Source: a virus
IMG/VR virus record: IMGVR_UViG_3300048592_000970
Coordinates: 1-47,934 of that record
Length of the DNA stretch: 47,934 nt
Reading direction: 5' to 3' (one strand)
Part shown: piece by piece, positions 1 to 47,934 of the stretch
Layout of the letters: every line of letters begins with the position of its first letter
Numbering within the stretch: position 1 is the first letter of the stretch
Program-made: the position numbers and the translations under genes
Notes under the pieces: generated by a model
Told to the model about the DNA's origin: nothing
Database searches by the model: none
The model's input: only the letters and a program-made list of their open reading frames with translations

Positions 1-421
1 TGCTGGTCACGAGCGATGGCCGCTGAGGCATCGACAGGCCATAGCTCAGGACACGTGCACGCAGCTCGTCGAGACGCTCGAGGTCGCCTCGATCGGGTGG
101 CTTGGGCATGAACATGGTTGGCTCGAAGCCACCGTTCCACCTGCGCAGTGGGTCGCACCGATGCGCTGCGTCACCACGTGCCCTGGGCCAGCACAGCTTG
201 CGGCAGGAGCCGCACACCCACCACCCTGCCCCTAGCAGGCGGATGCGTGTCTCGAGCCCGCTGTGGAGCAGCTCAGCGAACGTGGTGGGGGGTGGAAAGC
301 CGAGGAGGGAACGGTTCCCCTGGCCGAACCGCTCCTTGTCGGCCTGGCGCTGGCGCCTCCAGGCATCCCAGTCGATGCTCGCCGTCGGGATGCGTGCCCA
401 GGCGGGGCCAGTCGGGATCAT
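1..421 (-). CDS. Partial zinc-ribbon-like hypothetical protein (runs off window start)
   Basis: No function is recognised. The ATG is at 421-419 and overlaps the TGA of the upstream gene (ATGA), the usual junction in this operon. The visible 140 codons have no stop. The N-terminus is rich in Trp and Arg; near residues 74-93 there is a W-V-C-G-S-C-R-K-L-C segment followed by A-H-R-C, a likely four-Cys zinc site. The C-terminal part has a charged helix. If the contig is circular, the frame continues from 47934 to a TAG at 47866-47864, giving 163 aa in total (492 bases, exactly 164 codons). Confidence 0.75.
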   Translation of the reverse strand, partial: MIPTGPAWARIPTASIDWDAWRRQRQADKERFGQGNRSLLGFPPPTTFAELLHSGLETRIRLLGAGWWVCGSCRKLCWPRARGDAAHRCDPLRRWNGGFEPTMFMPKPPDRGDLERLDELRARVLSYGLSMPQRPSLVTS

Positions 422-684
422 GGGAACAGCCTCTGCCCGCCCGCCACCACCGAGTCCACGCCACGGGCGGCGAGCCGAGCGGTCTCAGCCAGGAGATCGA
501 GCACTTCCTCCGGCACCTGGTCGCCGTTGGCACGGTGGCGTTCCACGTGGGCGACCACGGCCTCGAGCTCGAGGTACTCGCCGTCGGGCAGGTCGCAGCC
601 GCAGCAGCAGATCACGTGCCGGCCCTCGAGCGTGGCGTCGAACAGGTAGAGGTCCGATCCCTCGGAGAAGCGGCAGTAGCTCAC
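418..684 (-). CDS. Small hypothetical phage protein, 88 aa
   Basis: No function is known to me. The N-terminus (S-Y-C-R-F-S-E-G-S-D-L-Y) resembles small phage proteins of unknown role that begin SYCRFS and carry a short beta-sheet. A Cys cluster (I-C-C-C-G-C near residues 25-30) could bind a metal. The C-terminal half is helical and acidic. It overlaps both neighbours by four bases (ATGA at both ends), so it is translationally coupled inside the minus-strand operon. Confidence 0.8.
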   Translation of the reverse strand: MSYCRFSEGSDLYLFDATLEGRHVICCCGCDLPDGEYLELEAVVAHVERHRANGDQVPEEVLDLLAETARLAARGVDSVVAGGQRLFP

Positions 685-902
685 GCCTCGCCCTTCCTGA
701 CCGGCTCGCGCCGCGAGGCCAGGCCCTTGCCCTCCTCGGCGTAGACGATGAAGAACTCCTCGCCGCCCTGGATGCGCACGCTCTCCTGCTCGCCCAGGAT
801 GCGCACCAGGAGCGGCCGGCCGAGCTCGTCACGCTCGGCGACCTGGAGAACGATGGCCCGGTACTTGGCGCCGTCGATCTTGACGCGGTGCTTCTTGCTC
901 AC
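681..902 (-). CDS. Small basic hypothetical protein, 73 aa
   Basis: The start is a GTG at 902-900 overlapping the TGA of the upstream gene (GTGA). A longer open frame upstream reads as Arg/Ala-rich noise and is discarded. The protein begins S-K-K-H-R-V-K and is predicted to be a small mostly beta protein (residues about 8-55) with a basic C-terminal tail (R-R-E-P-V-R-K). The lysine-rich start would fit nucleic acid binding, but this is inference. No family was recognised. Confidence 0.75.
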   Translation of the reverse strand: MSKKHRVKIDGAKYRAIVLQVAERDELGRPLLVRILGEQESVRIQGGEEFFIVYAEEGKGLASRREPVRKGEA

Positions 903-1633
903 GCTGCCTCCGTGCCGGCCTTGAGCAGCTCGGCCTCGAGCTTGGCCAGGTGCTCGACGGCCAGGCGCAGACGCGGCGGCAGGCTGGCTAGGTCCTCGCG
1001 GGCGTACCTGGCGATCCGCTCGAGCTGGTTCAGCACGTTGTCGCGTGCGCCCAGGAGTTTGCTCCGCTCGCTCTGATCGGCGGCGAGGGTCGCGACGCCG
1101 CGCAGCCGCGTGCGGGTGTCCTCGATCCAGCTGTCGGGCATGCGGGTCTCGAGCTCGCCGGCGAAGACCACCACGCGAACGTGGTGCACGCCCACGTTGA
1201 TCTGACTGATGCGCCCGTTGGCCTGGTCCTCGAGCAGCTCGCGGTAGACGTTGGCGTAGCCCTCGATCGGGAACATGCCCCAGCGCTTCGGCGTGACGTC
1301 GAGCTCGACGTAGCCCGGCTCGAGCTCGCGCAGCCACAGCGCGAAGCCGATCAGGCCCAGGCAGATGCCCTCGACCACCGCGGCGACGGCCACGATCTGC
1401 ACGTAGGGCGACTCGGCCACGCCGATGCCGCTCTGGAAGTAGCTTTCGATCCCGCGGGCCACCGCCTGCCCGGCGTCGAGCATGCCCTGGGCGTGCGCGG
1501 CCTGGAATCGATCGCCGGCGACCTCGGCCCGCAGGCGCTTCTCGGTCGCCCCGGTCTTGATCGAGGCCAATCCCTTGGCCAGGTAGTCGGTGGTCACGTA
1601 CTGCGGTGGCTGCGGCCTCTGCTGGTTGTCCAT
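899..1633 (-). CDS. Hypothetical protein with one membrane segment, 244 aa
   Basis: No family is recognised. ATG 1633-1631 is preceded by a purine-rich Shine-Dalgarno (GAGAGGAC), the first strong ribosome site after a non-coding gap. The N-terminal 80 residues are polar and helical. Residues about 82-105 form a hydrophobic stretch (V-A-A-V-V-E-G-I-C-L-G-L-I-G-F-A-L-W-L) able to span a membrane. The C-terminal 60 residues look like a coiled coil (repeated L-E-x-I-A and L-A-K-L-E-A-E-L). A membrane-anchored phage protein in the early accessory region could act at the cell envelope, but nothing shows this directly. Confidence 0.8.
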   Translation of the reverse strand: MDNQQRPQPPQYVTTDYLAKGLASIKTGATEKRLRAEVAGDRFQAAHAQGMLDAGQAVARGIESYFQSGIGVAESPYVQIVAVAAVVEGICLGLIGFALWLRELEPGYVELDVTPKRWGMFPIEGYANVYRELLEDQANGRISQINVGVHHVRVVVFAGELETRMPDSWIEDTRTRLRGVATLAADQSERSKLLGARDNVLNQLERIARYAREDLASLPPRLRLAVEHLAKLEAELLKAGTEAA

Positions 1634-1652
1634 GTCCTCTCGTCCTCCTCGG

Positions 1653-1752
1653 GCCCGCCGGCTGGATTCGAACCAGCCCCGCAGGAGCTCTCCTGCGTCT
1701 GTCCCGTGGCCGGCTGCGCCGCTCGGCGGTCCGGGCCTAGTCAGCGGCGGGC
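1653..1752 (-). other. tRNA T-arm/acceptor-like fold in intergenic gap
   Basis: The minus strand reads GCTGG-TTCGAAT-CCAGC (1677-1661), a perfect tRNA T-arm. It is followed by CGGCGGGC (1660-1653), which pairs with GCCCGCCG at 1752-1745 as an 8-bp acceptor-like helix. A hairpin CGCAGGA-GAGC-TCCTGCG lies just 5' of the T-arm, like a type II variable arm. I could not build a D-arm or an anticodon loop with U33, so a working tRNA is unlikely. It could be a decayed tRNA, a tRNA mimic or an attachment-site copy of a tRNA 3' end. Confidence 0.35.
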
Positions 1753-1755
1753 GTA

Positions 1756-2739
1756 CTACTCGGGGTTGCCGGCGAAGAGCGGCAGGTCCGTCTCCGTGGC
1801 CACGCGGCGGCGGATGCCATCGAAGGCGTCCTCCTCGACCCGCGCGCGGTTGTGCAGGTGGATCGTGAACTGCGGCCGGCCGCTCACCATCGCGAAGCGC
1901 AGGCGGGCCTCGATCAGGTAGAGCTCGCCCCGGTCGAACACGGGGATCGAGAGAGCAAACTTGGGCGGGATCCGCGTCGAGCTCGCGCCGTGCTCTTCCT
2001 TGCAGACCAGCGTGCCGGTGCCGTTGGTCGGGTCGATCTTCCGCTCGAAGACTCCCTGCGTGTAGACCTGGAGGTTGCGCGCCATCGTGACCAGCTGGGC
2101 CGGCGGCTCGTAGCCCTGCTCGCTGGTCACGTCGTCGAGGTTGTTCTCGAGGAAGTCGCCGAACTGCGTCTGGTTCATGGCCACGCCGTCGACGCCCGTC
2201 CAGGTCATCCACTGCCTCGAGCGAGGGCAGGTGTACTCGGCGCGGTGGCGCATCCATGCCGGCCGGCCGGCCTCGACCGTGCCGATCCGCGAGACGGACA
2301 TCTTCACGCCCGCGGCCTCGCCCTTGGCAACCATGGCGTCGACGGCCTTGGCCAGCTCGCCGCTGTCCTCGGGAGACACGCTCGATCGGGTCTCGTAGGG
2401 CGTGGGCGGGCCCTCCTCGTGGTAGTCGTAGATCGCGACCAGCGTGAAGGTCTTCGTCTCCGCGAAGATGACGCTCTCCTCGCCCCGGTGACGCTTCACG
2501 TGCGCGATGAAGCTGTCCAGCTCGGTGAGCTTCGCCGTGCCCCTCCGCACGAGCGGGCGCGGCCGGCGCGCCTCGAGCCAGTCGGTGATGTCCTTGGCGA
2601 GCACGACGCGGCCATCGGCGGCGACCGTGAGCACCGCTTCGGGCATCTCGTCTTCGTCGCCCTCGCCGAGCTCCACGTAGCGCCCGTCGATGCTCGCGGT
2701 CGCCCGCGCCTCGTGAACCAGCTTGCTGATGTCGATCAT
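1756..2739 (-). CDS. DUF2303 family protein (YfdQ-like)
   Basis: The 327-aa length and motifs match DUF2303, a phage and prophage family of unknown biochemical role (E. coli YfdQ). Diagnostic parts are the L-D-S-F-I-x-H-V-K-R-H segment near residue 75, an aromatic beta region (A-I-Y-D-Y-H), W-M-R-H-R-A-E-Y-T-C-P-R-S, W-M-T-W-T, and Q-F-G-D-F-L-E-N-N-L. ATG 2739 has a weak GAGAGGAC-type site 13 bases upstream. In other phages DUF2303 genes sit near recombination and replication genes, as here. The family call rests on motif memory, not a search. Confidence 0.85.
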   Translation of the reverse strand: MIDISKLVHEARATASIDGRYVELGEGDEDEMPEAVLTVAADGRVVLAKDITDWLEARRPRPLVRRGTAKLTELDSFIAHVKRHRGEESVIFAETKTFTLVAIYDYHEEGPPTPYETRSSVSPEDSGELAKAVDAMVAKGEAAGVKMSVSRIGTVEAGRPAWMRHRAEYTCPRSRQWMTWTGVDGVAMNQTQFGDFLENNLDDVTSEQGYEPPAQLVTMARNLQVYTQGVFERKIDPTNGTGTLVCKEEHGASSTRIPPKFALSIPVFDRGELYLIEARLRFAMVSGRPQFTIHLHNRARVEEDAFDGIRRRVATETDLPLFAGNPE

Positions 2740-2757
2740 GGCTGTCCCGTCCTCTCT

Positions 2758-3186
2758 TCAGTGCGTGTCGCCGTCGTCGTTGTCGCCGTCGTCCGTGTCG
2801 GGCGCGGCCGGCCTGCCGTTGTTGGCGCGCTGGAAGTCGACCACCCTGGGCCGGCCAGGCGCCGGGTCTTCGACGCGCCGCAGCGTGAGCTGCCGCGGGT
2901 CGTCCTGCGTGAGGTCGCCCTGGCCGTCCACGAAGAACGTGGTCGAGGGCGCGCTCGGGTGGGGGATCGTGGCCGCCAGCTTGCTGGCCAGCGACACCAT
3001 GTTGTCCTCGGGCGTGACCTCGATCGAGAAGCTGATCTTGCCCTTCTTGCCGGTCTGAAGGCAGGCCTCGACGACACGCCGAAGCGCGCCGCCCGCCTGG
3101 CGGTCCACCTCGCCGTAGGCCATCTCGCTGATCACGTCGGACAGCCGACGCCCCTCGAGCGGGTTCTGTTCGCGCTTCTTCGCCAT
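2758..3186 (-). CDS. Hypothetical phage protein, 142 aa, next to DUF2303
   Basis: No function is assigned. The core (K-I-S-F-S-I-E-V-T-P-E-D-N-M-V near residues 47-61, then T-T-F-F-V-D-G-Q-G-D-L and D-P-R-Q-L) resembles small conserved phage proteins commonly found beside DUF2303 genes. The tail is Asp-rich. I chose ATG 3186 because GGAGCGAGAGGAC stands in front of it, the same site as at 1633. A GTG at 3213 overlapping the previous stop (GTGA, with GGAGG upstream) would add nine residues and cannot be excluded. Confidence 0.8.
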   Translation of the reverse strand: MAKKREQNPLEGRRLSDVISEMAYGEVDRQAGGALRRVVEACLQTGKKGKISFSIEVTPEDNMVSLASKLAATIPHPSAPSTTFFVDGQGDLTQDDPRQLTLRRVEDPAPGRPRVVDFQRANNGRPAAPDTDDGDNDDGDTH

Positions 3187-3209
3187 GTCCTCTCGCTCCT
3201 TCCTCTTCT

Positions 3210-3635
3210 TCACGGTGCCTCCGGTGGTTCTTCGTGGAACAGGTAGTCGCGCCGCAGGCCCACCTCGACGAGCGGCGGCGACCGATACGACTGCCAGGTG
3301 CGGAACTCGGCGGCCATGCCGGTGGTGAGAGCCAGGCTCCACCGCCCGCCGCCGTACTGGTGGCTGATGAGGTCGCCTCGACCGACCGGCCAGAACTCGT
3401 CGCAGCGCCCGGCGACCTGCTGCGACCAGCGGATGCCGCACTTGCGCGCCTCCGGGTCGTGCTCGTCGAGCGCGCCGATCCACTCGAGGTAGGGCGCGAC
3501 GAAGATGCGTGGTTCGTCCTTGAGGAACGCCTGCCGCGCCAGGTAGCGCAGCCATCGCCGCGCGCGCGCCACGTTCTCGAGGACCTCGCCCGGCGACGGC
3601 GCGCCGATCGGGTGGGCCAGGTAGGCCAGCCTCAC
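3210..3635 (-). CDS. Nucleoside 2-deoxyribosyltransferase-like protein (DUF4406/DUF7768 type)
   Basis: The sequence has the layout of this Rossmann-like fold: an N-terminal strand and loop (L-A-Y-L-A-H-P-I-G near residues 3-11), a helix with N-V-A-R-A-R-R-W-L, a second strand ending in A-P-Y-L-E-W, and a late strand R-C-D-E-F-W-P-V-G. Members cleave N-glycosidic bonds or bind nucleotides; phage versions are mostly uncharacterised. The GTG start at 3635 overlaps the preceding stop (GTGA); the longer upstream frame is Arg-rich noise. At 141 aa it is a normal length. The catalytic Glu was not assigned. Confidence 0.65.
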   Translation of the reverse strand: MRLAYLAHPIGAPSPGEVLENVARARRWLRYLARQAFLKDEPRIFVAPYLEWIGALDEHDPEARKCGIRWSQQVAGRCDEFWPVGRGDLISHQYGGGRWSLALTTGMAAEFRTWQSYRSPPLVEVGLRRDYLFHEEPPEAP

Positions 3636-4003
3636 GCCGCGCCTCGCGGCTCGGCGCCGGCGGGATCGGGGAGCTGCTCGGCGCATCGGCAGGCGCCGAC
3701 CACCTGGCCGCATCCACCGCAGCCGAGCTGGGCGTCGGGCCCGGCGAGGGCGTAGGCGTGCACGCCGTTCGCCGCCGCGCGCCGGATCGCCTCGCGCGGG
3801 CCGCTGCGCTTCGCGAGGAACGCGGCCATGCGCTCCTGCGCGGCGGCCTTCTCGGCCTCCGGCATCTTGTTGTGCTCCTTGAGCGTCTGCATCGCATCGG
3901 CGTGGGTGCCGCCCAGCGCGCGCGCGAACTGGTAGACCGTCGAGTGGACCGGCATGGCCAGAATCTGCCCGCCGACCTCCTTCTTCACGTTGTCGAACGC
4001 CAT
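3632..4003 (-). CDS. Hypothetical protein with C-terminal zinc-binding cluster, 123 aa
   Basis: No family is recognised. The N-terminal 80 residues are helical (E-A-E-K-A-A-A-Q-E-R-M-A-A-F-L). Near residues 94-106 a C-G-G-C-G-Q-V-V-G-A-C-R-C segment gives four closely spaced cysteines, a probable small zinc site. The ATG is two bases after the TAA of the upstream gene, so the pair is translated together. It is one of many short zinc-binding proteins in this operon. Confidence 0.75.
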   Translation of the reverse strand: MAFDNVKKEVGGQILAMPVHSTVYQFARALGGTHADAMQTLKEHNKMPEAEKAAAQERMAAFLAKRSGPREAIRRAAANGVHAYALAGPDAQLGCGGCGQVVGACRCAEQLPDPAGAEPRGAA

Positions 4004-4004
4004 G

Positions 4005-4475
4005 TTAGAAGCTCCATGGCGCCGGCCTGACGAGGCGGGCGCCGGTTCGGGAGTCGATCACGATCAGAGGGCCGTGGTAGTCGATTCGCCCCTGGTTGAT
4101 GCGCCGCAGCAGAGCGGCCGTCCTGGCCCAGATGAAGCCGCCGAGCTCGCACTCGAGCTCCTCGCCCCTGTAGCAGACGGCTACGACGTCGCCCGGCTCG
4201 GCCTCTGCCAGGCAGGTCACCTCGGGCGCGCGGGCGCGTAGACGCCGGCGGTCCGGCGCGTGCTCCTTGGTGTCGGCGGCCACGATCGAGCTGAGCTGCC
4301 GCGTGCCGGGCAGGTCGCGCTGCGCCAGGCCATCCGTCCACGTGGACGGCCAGTTGACGCAGTACCACTCGCGCCAGGTGCGCGCGATGCCCCAGCGATC
4401 ACGCTTTCGCTGGCGACCCACGTGGTCGATCAGCGAGCGGCGCGCCTCGAGCGCTCTGGCGGCCTCGTCCGTCAC
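4005..4475 (-). CDS. Hypothetical protein, 156 aa
   Basis: No family is recognised. The GTG start (4475) overlaps the upstream TGA as GTGA; a much longer frame upstream is low-complexity noise. The N-terminal part is a basic helix (A-R-A-L-E-A-R-R-S-L) followed by a Trp-rich stretch (W-R-E-W-Y-C-V-N-W-P-S-T-W). The C-terminal half looks like a small beta-barrel (G-D-V-V-A-V-C-Y-R-G-E-E, then G-P-L-I-V-I-D-S-R-T-G), reminiscent of nucleic-acid binding barrels. That is an impression, not a match. Confidence 0.7.
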   Translation of the reverse strand: MTDEAARALEARRSLIDHVGRQRKRDRWGIARTWREWYCVNWPSTWTDGLAQRDLPGTRQLSSIVAADTKEHAPDRRRLRARAPEVTCLAEAEPGDVVAVCYRGEELECELGGFIWARTAALLRRINQGRIDYHGPLIVIDSRTGARLVRPAPWSF

Positions 4476-5479
4476 TGCTTGACCAGCGTGCCCCTGAGCT
4501 GCGCCAGCAGGTACATGTCCTTGCTCAGCCAGGCGAGCTGCGCGTCCTGCGAGAGCTTGTCGACCTTGATGCGGCGGTGCTCGACGAGCTCGCCCATGAT
4601 GCGCGTCTGGGCGTGGAAGAGCTCCGGGTCGGTCTGGCGGAACGGCAGGTCCTCGCGCCCGAAGTGGCTCACCACGTCGGCGGCGACCTGCATTCGGCTC
4701 TCCGCGAGCTCGCAGCGCTCGTGCCATTCCTTGATGGCGGCCTCCCCGATCTCGTTCTCGATGTCGAGGAGCTCGAGGTACCTGCGCACCGCGGTGACGA
4801 GCTCGAGGCCGGCCAAGCCGCCGACGATCCGCCTCATGCGCTCCTGCTCGGCCTCGCTCATGTCGGGCGGGACGGCGGGCAGGATCGCGAGCAGCTCGGG
4901 CGAGCCGTCGAGCCAGGCGGCCATCTGGAGGAACGTCTGGCCGATCGAGCGGGCGTCGAGCGTGCCCACGCCCACCCAGGGCGTGATCGCCTCTCCGTCC
5001 GCCCGGCGGGTGAAGGCCATCGCGATAGCCGGCGGCTCGCGCGCCGCGTTGAGCTCGAGCGAGAACTCCCTGCCGAACTCGATCTTGGCGTGCCGGATGC
5101 TCGTGCTCGCCTCCGTGAGAGGCGTCCCGTCCTTCACGCCGCGAGCCTTCAGCATCTTCTCGACCGAGTCGCGCTGCTGGGGGGAGTAGGCGCGCCAGAC
5201 CATCTGGGTCGCGCTGCGCTCCGGCTTCTGCACGCCGATCTGCTCGAAGCGCTGCACGAGGCGCACCCACACCTCGTCGAGCACGAGCTCGCCCAGGGTG
5301 ACCTCCGCTCGGCACGACGAGCAAAAGCCGGCGGTGATGTGCGCTTCCATCGGCTCGTCGCCGATCACGCGGCGCAGGAGCAGCGTGGGAGACCACTCGG
5401 CCTTGCGCGCGCAGTCGCCGCGCTGGCAGATGTCCAGTGGCTTGTCGACCCTCAACTCCGGCCTATCGATGATTTCCAT
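4472..5479 (-). CDS. Hypothetical protein with N-terminal zinc motif, 335 aa
   Basis: One of the larger unassigned proteins of the early block. Residues about 18-55 hold C-x4-C and C-S-S-C, probably one zinc ribbon. The middle (residues 100-190) is mixed alpha/beta, and the rest is strongly helical, with a heptad-like stretch around I-E-N-E-I-G-E-A-A-I-K-E-W-H-E-R. A GGGAGAG site lies 7 bases before ATG 5479. It sits immediately downstream of the resolvase gene (15-base gap), so it may serve DNA metabolism, but this is guilt by association only. Confidence 0.75.
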   Translation of the reverse strand: MEIIDRPELRVDKPLDICQRGDCARKAEWSPTLLLRRVIGDEPMEAHITAGFCSSCRAEVTLGELVLDEVWVRLVQRFEQIGVQKPERSATQMVWRAYSPQQRDSVEKMLKARGVKDGTPLTEASTSIRHAKIEFGREFSLELNAAREPPAIAMAFTRRADGEAITPWVGVGTLDARSIGQTFLQMAAWLDGSPELLAILPAVPPDMSEAEQERMRRIVGGLAGLELVTAVRRYLELLDIENEIGEAAIKEWHERCELAESRMQVAADVVSHFGREDLPFRQTDPELFHAQTRIMGELVEHRRIKVDKLSQDAQLAWLSKDMYLLAQLRGTLVKQ

Positions 5480-5494
5480 TCGTCCACTCTCCCT

Positions 5495-5965
5495 CTAAGG
5501 AATGACCTGCCAAACCTCGACCTCCACGCCAGGCCGCCCAGCCTCGCGCGGATTCACCTCGGCCCAGAACTTCCAGATGTCCATTCCGACTACGCGCCCG
5601 TCGTCGACGAGCATCGAGCCCTTCTTCATCGCGTCGAGCAGCGAGCGCGTGAGCTTGTCGACGTCGGGCGCCTGCTCCGGCATCGGCGTGGCCCGCTCGC
5701 AGTGCACCACCCCGTGCCTGGTCGACTTGATGAAGTCGCGCGGCATGTAGAACGTCGCCCGCACCAGCACCGGACAGTCGAAGGCCGCCCGGCCCTTCAT
5801 GGTCGCGCGCAGGAAGAAGGCCACGTCGTGCGCCCACTGCGCCTCGCGCGGGTTGTCGTTCTCCATGTGACCCTTGCCCACGTGCTTCCAGCTGCCCTTC
5901 GGCTCCGGTCGCCCAGGCACGTAGGTCTTGGCCAGCTCCACCAGGCGCACGCGATCGGTGATCAT
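5495..5965 (-). CDS. rusA: RusA-type Holliday junction resolvase
   Basis: RusA is a dimeric, metal-dependent endonuclease that cuts four-way junctions formed in recombination. The family signature is clear: P-x-P-K-G-S near residues 19-25, D-V-D-K-L-T-R-S-L-L-D-A-M at about 101-113 and L-V-D-D-G-R-V-V at 119-126, giving the acidic metal ligands D101, D103, D111 and D121/D122 plus K104. At 156 aa it is slightly longer than E. coli RusA. ATG 5965 forms ATGA with the upstream gene. With the RecT and exonuclease genes of the plus strand it completes a recombination set. Confidence 0.9.
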   Translation of the reverse strand: MITDRVRLVELAKTYVPGRPEPKGSWKHVGKGHMENDNPREAQWAHDVAFFLRATMKGRAAFDCPVLVRATFYMPRDFIKSTRHGVVHCERATPMPEQAPDVDKLTRSLLDAMKKGSMLVDDGRVVGMDIWKFWAEVNPREAGRPGVEVEVWQVIP

Positions 5966-6489
5966 GCCTTGGCCTTGCCCCCGCCCATGTGCTCGTCGTA
6001 GCCCTTGCCGCACACCGCGCAGACCAGCGGCTCCTCCGGCTGCCAGCTCTCGCGGGTGTAGCCCGGGCAAGGCTTGTGGTTGCCGTCCTCGCGCCGGCGG
6101 AACGTCATTTCGGCCGACTCGCGCGGCCCGATCGGCATCTCGCGCGGTCCGAAGCCGGGCGGGCGCCGGAAGGGCGACTCGTCGACGCGCACGGGCGCGT
6201 TGGTGAGGCCGAGGACCTCGCGGGGATGCTTCGGGCATCCCGTCGTCCACGAGCGGTGCACGCCGCAGCGCCAGCAGACCAGCGAGAGGCCCTGCTCCGT
6301 CAGCCAGCCGTTCACCGCGTCCGCCTGGCGCCCGCGGGCGGCGAGCTCGAGCTCGAGCGCGGCCAGGCGCTCCTCGAGCCGGAGCCGATCCTGGTCGCGC
6401 GCGCGCCACTTTTTGCCGATGGTGGCGGCCCCGATCAGCCACGCGGCGACGGCGAAGAGCTGCACCATCACGAAGTCAGCGGCGTCCAC
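5962..6489 (-). CDS. Membrane-anchored zinc-finger hypothetical protein, 175 aa
   Basis: Residues about 5-24 form a hydrophobic N-terminal anchor (V-M-V-Q-L-F-A-V-A-A-W-L-I-G-A-A). A coiled coil follows (R-L-E-E-R-L-A-A-L-E-L-E-L). Then comes a C-W-R-C-G-V-H-R...C-P-K-H site (near 72-87) and a C-terminal C-A-V-C-G-K-G-Y-D-E-H site. The layout suggests a cytoplasmic zinc-binding domain tethered to the inner membrane. The family is unknown. Its start overlaps the preceding gene by 14 bases and its stop overlaps the RusA start. Confidence 0.75.
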   Translation of the reverse strand: MDAADFVMVQLFAVAAWLIGAATIGKKWRARDQDRLRLEERLAALELELAARGRQADAVNGWLTEQGLSLVCWRCGVHRSWTTGCPKHPREVLGLTNAPVRVDESPFRRPPGFGPREMPIGPRESAEMTFRRREDGNHKPCPGYTRESWQPEEPLVCAVCGKGYDEHMGGGKAKA

Positions 6490-6805
6490 CGTTGCCTCCC
6501 CCCTTGAACATGTCGCCCTGCGCCGGCGGCACGTTGGCCGGCTTGGTGTCGCGGTGGCTGCCGGCGGCCTCGCGCTCGCGCGCCTGCTGGCGGAACTCGT
6601 CGGCGTGCGGGCAGCTCGAGAAGTGGCTGGCGCGCACCTGCACCGGCCGGGCGACCAGCGGCTCGCCGGCGCCGCCGGTGACCAGCCACATCGTCACCGC
6701 CGGGTCGTACGGATGCGGCCGGCCGGTACGCTCGTTCTTGGCCCACAGGATCGGCCGGCCGCACTTCGTGCACGTGCCCTGCGGCCCGCTCTCGTAGCGC
6801 GTCAC
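6476..6805 (-). CDS. Zinc-ribbon hypothetical protein, 109 aa
   Basis: The GTG start (6805) overlaps the TGA of the upstream gene (GTGA). Residues 12-15 hold C-T-K-C-G-R-P-I-L-W-A, followed by a H-P-Y-D-P segment and, near residue 65, S-H-F-S-S-C-P-H-A. This order (C-x2-C ... H-F-x2-C-x2-H) is typical of a small phage zinc-ribbon family often seen near replication genes. The C-terminus is a basic helix ending in a Gly-rich tail. No defined biochemical role. Confidence 0.75.
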   Translation of the reverse strand: MTRYESGPQGTCTKCGRPILWAKNERTGRPHPYDPAVTMWLVTGGAGEPLVARPVQVRASHFSSCPHADEFRQQAREREAAGSHRDTKPANVPPAQGDMFKGGGNGGRR

Positions 6806-7017
6806 AGCTCGGACCTCGCGAGCAGCACGCCGGCGACGAGCAGGCCGACCAGGGCGAGCGGGCCGAGGATCTCGACGTGGGCCAGCCGCCCGCTGGCCAT
6901 CGCGATCGCGATGATCACCTTCGTGCTCATGGACGCGCAGACGCCGGCGGCGAATCCGATGTAACGCTGGCGCGCCAGGCGGCGCTGCTCCTCCTGCTCC
7001 CATCGATCACGCGGCAT
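6802..7017 (-). CDS. Small two-helix membrane protein, 71 aa
   Basis: After a basic N-terminus (R-W-E-Q-E-E-Q-R-R-L-A-R-Q-R) there are two hydrophobic segments, about residues 19-41 and 49-67, with a short loop between. The protein should sit in the inner membrane with a cytoplasmic N-terminus. Phage membrane proteins of this size can be holins, exclusion proteins or host-targeting factors. Its place in the early block, far from the endolysin, argues against a holin. It overlaps both neighbours (10 bases upstream, GTGA downstream). Confidence 0.7.
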   Translation of the reverse strand: MPRDRWEQEEQRRLARQRYIGFAAGVCASMSTKVIIAIAMASGRLAHVEILGPLALVGLLVAGVLLARSEL

Positions 7018-7894
7018 CGGCCACCTCCTCCGGCTCGGGTTGCTCCTCGATCGGCTCGGCGGCCCGCCGCCGGCGCGGCTGCGGGATCACCACCTCGCCG
7101 AACTCCTGGAAGACGTCGATGAAGTCGCCGATGTGCTCGCCCCAGTAGGGCAGTACGTTCTGGACGCTCGCGCCCTCGCCGCGGGTGTCGGGCGGCGCGT
7201 TCTCGAAGCTCAGGCGCCCGGCGAAGAACAGCAGGGCCTGCGCCCGGCCGAACACCTCGCGGTGGAACCAGCGGGCGGCGGTGGCGTTCGCGACCATGCC
7301 CACGACCTCGGCCCCGCGCGCGCCCTCGTCGGCCATCTTCTTGGCCCAGAGGTCTACGACGCCGCCGCCGAACGGCGGGTTGGAGTAGACCAGCCCGCCG
7401 GCGGCGAGCTCGAGCCAGTCGGCGGCGAGGCCGTCGGCCAGGCGGACGCTCCGGCCGTAGGGCGCGTCGAGGAGGGCGGCGGCCAGGGCGCGGATGTCGG
7501 TGCCGAGGCCGCGGGCGCAGGCCTCGCGCAGGATCGCCTCGTTGCTCTCCACGATCTGCGCGAGGTCGCTGTCGAGCCCGGCGCGCGCGGCGTCAGCGAT
7601 GATCGCCTCGCGCTCGTCCTCGTGGACCGAGCGGGCCCACTTCGGCTCGAAGCGGAAGGTGCCCATGGTCTCGTGCGCCGCGTGCGAGTGGGCGATCACG
7701 TGCTCGACGCGCTGGCGGTACGGCACCATGGCCGTCTCGTCGGTGCCCCACAGCTCGAGGAGCGCGCCGGTCTTCGACGCCGCGTTGCTGCACGGATCGA
7801 GCGCGATCCGGCCCCGCCCGCTCACCCGCTCGGCGAAGCGCTCGAGGGCGTCGACCACGCGCTTCTGGGTCGTCCAGTGGAACCAGCCCTTCAT
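7007..7894 (-). CDS. Phage DNA N6-adenine methyltransferase (Dam, PF05869 type)
   Basis: It would transfer a methyl group from S-adenosylmethionine to adenine in DNA, protecting phage DNA from restriction. The family order is visible: an N-terminal W-x-T-x-x-x-V-V-D-A-L, L-D-P-C-S-N at residues 32-37, D-G-L near 154 and the catalytic S-N-P-P-F-G at 171-176. The oddity is roughly 115 residues between D-P-C-S-N and D-G-L, where the family usually has a short link. The insertion is helical and charged. The C-terminal tail is Glu/Pro-rich. Length is 295 aa against about 160-200 in typical members. Confidence 0.85.
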   Translation of the reverse strand: MKGWFHWTTQKRVVDALERFAERVSGRGRIALDPCSNAASKTGALLELWGTDETAMVPYRQRVEHVIAHSHAAHETMGTFRFEPKWARSVHEDEREAIIADAARAGLDSDLAQIVESNEAILREACARGLGTDIRALAAALLDAPYGRSVRLADGLAADWLELAAGGLVYSNPPFGGGVVDLWAKKMADEGARGAEVVGMVANATAARWFHREVFGRAQALLFFAGRLSFENAPPDTRGEGASVQNVLPYWGEHIGDFIDVFQEFGEVVIPQPRRRRAAEPIEEQPEPEEVADAA

Positions 7895-8199
7895 GGCGTC
7901 TCCTCAGTGGCGGCGTCGTAGAGGGCGACCACTTCGGCGAGCCGGCCGGTCAAGCTGCGACGGTCCACGAGCTGCGCGCCGCGAAACCCGCCGGGGAAGT
8001 CCACCCAGCTCCACAGCCCGCCGTTCCACTCGGCCAGGTGCTCGAGCACGCCGAGCTCGACGTGGTGGTCACGGCGCAAGATGCAGGGCGATCCGTTGAA
8101 CGCGCAGTCGCAGGCGCGGGGCACTGGGCCCAGGTCCCTGATCAGCTGATCGAGGTCGCCGTCGAACTTGCACGGGATGGTGATCGAGATCGATTTCAT
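7891..8199 (-). CDS. Hypothetical protein, 102 aa
   Basis: No family is recognised. The ATG at 8199 overlaps the upstream TGA (ATGA), and its own stop overlaps the methyltransferase start. The N-terminus is beta (S-I-S-I-T-I-P-C). A C-D-C-A-F-N-G-S-P-C stretch near residues 30-40 may bind metal, and a Trp-rich segment (W-N-G-G-L-W-S-W-V-D-F) follows. Tight coupling to the methyltransferase suggests they are made in equal amounts, but a joint function is not shown. Confidence 0.7.
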   Translation of the reverse strand: MKSISITIPCKFDGDLDQLIRDLGPVPRACDCAFNGSPCILRRDHHVELGVLEHLAEWNGGLWSWVDFPGGFRGAQLVDRRSLTGRLAEVVALYDAATEETP

Positions 8200-8978
8200 G
8201 GCCGCACCGCGTCGTGATGGCAGGGGCAGGCGTACCCGGTTCCGCCGTTCCGCGCCGTGCACGGGCCCGTGTGTTCGGGGTGCGGGCAGTGCCGGCACTT
8301 CGGGCGCGCCGGCGACGGCTCCTCGCGCTCGAGGCCGGCCACGCTGGCCAGCTCGTCGAGGACGTCGCCCTCGGCCTCGTGCGGCATGACCATGCGCGGC
8401 GTCTCGTGGAAGACCCGCCCGCTCGGGGCCACGAAGCCTTCCCAGTCCTTCGCGCCCTGGCTCGGGCCCGGGTCGCCGTAGACCGCGATCCCCCGCTTCT
8501 CGTTGAGCACCTCGTCAGCGACCACCGCGGGATCGAGCGTGACCACGTGCTCCTGGAGCGGGAAGGCCGTCCTCGGGTCGACGCCGTTCGCCTGCGCCCA
8601 GTAGACGAACGGGATCAGGAAGGTCACGCGCCCGCGCTCGTCGACCTCCACCTGGACCTCCGGCATGACCGGCTTCAGCTCCTCCGACAGGAGCTTGGTG
8701 GCGACGGCGATCACCGCCGAGCGGTCGGCGCCGGGCCCGAGCTCCTCGAGCCGGCGGGCGAGCTGGCGCCGCACCTCGAGCAGCGGCGCGCCGCGCATCT
8801 GCCAGGCGCGCCGCGTGTCCTCGTCGACGCCCAGCTCGGTCGGCTCAGCCGTGCCGCGCTCCTCGAAGGCGACCGTGCGCGCCTCGAGCGAGGCGGCCAT
8901 CTCCGGGCAGTCGTGGTTGAAGATGTCGTCCTGGTCGCCCTCGAGCTCGGCCAGGCAGTACTCGCAGGTCACCAGCAT
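8196..8978 (-). CDS. Hypothetical protein with zinc motifs at both ends, 260 aa
   Basis: The N-terminus L-V-T-C-E-Y-C-L-A-E-L-E-G...H-D-C-P resembles a C2HC-type zinc ribbon (residues 4-30). The C-terminus has C-R-H-C-P-H-P-E-H-T-G-P-C and C-P-C-H-H, a second Cys/His cluster. Between them lie a helical region (about residues 60-105) and a beta-rich domain. I chose ATG 8978 because it overlaps the previous gene by only 3 bases; the longer frame is noise. Function unknown. Confidence 0.75.
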   Translation of the reverse strand: MLVTCEYCLAELEGDQDDIFNHDCPEMAASLEARTVAFEERGTAEPTELGVDEDTRRAWQMRGAPLLEVRRQLARRLEELGPGADRSAVIAVATKLLSEELKPVMPEVQVEVDERGRVTFLIPFVYWAQANGVDPRTAFPLQEHVVTLDPAVVADEVLNEKRGIAVYGDPGPSQGAKDWEGFVAPSGRVFHETPRMVMPHEAEGDVLDELASVAGLEREEPSPARPKCRHCPHPEHTGPCTARNGGTGYACPCHHDAVRP

Positions 8979-9427
8979 GGAACACCCGCGCCCCACAGCC
9001 GGATCGGCGCGTGCACCGCGTGGACTTTGCGCAGCATCTCCTCGATCCGGCGGGCGTCGAAGTGCAGGCCGACCGTCACCCACTCGTCGCCCTCGGGCCA
9101 GCGCAGCTCGAGCTCCTGCGGGCCGAGAGTGAAGCCGGCGCCCGATGCCATCGTCTCGGGCAGGATGTCCGGCGCCGGCTCGTCGGGCCGCGCCTTGCGG
9201 ATGTGCCGGAAGACGCGCGCCTTGCAGACCGCCTCAAAGACGCGCGCCTGTCCGTTGCCCGACCACGTGCGGATCACCATGAGCAGCTCGTCCTGGTGGC
9301 CGGGCGGATCGGTGACGACGCGCCACTCGTAGGGCCAAGGAAGCGTCGGACTCGAGCAGGCGCGCAGCCACTCGGTCAGTCGCTCCTGGAGCTGTGGAAT
9401 CTCGGTGATGCTGATTCGCCCGATCAT
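8969..9427 (-). CDS. Hypothetical protein, 152 aa
   Basis: No family is recognised. The N-terminal part is helical (E-I-P-Q-L-Q-E-R-L-T-E-W-L). The middle alternates strands and basic helices, and a short beta pair near residue 115 (E-L-R-W-P-E-G-D-E-W-V-T-V) precedes a C-terminal helix. ATG 9427 forms ATGA with the upstream gene, and its 3' end overlaps the next start by 10 bases. Codon use and tight packing support it as a true gene. Confidence 0.7.
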   Translation of the reverse strand: MIGRISITEIPQLQERLTEWLRACSSPTLPWPYEWRVVTDPPGHQDELLMVIRTWSGNGQARVFEAVCKARVFRHIRKARPDEPAPDILPETMASGAGFTLGPQELELRWPEGDEWVTVGLHFDARRIEEMLRKVHAVHAPIRLWGAGVPCW

Positions 9428-9765
9428 GTCTTCTCCCTTTCTCGGCGCGCCAGCCAGGCGCGCTTAGCTTCCGCGTACGCCGCGCCGTGCTCGCGGCGCG
9501 CATGCTCCGGCACATCTCCGGGCCGGCACCGGCCCGCTGCCAGGTCCTGGATGGCCTGCCAGCCCTGCTCCTGCTCCTGCTGGGCCCGGGCCGCTGCCGC
9601 TGCTGCCAGCCCCGGCGCGCATGCCGCGCACGCCACGCCCTCGCTCCCCAGCAGCCGGCGCCCGTCCTGGCGCTCGAGCACCGAGCTCAGCGCCGTGAGG
9701 CCCTCGGCCAGCCAGTCGGCGATCACCACGGGCGTGCCGCAAGCGCAGCGCACCCACCGGCTCAC
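9424..9765 (-). CDS. Hypothetical helical protein with Cys cluster, first gene after the origin-like region
   Basis: GTG 9765 has a G-rich stretch (GGCGGGGGGC) just upstream. The first 10 residues include C-A-C-G-T, and residues 46-49 C-A-A-C, which could together form a zinc site. The rest is an Ala/Gln/Glu-rich helix (A-A-A-A-A-R-A-Q-Q-E-Q-E-Q) and a basic C-terminus. This is the first gene of the minus-strand cluster after the structured non-coding region. No function is recognised. Confidence 0.65.
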   Translation of the reverse strand: MSRWVRCACGTPVVIADWLAEGLTALSSVLERQDGRRLLGSEGVACAACAPGLAAAAAARAQQEQEQGWQAIQDLAAGRCRPGDVPEHARREHGAAYAEAKRAWLARREREKT

Positions 9766-9852
9766 CGCCCCCCGCCAGGCGCCACGGTTTGCGCCAGGTC
9801 CGATTTTTCACCCCCACCCCTAGGGGTCACCGCGGAAATTCCCGATCGGGCC

Positions 9853-9872
9853 CTCCTGGCGCAAGCCAGGAG
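9853..9872. other. 8-bp hairpin with GCAA tetraloop
   Basis: CTCCTGGC-GCAA-GCCAGGAG is a perfect 8-bp stem. In a plus-strand transcript the loop is a GNRA tetraloop, which is very stable. No T-run follows on either strand, so it is not a standard intrinsic terminator. It could be a protein site or an RNA structure in the origin-like region. Confidence 0.6.
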
Positions 9873-9961
9873 CTCGGAGCTCTCGGCGCCCCGCCCCGGC
9901 CCGGGCTCGGGCCCCGCCCGGCGGCGCGCGCGCGCGGAGAGCACACCGCCCCCTGGTTCGC

Positions 9962-9998
9962 AGAGAGAGGGGGAGGTTTCCCCGATCCCCCTCTCTCT
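9962..9998. other. Perfect 13-bp inverted repeat in origin-like region
   Basis: AGAGAGAGGGGGA at 9962-9974 is the exact reverse complement of 9986-9998, with an 11-base loop. One strand is nearly pure purine in each arm, so the arms could also form unusual purine/pyrimidine structures. No T-run follows, which argues against a simple terminator. It resembles the strong hairpins that flank phage and plasmid origins. Confidence 0.6.
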
Positions 9999-10034
9999 CT
10001 GACGTATCTCCGTAGTGGTAGAGGGAGCCGACCC

Positions 10035-10140
10035 TGTGGACAAGGTCCGCAACCCAGGCCATCTCACTACGGAATCAGCAGAACGCAGCTTGTGAATAGG
10101 CTGTGTCTTGCTGTGCGTAACTCGAGAAACCTGTGGATAA
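10035..10140 (-). promoter_or_regulatory. Row of DnaA-box-like sites, all in one orientation
   Basis: On the minus strand TTATCCACA (10140-10132) is the exact consensus DnaA box and TTGTCCACA (10043-10035) is the form common in GC-rich bacteria. Weaker sites TTACGCACA (10120-10112), CAAGACACA (10110-10102) and CTATTCACA (10099-10091) lie between. Starts are 20, 10, 11 and 56 bases apart, so four of the five lie on the same helix face. Such phasing is known from origins where DnaA forms a filament. Confidence 0.6.
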
Positions 10141-10158
10141 GTCCGCATCTCGACCACC

Positions 10159-10174
10159 TGTTCCACGTGGAACG
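10159..10174. promoter_or_regulatory. parS-like palindrome (chromosomal ParB site)
   Basis: TGTTCCACGTGGAACG contains the perfect 14-bp palindrome GTTCCACGTGGAAC (10160-10173). This equals the core of the near-universal chromosomal parS site bound by ParB/Spo0J. The consensus ends in A or, in Pseudomonas, C; here it ends in G. It lies 19 bases from the consensus DnaA box. No ParA or partition-type ParB is encoded in the window, so host ParB would be the reader. Confidence 0.65.
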
Positions 10175-10198
10175 TCGGGAGGGGATCGTCTCCGGGGA

Positions 10199-10477
10199 TC
10201 AGCCCCAGCTCTTCACGGCATCAACCTTGCCACCCGAGAGCTGCTCGATCGCGACGGCCAGCTTGCGGCTCGGCAGCGTGTTCCCGTTGGCCAGGGCGTA
10301 GACGTGCTGGCGCGTGCGCCCGAGCTCCTGGGCGACCGAGCTCACGGCATCGGCGTAGCTGGTCTTCGCCGCGCGCGCGCGCGCCTCGAGCCAGGTGCGG
10401 AACGCTGACGTCGTGTCGGTCCTCTCGGCGGGCCGGCCCATGGTCGTGCGCGCCTTCGATCGGTCGGTTCGCGGCAT
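10199..10477 (-). CDS. Helix-turn-helix regulator (XRE/Cro-like), 92 aa
   Basis: The motif V-A-Q-E-L-G-R-T-R-Q-H-V-Y-A-L-A-N-G-N at residues about 48-66 is a classic HTH, with R-T-R-Q-H-V-Y as the recognition helix. The C-terminus (A-I-E-Q-L-S-G-G-K-V-D-A) matches Cro/YdaS-type regulators. It is transcribed divergently from recT and faces a palindrome that overlaps both promoters, so self-regulation and early/late control are likely. ATG 10477 has no Shine-Dalgarno. A second ATG at 10441, with GAAGG 12 bases upstream, would give 80 aa and keeps the whole HTH. Confidence 0.85.
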   Translation of the reverse strand: MPRTDRSKARTTMGRPAERTDTTSAFRTWLEARARAAKTSYADAVSSVAQELGRTRQHVYALANGNTLPSRKLAVAIEQLSGGKVDAVKSWG

Positions 10478-10569
10478 GCGGGCTATTTATTATTTTTCGG
10501 ATTGACGCGTCAAGCCGGAATTGTCTACGTGATTCCCGGCTGGCGCTGGCCAGCGAGAGGAGAGCACCC
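10478..10569. promoter_or_regulatory. Divergent early promoter region with TTGACGCGTCAA palindrome
   Basis: The palindrome TTGACGCGTCAA (10502-10513) supplies a -35 TTGACG in each direction. Rightward, an A/T-rich block (10483-10500) lies in the UP-element position and a poor -10 (around 10525-10531) precedes recT, which has its own Shine-Dalgarno (GAGAGGAG). Leftward, the same A/T block provides the -10 (ATAAAT at 10490-10485 with a 17-base spacer), ending 7 bases before the regulator ATG. The two promoters therefore share bases, and a protein on the palindrome would affect both. Confidence 0.65.
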
Positions 10570-11505
10570 ATGTCCGACGAACGCGATCAGCAGCCGGGAG
10601 CACCGACGACCACGATGGCGCGCGTGCACAGCCAGACCACCGCGCTCGGCCCGCCGCAGGCCATCTACCCGACCTCATTCGAGGGCACGAAGAAGCTGGC
10701 CGAGGAGCTCTCCGCGAGCGACCTCCTGCCGAAGCGCCTGCAAGGCAGCGTGTCGAACGTCTTCATGACGATCCTGACCGGGCTCGACCTCGGCATCTCG
10801 CCGGCGAGCGCGCTCAGGAACATCCACGTCGTCGAAGGGAAGCCGTACCTGTCCTCGCAGCTCAAGGTCGCCCTGTGCGTGGCGAGGCGGGACGTCTGCC
10901 GCTACTTTCGGCTGGTCGAGTCGACGGCCGAGCGGGCGACATGGGAGACCTGGCGCGTCGACCGCAAGGAGCCGGAGAAGTACACGTTCACCATCGACCA
11001 GGCGCGGCGAGCCGGCCTCCTCGATCGAGGCGACGACCCGAAGAAGAACAACTGGAATCGCTTCCCCGAGAACATGCTGCGCGCGCGGGCGGCGAGCGTC
11101 CTCGTGGACACGGTCTACCAGGACGTCGTGACCGGCGTGCAGACCACCGAGGAGGGCCAGGACGAAGGCGTGCTCGCGATGGCCGAGGTCTCGCCCGGCG
11201 TGTTCGCGCCCACCGGCGTGTCGACGATGGCGCCGGCCCCGCCGCCGCCGGCGCCCCCGCCGCCGCTGCCCAAGGAGCCGACCGGGCCGGCCTCGCCGAA
11301 CGCCCGCGAGGTCACGCCGGTGACCGACTTCGAGCGCTTCGCGATCGCGATCGAGGAGTCGCAGACGCAGCGCGAGCTCGACGCCCTGGCCGGCAAGATC
11401 CAGGACGCCGTGCGCCGGCGCGTGATCACCGACCAGCAGGCGACGGACCTGCGCACGAGCTGGGACGCGCGGCGGCAGCTCCTCGCGAGCGGAGGGCGCG
11501 CGTGA
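10570..11505 (+). CDS. recT: RecT-like single-strand annealing protein
   Basis: RecT proteins coat single-stranded DNA and pair complementary strands, usually with a partner exonuclease. Family features: an N-terminal region with L-Q-G-S-V-S-N-V-F-M-T-I-L-T-G-L-D-L-G (about 57-75), then S-S-Q-L-K-V-A-L, and the C-terminal core signature N-W-N-R-F-P-E-N-M-L-R-A-R-A near 161-174 followed by a V-Y-Q-D-V-V-T-G segment. The tail after residue 215 is Pro-rich and disordered. At 311 aa the length is normal. A GAGAGGAG site lies upstream; the stop overlaps the exonuclease start (GTGA). Confidence 0.85.
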   Translation: MSDERDQQPGAPTTTMARVHSQTTALGPPQAIYPTSFEGTKKLAEELSASDLLPKRLQGSVSNVFMTILTGLDLGISPASALRNIHVVEGKPYLSSQLKVALCVARRDVCRYFRLVESTAERATWETWRVDRKEPEKYTFTIDQARRAGLLDRGDDPKKNNWNRFPENMLRARAASVLVDTVYQDVVTGVQTTEEGQDEGVLAMAEVSPGVFAPTGVSTMAPAPPPPAPPPPLPKEPTGPASPNAREVTPVTDFERFAIAIEESQTQRELDALAGKIQDAVRRRVITDQQATDLRTSWDARRQLLASGGRA

Positions 11506-12782
11506 TCACCGCCAGCGCCGTCGAGCGCGTCATGGCCTGCCCGGCAAGCGAGGTCCTCGACCACGTGCAGCAGGACAGCGTGTTCTCGGAGCGAGGCCGC
11601 GCCATCCACGACTTCCTCGAGCAGCTCACCCTGGCCCGCGGGCGCGGCGTGTCGCTCGAGCTCGCCCGCAAGGAAGCTCTCGAGCTGATCAGCCTGGAGT
11701 GGCGCCCGGTGTGCGAGGCGATCGACGTCAAGCGCCTGCCCCCGCTCGAGCGCTTCGCGCCGGAGTACGCGATGGCCTGGCTGCCGGGCCCGACGGAGGA
11801 GTACCGCGCGCTCGGCGCGCTCGCCAGCCATCGTGGCTACCGCGAGGCCGGCCTGCACGACGGGTGGCTCGCCGGCACGGCCGACCTGATCGCGATCGGC
11901 GTGCGCGACGGTGTGCGCGTCGCCGTCGTCGGCGACTGGAAGAGCGGCTGGTCGAAGCGGACGGAGGCGCGCCGGAACCCGCAGCTGCTCTTCCTGGCGA
12001 AGCTCGCGATGGCGGTGTTCGACTGCCAGGCCGCCGAGGTCTTCCTGGTCGTCGTCGAGGAGGGCGTGCCGCCGCGGGTCGACCACGCGTGCCTCGGGCC
12101 CTTCGACATCGCGGTGTTCACCGCCGAGCTCGAGCGCTCGCTCGAGGACGTCGACACGGCGCGGCGCATCCGGGCGGCGAACGGACAGCTGCGCCAGGCC
12201 GCCGGCGCCCACTGCACGCACTGCCCGGCCTTCGTGCACTGCCCGGCGAAGCGGGCGCTGATCAGCGCGATCCCGACGGCGACCGCCCTCGACCTGCGGC
12301 GCGCCGACGAGGAGGACGCGCAGGCGATCGCCGAGCGCTTCGAGTGGTACCAGCAGGCCGAAGCCGCGATGTCCAGGCTGAAGGCTGCCTTCCGGGAGTG
12401 GGCGCTGACCCGGCCGATCACGCTCTCCGACGGCAAGGTCTACGGCCCGGTGCTCGTCGGGAACGAGACGATCGACGGCGCCGCCGCGCTCGAGCTCGTG
12501 CGTCGGTTCGCGGTGCGCGAGCTCGACGCGCTCGAGCAGCGCGGCGGGGGCAAGCTCGAGGTGCCGGCGAAGGAGATCGAGGGCGCCTTCGGCTTCGAGA
12601 CCTCCAAGACCGCGCTCGCGAAGGTCGCCCGGCACCTGGCGCAGATGGTTGGGCGCCCGATCAGCCGCGTCGAGGCCGAGCTCCTCGAGTATCTGCGCGG
12701 CGCGGGAGCGGTCGCCTCGGTGCCCAAGACGGAGGTGCACGTGCGCAAGCCCAAGCCGCTCCCGACCGCCGCCGCGAAGTAG
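11502..12782 (+). CDS. PD-(D/E)XK exonuclease with iron-sulfur cluster (Cas4/RecB-like, DUF2800 type)
   Basis: It probably resects double-stranded ends to give RecT its substrate. Active-site residues are visible: G-T-A-D-L near D128, G-D-W-K-S-G with D145 and K147, and N-P-Q-L with Q161. C13 (in M-A-C-P-A-S) with C238, C241 and C247 (C-T-H-C-P-A-F-V-H-C) matches the four-Cys 4Fe-4S arrangement of Cas4 and AddB nucleases. The C-terminal 150 residues are helical with no clear family. It is 426 aa with a GTG start overlapping the recT stop, so the pair is coupled. Confidence 0.85.
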   Translation: MITASAVERVMACPASEVLDHVQQDSVFSERGRAIHDFLEQLTLARGRGVSLELARKEALELISLEWRPVCEAIDVKRLPPLERFAPEYAMAWLPGPTEEYRALGALASHRGYREAGLHDGWLAGTADLIAIGVRDGVRVAVVGDWKSGWSKRTEARRNPQLLFLAKLAMAVFDCQAAEVFLVVVEEGVPPRVDHACLGPFDIAVFTAELERSLEDVDTARRIRAANGQLRQAAGAHCTHCPAFVHCPAKRALISAIPTATALDLRRADEEDAQAIAERFEWYQQAEAAMSRLKAAFREWALTRPITLSDGKVYGPVLVGNETIDGAAALELVRRFAVRELDALEQRGGGKLEVPAKEIEGAFGFETSKTALAKVARHLAQMVGRPISRVEAELLEYLRGAGAVASVPKTEVHVRKPKPLPTAAAK

Positions 12783-12802
12783 CCTCCTGGCCTGCGACAC
12801 GT

Positions 12803-12822
12803 CCGGCCGAGGCCTCGGCCGG
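12803..12822. repeat. Perfect 20-bp palindrome after the exonuclease gene
   Basis: CCGGCCGAGGCCTCGGCCGG is a full palindrome 21 bases after the exonuclease stop, and its last two bases are the first two of the operator at 12821. It could act as a terminator stem (no T-run follows) or as part of the regulator site. The operator copy at 13662 also has a hairpin right beside it (GCAGGTGCG-CC-CGCACCTGC, 13640-13659). Confidence 0.5.
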
Positions 12823-12836
12823 ATAGCCTGCTATCC
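12821..12836. promoter_or_regulatory. Operator copy A: GGATAGCCTGCTATCC
   Basis: An inverted repeat (GGATAGC/GCTATCC with central CT) between the exonuclease gene and the second early promoter. It is one of four copies in the plus-strand block, and none is complete elsewhere in the window. Thirty-two bases after its start lies ACACGCGCGAGCACAG (12853-12868), also found 33 bases after the start of copy C. It ends about 60 bases before the -35 of the next promoter, a fitting place for a repressor or antitermination site. Confidence 0.6.
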
Positions 12837-12877
12837 ACTCGGGAGCGGCTCGACACGCGCGAGCACAGGCGCGGCGA

Positions 12878-12932
12878 GACTTTATTATTTTTCCTGTTGA
12901 CGCGGGCGCAGCCGAAAGGCATAACCGTGTCC
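12878..12932 (+). promoter_or_regulatory. Early promoter 2 with UP element; start codon at predicted +1
   Basis: The A/T block GACTTTATTATTTTTCCT (12878-12895) is identical over 18 bases to the one at 14608. It is followed by -35 TTGACG (12897-12902), a 17-base spacer and -10 CATAAC (12920-12925). The ATG begins 7 bases after the -10, so transcription should start at or next to the start codon and the mRNA would be leaderless. The GAAAGG at 12914-12919 lies inside the promoter and could not be in such an mRNA. Confidence 0.65.
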
Positions 12933-13304
12933 ATGAACAAGGACATGGACCTCACGATTCGGGTGGGCGGCGAGCAGCTCTCGGTGAGCGTGGTCGCCGA
13001 CTGCGAGCGGTGCATCGTCGACCTGGCCATCGGCGACGCGAACAGCCTCTGGCGCGCCGAGCGGGCGCGGCCGGGCACCGAGCGCTCGGTGTGGCGGGCG
13101 ATCATGCTGATCTGCCTGGCCGCCGCCGACGAGGCCCAGCGGCAGCGGGCGGCCTACTACGACGTCCGCCCGGTGATCGGCTCCATGAGCCGCATCCGCA
13201 TCGAGCTGAGCCAGCCCGGCGAGGTGGAGCTCGCCGGGCGGTGCCTGCACACCGCCGCCCAGGCGGTGCTCGGCGGCGCGGCCTTCAGCTGGGAGGCGCG
13301 CTAG
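12933..13304 (+). CDS. Hypothetical protein from a possibly leaderless mRNA, 123 aa
   Basis: No family is recognised. The protein starts with a beta region (D-L-T-I-R-V-G-G-E-Q-L-S-V-S-V-V) containing C-E-R-C, followed by a long helix with I-M-L-I-C-L-A-A-A-D-E-A and a second strand pair (S-R-I-R-I-E-L-S). ATG 12933 fits the promoter geometry; a GTG six bases earlier (12927) with GAAAGG at 7-base spacing is the alternative start. The stop TAG abuts the lipoprotein ATG. Confidence 0.7.
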   Translation: MNKDMDLTIRVGGEQLSVSVVADCERCIVDLAIGDANSLWRAERARPGTERSVWRAIMLICLAAADEAQRQRAAYYDVRPVIGSMSRIRIELSQPGEVELAGRCLHTAAQAVLGGAAFSWEAR

Positions 13305-13613
13305 ATGCGCTGGCTGCTTGCCCTCGCCCTCCTGGTGCTCGCCGCGTGCGAGGAGCCGGAGGCGCGCCCGGAGCCGACCTGCGCCGAGGCCGCCGAGGCC
13401 TGGTGCCTCGCGGAGTGCGGCCGGATCGAGTGGGGCTACTGCATCGAGTCGAACACCCGCTTCTGCGAGGAGGAGCGCGTGCTCCCGCGCATGGACCGGG
13501 CGTGCGTCGACGCGCTCGATGGATGGTGCGCGATCGACGGCTGGCCCGACGTGTGCTGGCTCGACCCGCGGGACGGGCAGGTGCACCAGCCCACCGATGT
13601 AGGCGGTGCGTGA
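13305..13613 (+). CDS. Cys-rich lipoprotein, 102 aa
   Basis: The N-terminus M-R-W-L-L-A-L-A-L-L-V-L-A-A-C is a typical lipoprotein signal with the lipidated Cys at 15. Residues +2 and +3 are Glu, with no Asp at +2, which favours outer-membrane sorting in a Gram-negative cell. The mature part has eight further cysteines (26, 34, 38, 46, 54, 67, 75, 84), an even number, so four disulfides are likely in the periplasm. Early-expressed phage lipoproteins are often superinfection-exclusion factors; spanin subunits are usually smaller and near endolysins. Role here is inference. Confidence 0.8.
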   Translation: MRWLLALALLVLAACEEPEARPEPTCAEAAEAWCLAECGRIEWGYCIESNTRFCEEERVLPRMDRACVDALDGWCAIDGWPDVCWLDPRDGQVHQPTDVGGA

Positions 13614-14596
13614 TGGCCGAGCCGAAAGCACCAAAGCCCGCAGGTGCGCCCGCACCTGCCGAGATAGCAGGCTATCCAGCCGCGCCGGCCGAGCCCACCG
13701 TGGCGAGCACGCGCGCGGACACGGCCGACCTCGCCCGCGTGCAGCTCGACGCGCTGCTCGAGCGCATCGTGGGCGACGACCTTGAGTGGGTGGTCTACTC
13801 GAGCACCCAGATCCCCCAGGTGGGCGTGCCGCCGGAGAAGTGGCCACAGCGCTGCCTGGCACAACTCTCGCACAGGGGCGTGTCGGCCGTGGGCCCGCTG
13901 CCGGAGCCGGACAGCCCGCAGTGGGGCCACGCCGCCCGCCAGCTGGTGCACGCCTGCCGCGACGTGGCACGCCGGTCGCAGACGGTCCTGGACCTGAGCG
14001 AGCCGGTGTTCGTCGGCGGCGCGTACTGGAAGCAGCTCGACGACGCCGGGCGGGCCGGCGAGGCGCTCGCCCAGGCGCTCCGGCGGGGCGGGGCGGGCGG
14101 CATCCGACCCGGGCGGCGCCCGCGCGGCCTCGAGACGCTCGACCAGCTGGCTGACCTGCTCGAGCAGGCCGCGATCGCGGAGTTCTCGGCGGCCATCTCG
14201 CAGGACGAGCGACCGAACTTCCTCGGTGGTTACGAGGCTGTGCCGCGGCGCCCCGGCCTCGGCCTAGCGCTCGAGTTGCGCGGCGAGCTGGCCGAGGGGG
14301 CGTCTTGGCGCCCGAGCAGGCCGCGCCAGGAGCGCGGGCGGGCCGAGGTGGCGCGCGGCGAGCGGCTCGACGTCCTCGGCCAGGAGCTCGGCCTGGTGCG
14401 CGGCGACGGCGAGAGCGACGCCGACTTTCGCATGCGTATCCGGCGGTTCCATCGGCCCATCAGCGAGCGCCTGGCCGAGCTATCCCGCGGGATTGCGGGC
14501 GACGCCTGCGAGGCGCGCGCCGAGGGCGAGGGCCGAGAGCTCCGGTGCTTCCGGCCGGCCGGGCATCCCGGGGCGTGCCGGTTCGGCCCAAGGTAA
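13613..14596 (+). CDS. Hypothetical protein, 327 aa, carrying operator copy B
   Basis: The ATG overlaps the lipoprotein TGA (TGATG). The first 45 residues are Ala/Pro-rich and probably disordered; the operator-like palindrome at 13662 lies in this part. The middle is helical with a conserved-looking W-G-H-A-A-R-Q-L-V-H-A-C-R-D-V-A-R-R. The C-terminal third is Arg/Glu-rich and ends with C-E-A-R-A-E-G...C-F-R-P-A-G-H-P-G-A-C, a C-x-C-x5-H-x3-C type zinc pattern. No family is recognised. Confidence 0.7.
   Translation: MAEPKAPKPAGAPAPAEIAGYPAAPAEPTVASTRADTADLARVQLDALLERIVGDDLEWVVYSSTQIPQVGVPPEKWPQRCLAQLSHRGVSAVGPLPEPDSPQWGHAARQLVHACRDVARRSQTVLDLSEPVFVGGAYWKQLDDAGRAGEALAQALRRGGAGGIRPGRRPRGLETLDQLADLLEQAAIAEFSAAISQDERPNFLGGYEAVPRRPGLGLALELRGELAEGASWRPSRPRQERGRAEVARGERLDVLGQELGLVRGDGESDADFRMRIRRFHRPISERLAELSRGIAGDACEARAEGEGRELRCFRPAGHPGACRFGPR
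13662..13677. promoter_or_regulatory. Operator copy B (inverted orientation, one mismatch)
   Basis: AGATAGCAGGCTATCC is the reverse complement of the operator sequence with one outer mismatch. It lies inside the coding sequence of the 13613 gene, 49 bases from its start codon, next to a 9-bp inverted repeat (13640-13659). A site inside a gene suggests a roadblock or stoperator-like role rather than promoter blocking. Confidence 0.55.
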
Positions 14597-14607
14597 CGCG
14601 GAGTTAC

Positions 14608-14662
14608 GACTTTATTATTTTTCCTCTTGCCACGCCCGAAAGGAAGATTTATACCTGTTCTC
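14608..14662 (+). promoter_or_regulatory. Early promoter 3 with UP element; start codon at predicted +1
   Basis: The A/T block (14608-14625) is the same 18 bases as at 12878. It is followed by -35 TTGCCA (14627-14632), a 17-base spacer and a good -10 TATACC (14650-14655). The ATG at 14663 begins exactly 7 bases after the -10, the same distance as at promoter 2. No Shine-Dalgarno could be in the transcript, so the mRNA is predicted to be leaderless. This is the best sigma70-type match in the window. Confidence 0.7.
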
Positions 14663-14947
14663 ATGATGAACACGGCGAACATGGCGAAGCGGATCAAGAA
14701 CGGCGCGAAGGTGCTCCTCGAGACGGACCGGGAGTGCTGCTTCGGTGACCACCAGGTCTACATCTCGGCCCTTCTTGACCTGCCCGGCCTCAAGGGGATC
14801 ACCAAGGCCGACCTGGTCGAGCTCCACCGCCGCGGCGAGATCACCCTGGTGCGGGCCGACCTGGTCGGGGTGATGCCCCCCGCCCTGGTGGCGGCCAGCG
14901 AGACCACCCACGGCGAGGCTCGCTACCACTTCATCGCCATGCACTAG
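14663..14947 (+). CDS. Hypothetical protein from a possibly leaderless mRNA, 94 aa
   Basis: No family is recognised. Two ATG codons stand in tandem at the start (14663 and 14666). The sequence has a basic start (M-A-K-R-I-K-N-G-A-K-V-L-L), a C-C motif near residue 26, and helices such as T-K-A-D-L-V-E-L-H-R-R-G-E-I. The short alpha/beta layout would fit a small regulatory or inhibitor protein. As the first gene after the strongest early promoter it is likely well expressed. Confidence 0.7.
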   Translation: MMNTANMAKRIKNGAKVLLETDRECCFGDHQVYISALLDLPGLKGITKADLVELHRRGEITLVRADLVGVMPPALVAASETTHGEARYHFIAMH

Positions 14948-14951
14948 GCCG

Positions 14952-15005
14952 GGGCCGGGCCCGGCCCACACCTCGGTGGCTGCGCCGAGCGCGTACCGCG
15001 CGCTC
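14952..15005 (+). other. Two strong hairpins between the 14663 and 15023 genes
   Basis: GGGCCGGGCCCGGCCC (14952-14967) is a perfect palindrome 4 bases after the stop codon. GAGCGCG-TACCG-CGCGCTC (14987-15005) is a second hairpin ending 3 bases before the GGAGG ribosome site of the next gene. The pair may reduce read-through and protect the downstream mRNA; no T-run supports intrinsic termination. Confidence 0.5.
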
Positions 15006-15022
15006 GCCGGAGGTATCGAGAC

Positions 15023-16024
15023 ATGAGCAGCAACAGCAGCACCGCCCAGAAGACCGCTCAGAAGGCCGCTACTCCCGCCCACGTGCCCTCGAAGGGCGCG
15101 CCCAGCGGCGAGGGGGCCAGCAAGCCCGCCAAGCCCGCACGCGCGAAACGGCAGGGCCAGGCGCTCTCGCCGCACCTGGTGTTCAACCTCGCGGTGATCG
15201 CCGGCGCCGGCGAGGGCGGCATGCCGGTCATGGGCCGGGGGGTGAAGTCCGGCCTGCACGCCCGCACCGCCACCGCCCTGCGCCAGCCGAAGCTGATCGA
15301 GCTCTTCGAGAAGGGCGATCAGACCTGGGCCCGCATCCTGCCGGCGGGCATGACCGCGCTCGAGGGCACGGTCCAGGGCGAGGTCCTCGCGCCCGGCAAG
15401 GCCTCCACTCCCGCGCAGGTGCCCGCCAAGGAGTCGGACCGGGCCGAGGGGGCGGCGAAGGCGCCCAAGCCCGCACGCGCGAAACGGCAGCGCCTGGCAC
15501 GGACCGCCGCCGCCCCGGCGCCCCGGCAGGCGCGCCGCCGGCCCGAGCCCACGCCGGCCCCGGCTCCGGCTACCAGCACCACCCCGGCGCCCGAGCCGGG
15601 GCCAACCCGCGGCAGCGGCCACCGCGACCCGGACAACAGGCGCCCCCCGGTGGGCACCATCCTGCGCCGGGAGTACCACGGCAAGGTCCACCACGTGACC
15701 GTGCTCGAGAGCGGCTACCGCTACGAGGGCCAGGAGTACAAGGCCCTCTCCCCGATCGCGAAGCTGATCACCGGCCAGGAGGCGAACGGCTGGCGCTGGT
15801 TCGGCCTCAAGCCGGCGCACGGCGCGCCCGGGCTCTCGGCCCGCAACGAGCTCGACCAGCTGCTCGCCCGCGTGGCCGCCATGGTCCTCGCGCCCACCGA
15901 CGCCGACCAGGTGCGCGCCCTCGCCGACACGCTCGAGCGTCACGGCCGGCCCGAGGCCGCCGCGCGCCTGCGCGAGACGCTCAACGAGAAGCACACACAG
16001 AAGAAGCCGGCCCGCGCGGCCTGA
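15023..16024 (+). CDS. DUF2924 family protein with duplicated basic linker
   Basis: Residues about 208-262 match DUF2924: R-P-P-V-G-T-I-L-R-R-E-Y-H-G, V-T-V-L-E-S-G-Y-R-Y-E-G, A-L-S-P-I-A-K-L-I-T-G and W-R-W-F-G-L. This domain occurs in phages and mobile elements, often near site-specific recombinases, and its role is unknown. Residues 17-45 and 129-157 are near-copies of one Ala/Pro/Lys linker (both contain K-P-A-R-A-K-R-Q). They flank a domain (about 48-125) that could be a small winged helix. GGAGG lies 9 bases before the ATG. At 333 aa it is longer than most members. Confidence 0.8.
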   Translation: MSSNSSTAQKTAQKAATPAHVPSKGAPSGEGASKPAKPARAKRQGQALSPHLVFNLAVIAGAGEGGMPVMGRGVKSGLHARTATALRQPKLIELFEKGDQTWARILPAGMTALEGTVQGEVLAPGKASTPAQVPAKESDRAEGAAKAPKPARAKRQRLARTAAAPAPRQARRRPEPTPAPAPATSTTPAPEPGPTRGSGHRDPDNRRPPVGTILRREYHGKVHHVTVLESGYRYEGQEYKALSPIAKLITGQEANGWRWFGLKPAHGAPGLSARNELDQLLARVAAMVLAPTDADQVRALADTLERHGRPEAAARLRETLNEKHTQKKPARAA

Positions 16025-16057
16025 TCCATGCTCCCGCCCCGAGAGGAGGACACGTCC

Positions 16058-16468
16058 ATGCTCGACCTGATCGAAGCGAAGAAGGCCCTTGCTGGCGCGC
16101 TCCCGCGCCTCGCCCCGACCGAACAGCAGGCGCTGCGCCTGGTGCTCGACGCCCTCGACGGGCCCGGCTATCCCGTCGGCGACGCCCGGCTCCAGCTCAC
16201 CCGCATCTCGACGGTGATCGCCGACGTCGACGGGCGCCTCGAGACCCACGCCGTCGCCCTGATGGCCCTCGCGGTGATCAGCGGCCTGGCCCGCCCGCGC
16301 GAGATGCCGCGCCGCCTGCGGGAGACGGCCTTCCAGGAGGCCTCGAAGCTCCAGGCGCACGCCCAGGCCTGCCAGGCGGGCCCCGGCTGCCTCTGCCGCC
16401 GCGCCGACCACCACGTGCGCGAGCTCGCCCGCGCCCTCGCCTCCGACAACCAGCCGGTGGTGTGCTGA
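16058..16468 (+). CDS. Hypothetical helical protein, 136 aa
   Basis: I chose ATG 16058 because GAGAGGAGGA lies 7 bases upstream; a start at 16028 would remove that site from the leader. The protein is almost all helical, with a C-terminal C-Q-A-G-P-G-C-L-C-R-R-A-D-H-H segment that may bind zinc. No family is recognised. Its TGA overlaps the next ATG (TGATG), opening a chain of coupled genes that runs to 17997. Confidence 0.7.
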   Translation: MLDLIEAKKALAGALPRLAPTEQQALRLVLDALDGPGYPVGDARLQLTRISTVIADVDGRLETHAVALMALAVISGLARPREMPRRLRETAFQEASKLQAHAQACQAGPGCLCRRADHHVRELARALASDNQPVVC

Positions 16469-16983
16469 TGCCCGGCACGACGACGGTCTACTCGATCACC
16501 CACCACGCCGGGCCCGATCCGCTCACCCTGCGGGCGCCCACCGATCAGCTCGCCGCGATCGCGGTCCTGATCGCCTTCGGCGGCGCCTACGGCGTCGCCG
16601 TCGAGTGGGCGCCCGGAGTGCCGGAGACGGTCCTGCCGCCCAACATGGGCAGCGCCGGCCAGATGGCCGCGCTCGACGAGCTCGGCCTGCCGCCGGGCAA
16701 GACCACGAGCGAGCGCATCGACCGCTTCCTCCAGGCCCACCCGCTCGAGCTCGCCGCGGTCTGCGAGTCGGCCCTATACGCCTCGCCGCGCCAGCGCACC
16801 GCGCTCGAGGACCTGCTCGGCGAGGTCGACGCCGGGCAGTCGCCAGAGGTGTGCCGGCGCCGGCGGGCGCAGTTCAACGAGCAGGTGCGCGGCGACTCCA
16901 AGCACAACCTGTGCCTGGTCCTCGAGACGGTCGCGCGGGCCTGCCGGTCGATGGCCGCCGGCACGCTCCGGGGCGGGCAGTGA
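16468..16983 (+). CDS. Hypothetical protein, 171 aa
   Basis: No family is recognised. The N-terminal half is beta-rich with a nucleotide-binding-like feel (T-T-V-Y-S-I-T-H-H-A and I-A-F-G-G-A-Y-G-V-A-V-E-W). The C-terminal half is helical, with a short basic segment (C-R-R-R-R-A-Q-F-N-E-Q-V-R) and conserved-looking K-H-N-L-C-L-V-L-E. The start overlaps the upstream stop and the stop overlaps the next GTG. Confidence 0.7.
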   Translation: MPGTTTVYSITHHAGPDPLTLRAPTDQLAAIAVLIAFGGAYGVAVEWAPGVPETVLPPNMGSAGQMAALDELGLPPGKTTSERIDRFLQAHPLELAAVCESALYASPRQRTALEDLLGEVDAGQSPEVCRRRRAQFNEQVRGDSKHNLCLVLETVARACRSMAAGTLRGGQ

Positions 16984-17528
16984 AGCGCGCGCGCGGCCTT
17001 CGCCGGCTGGTCGCGCGACAGCGGGCCCGCGTGGCCGCGCAGGACCATCAGGATAGCCTGCTATCCCCACCGGCCTCGGGGCCACACGCGCGAGCACAGC
17101 GCCGGAGTCGCTTCGACGGCCTGAACAGCCGTGGCGTCCTTCGCTCGATCGGGCGCCTCACCACCTGGCAGAAGGTCCTGCTCGAGGAGCTCGCGCTCGA
17201 CGGCCCTCGCCTGCTCCGTGACCGGCACGAGCGCCCCAGCGCCGCCGCGCTCCTGCGGCGCGGCCTCGTGGTCTGCGACGGCGAGCGCTGGCGGCTCAGC
17301 CGCGACGGCTGGCGCGTCGTCGAGGCGCTTCGGCAGGTGGTGCTCGCCGCCGAGATCGAGGGTCTCGAGGACGCCGAGGCCGCCAGCCTCGAGCGCGAGC
17401 TCGACCACCTCGCCGCCAGCGACCCGGCAGTCGCCGCCGCCCAGGCCGCGCTCGAGGCCGCCTGCCCGGCCTGCCACGGCGAGGGCGAGCTCTCCACCCG
17501 CTGTCCGGTGTGCGGTGGCCGGCGGTAG
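16980..17528 (+). CDS. Hypothetical DNA-binding-like protein with C-terminal zinc ribbon, 182 aa
   Basis: GTG 16980 overlaps the upstream stop (GTGA). A basic N-terminus (K-R-A-R-G-L-R-R-L-V-A-R-Q-R-A-R) is followed by a winged-helix-like region (R-L-T-T-W-Q-K-V-L-L-E-E-L ... A-L-L-R-R-G-L-V-V-C-D-G-E-R-W-R-L-S-R-D-G). The C-terminus has C-P-A-C-H-G-E-G-E-L-S-T-R-C-P-V-C-G-G-R, a DnaJ-like zinc ribbon. Operator copy C lies inside its first quarter. A DNA- or RNA-binding role is likely but unproven. Confidence 0.7.
   Translation: MKRARGLRRLVARQRARVAAQDHQDSLLSPPASGPHARAQRRSRFDGLNSRGVLRSIGRLTTWQKVLLEELALDGPRLLRDRHERPSAAALLRRGLVVCDGERWRLSRDGWRVVEALRQVVLAAEIEGLEDAEAASLERELDHLAASDPAVAAAQAALEAACPACHGEGELSTRCPVCGGRR
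17051..17066. promoter_or_regulatory. Operator copy C: GGATAGCCTGCTATCC
   Basis: An exact second copy of the 16-bp palindrome, inside the 16980 gene. The sequence ACACGCGCGAGCACAG follows at 17084-17099, as it does after copy A, so the repeated unit spans about 48 bases with a non-conserved middle. The coding frame at this point reads D-S-L-L-S-P, which need not conserve the site, so the identity suggests selection for binding. Confidence 0.6.
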
Positions 17529-17997
17529 GCCTCGGGCGCCCTTCGACCCGAAGCTCGAGGCCGGCCGCGAGCGGCGGCGGCGCCACCAGAAGCGGCGGCG
17601 GGAGCGAGCGCGCCAGGCCGGCCGATGCGGCGCCTGCCTCAAGGCGCCCGCCAGCCGCGGGTCGCGCTGCGCGAGCTGCCACGCCGAGCACGTGGCCCGC
17701 CAGGCCGCCGCCCGCGCCGCCCGCCGGGTCGCCCGCTCCACGCCGCGGTGCACGCGCTGCCGCGAGCCGGGCCACAACGCTCGCTCCTGTGGGCGCGGCA
17801 CGCGCTGGCTCACGCCGCGCAAGCAGGCCCTGCTCCTGGCGCTCGCCGACCGCGAGCCCTGGCGGCTCGAGGCCGGCCGGCTCAAGTCGGCCCGCGCGCT
17901 CGAGCTCGCCGGCCTGGTCGAGGAGCGCGCGGAAGGGTGGTGCCTCTCGCTGGCCGGCTGGAAGGCGACACGTGCCCTTCGCCGCCGGCGTGGATAG
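17515..17997 (+). CDS. Hypothetical protein with zinc ribbon and CCHC zinc knuckle, 160 aa
   Basis: GTG 17515 lies in the end of the previous gene (14-base overlap). The first 35 residues are extremely basic (R-E-R-R-R-R-H-Q-K-R-R-R-E-R-A-R). A C-G-A-C-L...C-A-S-C ribbon follows near 36-51. Then comes C-T-R-C-R-E-P-G-H-N-A-R-S-C near residues 80-93, an exact C-x2-C-x4-H-x4-C zinc knuckle of the retroviral Gag type, rare in bacteria and phages. The C-terminal third is a winged-helix-like region. RNA or single-stranded DNA binding is the best guess. Confidence 0.75.
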   Translation: MAGGRPRAPFDPKLEAGRERRRRHQKRRRERARQAGRCGACLKAPASRGSRCASCHAEHVARQAAARAARRVARSTPRCTRCREPGHNARSCGRGTRWLTPRKQALLLALADREPWRLEAGRLKSARALELAGLVEERAEGWCLSLAGWKATRALRRRRG

Positions 17998-18007
17998 CCT
18001 GCTATCG
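17992..18007. promoter_or_regulatory. Operator copy D at the end of the early operon
   Basis: GGATAGCCTGCTATCG matches 15 of 16 bases and overlaps the stop codon of the last plus-strand gene (TAG 17995-17997). A 12-bp palindrome GCCGCCGGCGGC follows at 18012-18023, in the 38-base gap between the converging operons. The position fits a protein roadblock that separates early plus-strand and late minus-strand transcription. Confidence 0.55.
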
Positions 18008-18035
18008 GCGCGCCGCCGGCGGCACCGACGCGAAG

Positions 18036-18746
18036 CTACGCGTTCCCGCCGATCCGGCTGGTCGGGCGCGGCACCACCAGGTGGGGCCAGGTCAGCAGGT
18101 ACGGCTCCGGGTTGACGAACTTCCCGTTGACGACCAGGTCGAAGTGGAGGTGCACCAGCCCGCCGCGAGGCAGCTTCGGCGACGCCGGCGTGCCGCCGAC
18201 CAAGCCGACGCGCTGCCCGGCGCGCACCACCTTGCCGACTTCGACCTCGGCTCCGAACATGTGGTGGTAGGCCGTCTCCACGCCGCTTCCGTGGTCGACG
18301 CAGACCGCCCAGCCGGTCGCGAGCTTCCTCGAGACGGTGACCACGCCCGGGCCGGCGGCGAGGGCGAAGGTCCCGATCGGGATGTGGAAGCGCCCGCTCG
18401 GCGAGACGTACGGGTGATCGGCCGGCAGCGTGACGCGCGACCAGTACATGACGTCGACGCCGCGGTGCGTGCGCTTCGCCCGGCCGGCCGCGAGGTCAGC
18501 CTTCGTGTGGAAGCCGTCGCTGATCTGGGCGCGCGTGCCGTCGCGCGCGTCGGCCATCGGCCACACCCAGCCGGCGCCGCCGAGCTGCGCGGCGTCGAGC
18601 TCGGCGAGCGGGACCACGCCGCGCGAGGGCGGCAGCGGCGGCAGCGGCTTCGCGGCGACCAGGCGCCGGAAGGCGTCCCGAGCTCGCTCGAGGCCGGTCT
18701 TGTGGTGCTCGGTCGGGTAGGGACGCGGGTCGTCGACGTCGATCAT
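18036..18746 (-). CDS. M23-family peptidase, probable endolysin
   Basis: M23 enzymes are zinc metallopeptidases that cut peptide cross-links in peptidoglycan. Ligands are visible: H-R-G-V-D (H94, D98), H-H-M near 161-163 and H-L-H-F (H199, H201). The G-V-V-T-V ... G-x-V-V-R-A-G-Q-R-V-G-L-V-G core is typical. There is no signal peptide or membrane segment, so export needs a holin; the candidate is at 19270. The last minus-strand gene, it faces the early operon. At 236 aa it lacks a separate cell-wall-binding domain. Confidence 0.85.
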   Translation of the reverse strand: MIDVDDPRPYPTEHHKTGLERARDAFRRLVAAKPLPPLPPSRGVVPLAELDAAQLGGAGWVWPMADARDGTRAQISDGFHTKADLAAGRAKRTHRGVDVMYWSRVTLPADHPYVSPSGRFHIPIGTFALAAGPGVVTVSRKLATGWAVCVDHGSGVETAYHHMFGAEVEVGKVVRAGQRVGLVGGTPASPKLPRGGLVHLHFDLVVNGKFVNPEPYLLTWPHLVVPRPTSRIGGNA

Positions 18747-18991
18747 GGCGTGGTCCTTGGGCCGAGGTGGATGTACTCGAGCTGCGCGCGGGTGATCCGC
18801 TGGGTCGTCGGGTGGCTGTGCGCCTCGTGGCCGACGTGGATCACTCCCTCGATCCAGCGCAGGCCGGGGACCTCGAAGCGCTCGACCTCCTCGCCGTCGC
18901 GCCAGCGCCGGAAGAGCACGCCGTCGTCGGTCGAGCGCTCCATCGTCCAGTCGGGCGCACAGCGGAAGCGTTCAGGGTGTGGCTCGCCCAC
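18743..18991 (-). CDS. Small hypothetical protein, 82 aa
   Basis: No family is recognised. The sequence alternates charged strands (G-V-L-F-R-R-W-R-D-G-E-E-V-E-R-F-E-V) with a His-rich loop (H-V-G-H-E-A-H-S-H). Its stop overlaps the endolysin start (ATGA), so the two are translated together and it may belong to the lysis set. The longer neighbouring frames read as Arg-rich noise. Confidence 0.65.
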   Translation of the reverse strand: MGEPHPERFRCAPDWTMERSTDDGVLFRRWRDGEEVERFEVPGLRWIEGVIHVGHEAHSHPTTQRITRAQLEYIHLGPRTTP

Positions 18992-19000
18992 CGCCTGGCT

Positions 19001-19264
19001 CTACCACGTCAGCCTGATCCCCGCCGTCGCCTCGCCCTCGAGCGAGCGGCCGGCGCGCGGATCCCAGCTGGCGCCGACCCAGGCGCGACCGAAGGCCGAC
19101 AGGTTCCGGCGGATCCGGTGCTGGTAGTCCACCGCCCCGCCGGCGAGCGTGCGGCCACCTTCCGACTTCACGAAAGAGAACAGGTCGACTTTGCCTGTGC
19201 CGACGGGCAGCTGCTCGGCGGCGTCCAGGCTCGCTCTCGCCGCGATGGTGGCGTCCTTGACCAC
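19001..19264 (-). CDS. Small hypothetical protein, 87 aa
   Basis: The frame opens at GTG 19264, five bases after the TAG of the holin-like gene, with only a weak GAGG upstream, so the start is tentative. The protein has an Ala-rich helix (A-R-A-S-L-D-A-A-E-Q-L) and a beta-rich end (A-G-G-A-V-D-Y-Q-H, then G-R-A-W-V-G-A-S-W-D). The alternation of aromatic strands resembles a small outer-membrane or surface fold. No family is recognised. Confidence 0.5.
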   Translation of the reverse strand: MVKDATIAARASLDAAEQLPVGTGKVDLFSFVKSEGGRTLAGGAVDYQHRIRRNLSAFGRAWVGASWDPRAGRSLEGEATAGIRLTW

Positions 19265-19269
19265 CGCGG

Positions 19270-19776
19270 CTACCGAGGGACCTCGGGATCCAGCTTGCGC
19301 AGCGGCTCGGCCAGGCCCTCGACGAGCTCGAGCTTGGGGCCGGCGGCGGCGCGCGCGGCGAACTTGTTTTCCGCGATCGCGGTCTCGATCTGGCCCTCGA
19401 CCAGGCGCTCGAGCTTGTCGGCCCACGAGCTCTTGCCCAGCAGCCGAGTGAGCACACCGCCGGCGAGCAGCGCAGCCTCGCGCCAGGTCAGCCGCTCGAG
19501 CAGCTTGGCCTTGGCGCGGCGCAGGGCCTCGCGCTTCTCCTCGTCGGTCAGGATGCCGTCCTTGCGGCCTTCCTTCAGCGCCTCGACGTACGTCTGGTAC
19601 ACCTCCATGACCACGTCGCGCGCCTTGATGCCGATCGAGCGCAGCACGTCGAGGACCTCTTTCGACGCGCCGATCCGGCGCATCGTCCAGCTGGCGGCGA
19701 GGGCGAGCAGCGCGAGCACCCAGGTCAGGGCGTCGTCGCCGTAGTTGGTGAGCAGCGAGAGAAGCGCGTCTTCCAT
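19270..19776 (-). CDS. Holin-like membrane protein, 168 aa
   Basis: One N-terminal membrane segment (about residues 14-31, L-T-W-V-L-A-L-L-A-L-A-A-S-W) is followed by a long charged helical domain (E-A-L-K-E-G-R-K-D-G-I-L-T-D-E-E-K-R-E-A-L-R-R-A). This resembles LL-H-type phage holins (PF09682). A second weak hydrophobic stretch lies near 100-115. It sits in the same cluster as the M23 endolysin. Alternative: a membrane-tethered tail accessory factor. No sequence motif alone proves a holin. Confidence 0.55.
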   Translation of the reverse strand: MEDALLSLLTNYGDDALTWVLALLALAASWTMRRIGASKEVLDVLRSIGIKARDVVMEVYQTYVEALKEGRKDGILTDEEKREALRRAKAKLLERLTWREAALLAGGVLTRLLGKSSWADKLERLVEGQIETAIAENKFAARAAAGPKLELVEGLAEPLRKLDPEVPR

Positions 19777-19784
19777 GGGACCTC

Positions 19785-20273
19785 CTACGGGATGTCGCTC
19801 AGCCGGCCGCGCGGCCGGAGAGCCTTGGCGTCGCCCCGCAGCAGCGTGATCGGCAGGTTGCCGGTCTTGCGCAGCCGCAGGTTTGCGAAGTTGAGCAGCG
19901 GCACGGCGGCGAGCACGGCGTCCTCGTCCTCGGCCCGCCAGTTCACGGCCATCCAGCCGCGACCGATCGGGTTGCCGTCGACGTCGGTCGCCTCGAGCGA
20001 CTGGTCGGCGTCGAAGTCGATCTGGTTCGTGCTGCCGCTGATCAGGATGCCGGTCTTCCTCGAGAGGACCACCGGCGCGCTGGCGTCGTCGTACTGCGTG
20101 CCGAGCCAGGCCGCGGTGAAGCCGGAGAGATCGACCGCGGCGCCGTTGCTGTCCAGGTACTGGAAGCGCCAGGTGATCGCGTCGCCGGCGATCAGCGGCT
20201 GCATCCCCGCCCGGATCAGGAATCCGGGCGTGAAGTGGAACTCCATCGGCTCGAGCACGTCGAAGCTGGACAT
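19785..20273 (-). CDS. Hypothetical structural-type protein, 162 aa
   Basis: The ATG (20273) overlaps the upstream stop (TGATG). The sequence is beta-rich: G-D-A-I-T-W-R-F-Q-Y-L-D-S-N-G-A-A-V-D-L near residues 30-50, then alternating strands to residue 130. This G-D-x-x-x-W-x-F pattern resembles Ig-like or BppU-type domains of tail tips and baseplates. It lies directly downstream of the 20273-21712 tail-associated gene. Probably a tail tip accessory protein. Confidence 0.6.
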   Translation of the reverse strand: MSSFDVLEPMEFHFTPGFLIRAGMQPLIAGDAITWRFQYLDSNGAAVDLSGFTAAWLGTQYDDASAPVVLSRKTGILISGSTNQIDFDADQSLEATDVDGNPIGRGWMAVNWRAEDEDAVLAAVPLLNFANLRLRKTGNLPITLLRGDAKALRPRGRLSDIP

Positions 20274-21712
20274 CAGGCTGCCTTCGCTCTCACGCGCGCT
20301 GCTCCACCACCGACGCGCACGCGCGAGCGCCCGCCGGGGACCTCCACGATCACCTCGTTGCCCGCGTCGAAGCTCGCGATCGCGGCCGGGCCAGCACCTG
20401 TCTCGTCGCCGATCCACGGGCGCGGCCCGCCGGGCATGTACGGCGTGATCGTGACCGCGGCGGTGAGAGTCACGGCCTCGCCGGCCGGGACCAGCGCGTT
20501 GATTCGCGAGCCCTGGTAGTCGACCGGCGCCCCGCCGCCGATCGTGTATCGCCACTTCGTGCGCACGTGGTCCTGGTGCAGCGCCACGTGCGGCGAGGTC
20601 GTGGTCGCGAGGCCGGGCGTCTTGCCGCTCTGGTTGGCCTGGTGGCCGACCAGGATCAGGCGCAGCAGCGTGCAGGCGACTCCGGGAGTCCAGGTCCACG
20701 TGGCCGTCCGCTCGCTCATGCGCATGATGCGCACCGTGTTGGGCGTGAGGAGCGTCGGGTTGGACGCCATGAAGGCGAACTGCGATCCGTCGTCGGAGAA
20801 GGAGAACGCGCAGCGAAAGATCGCGCCCGAGTACGACGCCATGTGGCCACCGAACATCCAGTAGCCCATGAACTGGCCCTCGACCGCGGTGAATCCCGCG
20901 TTCACGAAGGTCAGGTTGTTGGCGCCGGTGGTGCCACTGCCGTAGAGGATCAGCCGCCCACGCACCTGGTCCCAGGCGAGGCCGCGCCAGTTTTGCGAGG
21001 CGCCGGGTGCGTCGGTGAACGCGGAGCCAGCCGAGTTGATCGTGGCGAGCACGACCAGGTCCGACTCGCGCAGCTTGAAGAGCGAGTCGGTGTCGGTCCA
21101 GTACAGATGGCCGTTGACCCAATCGACCACCATGTCCCAGGCCGTGCCGACCGTGCGCCCGGTCGCCGTCGCGGTCGCCGCGTCGCCCGTGCCAGTGAGG
21201 GTGAACTCCTGGAAGACGCCCGAGCCGGCCACCGTCGACTTCGCCCATGCCTTGCCGGCCACGCAGCTGACCACGCAGGCTGGCGAAGTCACCGTGGCCT
21301 GCCGGTACATCTGGCAGACCATGGTGTCCATGTCGATTTCCCCGAGGTCGTTGTCCGGCGAAGGCCTCGCAGCGAAGTAGAGGTATCGACCGCCGGGACC
21401 GCCTCGAGTGAGGCTGAGCGGTGACGAGAACAGCCTGGTCCCGCCCGCGCTCTGGTTCCCGGTGAACGACGCGACAAGCGTGTTGTCGCTGATCAGGCGC
21501 TTCTGGATCGTGGTCGTGTTGGCCACCACCCAGTAGTGCAGGTTGTCCTTGTCGATCACGACGCCGATGGCGGTCGTCGCCGAGACCGCCGCCCATTGCT
21601 TGTCTGCATCGGTTGCGATCCGGGTGGTCAGCGGTGGATCGGGCGCGGCGACCGCCAGGCCATCTGCTACGGCCTCGGCCAGCGTCCAATTCTTCTCGAG
21701 CAGCTCGGCCAT
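20273..21712 (-). CDS. Tail-associated protein with propeller-like repeats, 479 aa
   Basis: No family is recognised. Residues about 30-330 show repeating four-strand patterns (Y-W-V-V-A-N-T-T-T-I-Q-K-R, Y-L-Y-F-A-A, H-L-Y-W-T-D-T-D-S-L-F-K-L), as in beta-propellers of the LDL-receptor Y-W-T-D type. The last 120 residues look like an Ig-like domain (V-T-L-T-A-A-V-T-I-T-P-Y). The downstream position after the fibre genes suggests a receptor-binding or fibre-tip protein. The ATG has a weak ribosome site. Confidence 0.65.
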   Translation of the reverse strand: MAELLEKNWTLAEAVADGLAVAAPDPPLTTRIATDADKQWAAVSATTAIGVVIDKDNLHYWVVANTTTIQKRLISDNTLVASFTGNQSAGGTRLFSSPLSLTRGGPGGRYLYFAARPSPDNDLGEIDMDTMVCQMYRQATVTSPACVVSCVAGKAWAKSTVAGSGVFQEFTLTGTGDAATATATGRTVGTAWDMVVDWVNGHLYWTDTDSLFKLRESDLVVLATINSAGSAFTDAPGASQNWRGLAWDQVRGRLILYGSGTTGANNLTFVNAGFTAVEGQFMGYWMFGGHMASYSGAIFRCAFSFSDDGSQFAFMASNPTLLTPNTVRIMRMSERTATWTWTPGVACTLLRLILVGHQANQSGKTPGLATTTSPHVALHQDHVRTKWRYTIGGGAPVDYQGSRINALVPAGEAVTLTAAVTITPYMPGGPRPWIGDETGAGPAAIASFDAGNEVIVEVPGGRSRVRVGGGAARVRAKAA

Positions 21713-21715
21713 GGC

Positions 21716-22057
21716 TCAGCGCTCGGTGGTGGTGGCGGTCGCGCTCACCCGCACCGCCGTGTCGACCTCCTCGACCGGGCCCGGCGGGATCGAGCCGTCC
21801 GCCCGGCCGGCCTGGAGGAAGGCCTGCTTGATCTGCTGGAGCGCGGTGGGCGGAACCTTGACCCGGATCTCCCTCGCCGAGCTCACCCCGTCGGCGCCGT
21901 CGGGGCCAAACACGTCAGCGATGTACGCACTGATCGTGCCGTCCTTGATGTGCAGGCGCACGCCCTCCGGGGAGGGCGAGTCGTTGTAGATGTCCATGCC
22001 GGTGATAGCCGGCCGAGGCTGTGGCGTATCGAACTTGACCCTGATCTTGGTGCTCAC
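21716..22057 (-). CDS. Small hypothetical protein, 113 aa
   Basis: GTG 22057 overlaps the upstream stop (GTGA); the longer frame is Arg/Ala noise. The protein begins with strands (K-I-R-V-K-F-D-T-P) and carries G-P-D-G-A-D-G-V near residue 55, a collagen-like or turn-rich loop often seen in fibre accessory proteins. A helix follows (L-Q-Q-I-K-Q-A-F-L-Q-A). Probably part of the tail fibre assembly. Confidence 0.6.
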   Translation of the reverse strand: MSTKIRVKFDTPQPRPAITGMDIYNDSPSPEGVRLHIKDGTISAYIADVFGPDGADGVSSAREIRVKVPPTALQQIKQAFLQAGRADGSIPPGPVEEVDTAVRVSATATTTER

Positions 22058-22494
22058 GTGTTGCCTCCCTCGTCGCTCTCCCGCTTCACCGGCGGGGCCA
22101 AGGTGATCGGTGTGCCGCTCGGCGGCGTGCGCGTGCGGATACCCTTCTCGGCGAGCCGCAGGCGGATCTCCTGTTGCGTGTCCTCGACCCGCTCGAGGCG
22201 CTTCTCTACTCGCCGGATCGCCTCGAGCCGCGGCGTCTGCTGCGCCACCGTGCGCTCGAGCTCGCCGAGCTTGGCGCTCACGCCGCTCAGCCCGGCGGGC
22301 AGGCCCTCGAGCTTGGCCAGCTTGAGGGCGACGTCGCCCAGCTCCTTGCTCTGGAGCTTCTCGACCGCCTCGACCTTGGGCGACAGCTTGTCGACGTCGC
22401 TGCGCAGCTGGCGCACCGCCTCGCGCAGCACGACCGCTGCGACGAGGATCGCTCCGCCAGTGAGCGCGAGCTGTATCCACTGCGCGGGCGTCAT
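22054..22494 (-). CDS. Membrane-anchored coiled-coil protein, 146 aa (spanin-like candidate)
   Basis: Residues 8-24 (L-A-L-T-G-G-A-I-L-V-A-A-V-V-L) form one N-terminal membrane segment, followed by about 85 residues of heptads (V-D-K-L-S-P-K-V-E-A-V-E-K-L and L-E-R-V-E-D-T-Q-Q-E-I-R-L-R-L) and a Pro-rich tail. This is the architecture of inner-membrane spanins such as Rz. No overlapping Rz1-like lipoprotein frame was found, and it sits within fibre genes, so a structural role is also possible. Confidence 0.55.
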   Translation of the reverse strand: MTPAQWIQLALTGGAILVAAVVLREAVRQLRSDVDKLSPKVEAVEKLQSKELGDVALKLAKLEGLPAGLSGVSAKLGELERTVAQQTPRLEAIRRVEKRLERVEDTQQEIRLRLAEKGIRTRTPPSGTPITLAPPVKRESDEGGNT

Positions 22495-23042
22495 CGGCGG
22501 TCGTAGGTGACTTCCGCGCCGACGACGAACTTGCTGTCGGCCGTGGCGTGCTCGATGGTCAGAAACCAGTTCTCCGTCGCCACCGTCGCCGCCGGCGTGA
22601 TGCCGGTGAGGACGACCGCCTGAAAGGCAGGCGAGCCGATCGACGACACCTCGTTGCTCATGGCGGTGGCCGCCAGGCCGCTGATCTTGCGCAGCCGCAC
22701 CTTGATCGCGCCGGCGGTGCCAGTGAGCTTGTGCACGTGCACGCGCGCGGCGGTGATCCACGAGCCGACCGGCACCACGATCGGGCAGACCAGGGTGGCG
22801 GCGAAGATCGAGCTCGGCGAGCCGGGCGCGCTCCACTGCGGCACGTAGTTCGATCCGCCGTCGAAGGCCGAGAACCCCCAGTCGGTCGGCGAGCCGGAGG
22901 GCTGCATCGCAGACGGCGGGATCAGGAGCGTGACCGGGCCGTGCTTGCCGGCGACGATCATGTCCTGGAGAGCGTTCAGGTCGGTCGACTTGATCGGGTC
23001 GCCGACCGCGTAGGTGGTGTTTCTCGTGAGGGGCAGCGTCAT
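22491..23042 (-). CDS. Tail fibre-region protein, 183 aa
   Basis: The sequence starts T-L-P-L-T-R-N-T-T-Y-A-V-G-D-P-I-K-S-T-D-L-N-A-L, the usual opening of phage fibre and head-fibre proteins that pair a short N-terminal docking motif with a beta body. The rest is Ser/Gly/Thr-rich with alternating strands (A-R-V-H-V-H-K-L, K-V-R-L-R-K-I). It follows the large fibre protein by three bases. Probably a second fibre or a fibre-tip protein. Confidence 0.65.
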   Translation of the reverse strand: MTLPLTRNTTYAVGDPIKSTDLNALQDMIVAGKHGPVTLLIPPSAMQPSGSPTDWGFSAFDGGSNYVPQWSAPGSPSSIFAATLVCPIVVPVGSWITAARVHVHKLTGTAGAIKVRLRKISGLAATAMSNEVSSIGSPAFQAVVLTGITPAATVATENWFLTIEHATADSKFVVGAEVTYDRR

Positions 23043-23045
23043 GGC

Positions 23046-24920
23046 TCAGGCTCCCAGGGGCGTGCGGTCGCAGCCGGTGAATGGGTCGTCGCAGAGCGCG
23101 ATCAGCGACGTGATGATCGAGCCGTTGGTGTGCGCCGGCTTCATCCGATCGAGGACGACCTGCGCGCCGGCCAGGTCGGCCTCGGGGTGAAGGACAGGAT
23201 CGACGTACACGAACCAATTGTAGACATGGCGACTCGCCGGGCACCAGAGTCGCCAATCCCGCACATCCACCGACTGCGTGCCAGCCGAGGGATTCGTATC
23301 AGCGGAGAGGAAGGCGCCGCCGTAGTTGATCGGGTCGATCGTGGCGATGTCGTCGAAGACCTCCGTCCACGGTCCGTCGTACCCGCTGCCATCGGTCCGA
23401 TAGGCCAGGTTGAGCAGGCCGCTGTCCTTCACGCGGATTCGCAGGTAGGTCCGATCGACAGCGGCCGGGACAGCCACGCCGAGCGTGTGCACCGGCGTCG
23501 GCAGCACCGCGCCCGCGGTGAACCTGCGATAGGCGAACTTGAGAGTGCCGGCGTCGTTGAAGATGCCGAAGAGGTGATTCTGATTGGCAGTCAGATTCAG
23601 CAGAAACAGGCCCACCATCGAGTCCGCCGCGAGGCCGCTCGGATCGAAGGCCGCGATCATCTCCATGCCCACCGACGAGCGGATGTCCGTCCTGATCCGC
23701 ACGGCCTTCTCGTCAGCGTTGTAGAGCCAGCGCCCATCGTCGCCGGCCTGGAGGGCGAGCGTGGTGTCCGTGCCGGTCGGGGTGATCGTGCCGTCCCGCG
23801 GCTCCTGCACCCAGGCGCCGCCGAGCGCGCCCAGGTCGTCGACGAACATGTTGGACAGCTCGGTGATCGGCACGTCGGCCGGCACCGCGTAGCCGAGCAG
23901 CTTGTAGACCGCCTCTCGGATGCCGTCGCGGTGGTAGCCCTGGATCTTGCGCAGGTGCGAGACCACCCGATCGCGCCGGGCCTGCACCGAGTCGGTCGGC
24001 AGCGGCGCCAGGCGGGTGATCCGCTCCCAGTGGTCCAGCACCGACCAGGCCACGTCCGGGTGGTAGAAGAGCGAGAGCTCGTCGACCTTGGACCAGGCCA
24101 GCGCCATGGCGTCGCCCTCGAGCATCTGCGTGCGCAGCACCAGGCTCTCGGGGTTGCTCGGGTCGGCCGAGCCGGGAGGCTTGCTGTTCTGGATCAGCTC
24201 GTAGCCCCACTGGGGGTAGGTGAACAGCACGTTGAAGGTGTGCTTGATCTCCTCGGCCGAGCGCGCGCCCTGGGCGACGCGCAGCTCGTCGACCTCCGCG
24301 TTCAGGAACTCGACGTAGTTGGCGCCGTCGAAGCGGCAGCCGACAGTGACCTCCCCGCTGTCGCCGTCGTCGATGTTGGCCGTCGCGCTGTTGGCCACGC
24401 CGGCGAGCTCGCCGTTGATGTACACCTCGACGTCGCAGTCGTCGGGCGCGCGCCACACGCGATTGAACGCGAGGTAGAGCCGCCCAGCCGGGTACTGGAT
24501 ACCGGTCACGTCGGCGGTGCGCAGCGTGCCGTCCTTCTCCTCCCACCGGAAGCGGAAGGCGCCGGTCGAGCGCAGCAGCTGCACGCAGGCTACCTGCCGC
24601 TCCGCGCTCGATCCCGTCTTGCCACGGGCCCAGATGGTCTCGGGCGCCGCCGGGTCGGCGAGCGGCTGGAGCACCACGTCGATGCAGAAGCTGCGGGTAA
24701 GGCGCAGGGCACGCTGGCTGGGCACGTCCGGGCAGACGCCCCTGTAGCCGCGCGAGCTCGCGACCGCGAACCCGCGGGCCAGGCCGAAGGCGCCGGTCAC
24801 GATCGTGGGCCGGTTGGTGACCGCCGGAACGAGCAGGCCGACGTGGGCCAGCACGTCGCTGGGCCGCATGTAGTCTTCCTTCTCGTCGAAGTGCCAGAGG
24901 GCGACGGTTTCAGGGGACAA
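23046..24920 (-). CDS. Tail protein: LamG-like lectin fused to gp48/DUF2313-like domain, 624 aa
   Basis: The N-terminus (T-V-A-L-W-H-F-D-E) and residues to about 230 form a LamG/concanavalin-like fold ending in V-D-E-L-R-V-A-Q-G-A-R-S-A-E-E-I. Residues about 280-350 carry H-W-E-R-I-T-R-L ... A-R-R-D-R-V-V-S-H-L-R-K-I-Q-G ... L-L-G-Y, the pattern of Mu gp48/YmfQ (DUF2313) baseplate proteins. A second lectin-like fold (about 400-560) follows. The protein would dock on the baseplate by the central domain and bind host glycans by the lectin parts. It overlaps the upstream gene by 11 bases. Confidence 0.7.
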   Translation of the reverse strand: MSPETVALWHFDEKEDYMRPSDVLAHVGLLVPAVTNRPTIVTGAFGLARGFAVASSRGYRGVCPDVPSQRALRLTRSFCIDVVLQPLADPAAPETIWARGKTGSSAERQVACVQLLRSTGAFRFRWEEKDGTLRTADVTGIQYPAGRLYLAFNRVWRAPDDCDVEVYINGELAGVANSATANIDDGDSGEVTVGCRFDGANYVEFLNAEVDELRVAQGARSAEEIKHTFNVLFTYPQWGYELIQNSKPPGSADPSNPESLVLRTQMLEGDAMALAWSKVDELSLFYHPDVAWSVLDHWERITRLAPLPTDSVQARRDRVVSHLRKIQGYHRDGIREAVYKLLGYAVPADVPITELSNMFVDDLGALGGAWVQEPRDGTITPTGTDTTLALQAGDDGRWLYNADEKAVRIRTDIRSSVGMEMIAAFDPSGLAADSMVGLFLLNLTANQNHLFGIFNDAGTLKFAYRRFTAGAVLPTPVHTLGVAVPAAVDRTYLRIRVKDSGLLNLAYRTDGSGYDGPWTEVFDDIATIDPINYGGAFLSADTNPSAGTQSVDVRDWRLWCPASRHVYNWFVYVDPVLHPEADLAGAQVVLDRMKPAHTNGSIITSLIALCDDPFTGCDRTPLGA

Positions 24921-26805
24921 GGCCGAATCCTCCGTTCCCCGTCGCGATCGGCGACGGGTTGGGGTTGACCGCCGGCGAGACCGCGATCGTGTAGCTCCAG
25001 GTCCTGGTCGCCGTGTTGCCGCTCGCGTCCCGCGCGACCACGGTGATCGTGACCGATCCGCCGGCGGGCCAGCCCCCGCCCGGCCGGAGCTCGAGGTCGC
25101 GCGCCTGCGCGGTGCCGAGCAGCTGGCTGCCGCCGGCGAGGAAGCGGGCGCTGAACGCGCCGGCCTCGTAGGCCGAGAACGTGTCGCCCTCCATGGTCAC
25201 CACCACCGAGAGCGAGGTCACGCCCACGTCGTCGGTGATCGCCACCTCGACGAAGTCCAGGCGGTCGATGCTGGTCGACTCGGTGGGCACCGGGTCGCCG
25301 ATCTCCGGCGGGCTGTTGTCGGTGACCTGCTCGAAGCTGTCCTCGAGCTCGTCGGCGGTGCGCGTCCTCGAGCTGATTCGGATCGAGTCGAGAACCCCGT
25401 AAAAGCTGTTCGCCTCGGCCGGGCCGCGCCCGATCCGCATGACGCCCGAGCTTCCGCCGTCGTAGGCGGTGATCGCTCCCGAGGGCCCTGCGATCAGCAC
25501 GCCGTTCTCGAAGACGGTGTGCACCATGTTGCCGGAGTCGAAATCGGTGTTGACCGCCACCACGCGGTAGCCGACCACCTGCTCGACCGTCCACAGGGTG
25601 CCGGTCACGTAGGTCGACTCGAGGCCTGAGCCGTGCTCGTGCCAGACGCGCATCGATCGCGCGGGCGTCTGGAATAGCTCCCAGCCGAAAAAGTTGTTGG
25701 CGCTGTCCTCCGGCCCCGGATCGCCGAACGTGGCGAGTCCACGGACCAGCGTGTTGTTGTCGCCGACTCGGAAGAAGAACTCGATGCAGTTGTCGCCCTT
25801 GAAGACGGTGTTGAGAGCCAGCGCCGCCGCGCCGACCGGGCCGACGAGCTCGCAGAGACCCGAGCCGCTCAGATACTTGGCGCGCCCCGTCCCAGCCGGA
25901 TCGGGCAGGAGCGCCTGCACGGCATGGAGCACGTTGCCGACTGCGCGCAGGTGGTTGCCGGCCGAGCACTGGTCGATCGCGTCGGGCGCCTCATTGCACA
26001 GGTACAGCAGCACCGTGGACGCGTCGTCGTCGAACTTCATGGTCGCATCGAGCTTGTCGGCCTGCGCCTCCATCTCGGCGTCGCTGCGCAGCACGTTGCT
26101 CACGCGAATGCACGCCACCCGACCGTTGAAGCTGGCGAGTGATCCCGATGTCCCGATGTTCCCGAAGCGCAGGAGCACCGAGGCGTCGTCGCCGCCCGTC
26201 GGGTTGGTGGCGTACGCGGTGTCCTCGAAGGTGCAGGCGCTCTCGCTCATGCGCCGGACGGCGGTGCGCACGACCTTGCCGGTTCGATCGACTCGCTGCG
26301 CGACGTATCCCCACTCGCCGGTCACGAGGCCGTGACCAACGGCGGGGATGACGGTGTGGTTCGTGCCGCCGCCGCTCTCCCAGAACTGCCGAGGCACGCC
26401 GTCGCTGCCGAACTGGAGGGCCATCTGGGTGTTGTCCGCCGGCGCCGAGGCGTCGCTGGTGCCGGAGTAGGAGATCGCGCACTGACCGCTGACCTGCGTG
26501 TCGATCGCGATCAGGAGCTCGAGCGTGAAGCTGCCGTTGAAGAGGGCGAGCAGGGTCGCGTCGCCCGCGCGCGTGGCCCGCTTGCCGGTCGAGTCGCTGC
26601 CGCGCAGCGCCTTGGCGTAGCGGATAGCCTCGCCGAGCACGTTGTGGCAGTTGGTGATATCGGGCGCCAGGTCGCCGGAGCCGCAGGTCAGGTGCCTCGC
26701 GCCGCCGTTGGCCGCCGAGTCGATCATGGTGGCGTAGTTGCCAGCGGCGAGCTCGTCGAAGTGGTAGAGCGCGACCGTGTCGACGTCGATCGGGAAGCCA
26801 GGCAT
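24910..26805 (-). CDS. LamG-repeat tail fibre protein, 631 aa
   Basis: Two LamG-like units are visible. The first starts D-T-V-A-L-Y-H-F-D-E (residue 7) and ends near V-A-C-I-R-V-S-N-V-L-R-S-D-A-E. The second starts T-V-L-L-Y-L-C-N-E-A-P (about 225) and ends D-S-I-R-I-S-S-R-T-R-T-A-D-E-L. An Ig/PKD-like C-terminal domain follows (V-E-V-A-I-T-D-D-V-G-V, then W-S-Y-T-I-A). LamG folds bind sugars, so this is a likely receptor-binding fibre. The ATG overlaps the gp47-like stop (TGATG). Confidence 0.75.
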   Translation of the reverse strand: MPGFPIDVDTVALYHFDELAAGNYATMIDSAANGGARHLTCGSGDLAPDITNCHNVLGEAIRYAKALRGSDSTGKRATRAGDATLLALFNGSFTLELLIAIDTQVSGQCAISYSGTSDASAPADNTQMALQFGSDGVPRQFWESGGGTNHTVIPAVGHGLVTGEWGYVAQRVDRTGKVVRTAVRRMSESACTFEDTAYATNPTGGDDASVLLRFGNIGTSGSLASFNGRVACIRVSNVLRSDAEMEAQADKLDATMKFDDDASTVLLYLCNEAPDAIDQCSAGNHLRAVGNVLHAVQALLPDPAGTGRAKYLSGSGLCELVGPVGAAALALNTVFKGDNCIEFFFRVGDNNTLVRGLATFGDPGPEDSANNFFGWELFQTPARSMRVWHEHGSGLESTYVTGTLWTVEQVVGYRVVAVNTDFDSGNMVHTVFENGVLIAGPSGAITAYDGGSSGVMRIGRGPAEANSFYGVLDSIRISSRTRTADELEDSFEQVTDNSPPEIGDPVPTESTSIDRLDFVEVAITDDVGVTSLSVVVTMEGDTFSAYEAGAFSARFLAGGSQLLGTAQARDLELRPGGGWPAGGSVTITVVARDASGNTATRTWSYTIAVSPAVNPNPSPIATGNGGFGLVP

Positions 26806-28211
26806 CACATCCTCCGAATGAGCATCTGCCGGACCACGGCCATCTCGACTGTGGTGGCGGGCGCGACGTTCTCCGGCACCTGGTTGGCCCCGGCCACCGT
26901 CGAGTCGACCACGCCGTCGACCTCCTGGGCGGCGGCCTGGATCCGGGTGGCGCGCAGGACGCCGTCCCAGTAGGTGCCGCCCGCGCTGTAGTCGCTCGAG
27001 CCGTCGAACGTGTCGTAGCGCTGCGGCCCGAGCTGGTCGAGGTAGGCCTGCACGTTGGCGCGCACTGGCGCGTCGAGCGGCCCGCTGCCGTACACCGGGT
27101 TGCCGACGACCGGGGGGAGGTCGGTCAGCTCCTGGTCGCCGGCCAGGATGATCTCGTCGGCGCTGGCGCCGAACGACTCGATCGTGTACGGCTTGCCGCT
27201 GTTGAGCGTGCCGGTGGTGCGGGCGTAGACGATCCGGTCGCCGACCTGCATGTCCGCCGGGCGGTTCGCCGACAGCTGCATGGTGCGCGTGCCGGCGTTC
27301 CAGGCGGCGACGGTCCAGCCCAGCGAGTCGTCCCAGTCCCACTGGAAGGCCGGGTCGGTGTCCGCCTCGAGCTCGATGTCGAGGTCGTAGGTGGCGGCCA
27401 CGATCGTGAGCACCAGGAAGTCGGCCACCGAGACCGGCCGCTTGGTGTCCAGGTAGTCCTGGAGGTCGCTGATCTCTCCGGCGCTGAGCAGGCGCTGCTC
27501 GCCGGTGCCGTTGTGGGTGGCGGCCAGGTGGACGCTGCCGAGGCCGCCGCGGCCGGGCCACACGTACGCCTCGAAGATGCCGGCCACTTCCTTGGCCCAC
27601 TGCCGGTAGTCGTTGCTGTTGCCGCCCATGCCGGGCTGCGCGATCCGGTCGAGGATCCGGGTCTGGAGCTGCCCGTCGTCCTCGCGGTCGGCGCCGCCCT
27701 CGTCGATGTCGAGCACGAGCTCGGCCTTGGGATCGCTGCCCGCCGGCGCGCTCGAGAACGTGAGGATCTCGCCTGCCTTGAGCCGGGTCGCCGAGCCGGT
27801 GTCGATCGAGGCGATGTCGAGGTCCGCGGTCTCGGAGACGCCGAGCGTCAGGTTCTCGTTGACCTGGAAGCGCAGGCCGGCCGGGTTGGTGAGCTCGTCG
27901 CCGATCGCGTAGCTGGTGCCGGCCGCGCCGGTCACGCGCAGCGCGCTGGCCTTCTGGCTGATGGTCGCCTCGCGGCGCTGGAGACCGCGCACCTCGGCGT
28001 GCCGATCGAGCGGCTCGCCCGTGGCCGTGTCGGGCCACAGGTCCTTGTCCACCTGCTGGATGTGCCGGTGCAGCATGGTGGTGGCCACGCCGACGGTGGC
28101 GAGCCGGATCCAGTTCTCCGTCTTCTTCGCCACGGTCGCGCCGGGGAATCGGTTCTGGAAGTCGCGGACCAGCTCGTCGATGGTCTCGGCGAGGGAAGGG
28201 ACGACGAACAT
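26805..28211 (-). CDS. Baseplate wedge protein J (Mu gp47 type)
   Basis: Baseplate J-like proteins form the wedges that link hub, sheath and fibres. The N-terminus L-A-E-T-I-D-E-L-V-R-D-F-Q-N-R-F-P-G, the R-L-A-T-V-G-V-A helix, and the core with A-S-A-L-R-V-T-G-A-A-G-T ... F-Q-V-N-E are typical, as are G-G-A-D-R-E-D-D-G-Q-L-Q-T-R-I-L-D-R-I-A and Y-V-W-P-G-R-G-G-L-G. At 468 aa the size is usual. I chose ATG 28211 because the upstream gene ends two bases before it. An extra strand-rich insert (about 255-330) carries variable aromatic loops. Confidence 0.85.
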   Translation of the reverse strand: MFVVPSLAETIDELVRDFQNRFPGATVAKKTENWIRLATVGVATTMLHRHIQQVDKDLWPDTATGEPLDRHAEVRGLQRREATISQKASALRVTGAAGTSYAIGDELTNPAGLRFQVNENLTLGVSETADLDIASIDTGSATRLKAGEILTFSSAPAGSDPKAELVLDIDEGGADREDDGQLQTRILDRIAQPGMGGNSNDYRQWAKEVAGIFEAYVWPGRGGLGSVHLAATHNGTGEQRLLSAGEISDLQDYLDTKRPVSVADFLVLTIVAATYDLDIELEADTDPAFQWDWDDSLGWTVAAWNAGTRTMQLSANRPADMQVGDRIVYARTTGTLNSGKPYTIESFGASADEIILAGDQELTDLPPVVGNPVYGSGPLDAPVRANVQAYLDQLGPQRYDTFDGSSDYSAGGTYWDGVLRATRIQAAAQEVDGVVDSTVAGANQVPENVAPATTVEMAVVRQMLIRRM

Positions 28212-28213
28212 GG

Positions 28214-28597
28214 TTAGCCTCCGGCCCCGACGGGGAAGACGTTCTGAAGGTTGATGTCGCCGAACTGCGCGTCGCGCAGCGAGCCGCGGATCGACAGCTG
28301 ATCCTTCTGGTTCCGGTCGACGGTCAGCACGAGGTCCTCGGCCAGGCCCTCGGTGATGAAGTACTGGAGGGCCTCGAGATAGCTCTCGCGGTAGCGCTGC
28401 ATGGTCTGGAGGCTGCTCTTCTTCGGGATCAGGTGCGCGGTGTTGCCGAGCTCGGGATCCGCCACCCACTCGTTCTTGCGGCAGTGGATCTGGTTGTAGA
28501 CCTGCGTCTCGATCGACTGCGTGTAGACGAGGCCGCCCCGGCCGTTGTCCACGTAGTCCTTGGTGATCGGGTCGCGCTTCAGATCGAGTCCGGCCAT
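28214..28597 (-). CDS. Baseplate protein gp46 family, 127 aa
   Basis: The Mu gp46-type pattern is clear: G-G-L-V-Y-T-Q-S-I-E-T-Q-V-Y-N-Q-I near residues 20-37, then R-K-N-E-W-V-A-D-P-E-L-G-N, the helix Q-R-Y-R-E-S-Y-L-E-A-L and the closing strand region L-V-L-T-V-D-R-N. The family is related to T4 gp25 and P2 W, which start sheath polymerisation on the baseplate. It lies between the gp45 and gp47 homologues as in Mu. Confidence 0.85.
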   Translation of the reverse strand: MAGLDLKRDPITKDYVDNGRGGLVYTQSIETQVYNQIHCRKNEWVADPELGNTAHLIPKKSSLQTMQRYRESYLEALQYFITEGLAEDLVLTVDRNQKDQLSIRGSLRDAQFGDINLQNVFPVGAGG

Positions 28598-28600
28598 GGG

Positions 28601-29227
28601 CTACTCCGTCTTCGAGATGGTCGAGAGGTAGGTCGACGACCCTCCCTCGAAGTTGGTCTGCTGGGCCGTCATCCACGCCGTGATGAACGTGCCGATCGCG
28701 GCGATCACCGTCTTGGTCTCGGCCGGCCCCGCCGCGCTGCCGGCGTAGGTGGTGAAGGCCGCGAGCAGGGTCGTCGAGGCCGTGGCGATCGCGCCGTGCA
28801 TGGTGGTCTCCGCGGCGCGATAGGTCGTCCCCTTGATCAGGGCGTCGGCGGCGTTCTTGCCGAGGAGCACCTGGCCGAGCTTGTTGACCAGGATGGCGCG
28901 CAGCGAGTTGTAGACGGTGGTCTCGTCCTTCTCGAGGGCCGGCCGGCCGGCCTTGACCCGGGCCGAGACGACCAGCTCCATGCGCCCGATCGAGGCGACC
29001 ACCACCTCGGCTGCGCCGTCCGCCGGGCGGCAGGCCACGCCGGCCTGGCCGAAGACCTCGCCGCGCTCGAAGGCCTCGAGCTCGCCGTCCACGCCGTCGA
29101 GGCCGGCCAGGCTCCAGCGCGTCGCGCTCGAGGTGCCGGCAGCGATGGTGCGCCGCAGGAGGTTGAGGACGCGGTTCGCCGGGCCCGAGACCGCAGCCTT
29201 CCGCTCTGCCATCGTGCGTCGGGTCAT
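28601..29227 (-). CDS. Baseplate spike/assembly protein gp45 family, 208 aa
   Basis: Mu gp45 (P2 V-like) forms the trimeric spike that pierces the outer membrane. The helical N-terminus (R-V-L-N-L-L-R-R-T-I-A), the V-E-L-E-A-F-E-R-like strand (G-E-L-E-A-F-E-R-G-E-V-F-G) and the region with V-V-V-A-S-I-G-R-M-E-L match the family. The usual final Gly/Thr repeats that build the needle are reduced to an Ala/Thr-rich helix-like end, so the needle tip may be short. ATG 29227 overlaps the upstream stop (ATGA). Confidence 0.75.
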   Translation of the reverse strand: MTRRTMAERKAAVSGPANRVLNLLRRTIAAGTSSATRWSLAGLDGVDGELEAFERGEVFGQAGVACRPADGAAEVVVASIGRMELVVSARVKAGRPALEKDETTVYNSLRAILVNKLGQVLLGKNAADALIKGTTYRAAETTMHGAIATASTTLLAAFTTYAGSAAGPAETKTVIAAIGTFITAWMTAQQTNFEGGSSTYLSTISKTE

Positions 29228-30378
29228 TGGGTGAGCTCCGTTCCCTTGGGCACCAGGCTGATCTGGGTGACCTCGCCGCTCGAGCGGTCCTGCCGGAAGG
29301 AGACGCGGGTGATCAGGTACTCGCCCTTGATCCCGAACACCTCCGACTCGACGGTCGCGGTCATGTCGAAGCCGTAGAGCGTCGGCTTGCGCGCGCCCGG
29401 CTGCCACTGCGCGTGGCCGTTGACCACCAGCTCGATCGGGTTGCCGGTCGCGTCGCGCTCGGCCATCTCGCGCTCAGCCTTGTTCTTGGCGTCGCGGTTG
29501 CTGGTCACCGCGTCGTCGCGCAGCACCAGCACCTTGCGCAGCTTGAACGAATTCCCGACGCCCTGGGCGCCGGTGCCGTTCTTCGCCTCGCCGCGGAAGC
29601 GGACGACCCGCTCCCCGTCGTTCTGGCCGTCGTCGCCCGGGCCCGACCCGCACACCACGATCTTCGAGTACCGCTGCTCAACCGACTTCACGATCTTGAA
29701 CGACTCGACGTTCGCTTCGGCTGCTCGAGCCGAGCCCTCGCCGGCGTGGAAGAAGTTGAAGGTCGGCTCCTGCGCATAGTTCGGCTTGCCGACGACGAGC
29801 GAGGTCCCGTCGGCCGTCATCCAGGCGAGCAGGCGACCCTCCTGGAGGTAGCGCTCGAGCACGCCCCAGCGCTTCTCGCCGGGCTGCACCTTGCGCGGCG
29901 GCTTCGCCGACGTGTCGATCGCTGGCTCGCTCGAGATACGCCCGCCGCGCGACCCGCTGCCGCGGATCAGCCGGCGGTTCTTCGCGTTGCTCGTGATCAC
30001 CTTGAGGCCGAACGGAGCGACGATCTTCTTGGCCAGGTCGACGATGCCGATCCCTCCCAGGCTGATCAGCTCCATGTCGTCGTCGACCAGGCGCCCGCCG
30101 ATGTCGCGCCCGCGCACGGTGATCCGGTCGCCGCCGCCCTTGTCGCTGTTGCCCTCGACGGCGTCGATGCGCCCGCTCATGACCACGTTGTCGTCGAGCA
30201 GCAGCTTGAAGGCCTGGTCGGTCTCGAGCATCGCCCAGATCTCCGGCGTCGCCGGGCCGAGGCTGATGTTGAACCCGTCCGCCGGGCCCAACATGTCGCA
30301 CTCGATGTCGTAGTCGGTCCACCCGTCGATGAAATCCTTCCCGACCTGGAGGGTGATCTTGTGCTGGAGCTCGTTCAC
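29224..30378 (-). CDS. Baseplate hub protein, Mu P / gp44 type, 384 aa
   Basis: The hub joins the tail tube to the spike. The N-terminal strand pattern and D-F-I-D-G-W-T-D-Y-D-I-E-C-D-M (near 14-29), the A-F-K-L-L-L-D-D-N-V-V-M-S-G-R-I-D region, I-T-V-R-G-R-D-I-G-G-R-L-V-D, and the late R-Q-D-R-S-S-G-E-V-T-Q-I-S-L-V-P are characteristic. GTG 30378 overlaps the stop of the N-like gene (GTGA). The frame extends further upstream as Arg/Pro noise, so this start is preferred. Length is usual for gpP. Confidence 0.85.
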   Translation of the reverse strand: MNELQHKITLQVGKDFIDGWTDYDIECDMLGPADGFNISLGPATPEIWAMLETDQAFKLLLDDNVVMSGRIDAVEGNSDKGGGDRITVRGRDIGGRLVDDDMELISLGGIGIVDLAKKIVAPFGLKVITSNAKNRRLIRGSGSRGGRISSEPAIDTSAKPPRKVQPGEKRWGVLERYLQEGRLLAWMTADGTSLVVGKPNYAQEPTFNFFHAGEGSARAAEANVESFKIVKSVEQRYSKIVVCGSGPGDDGQNDGERVVRFRGEAKNGTGAQGVGNSFKLRKVLVLRDDAVTSNRDAKNKAEREMAERDATGNPIELVVNGHAQWQPGARKPTLYGFDMTATVESEVFGIKGEYLITRVSFRQDRSSGEVTQISLVPKGTELTQ

Positions 30379-31349
30379 AGCGGGCTCCGCAGGCGCGGCG
30401 ACGTGCTCTTGGCCGGGCCCTTGAGCACCAGGCCGGCGGGCAGCCGCTGCGGTCGCTTCACGTCGTTGAGGCGCAGGAGCTGCGTGACGCGCTGGTCGGC
30501 CTGAGCCGCGCCGTAGGTGACCTGGGCCAGGGCGTAGATGGACATTGGCGCCAGCACGCGGATGTCGACGAGGCGCGGGGTGTCCTCGAGAAAGGCCTGG
30601 GCGGCGCGGCGCATCGAGTACGCCAGGTGGTTGAAGGCCAGCAGCATCGGATAGTTCTCGATGTCGGTGGCCACCTGGAGGCGGTCCATCTCGGCCTGGA
30701 TCGCGTTGCTCAGGCTCGAGAGCTCGGTGGTGATCTGCCCGCTCGAGAGGCCGGTGTCGCTGTCGTGCGCCTCCTCCCATTCCTCGGCCCGCACCAGGCA
30801 GTCGCTCTGCACGGTGGTGGTGATCGGCGGCAGGCCGCGCACTGCCCGATCGGTGTTCACCTCGACCAGGCCGGCGTCGACCTCGGCCGAGCTCGCCCGC
30901 ACGTCCTCGACGCCGGTGCGCAGCGGCGCGCTCGGGCCCACGCGGAAGATGGCCGGCTCCACCGAGTCCTCGTGGAACGAGCAATCGACCCAGATCGTCC
31001 CGCGCTCGTCGGCGCTGGCCCGCCAGTCGAACGTGCCGATCTTGGCCTGGTAGGCGCCCGAGATCGGGTGGACAAAGGTCCGGGTCGCGCCGGCGTTCTT
31101 CAGCTCCTGGAAGAACAGGAAGCGCTCCATCGGGTCGTCGTTCGGGTCGCCGGCGACCGGGATGAACGCGACCGTGCAGGTGGTCACGCGCGCGGTGCCG
31201 CCCTGGTCGACGACGCGCGCGCCGTTCCGGTGCGGGGACTGGTGCGTGGCCAGGTCGCGACCGTTCACGTCCTGCGTGTTGAGGACGTCGATCCGCATGC
31301 CCCCGAAGCTGGCCTCGAAGAGCAGGTCCTGCCAGATGTCACGCGGCAC
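30375..31349 (-). CDS. DNA circularisation protein N family (Mu N)
   Basis: The opening D-I-W-Q-D-L-L-F-E-A-S-F-G-G-M, then T-H-Q-S-P-H-R-N-G-A-R-V-V-D-Q-G-G, is the family start. Residues about 55-150 hold V-T-T-C-T-V-A-F-I-P-V-A-G-D and P-I-S-G-A-Y-Q-A-K-I-G-T-F-D-W. In Mu, N is a virion protein tied to the baseplate and to protecting injected DNA. The gene is between the tape measure and the hub, as expected. At 324 aa it is shorter than Mu N because the C-terminal helical part is compact. Confidence 0.85.
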   Translation of the reverse strand: MPRDIWQDLLFEASFGGMRIDVLNTQDVNGRDLATHQSPHRNGARVVDQGGTARVTTCTVAFIPVAGDPNDDPMERFLFFQELKNAGATRTFVHPISGAYQAKIGTFDWRASADERGTIWVDCSFHEDSVEPAIFRVGPSAPLRTGVEDVRASSAEVDAGLVEVNTDRAVRGLPPITTTVQSDCLVRAEEWEEAHDSDTGLSSGQITTELSSLSNAIQAEMDRLQVATDIENYPMLLAFNHLAYSMRRAAQAFLEDTPRLVDIRVLAPMSIYALAQVTYGAAQADQRVTQLLRLNDVKRPQRLPAGLVLKGPAKSTSPRLRSPL

Positions 31350-31352
31350 CGA

Positions 31353-33581
31353 TCACCTCCTGAGTTGCTTCGGGTCGTTCTCGACCTCGGCCTTGATCCC
31401 GGGGCCGGCGGTCACCTTGACGTCGACCTGCACGCGGCTCTCTCGCGGCGAGCGGTACGTGCTCGAGGGCATCGTCGCGGCCTCGGGGGTGTCCTGCCCG
31501 AAGACGAACGGCGAGCCGTCCTCGCCCTCGACGCCCGCCCAGGGCGCGAGCTTGCCCTGGCCGAACACCGCCGGGCCCTTCTGCTTGGGGTTGGCCCGCT
31601 GCATGAACCGCTCCCGGGTCTCCGGGTCCATGCTGAGCAGGGCGTGGGAGGTCAGCGTGTTGCGCCTGATCTGCTCGCGCTGCGTGTCGCTGATCGACTT
31701 GTCGCTGGCCAGGTACTTGTCGAGCGCGGACTCGTCGAGCGGGAAGCTGGCGTTCGCGCCGTCGCCGACCTTGGAGATGATTCCCCGGTCGAACGCCCGG
31801 GACAGGAACACCTGCGAGGCGTCGCGCTGCTCGGGCGAGAGGCCCTGCATCAGCGCCAGGCTCGCGCTGGCCCGCTCGTCGAACGTCGCCGAGAGCTTGC
31901 CCGTGTCCTTCATCTGGAGGCCGCCGCCGCTGTTCCGGCCTTCCTTCCAGATCGTGCCGGCGCCGGGCAGGTTGGCCCGCTTGCCGACGTCCACTAGGTC
32001 GCGCGCCTCGGCCGAGGCGATGGCCTGCTGCCGCTTCTCCACCCGCTTCTCGAGGTGGTTGGTGGCCAGGAGCACCACGTCGCTCAGGCCGGCGGCGGCC
32101 TTGCCGACCAGCCCGATCGGGCCCGGCAGCATGGCCAGGGCGTGGGCGGCGCCGAGCACGCCCTTGGAGAACGCCGGCAGGTCCTGGCCGATGGTCTCGG
32201 TGACCATGTAGCCGATGGCCGCGCCCTGGGCGAGCGAGCTGGCCCCGCCCAGGAGGCGCGCGCCCCGCCCGGCTCCGGGCATCATGCTGAGACCGCCCAG
32301 CTTGCCCCCAGCGCCGCCGGCGCCGCCGGCCGCACCCATGGCCCACCCCGCGACGTTCCCGGCCCCCAGGCGGCCAGCCAGGCCGCTCCCCATGCTGCCC
32401 AGCTTGACGGCTGCGATGGCGGCGAGGACCTCGGGGTGCTTGGACATCCACTCGACGGCCTGTGCGATCTTCTCCATCGCACTGGCCACGATCGGCAGCA
32501 CGCGGACCAGGCTCTCGTTGAAGGTCTGCTCGAATTGTGCCTTTACCGACGCCAGCTTAGCGGCGGGCGTCTCGGCGAACTTGGCGAAGTCCTTCTCGAG
32601 CTCGGCGAGGCCGGAACCGCCGGCGGCGACCAGCTTGTCGAACTCGCCCCGGCCGCGGTTCATCAGGGCGAGGATCGCCTGGAAGGCCTCCTGTCGGCCG
32701 AGGGCCTTCTGGAGAACCTGTGGATTTCCCTTCGATTTCTCGATCAGCTCGAAGGCGATGTCGCTGACCGCGCGCAGGCGCTTCTGCCCGTCGGGCCCGA
32801 TCTCGAAGACCTCGACGCCCAGCTTCTTCAGGTCCTTGCTCTTCTGGAGGAACGCCGTCATCAGCGACGACAGGCCGGTGCCGGCCTCGCTGGCGGTGGC
32901 GAAGCCGGTCTTGGCCAGCTGGAGCAGGGCGCCGAGCTCGGTCAGACCCTCGATCCCGGTCTTGTTGAAGCTGGCGAACTGGGGGGTCAGGCCGGTCAGG
33001 ATCGACGCCATGTCCTTCAGCTCGACGGCGCCGGCCTTGCCCTGGCTGAGCAGCACGCCGAAGGCCTGCTCCATGTCCTTGCCGGCGACCTTCATGTTGG
33101 TCGACAGCGCGCTGGCGGTGATGGCCAGGTCCTCGACCTCGGCGCCGGTCGCGGCGGCGGTCTTGCCGAAGCCGTCCATCGACGCGATCGCGGCGTCGAT
33201 GTCGCCGGTCGCGGCCACGAACTTCTCGACCGAGCCCAGGAGCTGGTTGGCGTCGACGCCGCGCGAGCGGGCGATCGCGAAGATCTGCGCCTTGAGCTGA
33301 GACATCTTCTGCGCGCTCGAGCGCGAGGCGATGCCGAGCCGGCTGATCTGGGTCTCGAACTCGAGGACCTGCTTGCCAACAGCGACGACGCCGGCAGCGC
33401 CGCCGGCGACGCCGAGCACCGAGGCGAGGCCGCCGAAGCCGCCGCGCATCGCCTTGTTCATGTCGACGCCGGTCTTGCGGGCCCAGGTCTTCGCCCGCCG
33501 ATCGGCGTCGCCCAGCGACGCATTCAGGGTCTGCTTGTTGACCCTGAATCTGATTTCAGCGTATCGCGCTCCTTGGGCCAT
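31353..33581 (-). CDS. Tail tape measure protein, 742 aa
   Basis: The tape measure sets tail length and is released during DNA entry. The N-terminus is Ala/Lys-rich and helical; residues about 85-300 match the PhageMin_Tail core (E-F-E-T-Q-I-S-R-L-G-I-A-S, L-A-I-T-A-S-A-L-S-T-N-M-K, G-A-V-E-L-K-D-M-A-S-I-L). A Gly/Ala-rich hydrophobic tract lies at about 385-480. At roughly 1.5 Angstrom per residue the tail would be about 110 nm long. ATG 33581 overlaps the end of the frameshifted chaperone by 26 bases. Confidence 0.9.
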   Translation of the reverse strand: MAQGARYAEIRFRVNKQTLNASLGDADRRAKTWARKTGVDMNKAMRGGFGGLASVLGVAGGAAGVVAVGKQVLEFETQISRLGIASRSSAQKMSQLKAQIFAIARSRGVDANQLLGSVEKFVAATGDIDAAIASMDGFGKTAAATGAEVEDLAITASALSTNMKVAGKDMEQAFGVLLSQGKAGAVELKDMASILTGLTPQFASFNKTGIEGLTELGALLQLAKTGFATASEAGTGLSSLMTAFLQKSKDLKKLGVEVFEIGPDGQKRLRAVSDIAFELIEKSKGNPQVLQKALGRQEAFQAILALMNRGRGEFDKLVAAGGSGLAELEKDFAKFAETPAAKLASVKAQFEQTFNESLVRVLPIVASAMEKIAQAVEWMSKHPEVLAAIAAVKLGSMGSGLAGRLGAGNVAGWAMGAAGGAGGAGGKLGGLSMMPGAGRGARLLGGASSLAQGAAIGYMVTETIGQDLPAFSKGVLGAAHALAMLPGPIGLVGKAAAGLSDVVLLATNHLEKRVEKRQQAIASAEARDLVDVGKRANLPGAGTIWKEGRNSGGGLQMKDTGKLSATFDERASASLALMQGLSPEQRDASQVFLSRAFDRGIISKVGDGANASFPLDESALDKYLASDKSISDTQREQIRRNTLTSHALLSMDPETRERFMQRANPKQKGPAVFGQGKLAPWAGVEGEDGSPFVFGQDTPEAATMPSSTYRSPRESRVQVDVKVTAGPGIKAEVENDPKQLRR

Positions 33582-34337
33582 TCCGCTTCCGCTTTCTGCC
33601 GGTCACCCGGCCGACCGTCTGCTCGACGCCGGCGGCGTCGAGAACGTCGCTGGTTTGCTGGTCCTTCACCGCCTTGAGGGCGAGCGCCCTCTCGTCGGCC
33701 AGGTCCTCGTCGTACCAGGCTAGGATTCGAAGCTGCCAGTCGGTGAGCTCGCTGGCTGGCTGTCCGTAGAAAGCAGATAGAGCGCAAGCTTTCTCCCACC
33801 GAAAGCGCTCAAGCGGGGTTCGTCCTTTTTTTTTACCGCGGCCCTGATCTCGAGCACGAGCTCGGGCGGCATCAGCCGCGGGTCGGGATCGACCATCGCC
33901 CGGAAGTCGTTGTACTCGTCGGCGAGGAGCGCTCTCTCGTCGGGCGTGTAGCACTTGCGGCAGTCGTTGGCGTCGGGGTGCAGCGTGACCGTCGGGTCGT
34001 CCTTGGCGCCCAGCTGCAAGGCCTCGCTCGAGGGCGCCGGCATGCGCAGCGCCCGGTAGAGGATCTGGGTCAGCGTCTCGTCCTCGAGCGTCTGCGCGTT
34101 CACCAGGTCGGTCGGATCGAGGCCTCGATCGTTGCGCAGCTGGGCGAGCGCCTGGGCGTGGCACTCCTGCACCTCGTCGCACGAGAGCAGGGCCAGGCGC
34201 ATCGGGATCGGCGGGCAGCCGTTCGACTCCGGCAGGGTGTACGGGCGCAGGCGGTACTTGCCGCGCCGGAGCTCGGCGAGCGAGCGGCCGGCCTCGAGTT
34301 TGAAGTCCGGCTGGGTGCGATCCTCGGGCGTGTTCAC
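33556..34337 (-). CDS. Tail assembly chaperone, frameshifted long form (G-T type), 260 aa
   Basis: A -1 ribosomal frameshift at the A-run near 33826-33834 would join the first 170 or so residues of the short chaperone to a second frame. That frame is open to 33556 and contains R-T-P-L-E-R-F-R-W-E-K and A-S-E-L-T-D-W-Q-L-R-I-L-A-W-Y. The total, 782 bases plus one re-read base, is 261 codons. In lambda-like and Mu-like phages the long form binds the tape measure and the short form coats it. Both forms end just before the tape measure start. Confidence 0.8.
33720..34337 (-). CDS. Tail assembly chaperone, short form (G type), 205 aa
   Basis: The GTG at 34337 overlaps the upstream stop. Helical, with P-M-R-L-A-L-L-S-C-D-E-V-Q-E-C-H-A-Q-A-L and L-A-D-E-Y-N-D-F-R, it resembles the chaperone N-terminal domains of Mu-like and lambda-like phages. 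C-x2-C (N-D-C-R-K-C) lies near residue 128. In the zero frame it ends at a TAG at 33720-33722. Product ratio is set by the slippery site at 33825-33831. Confidence 0.8.
   Translation of the reverse strand: MNTPEDRTQPDFKLEAGRSLAELRRGKYRLRPYTLPESNGCPPIPMRLALLSCDEVQECHAQALAQLRNDRGLDPTDLVNAQTLEDETLTQILYRALRMPAPSSEALQLGAKDDPTVTLHPDANDCRKCYTPDERALLADEYNDFRAMVDPDPRLMPPELVLEIRAAVKKKDEPRLSAFGGRKLALYLLSTDSQPASSPTGSFES
33825..33831 (-). promoter_or_regulatory. Slippery heptamer A-AAA-AAG for -1 frameshifting
   Basis: The minus strand has nine A residues followed by GG, read in zero frame as GTA-AAA-AAA-AAG-GAC. The last seven bases are the canonical -1 heptamer A-AAA-AAG used in E. coli dnaX. The -1 frame is open for 90 codons beyond the site. 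It lies between the tail tube and tape measure genes, exactly where phages place this signal. I did not resolve a downstream pseudoknot, though GC-rich sequence follows. Confidence 0.8.
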
Positions 34338-34534
34338 GGCTGCTCCTTGAAGAGCAGCGCGCGCACCGCCGCGTCCTTGCCCTCGAGCAGCTTGCGCAGG
34401 GCGACCGAGCGCTCGGGGTTGCGAGGGAGGGTCTCGACCAGCTGGGCGGCGAGCTCGGCGAACGGCTTGGAGACCGCGGCCAGGTCCTCGCGCAGGTGGT
34501 CGAACTTGAAGAACTGCATGATCGGCTCGGGCAT
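34334..34534 (-). CDS. Acb2/Tad1-hairpin-like small protein, candidate anti-CBASS factor, 66 aa
   Basis: The sequence has an M-Q-F-F-K-F-D-H-L-R-E-D-L start, a middle V-S-K-P-F-A-E-L-A, and E-R-S-V-A-L-R-K-L-L-E-G-K-D-A-A-V-R-A near residues 41-59. This E-R-x-x-A-L-x-x-L-L-E-x-K-D-x-A-V-R-A hairpin is, to my knowledge, shared by phage proteins grouped as Acb2/Tad1-domain proteins. Acb2 sequesters cyclic dinucleotides and trinucleotides made by CBASS defence. The ATG at 34534 has GAGAGGAC just before it; an ATG at 34519 is a possible shorter start. The assignment is from memory, not from a search. Confidence 0.55.
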   Translation of the reverse strand: MPEPIMQFFKFDHLREDLAAVSKPFAELAAQLVETLPRNPERSVALRKLLEGKDAAVRALLFKEQP

Positions 34535-34806
34535 GGTCCTGTCCTCTCGGGCGGTGCACGCGCGCCATCGCCGGCGCGGGCGCGCGCGGCGAGCTCGGAG
34601 CGGTGCGGGTTGTCGGAGCGGCGTGCCGGCCACGAACGATGGCCTGCGGAGGGGGTTGCCAGCTGGCGGGAGGCTCCCCGCCGTCTGGACTTGTGCCACT
34701 GCGTGGGGATCCTCCACCAGCAGCCAGCGCGCCCCGGAGTCCTCGGGGTGCCGGGCATCGCCAGCCCGGCAGAGCGCCTCGTAGCATAGGCTACGTTCGA
34801 TCGTGG
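34535..34806 (-). other. 272-base gap between tail tube and Acb2-like gene
   Basis: Open frames cross it but have Pro/Arg-rich compositions and no start signals, so I see no gene. It holds the hairpin at 34780-34795 and, near the Acb2-like start, the ribosome site. It may carry a promoter for the genes downstream, but no clear -35/-10 pair was found. It is one of the longest gaps in the late operon. Confidence 0.5.
34780..34795 (-). terminator. Hairpin CGTAGC-CTAT-GCTACG after the tail tube gene
   Basis: A perfect 6-bp stem with a 4-base loop lies 12 bases past the tail tube stop codon on the minus strand. No T-run follows, so strength as an intrinsic terminator is uncertain. A position after the most abundant tail protein fits partial termination or mRNA stabilisation, which would lower expression of the downstream tail genes. 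Confidence 0.4.
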
Positions 34807-35196
34807 TTAGTCGTCGTCGCGCTCGTCGAGGAAGACCAGGCTGACCGACACGCGGGTCTCCCCGCCCTCGTCGTACGGCTCGGTGATGTCGCCGACCACG
34901 CAGTCGATCAGCGACCGGCGCTTGCCGTCGATGCCGCGCTCGTAGGTGATCGTGAACTCCTCGCCCGACTTCTGGAGGGCGTCCCAGTCGACCTCCAGGT
35001 CGCCGTGCAGGAGCACCACCTCGAGCGAGGCGGTGTAGTCGGGAACGCCGCGGGTGAAGCCGAGCGCGCGGCGCAGCCGGCGCATGACCTTCACCGCGGT
35101 CTTGGGGTCGGCCTTGTTGACCGACAGCGAGCGGACCGTCTGGAGCTCCTGACCGTTGAGCTCGACGACCGCGATATCGACAATCTTGCGTCCCAT
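34807..35196 (-). CDS. Tail tube protein (Mu M type), 129 aa
   Basis: The inner tube of the contractile tail. Family features: V-E-L-N-G-Q-E-L near residues 11-18, the strand V-R-S-L-S-V-N-K-A-D-P-K-T-A-V-K-V-M-R-R-L-R-R-A-L-G-F, G-V-P-D-Y-T-A-S-L-E-V, and D-W-D-A-L. Gene order (sheath, then tube, then chaperones, then tape measure) is the normal contractile-tail order. A GAGAGG-type site lies before ATG 35196. Confidence 0.85.
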   Translation of the reverse strand: MGRKIVDIAVVELNGQELQTVRSLSVNKADPKTAVKVMRRLRRALGFTRGVPDYTASLEVVLLHGDLEVDWDALQKSGEEFTITYERGIDGKRRSLIDCVVGDITEPYDEGGETRVSVSLVFLDERDDD

Positions 35197-35208
35197 CGGG
35201 CCCTCTCT

Positions 35209-36645
35209 TTACTCGACGAACAGGGTGATCACGCCGACCACCTGGTGCAGGTTGGGGATCACGCTCGCCGGGATCGCGACGTTGAAGCGCGTCTTCACGA
35301 TCGAGTCCTTCTCGACCAGCAGCTCGCCCTTGTGCGCCTCGACGTTCTGGAGGATCTCGAGCGCCTCCTCCTGCCGCAGCACGTTCAGGGTGACCGAGCG
35401 CAGGCGCTTGGCCGCGCTCTCGGAGGCCTTGCGGTTCTCCTTCTGCTGCTTCCAGCGCTGCCACGCCGCGTCCACCTGGATCGCCGTGTAGATCAGCGAC
35501 TTGATGTTCGTGACGTCGAGCAGGTTCTCGAAGACCGCGGTCCCGATCGTGGTCTTCGTGGTGACGTACCGGACGATCCGGCACAGGGTGCGGTTCTCGT
35601 TCACCGACAGGATCGAGGTCCCGCTGGCGAGCGCGGTCTCGATCTCGGTGTCGGTCGGCACGTCCGCCGCCGCCGGCACGGGCAGCGCGAGCGGCACGTC
35701 GTCGAAGCACAGGGCCGGGTCGCCCTCGGCGAAGAGGGTGGTGACCATCTGCGCCGCGATCTCCCCGGTCATGCTGGGGAAGAGCTCGCCGGCGGCCACC
35801 ACGATCTGCTGGTTGTTGGCGGTGGTGCTGAGCGTGTTGGCCGCGCTCAGCGACGCCGTCTCGGCCAGCACGCAGATCGGCCACTTCTTCGTCTGCGGCA
35901 GCGACATGTTGGTGATGTGCGTCGCGAAGTCGGAGACGTCGGTGGCCGTGTGGTTGGCGACGCCGATGCCGTGGTAGAAGCGGTCGACCAGGGTGTCGAG
36001 GGCGGCGGTGATGTCGTAGCTGCCGGTGCCGGCGGTGCCGCCGAGCGCGATCGAGACGCCGGCGACGTTCTCGACGATCTGCACACGCATGTCCACGCCG
36101 TTGACGCCGTGGTGGCGGGCGGTGAGGGTCGCCACGTTGGTGGCCACCCCCGAGGTCGCCGGCAGGGCGGTGTTGCCCACCGCGTTCGCCGCGTTGAAGG
36201 CCGCGTTGATGGAGGCCGCGACCGTGTTCTGCACGTCGCCGGTGTTCACGCCGACGCGGATGATCCGGCCGGCCACGGCGATCACGATGTCGCCGGTCGC
36301 GGTGGCGGTGCCGGTCACCGTCAGGGTGCGGGTCTGCGCCGCGCCCACCACGTCGGCGATCGGGACCGCGTAGATGGCCGGGCTGTTGCCGTACTGCCGC
36401 GCCGCGGCGAAGCTGGCGCGGCAGGAGAGCGCGAGCTCGGAGCCGATGCCGAACAGGGTGTCGGCCTGGCCCTCGCTCTCCACGAGGTAGGTGGTCAGCG
36501 CGGTCGCGGTGCCGGCCGAGGTCTTGTTGCCGAGCAGCACCACGTTCCAGTTGATCGGCACCAGGCCGCGCGCGGCGCTGGTCGTGTCGAACTGGATGTA
36601 CGTACCCGGCTTCCGCTTGTTGCTCGGGACGCTGGTCAGGATCAT
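35209..36645 (-). CDS. Contractile tail sheath protein (Mu L type), 478 aa
   Basis: The sheath contracts to drive the tube through the cell envelope. The N-terminus (V-P-S-N-K-R-K-P-G-T-Y-I-Q-F-D-T-T-S-A-A-R-G-L) is the usual exchange arm. Residues about 100-230 are a strand-rich, Thr/Ala-rich variable domain. The C-terminal third (N-R-T-L-C-R-I-V-R-Y-V-T-T-K ... A-W-Q-R-W-K) matches the conserved sheath core. Its presence makes this a myovirus-type particle. Confidence 0.85.
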   Translation of the reverse strand: MILTSVPSNKRKPGTYIQFDTTSAARGLVPINWNVVLLGNKTSAGTATALTTYLVESEGQADTLFGIGSELALSCRASFAAARQYGNSPAIYAVPIADVVGAAQTRTLTVTGTATATGDIVIAVAGRIIRVGVNTGDVQNTVAASINAAFNAANAVGNTALPATSGVATNVATLTARHHGVNGVDMRVQIVENVAGVSIALGGTAGTGSYDITAALDTLVDRFYHGIGVANHTATDVSDFATHITNMSLPQTKKWPICVLAETASLSAANTLSTTANNQQIVVAAGELFPSMTGEIAAQMVTTLFAEGDPALCFDDVPLALPVPAAADVPTDTEIETALASGTSILSVNENRTLCRIVRYVTTKTTIGTAVFENLLDVTNIKSLIYTAIQVDAAWQRWKQQKENRKASESAAKRLRSVTLNVLRQEEALEILQNVEAHKGELLVEKDSIVKTRFNVAIPASVIPNLHQVVGVITLFVE

Positions 36646-36648
36646 GGC

Positions 36649-36933
36649 TTAGAGCTCCTCGGGCGCGGCAGGCGCCTCGGCAGCAGGCTTCTCGGCGGCC
36701 TCGTCCTCGACGAGCACCAGGTCGCCGATCTCGAGGCGCTTGCGGTAGTAGCGGCACGACTCGACCTCGATCGGGTCGTCGCCGGGATAGAGCTTCGAGG
36801 TGTCGCGGATGCCCCCCTCGCGGGAGGCGTCCTCGACGAGCTGCCGCGGCACCGCGTGGAACTCGCCCTTCGCGTTCTTGTAGACGAGCGGGACCGGGTA
36901 CTTGTCCGCGCGGATCTTCAGCATCTTGGCCAT
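36649..36933 (-). CDS. DUF2635 small protein (Mu gp38 type), 94 aa
   Basis: Immediately upstream of the sheath in Mu-like genomes a small protein of unknown function is found. Here the pattern V-P-L-V-Y-K-N-A-K-G-E-F-H-A-V-P and I-E-V-E-S-C-R-Y-Y-R-K-R-L-E-I-G-D-L-V-L-V fits DUF2635, including the Y-Y-R-K-R-L-x-x-G-D motif. The Ala/Pro/Glu-rich tail is a tether. I chose ATG 36933; the frame extends upstream without a ribosome site. Confidence 0.75.
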   Translation of the reverse strand: MAKMLKIRADKYPVPLVYKNAKGEFHAVPRQLVEDASREGGIRDTSKLYPGDDPIEVESCRYYRKRLEIGDLVLVEDEAAEKPAAEAPAAPEEL

Positions 36934-36946
36934 TCGCCGATCCTCC

Positions 36947-37816
36947 CTACGTGGTGAGCATCCTAGCAGCCGGCGGTGGGATGATCTTCCACTGCCCGCC
37001 GAAGACTTCGGGCGACCCGCGCCCGTTGGTGAATTGCACCTGCGTCGCGCCCGGTACTGCCGTGATGTCGAAGGTGCCATTGTTGTTGGCATTCTTCGCC
37101 CCGGTGATGACGAGTTGCAGGCCGACCCAGGCGCCGATCGCGCCCATGCCGGTGACGGTCAGCGTGACCGTCGATCCGGTGCGGGCGAAGTTGTCGCCGA
37201 TGCCGCTGCCGGTGCCGCTCGCGATCGCGTTCTCCGAGGCCGGCCCCACGTTGACCCGGCCGGCGATCTCCTCCAGGTCCTCGACGCCCTCGAGCCGGCG
37301 GTCGGGGATCGTGGCGTCGAGGTCGACGTTGAAGATCACCAGCCACACGTGCAGGTCCTTGTGGACGATGATCGGGTCTTCCTTCGACGGCACCAGCACG
37401 CCGATCCCGTCGGCGGGCGCCAGCCGAGTGAGCCGGGCGACCACGTGCTCCATGATCGTGTACGCGCCCGGGCTGCCGCCCTGGCCGTCGAGCGAGGCCT
37501 CGTCGCCGGCGCTGCCCGCCTCGGGCGACTCGAAGCTGCTGTCGCAGCAGTAGACGTGCAGCTCGAGGTCCTTGGTGAACTCCGAGCGCTGCACGTTCGG
37601 CGTGCGGAAGACCGCGCCGGCCGACATGACCAGGACGCCCGGCGTGCGGCCGGCGAGGGCCTCGCGGATCTCCTCGACCCGATCCTTGCCGGAGAACTGC
37701 CCGCCGTACCGCTCGGCGGTCTTCAGGTAGGGCAGGCCCTTGGGCAGGTCCGCGATCACCGCGTCCTCGAGCTGGCGGCGCAGCGAGGGCGTCCAGCGCT
37801 GGCCGACCGTGCTCAC
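36947..37816 (-). CDS. Head-tail connector/tail terminator (Mu gp37, DUF1834 type), 289 aa
   Basis: Order and sequence fit Mu gp37: an N-terminal helix (L-R-R-Q-L-E-D-A-V-I-A-D-L), F-R-T-P-N-V-Q-R-S-E-F-T-K-D-L-E-L-H-V-Y near residues 70-90, and D-L-H-V-W-L-V-I-F-N-V-D. Residues about 170-289 form an extra strand-rich domain with V-T-L-T-V-T-G-M-G, not found in Mu and possibly surface-exposed. The start overlaps the stop of the upstream morphogenesis gene by four bases (ATGA-type junction). Confidence 0.75.
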   Translation of the reverse strand: MSTVGQRWTPSLRRQLEDAVIADLPKGLPYLKTAERYGGQFSGKDRVEEIREALAGRTPGVLVMSAGAVFRTPNVQRSEFTKDLELHVYCCDSSFESPEAGSAGDEASLDGQGGSPGAYTIMEHVVARLTRLAPADGIGVLVPSKEDPIIVHKDLHVWLVIFNVDLDATIPDRRLEGVEDLEEIAGRVNVGPASENAIASGTGSGIGDNFARTGSTVTLTVTGMGAIGAWVGLQLVITGAKNANNNGTFDITAVPGATQVQFTNGRGSPEVFGGQWKIIPPPAARMLTT

Positions 37817-38298
37817 CAGGCCTCCATGACGTGCGCCTGCATCAGCTCGGCGGCGACCTCGATCGTCTTCTCCGAGACCCAGGCGAACTCACGCTTGGGG
37901 ATCGAGCTGCCGCCGGCGGTGCCGCCCTGCTGGTGCACGTCGGACCAGGGCACGCGGTTGGTCATGATCCACTCGGTCCCGGTGGACCGGAACAGCCAGG
38001 CCGACTTGATCCGGCCCAGCATGTTGCCGACGCGCCGCTCGCCCTTGCGGGTCAACTGGCCGCGCCGCTTGCCTCGCTTGCGGACGATGCCCTTCGACTC
38101 CTTGATCCGCAGGAGCGTCGAGGCCGCGTAGCCAGGCCAGCCCGAGCTCGAGCCCTCGCGCTGGGCGAAGTGCTCGTTGACGTCGGCGCGGACCAGCGGG
38201 CGCAGCGCCTTCCACACCGGGCGCATGTCGCCGCCGGCGCGGTTCATGTCCTGGCAGCCGTCGGAGAACTGCCGCAGGTCGAGCTCGAAGCCGATCAC
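37813..38298 (-). CDS. Phage virion morphogenesis protein (Mu G / P2 S family), 161 aa
   Basis: Family features: G-F-E-L-D-L-R-Q-F-S-D at the start, a helix with V-W-K-A-L-R-P-L-V-R-A-D-V-N-E-H-F, the segment S-G-W-P-G-Y-A-A-S-T-L, L-R-I-K-E-S-K-G-I-V and W-I-M-T-N-R-V-P-W-S-D-V-H-Q-Q-G. The family completes head-tail joining. In Mu it lies before the protease; here it follows the gp36 homologue. GTG 38298 overlaps the upstream stop (GTGA). Confidence 0.8.
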   Translation of the reverse strand: MIGFELDLRQFSDGCQDMNRAGGDMRPVWKALRPLVRADVNEHFAQREGSSSGWPGYAASTLLRIKESKGIVRKRGKRRGQLTRKGERRVGNMLGRIKSAWLFRSTGTEWIMTNRVPWSDVHQQGGTAGGSSIPKREFAWVSEKTIEVAAELMQAHVMEAW

Positions 38299-38747
38299 GT
38301 GAAGCCTCGCATGGAGGCGCGCGTGAGCAGCTCGGGATCGAGCTCCTGGAAGCCGTCCCGAGGCACGATCTCCGGGTTGACCTGCGAGCTCGAGGGCGGC
38401 ATCGGCTCGGTGCCGCAGGAGACCTTGCCCTCCGACAGGGCGAGGAGCCAGGTCATGGTCTCCTCGTGGTCGGTGCGGTCGTCGTCGGTGAGCATGCCCT
38501 TCCACTTCTTCAGGTAGAAGACGGCGAGCTCGGCCGAGGTCTCCACGATCTTCGGGGGCACCGGGGCGGCGAAGCCGGTCGCGTAGCGCTTCTGCGCGTA
38601 GCTGTCGATCGTCGCGTCCGCCGACGCGATCGCGCGCGCGAGCACCGCCGCGTCGACCTCGCCGGCGTTGCTGCTGCTCGTGAGCTGGATCAGGTGCTTC
38701 CGGCCACGAGCCGCGGTCTCGACTTCAGCCTGCCCCGAGTACGCCAC
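38295..38747 (-). CDS. Head-tail connector (Mu gp36, DUF1320), 150 aa
   Basis: DUF1320 features: L-I-Q-L-T-S-S-S-N-A-G-E-V-D-A-A-V-L-A-R-A-I-A-S-A-D-A-T-I-D-S-Y near residues 19-50, and A-E-L-A-V-F-Y-L-K-K-W. The protein is probably a ring that joins the portal to the tail. A C-terminal region (about 100-150) is Pro-rich and variable. The ATG at 38747 is 4 bases from the upstream stop. Confidence 0.8.
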   Translation of the reverse strand: MAYSGQAEVETAARGRKHLIQLTSSSNAGEVDAAVLARAIASADATIDSYAQKRYATGFAAPVPPKIVETSAELAVFYLKKWKGMLTDDDRTDHEETMTWLLALSEGKVSCGTEPMPPSSSQVNPEIVPRDGFQELDPELLTRASMRGFT

Positions 38748-38750
38748 GGG

Positions 38751-39395
38751 TTACCTCCGGCGGTTCCCCGGGCGCTCCGGCTCGGTGGTCTTCTCGGCCG
38801 GCTTGGCCGGCTCGGGCGGCGTCGCCGGCGCCTCGCTCGAGGTGGGCGCCGGCGCGTTCTCCACCACGGGCGCCGGCGGCGGCTCGATCGGGGGCACCGG
38901 CTCGAGCGCGGGCGGCGAGGGCTTGCCCGCCGCCGGCGCCTCCGGGGCGACGCTGGGCGAGGTGCTCAGGCCCTCCGGCCGGCGGCGCTTGGCCCGCTTC
39001 TCGAGCACGGCCAGGGCGGCCTCGGCCTCCCCGAGCTCGGCGGTGGCGATGGCCACGTTCTGCGTCGCCTGGGTCTCGGCGAGCTCGCAGGCTTGGAGCT
39101 TGGCCGCGGCGTCCTCGCAGCGCTGCTGGGCCTGCTCGATGGCCAGGGCGAGGGCGTCGGCGGCGGCGTCCTCCGGGCTGACCTTCTCGCGGATCTCGAG
39201 CTCCTCCGACTCGAGCAGGTACTTGCGCTGCTCGAGCGTGAACTTGTCCACGGGGAAGAGCTGCGGCGGGCGCTCGTTGAGGGGATCCGGCGGCAGCCAG
39301 AGAACGCCACAGCGCTTGAAGCCGTCCTTGAAGCGAGGACGAGCGAAGCCGCCGATGGCGGTGGCCTTGGGGTGCGGCTGGATGGTCTTGGACAT
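38751..39395 (-). CDS. Mu gp35-like protein with coiled coil and Pro-rich tail, 214 aa
   Basis: Position between the major capsid and gp36 homologues corresponds to Mu gp35 (HI1506 type). The N-terminal 80 residues look folded (R-F-K-D-G-F-K-R-C-G-V-L-W and Y-L-L-E-S-E-E-L-E-I-R). Residues 80-135 are a coiled coil (Q-Q-R-C-E-D-A-A-A-K-L-Q-A-C-E-L), and residues 140-214 are a Pro/Ala/Glu linker. The family role is unknown; a capsid-associated function is inferred. Confidence 0.65.
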   Translation of the reverse strand: MSKTIQPHPKATAIGGFARPRFKDGFKRCGVLWLPPDPLNERPPQLFPVDKFTLEQRKYLLESEELEIREKVSPEDAAADALALAIEQAQQRCEDAAAKLQACELAETQATQNVAIATAELGEAEAALAVLEKRAKRRRPEGLSTSPSVAPEAPAAGKPSPPALEPVPPIEPPPAPVVENAPAPTSSEAPATPPEPAKPAEKTTEPERPGNRRR

Positions 39396-39475
39396 CGGTC
39401 TCTCTCCTGTCGGGACGGTTCGCTGCGCGCCCCGATCAGGAGATCGACCCGGCGGGGCTACCCGGGCGACGGCTC

Positions 39476-40402
39476 TTACGTCGTGCCGTTCGACCCGATC
39501 GCGAGCTGCGGGAGGCCGTAGCCCGCGTTGTAGCGGGCGTCGGCGCCGTAGTACAGGGTGCCGGTCATGAAGCGGTCCTTCGAGTCCGGCCCGGTCACGC
39601 CCTGGAAGCGCACGTCCTGGCGGATCTGGAAGATCAGCGGACGGATCGGCTTCGAGAGGTCGACCAGGAACCACTTCGCGGCGTGCGCGCCCACCAGCTT
39701 GGGCGACACGTAGAGCTGCGCGGTGCCCTGGTTGGTGTTGGTCGCGCCGTTCGCGTTGCGGTCGGCGAGCAGCAGGTCGCGGGCCACCTTGCGGTTCGAC
39801 GGGCCCACGATCAGGTGCGTGGGGTTGATGTTGAGCGGCTCGCCGCTCTCGTCGACCATCTCGAGCGCGCGCTGCCACGCGGTGTCGTACGCGCCCGAGT
39901 CGTCCAGCGTCGCGGTCAGCAGGTTGCTGTAGGTCGGCCCGTTGCCGTCCTGGTGCGTCGCCGAGAAGAAGGCCTGCCCGTCGTAGGCCGCGCCGTAGGC
40001 GGTGGTGGCGAAGCCGTTGACGAGGAAGTCCACCAGCAGGTTGATGCGGTGGATCTGCGCCTTCATCGCGAGCTGCGCGATCTTGGGCGCGTACATGCCG
40101 GTCTTCTCGTCGGCCAGGTCGACCTCGGAGACCTCCAGGCCGTTGGCCCACCGCTTGTTGGTGATGCGGTACGACTGCGCGCGGACCTTCGCGATCTTCC
40201 GCTCGCCGACCCACTCCTGGAAGGCCGGCACGTCGCCGAACCAGTTGTACTGCTCCGACTCGTCCTGGCTGTTGATGACCATGGCGAGCTGCTCCCAGAA
40301 GTTGTCGGTCTTCTTCAGGGAGTCGAAGGCGGTGTTGAACTGCGTCTGGAAGCCGACGCGGGTGATCTCGATCTGCTCGGCGCTGATGAACTGCGGTCCC
40401 AT
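39476..40402 (-). CDS. Major capsid protein (Mu T family), 308 aa
   Basis: Features of the Mu major head subunit: Q-F-N-T-A-F-D-S-L, W-F-G-D-V-P-A-F-Q-E-W-V-G-E-R near residues 54-68, Y-R-I-T-N-K-R-W-A-N-G-L-E-V, and N-L-L-T-A-T-L-D-D-S-G-A-Y-D-T-A-W-Q-R-A-L. At 308 aa it is like Mu T. It should have an HK97 fold. The 80-base gap downstream and the strong ribosome site suggest high independent expression. Confidence 0.9.
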   Translation of the reverse strand: MGPQFISAEQIEITRVGFQTQFNTAFDSLKKTDNFWEQLAMVINSQDESEQYNWFGDVPAFQEWVGERKIAKVRAQSYRITNKRWANGLEVSEVDLADEKTGMYAPKIAQLAMKAQIHRINLLVDFLVNGFATTAYGAAYDGQAFFSATHQDGNGPTYSNLLTATLDDSGAYDTAWQRALEMVDESGEPLNINPTHLIVGPSNRKVARDLLLADRNANGATNTNQGTAQLYVSPKLVGAHAAKWFLVDLSKPIRPLIFQIRQDVRFQGVTGPDSKDRFMTGTLYYGADARYNAGYGLPQLAIGSNGTT

Positions 40403-40445
40403 CGGTATCTCCTTTGCTCGAGGTGCTCGTGTTCAGCCGAGCGGG

Positions 40446-41165
40446 TTACGCGATGGTCACGCCAGCGGCGGCGATGATGATCCACCCGACGCCGAGTCGC
40501 CACTCGAGCTCGGCCCACTCGTTGGCGGCGTCGAACGCCAGGGTGGCGAAGCCGGAGGGCGTCGCGGGGGTGAGGGTGGCCGCGTTGGCGCCCGACGCGG
40601 CGGGCTGCCGGATGTTCTTGCGCTGGCCGTGGTAGCGGCCATCGGCCAGGGTGATCGCGATCGCGGCGGCGTGGCCGAGGATCGTGGTGCGGGTGTCGAC
40701 GGAGACGGCGCCCGCGAGGGACACCGTCTCGAGGCCGACGTTGCCGGCCGTCGCGTTCTCGGCGCGCACGTCGATCCAGACGCCGCCCGAGTCGATCTCG
40801 ATCACGATGCCGGCGATGATGCCGGCCGTGCCGCGATCGCCGACGGTCTGATCGTCGACGACGTAGCAGGGGTTGCCGCGGTCGGCGGCGACCAGCGTGG
40901 CCGTGCCGTCGTTGGCGAAGTAGAAGTTGCCTTCCTTCACCGTGATGGTCTTGGCGCCGTCGGTGACGGTGCTGTTGATCACCTGCCGGTCGGCCACGCC
41001 GACGACGCGCTGCCCGGCGGTGTTGGCCGCCGGCACGGCGAAGCCGGCCGCGTTGAGCGCGACGAGCGCGCCGGCGTAGATGGTCGTCGAGGCAGCGACC
41101 GGGTAGACGCGCTGGTCCCAGGTGCTGCGGCGCTGCGTGTTCCGGTCCTTCGCGAGGGGAGCCAT
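40446..41165 (-). CDS. Capsid decoration-like protein, 239 aa
   Basis: The gene lies between protease-scaffold and major capsid, where Mu-like phages with a decoration protein carry it. The sequence is Ala/Thr/Val-rich with strand repeats (V-A-L-N-A-A-G-F-A-V-P-A and T-I-T-V-K-E-G-N-F-Y-F-A-N-D) as in DUF2190-type decoration proteins, and has a C-terminal strand-rich extension. Probably trimers on the capsid surface. ATG 41165 has GGAGGATC-type site upstream. Confidence 0.7.
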   Translation of the reverse strand: MAPLAKDRNTQRRSTWDQRVYPVAASTTIYAGALVALNAAGFAVPAANTAGQRVVGVADRQVINSTVTDGAKTITVKEGNFYFANDGTATLVAADRGNPCYVVDDQTVGDRGTAGIIAGIVIEIDSGGVWIDVRAENATAGNVGLETVSLAGAVSVDTRTTILGHAAAIAITLADGRYHGQRKNIRQPAASGANAATLTPATPSGFATLAFDAANEWAELEWRLGVGWIIIAAAGVTIA

Positions 41166-41207
41166 GGTGATCCTCCTGATCCGTCCGTGGTGGTGGTGCT
41201 CGAGGAC

Positions 41208-41747
41208 TTACGCCGACGCGCCCGGACGAGCGACCTGCTCGCCGTTCTTCGTCTTCAGGTAGTCCTCCGGCTTCACGCCGTTCTTCTGGCACCACCGGAT
41301 CTCGGCGGCGGACAGGCCCACCGCGGGGTTGGTGGTCGGCGACGCCGAGCTCTTGGTCTCGGTCGTCTCGACCTGGCTGCGACCGACCGGCAGGGTCGGC
41401 TCGATCTGGTTGACGAACTGCGCCGCGGCCTCGAGCCCGCCGTTCTTGGCGATGTGGCGGATCGTCTTCTCGATCGGCGTCTCGACGCGCTCGCCCTTCT
41501 CGTTCCGCTTGAAGGAGAAGCGGCCCTCGGCCACGCCGCGCTCGATCAGCGCCTCGGTGTCGCGCCCGAGCTGGGCGGTCTCCTGCGCGGCGAGCTTCTC
41601 CTGCGCGGCGCGCAGGCCGGTGCGCAGGGTCTCGATCTCCTGGTCCTTCGCCCCGAGCTGGAGCTTCAGACCCTCGACCGCGGTGACGGCTTCGTCCTCG
41701 GAGGCGGTCGCCGCGAGGGCCAGGATCGGGAGCAGGCGCTTGAGCAT
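41208..41747 (-). CDS. Internal-start scaffold protein (Mu Z type), 179 aa
   Basis: ATG 41747, in frame with the protease gene, is preceded by GGAAGGAC with a 7-base spacing, a strong ribosome site in the middle of a gene. The product M-L-K-R-L-L-P-I-L-A-L-A-A-T-A is almost all helical with a coiled coil (L-K-L-Q-L-G-A-K-D-Q-E-I-E-T-L-R). In Mu the scaffold Z is made exactly this way from inside gene I. The C-terminus (E-I-R-W-C-Q-K-N-G-V-K-P-E-D-Y-L) may touch the capsid protein. Confidence 0.75.
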   Translation of the reverse strand: MLKRLLPILALAATASEDEAVTAVEGLKLQLGAKDQEIETLRTGLRAAQEKLAAQETAQLGRDTEALIERGVAEGRFSFKRNEKGERVETPIEKTIRHIAKNGGLEAAAQFVNQIEPTLPVGRSQVETTETKSSASPTTNPAVGLSAAEIRWCQKNGVKPEDYLKTKNGEQVARPGASA

Positions 41748-42494
41748 GGTGGTGTCCTTCCGCGCCGGTTCGGGCGCTCGTTTGGCCGACAGGGCCTGTC
41801 GGATGGAGTCGACGTCCGTGCCCAGCACGGCCGGAACGGAGACGGAGCTGGTCTCGAGGCCGACCGCGTCGGTGACCTCGAGCTGGCAAACGACGCCGTC
41901 GTACTCGGCGCCGAAATCGTGTTCGCACTCGGTCCACACCGAGAACCAGCCGCGGATCATCGGCTCGCCGCAGATCGAGCAGACCATGTCCCCGGTCGAC
42001 TCGTAGCTGATCGAGAAGCGGTCGATCAGCCCACGCAGGGCGGCCTCGACCGCCCAGGGTGCGGTGAGCTCGAGCTCCTGGCGGATGTGCCAGCCACCGC
42101 CGTCTAGGTCCTCGGCCTTGCTGTCCACGATCCGCCCGCCGCGCGCCAGAGCGTTGTTGTGCTCGTGGTCACGCATGTACGGCAGGCCGGCGAAGCTGGC
42201 GGCGAACGACGACCGCCGGCCGTCGCGCACGCGCGTGTAGTGCCGGTTCGGCTCGTTCGGCTTCTGGACGTAGACGATCGCGTCGATGGTGAGCTGCACG
42301 AACTTGCCGGCCAGGGCGTCGGCGAGGAGCTGCTCGCGCTCGTTCTCGGCGAGCTCGAGCTTGGCACCGCCCTTCACTCGCCGCAGGGCCACGATCGAGC
42401 CGCCCGCGAACGAGTGACTCGGGATCTGGCCCTTGAGGCTCACGGGCTTATCCGGTGCTTCCACGTTGCAATAGTGGAAGCACGAAGATCGCAT
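41208..42494 (-). CDS. Prohead protease fused to scaffold (Mu I type), up to 428 aa
   Basis: The first 240 residues fit Mu I-like prohead proteases: A-I-V-Y-V-Q-K-P-N-E-P-N-R-H-Y-T-R-V, F-A-A-S-F-A-G-L-P-Y-M-R-D-H near residues 103-116 and a later D-x-F-S-I-S-Y region with C-S-I-C-G ... C-E-H. The last 180 residues are a scaffold domain with its own in-frame start (see 41208-41747). ATG 42494 has no ribosome site. GTG 42464, just after a 10-bp inverted repeat, would give 418 aa and is an equal candidate. Confidence 0.75.
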   Translation of the reverse strand: MRSSCFHYCNVEAPDKPVSLKGQIPSHSFAGGSIVALRRVKGGAKLELAENEREQLLADALAGKFVQLTIDAIVYVQKPNEPNRHYTRVRDGRRSSFAASFAGLPYMRDHEHNNALARGGRIVDSKAEDLDGGGWHIRQELELTAPWAVEAALRGLIDRFSISYESTGDMVCSICGEPMIRGWFSVWTECEHDFGAEYDGVVCQLEVTDAVGLETSSVSVPAVLGTDVDSIRQALSAKRAPEPARKDTTMLKRLLPILALAATASEDEAVTAVEGLKLQLGAKDQEIETLRTGLRAAQEKLAAQETAQLGRDTEALIERGVAEGRFSFKRNEKGERVETPIEKTIRHIAKNGGLEAAAQFVNQIEPTLPVGRSQVETTETKSSASPTTNPAVGLSAAEIRWCQKNGVKPEDYLKTKNGEQVARPGASA

Positions 42495-42519
42495 TCTGTC
42501 TAGAGGCCCGAAAACTGTG

Positions 42520-42557
42520 AGGCCCCACCGGCGGGGGCTAGTCCGTCGGTGGGGCCT
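42520..42557 (-). terminator. Hairpin terminator between portal and protease genes
   Basis: AGGCCCCACCG (42520-42530) and CGGTGGGGCCT (42547-42557) form a perfect 11-bp stem with a 16-base loop. On the minus strand the stem is followed by CACAGTTTTCGG, a short T-run. It lies in the 134-base gap after the portal gene, the only large gap in the head block. It would separate or reduce read-through from packaging genes into the protease-capsid genes. Confidence 0.55.
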
Positions 42558-42628
42558 GCTCCGGGCCGTGCGCTGGGGGGCGTCGAGAGGTGTGGACGGA
42601 AGGAGCCTAGACCCGATCGAGCGGCCGG

Positions 42629-43975
42629 TCAATCGCCGGCCGGCGGCGCCTTCTTCCCGCTCGCCGGCGGCGCGGCGGGCGCCGGCTCGGGCGCTCGCTC
42701 GAGGGCCTCGCCGGTCGGCGCCTTCACGTAGAACTCCTGGCGCACCTGGTCGGCGTCCAGCTTGAGGCCGAGCTTGTTGACCAGGATGTCGAGGATCTCG
42801 GCGCGGGTCTTCGGGTCGACCTCGCGCATCACGTGGATCCGCGCCTTGGGCACCACGCACTGGAAGCCGTTGTAGTGGACGAACTGCTTGCAGATCGAGG
42901 CGCCCCAGGAGTCGCTGAGGAAGGTCGCGTCGCTCGCGGTGATGTCGAAGCTGGTCGAGGCGTGCACGCTGGCCTGGGCGTAGCTGCCGGCGCCGCCGAC
43001 GTCGGAGCCGAGCGTCGCGCCGCGCACCAGCTTGCTGATCAGCTCGTCCATGTAGCGGCAGAGCGTGGCCTGGACGTCCTGCGGCCCGCCGCCCTTCGAC
43101 ATCTCGTGCACCACGATCTTGCAGGTCTGGGCGAACACGCCGGCGCCGTCGCGCCCGAGCTGCGTGACGGCCTTCTTCAGGATCGCCTTGTCCTCCGGGC
43201 TCGCGCGCTCGTTGTACTCGCCGGTCACGTACGGGATGCCGAAGCGCTCGCAGAAGATCACCCAGTCGCGCATCGCCCAGCGCTTGAACATGACCAGCCA
43301 CGCGATCACGCGCAGGAGGCCGGCGCGGGTCGCCTGCTCGTCGTCGTCGCAGGTGGAGAAGATCCACTCGCCCGGCCGCAGCTTCTCGCCGTCCCAGTTG
43401 TTGGCGGTCGTGATGATCCGCGGGTCGTCGGTCACCTCCTCGAAGCGGAAGCGCCGCATGGGCACGATCTGGAACCACTTCGGGGCCACGATCCCGTCCG
43501 GATCGAGGCGCCAGACCACGTTGACGCCGGCGTAGCCCCACAGCGGGGCCTTGAGGGTGTGCGCCATCGCGGCGCGCACGTTGGGCACCTCGCGCAGCTT
43601 GAGCTCGAGCAGCTTGGCCACGCGGGCGTCCTCGGGCTTGTCGCCGCCCTCGCCGGCCTGGATCTGCCACGGCTTGCCCAGCACCGAGAGCTTGCGCAGC
43701 TGCACCTGCGAGCGCAGCTGGCCCTCGATCTCGAGCATGTCCTTGAAGAGGTCGCACTGCCGCTGCGGCCAGCCTCGGTCGGCCTCGTCGAAGATGGTCA
43801 CCAGCGACTGCACGGTCAGCCCGCGCCCGGGATGGCCCTCGTAGTTGGTGAAGATGTCGATGGTCTCGGCCTGCGTTTTCCCGCTCGGCATCTCGTCGGG
43901 GAGCGGCGCCGGCTCGCGCAGCGCGTGGCGAAGAGGCGTCTCGGCGTAGCGCTTCCAGCGGTGCGATCTGGCCAT
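42629..43975 (-). CDS. Portal protein (DUF935, Mu gp29), 448 aa
   Basis: DUF935 portals form the 12-mer ring through which DNA enters. The match is clear: L-F-K-D-M-L-E-I-E-G-Q-L-R-S-Q-V-Q-L-R-K near residues 78-97, L-W-G-Y-A-G-V-N-V-V-W, W-D-G-E-K-L-R-P-G-E-W-I-F, L-V-M-F-K-R-W-A-M-R-D-W-V-I-F-C-E-R-F-G and R-G-A-T-L-G-S-D. The C-terminus is an Ala/Pro-rich tail. I chose ATG 43975; a TTG at 43981 overlapping the terminase stop is possible. No separate Mu F-like minor head gene follows. Confidence 0.9.
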   Translation of the reverse strand: MARSHRWKRYAETPLRHALREPAPLPDEMPSGKTQAETIDIFTNYEGHPGRGLTVQSLVTIFDEADRGWPQRQCDLFKDMLEIEGQLRSQVQLRKLSVLGKPWQIQAGEGGDKPEDARVAKLLELKLREVPNVRAAMAHTLKAPLWGYAGVNVVWRLDPDGIVAPKWFQIVPMRRFRFEEVTDDPRIITTANNWDGEKLRPGEWIFSTCDDDEQATRAGLLRVIAWLVMFKRWAMRDWVIFCERFGIPYVTGEYNERASPEDKAILKKAVTQLGRDGAGVFAQTCKIVVHEMSKGGGPQDVQATLCRYMDELISKLVRGATLGSDVGGAGSYAQASVHASTSFDITASDATFLSDSWGASICKQFVHYNGFQCVVPKARIHVMREVDPKTRAEILDILVNKLGLKLDADQVRQEFYVKAPTGEALERAPEPAPAAPPASGKKAPPAGD

Positions 43976-43977
43976 TC

Positions 43978-45594
43978 TCAATACCCTTCCATTTCGTCGC
44001 GACGGCTGCCCTGCTCGATCGTCTCGAGCTCCACCTTAGTCTTTTCGACCTTTCGCGGGTAGAGATGCCACAGCGGGTAGCTGAGAGCGTCTCCGACGTG
44101 CGCGAAGTCCGACTTCTTGTTCGGAATGCCGTTCTTGTTCTTCCAGTATTTGCAGCTTCGGATTGTGTAGATGCACTCCGGCGAGACGAACCAGTGCCTT
44201 CGGTAGGCCTGGATTTCGAGGGTCACCGGGTCGACGACGACGCTGCGCATGCGGCTGTTGGCCACCTTCAGGCGCTCCATCACGTCGGGGTTCTTCAGCA
44301 TGTCCGGGTCGGGCCGGTAGCACCAGATCCAGCCGCGCTGCATGAACACCTCGCTCGATCCGCGGCCCTTCGTGCGCTCGATGTCCTGGTAGAAGCCGGA
44401 GGCGTCGAGGATCAGGAGCGTGCGCTGCCGGTCGTACCCGCGCTTCTCGAGCTCGTCGCACATATCGTTCTCGTCGCCCTGGTCGATCACCAGCTCGTCG
44501 ACGACCCAGGCCAGCGGCTCGCCGCCGAGCGGGTTGACGAAGAACTTGTAGACCACCGCGCACACCCACGGGTAGCGCTGAAGGTCAATGCCTACTAGGC
44601 ACTCCCACTCTCGCTGATTGCTAATGCGCTTCTTCAAGAACTCGGTAGTGACGTTGCTCGAGGAGAGCGTGGGCGGCAGCGCCATGTTCTCGGTCTCGGA
44701 GAACTGGTGAAAGACCGCGTCGATCGAGGGCAGGAATTCGCCGCGCACCTCGATCGCGAAGGTCCGCGGGTCCATCTCGTGTTCCAGGTCGAGCAGCGAC
44801 GCGAGGTGGATGTGCGGGTTCTTCTTCGGATCGAGGAGGAAGCGACGGCCTGGCCTTCGCCCGGAGTCGACCTCCTCGGCGTAGTCCATGACCCACATAC
44901 CTTCTTCGGTGTCGGGAGGATTGGCTGCCATTACGAGTAGCCCCGCGTTGTCCGCGGTCGCGCCGCGGCAGGTGAAGTACGCCTTCTTCGTCTGGTTCTG
45001 TGCCTCGTTCATGCCCACCCAGTCGGCTCGGCCTCGCTTCAGCTTCGCCGGCTCGTGGGCGCTGCGCAGGTGGATCGTGCTGCCGTTGACCAGGGTGCGG
45101 CGGAACCAGGGCGCGCCGAGCTCCGTCACCACCCACTCGCGCGGCAGCTTGCCGGTGATGTCCTCGTCGAGCTCCTCCGTCTCCGGCTGCGCGGGCGAGA
45201 CGAACCAGCAGCGGGCGCCCGGCACCATGACCGCCCAGGTGATCCCGCCGTCGATCATGAGGTCGGTCTTGCCCGATCGGCGCCCGCCGGCGAGCAGCAT
45301 CGAGTGGACCTCGCGGCCTTTCTTGTCGAGGAGCAGCTCGCCGGCCATCCACGCGCGGTACCAGCGCGCCATGTAGGTCGCGGCCTCGAGCTGGCCAGGG
45401 TGGATGCGCAGCACGAGCGCGCGAGTCGCCTCGTCGCCGGTCCAATTCTTGACGCCTCGATCCCACACACCACCGACGGAGAGAAGGCGCTCGCCGTCGA
45501 CCTCCGACAGCCAGTCAACGCGAAGATCGACCAGGGAACCTTGCGCCTCGGCGAGCGTCTGCTCGTAGAGATCCTCCCTGCTTGTCCTCGACAT
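43978..45594 (-). CDS. terL: Terminase large subunit, 538 aa
   Basis: ATP-driven DNA packaging motor with a nuclease. Walker A is G-G-R-R-S-G-K-T at residues 103-110; D-W-V-G-M-N-E-A at 191-198 carries the likely catalytic Glu (E197). RNase H-like nuclease acids are plausible in V-G-I-D-L-Q (near 341), L-I-L-D-A-S-G (near 390) and H-V-G-D-A-L-S. The start at 45594 has GGAGA six bases upstream and overlaps the small subunit frame by 80 bases. Family: Mu gp28-like. Confidence 0.9.
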   Translation of the reverse strand: MSRTSREDLYEQTLAEAQGSLVDLRVDWLSEVDGERLLSVGGVWDRGVKNWTGDEATRALVLRIHPGQLEAATYMARWYRAWMAGELLLDKKGREVHSMLLAGGRRSGKTDLMIDGGITWAVMVPGARCWFVSPAQPETEELDEDITGKLPREWVVTELGAPWFRRTLVNGSTIHLRSAHEPAKLKRGRADWVGMNEAQNQTKKAYFTCRGATADNAGLLVMAANPPDTEEGMWVMDYAEEVDSGRRPGRRFLLDPKKNPHIHLASLLDLEHEMDPRTFAIEVRGEFLPSIDAVFHQFSETENMALPPTLSSSNVTTEFLKKRISNQREWECLVGIDLQRYPWVCAVVYKFFVNPLGGEPLAWVVDELVIDQGDENDMCDELEKRGYDRQRTLLILDASGFYQDIERTKGRGSSEVFMQRGWIWCYRPDPDMLKNPDVMERLKVANSRMRSVVVDPVTLEIQAYRRHWFVSPECIYTIRSCKYWKNKNGIPNKKSDFAHVGDALSYPLWHLYPRKVEKTKVELETIEQGSRRDEMEGY

Positions 45595-46225
45595 CCTCCG
45601 TCTCCTTGCCCTTGCTCGGGTCCTGCTTTCCTTCAGCGAAGGCCGACACGATCTGGTGGGCCTTCATCAGGCGGTGACGCGGAATGCAGCGCAGCACCGA
45701 GTTGGCGTTCGCCCGGAGCTCGGCGCGGCGCGCGCGCGGCTCGAGCGTGGTGTCGAGCATGATCTCCCGGTGCTGGGCGAGCAGGCCCTTGACCAGGTAG
45801 TCGAGCGCCTGAAGCGTGTCCGCCGGCGGCTCGCCCAGGTTCTTGTACATTTCCAGCGTGGACGGATCCGCCGGCTTCAGCTTCGCGAGCGCGTTCACCG
45901 CCGAGACCGCCGCGCTGTGCTTCCCGCCCGCGAGGGCGCGCTGGAAGACCAGGCCCAGCATCTCGGCCGTCGCCGAGCTGCCGGCCTTCTTCATCGCCTT
46001 CTCGGCCTTCGATCGGTAGCGACGGGCGGTACGCTCGTCCATGCCAGTCTGCTGCGCGAGCTGCTCGTCGAGCCGGCGGCCCGAGAAGCCGGCGGCGAGC
46101 AGCTTCCAGACCAGCTGGTCGACCTGCTCCTGCTCCTCGCGCGTGCGTCGGCGGCCCTTGGCCTTGCCGGCCTCCGGGTCGTCCTCGAGCTCGGGCGCGT
46201 CCTCGTCGAGATCGTCGTCGGTCAC
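45515..46225 (-). CDS. terS: Terminase small subunit-like protein, 236 aa
   Basis: Position directly upstream of the large terminase and domain layout support the call. GTG 46225 overlaps the preceding stop (GTGA). Residues about 35-75 form a helix-turn-helix (V-W-K-L-L-A-A-G-F-S-G-R-R-L-D-E-Q-L-A-Q-Q-T-G-M-D-E-R-T-A-R-R-Y). The middle is helical and the C-terminus basic. The frame runs 80 bases into the large subunit, an unusually long overlap. Other possibility: a DNA-binding packaging helper of Mu gp27 type. Confidence 0.75.
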   Translation of the reverse strand: MTDDDLDEDAPELEDDPEAGKAKGRRRTREEQEQVDQLVWKLLAAGFSGRRLDEQLAQQTGMDERTARRYRSKAEKAMKKAGSSATAEMLGLVFQRALAGGKHSAAVSAVNALAKLKPADPSTLEMYKNLGEPPADTLQALDYLVKGLLAQHREIMLDTTLEPRARRAELRANANSVLRCIPRHRLMKAHQIVSAFAEGKQDPSKGKETEDVEDKQGGSLRADARRGARFPGRSSR

Positions 46226-46407
46226 GGGAAGCACCTGGTGAAGATCAGGGCGCCCACCAGGGCGACCAGCACGAAGGGCGCCGCGGCGATGCACATGATC
46301 AGCAGGTGGAAGAACACGTCGCGCCACAGCTCGACGAACCACGGCAGCGGCTTCTCCCGACGCAGCGGAGGGCCGTAATCGCCGCGGCCCTTGGGCGGCC
46401 TGATCAT
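46222..46407 (-). CDS. Small membrane protein, 61 aa
   Basis: A basic, Pro-rich N-terminus (R-P-P-K-G-R-G-D-Y-G-P-P-L-R-R-E) precedes one long hydrophobic segment (about residues 34-56, H-L-L-I-M-C-I-A-A-A-P-F-V-L-V-A-L-V). I chose ATG 46407, which overlaps the upstream stop (ATGA); ATG 46413 is an alternative. Small membrane proteins near terminase genes are common and of unknown role. Orientation would be N-terminus inside. Confidence 0.65.
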   Translation of the reverse strand: MIRPPKGRGDYGPPLRREKPLPWFVELWRDVFFHLLIMCIAAAPFVLVALVGALIFTRCFP

Positions 46408-46613
46408 TCCCATCCCATCTCCTTGGCCAGCTGCTCCATGGTCTGATCCGGGTTGCCGACGAGCGCGCTCGCCGCAGCGCGCGCCACCTCGATCCAGCGC
46501 TGCCTCTCGACCTCGCCGATCTCGATCCAGCCGAGGGCGTAGCCGCTGCCGCCGACGTTTCGCGAGCGCTCCCAGGCGTAGTGGAGGCGCGCGGCGAGCT
46601 GCTCGAGTGTCAC
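46404..46613 (-). CDS. Small helical hypothetical protein, 69 aa
   Basis: GTG 46613 overlaps the methyltransferase stop (GTGA). Helical throughout, with L-E-Q-L-A-A-R-L-H-Y-A-W-E-R-S, W-I-E-I-G-E-V-E-R-Q-R-W-I-E-V-A-R-A-A-A and a final E-Q-L-A-K-E-M-G-W-E. A similar W-x-x-L-x-x-x-x-R-x-x-W-x-x-V-A-R-A-A pattern is found in small phage proteins that accompany methyltransferases or primases. No function is assigned. Confidence 0.65.
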   Translation of the reverse strand: MTLEQLAARLHYAWERSRNVGGSGYALGWIEIGEVERQRWIEVARAAASALVGNPDQTMEQLAKEMGWE

Positions 46614-47854
46614 CCCCGCACCGCCTTCGCGCCCGTCGCCTTCTCCCAGCGCTGCACGATCACGTCGCAGTAGTTCGGCGACAGCTCCATCGCGTAGCCG
46701 CGCCGGCCGGCCGCGTCGGCGGCGATCAGCGTGCTGCCGCTGCCGCCGAAGAGGTCCAGCACCACGTCGCCGCGCCTCGAGCTGTTCCTGACCATCCGGT
46801 CGATCAGCTCGAGCGGCTTGGTCGTCGGGTGCAGGTCGCTCCGGCCCGGCCGCTTCACCGGCCAGACCGTCGTCTGCGTCCGATCGTGGAGCTCGACCAG
46901 GCGCGGCCCGCCCTCGCGCCAGCCGTACCACACCGGCTCGTATATCTCGTGGTAGTCCTTCCGGCCGAGCACCGGGCGGTCCTTCAGCCAGATGATCGTG
47001 CTCGACCAGTGGAAGCCGGCGGTGCGCAGCGCGCCGTCGATCACCGGCCACTCCTGCGAGCTCATGACCACGTAGGCCGGTGCGCCGGCGGCGAGCGCGC
47101 CGGCGGCGACGGCACACACGCGCCGGCACCACTCGGGGAAGTCAGCGCCGAGCGCGTCGTTCGCGATGTGGTTGTTCTCGCGGGTCTTGCTGATCCGCTT
47201 CGTCGACACGTAGTTCTCGAGGTCGACGTTCCACGGTGGATCGGTGATCAGCTGGCGCGCCTTCTCGCCGGCGAGCAGCGCGGCGACCGCCTCGACCGAC
47301 GTCGAGTCGCCGCACATCAGCCGGTTCTCGCCGAGCAGCCAGACGTCGCCCGGCTGCGTGATCGCGGTCTCGGGCGGCGGGGGGATGTCGTCGTCGGTCG
47401 CGCCGCCGCCGCCGGCCGCGGCGCCCAGGAGGTCGGCCAGCTCGCGGTCGGTGAAGCCGATGTCGTCGCCGCGCAGGCCCTCGCTCGCGATCTCCCCGAG
47501 CACCTTGGAGAGCTGGACGTCGTCCCAGTCGGCGAACTCGGCCGAGCGGTTGTCGCTCACCGCGTAGGCGCGCGCCCTCGCCGCGCTGCCGTTCCACGTG
47601 ACCACCGCGAGCTCGGTCCAGCCGAGCTTCCGGGCGGCCTCGATCGTGCCGCTGCCAGCGATCGCGGTGCCGTCGGGCAGCACGACCACCGGCTTCTGCT
47701 GGCCGTGCAGCTCGAGGGATCGCGCGATCTCGTCCAGCGACCGCCTGCCGTGCTTCTTCACGTTGTTCGGGTCGGCTCGGATGGTCGCGAGCGGCCTGAC
47801 CAGCGGGGCCAGGGTCGGGTTGATGCGATTGATTTGCTTAGCCGGATTGCCCAC
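46610..47854 (-). CDS. ParB-like nuclease domain fused to DNA methyltransferase, 414 aa
   Basis: Residues about 15-110 are a ParB/Srx-type fold (I-R-A-D-P-N-N-V-K-K-H, G-Q-Q-K-P-V-V-V, A-G-S-G-T-I-E-A-A-R-K-L-G). Residues about 165-414 are a beta-class amino-methyltransferase with catalytic D-P-P-W (205-208), H-P-T-T-K-P (342-347) and the S-adenosylmethionine loop L-F-G-G-S-G-S-T (368-375). Such phage fusions methylate adenine or N4-cytosine to block restriction. The GTG start has AGGAGG six bases before it. It is not a partition protein. Confidence 0.85.
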   Translation of the reverse strand: MGNPAKQINRINPTLAPLVRPLATIRADPNNVKKHGRRSLDEIARSLELHGQQKPVVVLPDGTAIAGSGTIEAARKLGWTELAVVTWNGSAARARAYAVSDNRSAEFADWDDVQLSKVLGEIASEGLRGDDIGFTDRELADLLGAAAGGGGATDDDIPPPPETAITQPGDVWLLGENRLMCGDSTSVEAVAALLAGEKARQLITDPPWNVDLENYVSTKRISKTRENNHIANDALGADFPEWCRRVCAVAAGALAAGAPAYVVMSSQEWPVIDGALRTAGFHWSSTIIWLKDRPVLGRKDYHEIYEPVWYGWREGGPRLVELHDRTQTTVWPVKRPGRSDLHPTTKPLELIDRMVRNSSRRGDVVLDLFGGSGSTLIAADAAGRRGYAMELSPNYCDVIVQRWEKATGAKAVRG

Positions 47855-47863
47855 TTACGCCTC

Positions 47864-47934
47864 CTAGCCCTGGTGACCCGAGAAACGGATCGCATTTCGG
47901 GACTGCATTTTTTTTGATGAGAAGGGCGCCCGCG
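47864..47934 (-). CDS. Probable C-terminal end of the gene that begins at 421 (circular contig)
   Basis: Read on the minus strand from 47934, the frame left by the partial gene at position 1 continues for 23 sense codons and ends at TAG 47866-47864, nine bases before the GTG of the methyltransferase. The stop touches the AGGAGG site of that gene. This is consistent with one 163-aa gene cut by the contig ends. It is inferred from frame and spacing; no sequence in the window joins the two ends. Confidence 0.6.
   Translation of the reverse strand, partial: RAPFSSKKMQSRNAIRFSGHQG

Follow-up and report, generated by a model that had tools for sequence, protein, structure and literature searches.

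What is a parS site of the bacterial chromosomal type doing on a phage genome in which no partition genes can be detected? The question is raised by one palindrome in a single IMG/VR contig of 47,934 bp, which may be incomplete and has a gene left open at its left end; the entire contig was analysed and is called the window here. The site in question is:

10159–10174, unstranded: parS-type 16-mer TGTTCCACGTGGAACG with the palindromic core GTTCCACGTGGAAC at 10160–10173, assigned by its identity to the M. xanthus consensus (PMC3899335) and its Myxococcota bias.

The chromosome of M. xanthus has 22 parS sites with the published consensus TGTTCCACGTGGAACG, and M. xanthus ParB shifts a single parS in a 50-bp probe in vitro, whereas a mutated site is barely shifted (PMC3899335). 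The phage site is the same as this consensus over 16/16 bases, the asymmetric last G included, and conforms to the TGTTNCACGTGNAACA-like 16-bp palindrome of the Spo0J/ParB class, with an exact 14-bp core. A sequence-only reading of this DNA had taken the palindrome for a parS of chromosomal type, and this assignment is supported by the sequence, which is typical of Myxococcota. The setting of the site, however, is not that of chromosomal parS, which lies near oriC and usually in several copies: the phage site is a single copy, and the virion genes of the record that carries it are of the Mu type. The core has no other exact copy in the window, the next nearest sequences differ from it at 2–3 positions, and a search with GTTYCACGTGRAAC at up to one mismatch revealed no second parS site there. 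Under a first-order Markov model of the window, the chance expectation is 7e-5 copies of the 14-mer and 5e-6 copies of the 16-mer in the whole window, and 7e-7 copies of the exact 14-mer within the 433-bp intergenic gap that houses the site.

The virion genes of the window (portal, gpT-like head protein, sheath, tape measure and baseplate) are of the Mu type. These head and tail genes occur without a Mu transposase and are coupled to a lambda-like RecT/exonuclease early module. The genes and the operator that bear on the site are:

10199–10477, minus strand: small HTH regulator, a probable phage repressor (PHROG phrog_35 transcriptional repressor, E 8.8e-6), with an additional weak Pfam YdaS match below the cut-off.

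10502–10513, unstranded: perfect palindrome TTGACGCGTCAA, a likely operator for the regulator, assigned only by its position in the divergent regulator/recT promoter gap.

10570–11505, plus strand: RecT-like single-strand annealing protein (PHROG phrog_4171, E 3e-24), encoded by the first gene of the rightward early operon.

10875–12782, plus strand: frame holding the PD-(D/E)XK exonuclease, the partner of RecT and next in the operon (PDDEXK_1 5e-10, DUF2800 9e-10, phrog_69; Pfam and PHROG values are from a scan of the ORF set, and the true start is near the recT stop).

46610–47854, minus strand: ParB/Srx-like N-terminal domain fused to an N6/N4 DNA methyltransferase (phrog_498, E 5e-113; Pfam N6_N4_Mtase).

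The absence of ParA and of a partition-type ParB, also claimed in the sequence-only reading, was confirmed. Pfam and NCBIfam searches found no ParA, HTH_ParB, integrase, recombinase, transposase or replicase in the 68 ORFs, and no partition-, integrase- or replicase-type family was present among the best 25 of the 63 PHROGs families for these ORFs. The sole ParB-like piece is the N-terminal domain of the methyltransferase, in which ParB-like phrogs cover residues ~20–220 and HTH_ParB is absent; the fusion is therefore not a candidate parS binder. Fusions of the ParB-CTPase fold with a methyltransferase are reported to be widespread in phages and prophages (PMC12704722); the architecture encoded in the window is the same, and such fusions differ from the DNA-binding partition ParB. 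The best phage relative of the fusion, 43% identical, is from Acidithiobacillus phage AcaML1. Neither a ParA-type ATPase nor a DNA-binding ParB of a complete phage or plasmid parABS system was thus seen in the 68 ORFs, and neither the integrase nor the Mu transposase of an integrase-type temperate phage was seen in this possibly incomplete record. The missing part, if there is one, could hold partition genes. With the window ends (1–421 and 47820–47934) joined, the left-open gene runs on in frame to a stop a short way before the methyltransferase gene; this agrees with a circular genome but does not prove one. Searches with RecT plus portal against viral contigs, and with a chimeric query against genomes, returned no close relatives, and the RecT alignment was too diverse to yield a pattern.

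The 16-mer was found in 99 of 193 Myxococcota genomes, clustered and in up to 18 exact copies (its reversed control in 0). Among Pseudomonadota, the other phylum in which it was counted, 4 of 200 genomes have it, and one of these 4 was in the set because it carries the 16-mer. Clusters of the 14-mer family are borne by some Actinomycetota loci. The GC content of the window is 70.5%, and its four closest tetranucleotide profiles are those of Myxococcota, with one Actinomycetota genome also close. Since the 16-mer bias, the GC content and the tetranucleotide profile fit best with Myxococcota, a host from this phylum is likely, though not proven. Prophage relatives of the portal are distant, at 25–30% identity in Myxococcota and Acidobacteriota (26–29% in Myxococcota), and none was found in Actinomycetota. 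Myxophage Mx8, the sole myxophage checked, was rejected as a site-bearing relative, as it has one match with 1 mismatch and no exact site.

The 433-bp gap around the site is flanked by the leftward and rightward early operons, and no promoter could be assigned within it. It contains the following elements:

9962–9998, unstranded: perfect 13-bp inverted repeat with an 11-nt loop, AGAGAGAGGGGGA / TCCCCCTCTCTCT.

10010–10072, unstranded: inverted repeat CCGTAGTG (10010–10017) / CACTACGG (10065–10072), read from the sequence and paired in the DNA fold.

10035–10043, minus strand: second DnaA-type box TTGTCCACA, with 1 mismatch, 97 bp beyond the first box.

10063–10162, unstranded: A+T-richer stretch, a possible unwinding element (51% GC against 70.5% in the genome).

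10132–10140, minus strand: perfect DnaA box TTATCCACA, 19 bases from the 14-mer.

The perfect box is the consensus DnaA box that the sequence-only reading had seen beside the palindrome. Both boxes are embedded in a CCTGTGGAYAAG repeat (10033–10044 and 10130–10141), and they are the only DnaA boxes in the window at up to one mismatch. The DNA between and beside them has 51–55% GC, and the 10063–10162 stretch is the fourth lowest in GC among the non-overlapping 100-bp stretches of the window. The second box is bracketed by the CCGTAGTG / CACTACGG inverted repeat, and the single strand of 9940–10198 folds better than shuffled sequences (z = −3.1). With two boxes 97 bp apart and low-GC DNA between them, and without an initiator gene, the region is a candidate DnaA-dependent origin, which would lie at 9.9–10.2 kb of the window. 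The sequence-only reading had likened it to a host origin copied in compact form, and that idea is not supported. None of 422 chromosomal 14-mers examined (0/422) has a DnaA box at a distance of 45 bp or less, and apart from parS itself the intergenic region resembles no host locus. As no such pair was seen among these chromosomal copies, the arrangement of parS and DnaA box is a feature of the phage and not a copied host origin.

The reading that we favor, with a confidence only a little better than even, is that the site is an orphan parS of host type, that the phage origin in which it lies depends on DnaA, and that host ParB is recruited there so that phage DNA is partitioned or positioned. 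It is based on the 16/16 match to a ParB-bound consensus, the Myxococcota bias of the 16-mer, its intergenic place and the adjacent DnaA boxes, and, additionally, on the fact that no parAB, integrase or replicase was detected and that the site recurs in other viral contigs. Host ParB is likely to bind the phage site; the purpose of the binding would be partition. While the phage infects, and above all if it persists as a plasmid-like prophage outside the chromosome, ParB-CTP clamps of the host would be loaded onto the 16-mer and spread over the adjoining phage DNA. The genome of the phage would then be treated like the chromosomal origin by host ParA, perhaps together with SMC, and so be partitioned or positioned; host DnaA would open the same region for replication via the adjacent boxes. 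Partition run by the host would suit a phage that is kept without an integrase. Several points speak against the recruitment of host ParB for partition: the phage has a single site, whereas many Myxococcota chromosomes use clusters; the Myxococcota host is not proven, its portal relatives being distant; no close relatives were found in which the site could be seen to be kept; the site is patchy in the marine surrogate family described below; Mx8 has no exact copy; and partition genes could lie beyond a record that may be incomplete. A decoy role for the single phage site is weak, because many Myxococcota chromosomes hold clusters of up to 18 exact copies.

Host ParB could also bind the site for a purpose other than partition, which we regard as unlikely. 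In this case a ParB clamp, or the SMC loaded by it, would silence or reshape the control DNA of the early genes, between the regulator and the left operon, or handcuff or delay replication at the DnaA boxes. The position of the site, between two operons and 24 bp from the 3' end of the regulator gene, would suit such a role, and repression by ParB of promoters near strong parS sites has been described (PMC5521831). Moreover, in the viral contig L413 the site and a DnaA box stand just ahead of the reading frame of an HTH regulator, in a neighborhood that also encodes an Erf annealing protein and a DNA methyltransferase. However, the gap has no assignable promoter, and the sequence does not separate such a role from partition.

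Is the window alone in carrying such a site? The 14-mer occurs in at least 120 viral contigs; its enrichment is claimed from flank statistics and from a scrambled palindrome that keeps the CACGTG core and occurs in 81 contigs of the whole 2.9-million-contig collection, not from the total count of 14-mers. T was found at position −1 in 163 of 242 half-sites of the viral 14-mers from these contigs, compared with 51 of 162 for the scrambled palindrome. Sites flanked by T...A were found within long reading frames less frequently than control sites: 39% of them, against 19% of the control, had no ORF of 100 aa at the site (p = 0.013). HTH_ParB was found in 0 of the 50 parS-bearing viral records tested, whereas the same search was positive in 9 of 14 control genomes. 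Several viral records have a second, variant parS, such as GTTTCACGTGAAAC 24 bp away in G240 and GTTCCACGTGAAAC 100 bp away in G209. From the parS flanks, the lack of HTH_ParB in the 50 records and the second variant sites, orphan parS-type sites do exist on viral contigs, though not commonly, and part of them may stem from contaminating host DNA. Two different parS variants stand next to each other at L104:311-348 and L020:8706-8819, where GTTCCACGTGGAAC is combined with GTTTCACGTGAAAC or with GTTCCACGTGAAAC. Another viral contig, of 18.6 kb and without HTH_ParB, has three exact copies of GTTCCACGTGGAAC and three DnaA boxes in 155 bp (L125:293-447).

The combination with a DnaA box also recurs. 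Besides the window, 10 distinct viral contigs have a TGTGGAYAA no more than 30 bp from the 14-mer, counting both orientations, while the scrambled palindrome, for which one orientation was tested, had no DnaA box at this distance in any contig (0). L036, a contig that also encodes a terminase, has the DnaA box and parS 271 bp upstream of a replication-initiator gene (L036:3070-4119). A stretch nearly identical to this DnaA box/parS region is present on another contig, L412. In the marine contigs L122, L124, L410 and L411 the 14-mer lies within a DnaA-box array and, where genes were read, between the primase/helicase side and the terminase side. That the pair recurs in phage contigs argues for a function linked to replication or maintenance. 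One further contig, L126, with the site 23 bp from a box, was set aside as a phage example: the four ORFs scanned had no phage-family match, and it may therefore be host DNA.

The marine contigs belong to a family that we used as a surrogate for the conservation of the site. The CCTGTGGATAAC DnaA-box array lies upstream of the terminase operon in L122, L124, L410, L411, L415 and L467–L469, and in L122 it lies downstream of a primase/helicase gene; members of the family have the parS palindrome in the array, a one-base variant of it, or neither. The agreement of the site among the first four marine loci was discarded because those loci had been chosen by the 14-mer. Among 43 marine relatives picked by terminase, independently of the site, 5 keep it at up to one mismatch (one of them the L122 contig), each with at least three DnaA boxes nearby, and five scrambled palindromes were found in none of the 43. 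The remaining 38 are without the site at this threshold, and three relatives, L467–L469, have the centre changed to CACATG. Conservation in this surrogate family is patchy.

In these arrays the palindrome could be a DnaA-related origin element serving DnaA or a phage initiator and not ParB. An inverted pair of boxes, GTTATCCAC/GTGGATAAC, from which two bases per arm are lost, gives GTT-CCAC/GTGG-AAC; given this resemblance, the palindrome of the marine arrays may well have arisen from DnaA boxes instead. The 14-mer or its 1-mismatch form stands inside CCTGTGGATAAC arrays in L122, L124, L410, L411 and L415, and in the near-identical L414 a DnaA-box repeat stands where related contigs have the 14-mer; the altered centre of L467–L469 points the same way. 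Most viral 14-mers, however, have no DnaA box nearby and yet keep the parS flanks. The window has no array, and its 16-mer equals the Myxococcota parS down to the last base, with the outer bases T...G typical of that phylum, so that ParB is a better guess for it than a DnaA-related element, which we consider improbable here.

Could the palindrome instead be the operator of the HTH regulator encoded at 10199–10477, or of some other DNA-binding protein, with its parS identity a coincidence? It does lie in a control region beside the regulator gene. However, a match of 16/16 to a ParB-bound consensus is improbable by chance, and the site is a single copy behind the regulator gene and not at the divergent regulator/recT promoter, where TTGACGCGTCAA is the more natural operator. 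The parS flank signature, moreover, recurs in unrelated viral contigs. We therefore hold an operator to be very improbable, more so than the DnaA-related element. Least probable of all is a chance occurrence without function: although the scrambled palindrome shows that some viral parS 14-mers must be accidental, the 7e-7 expected in the gap still leaves the outer bases and the DnaA box uncounted, and the pairing with a DnaA box was seen in 10 other contigs for parS and in 0 for the control.

Recruitment of host ParB to the phage origin, as preferred here, has partial precedents. The closest is SGI1, which carries parS mimics and hijacks the parABS system of the IncC plasmid (PMC10954446). Like the window, SGI1 is a mobile element without partition proteins of its own that carries parS copies for the ParB/ParA of another replicon, and the parS-like site of another replicon with no own ParB is what was found here. 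SGI1 differs in that it is an integrative mobilisable island exploiting a plasmid, whereas the carrier here is a phage that would draw on the host chromosome as donor; proof of binding and stabilisation exists for SGI1 alone. Mycobacteriophages of the RedRock group (PMC7157519), which have no integrase, maintain their extrachromosomal prophages by partition and have centromere sites in the genome. Their ParA and ParB, however, are phage-encoded, and their centromeres are arrays of 8-bp repeats, whereas in this record there is one host-type palindrome and no par genes were detected. In the M. xanthus ParABS system the site is the same, and the difference lies in the single copy, in the parA and parB genes, which were not found in the record, and in the DnaA box 19 bases away, which none of the 422 chromosomal 14-mers has a counterpart of. 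In the literature covered, which left subscription journals and preprints mostly outside, we found no phage with a host-chromosome parS and without parA and parB.

Phages with partition systems of their own, and an island that steals the system of a plasmid, were thus known already. Beyond the window, we suggest, more tentatively than for the window itself and at somewhat less than even confidence, that several unrelated phage lineages have independently placed a host-type parS beside DnaA boxes at their origins. They would be minimal replicons run by the host, in which host DnaA starts replication and host ParB/ParA (or SMC) partitions, positions or condenses the phage DNA, with no partition proteins from the phage. 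A simple test is possible because the site is 16 bp long and the contacts of ParB are known. Loading of host ParB on phage DNA would link both the replication of the virus and the inheritance of the prophage to the central chromosome-segregation machine of the host, and would predict extrachromosomal lysogens in integrase-less myxophages.
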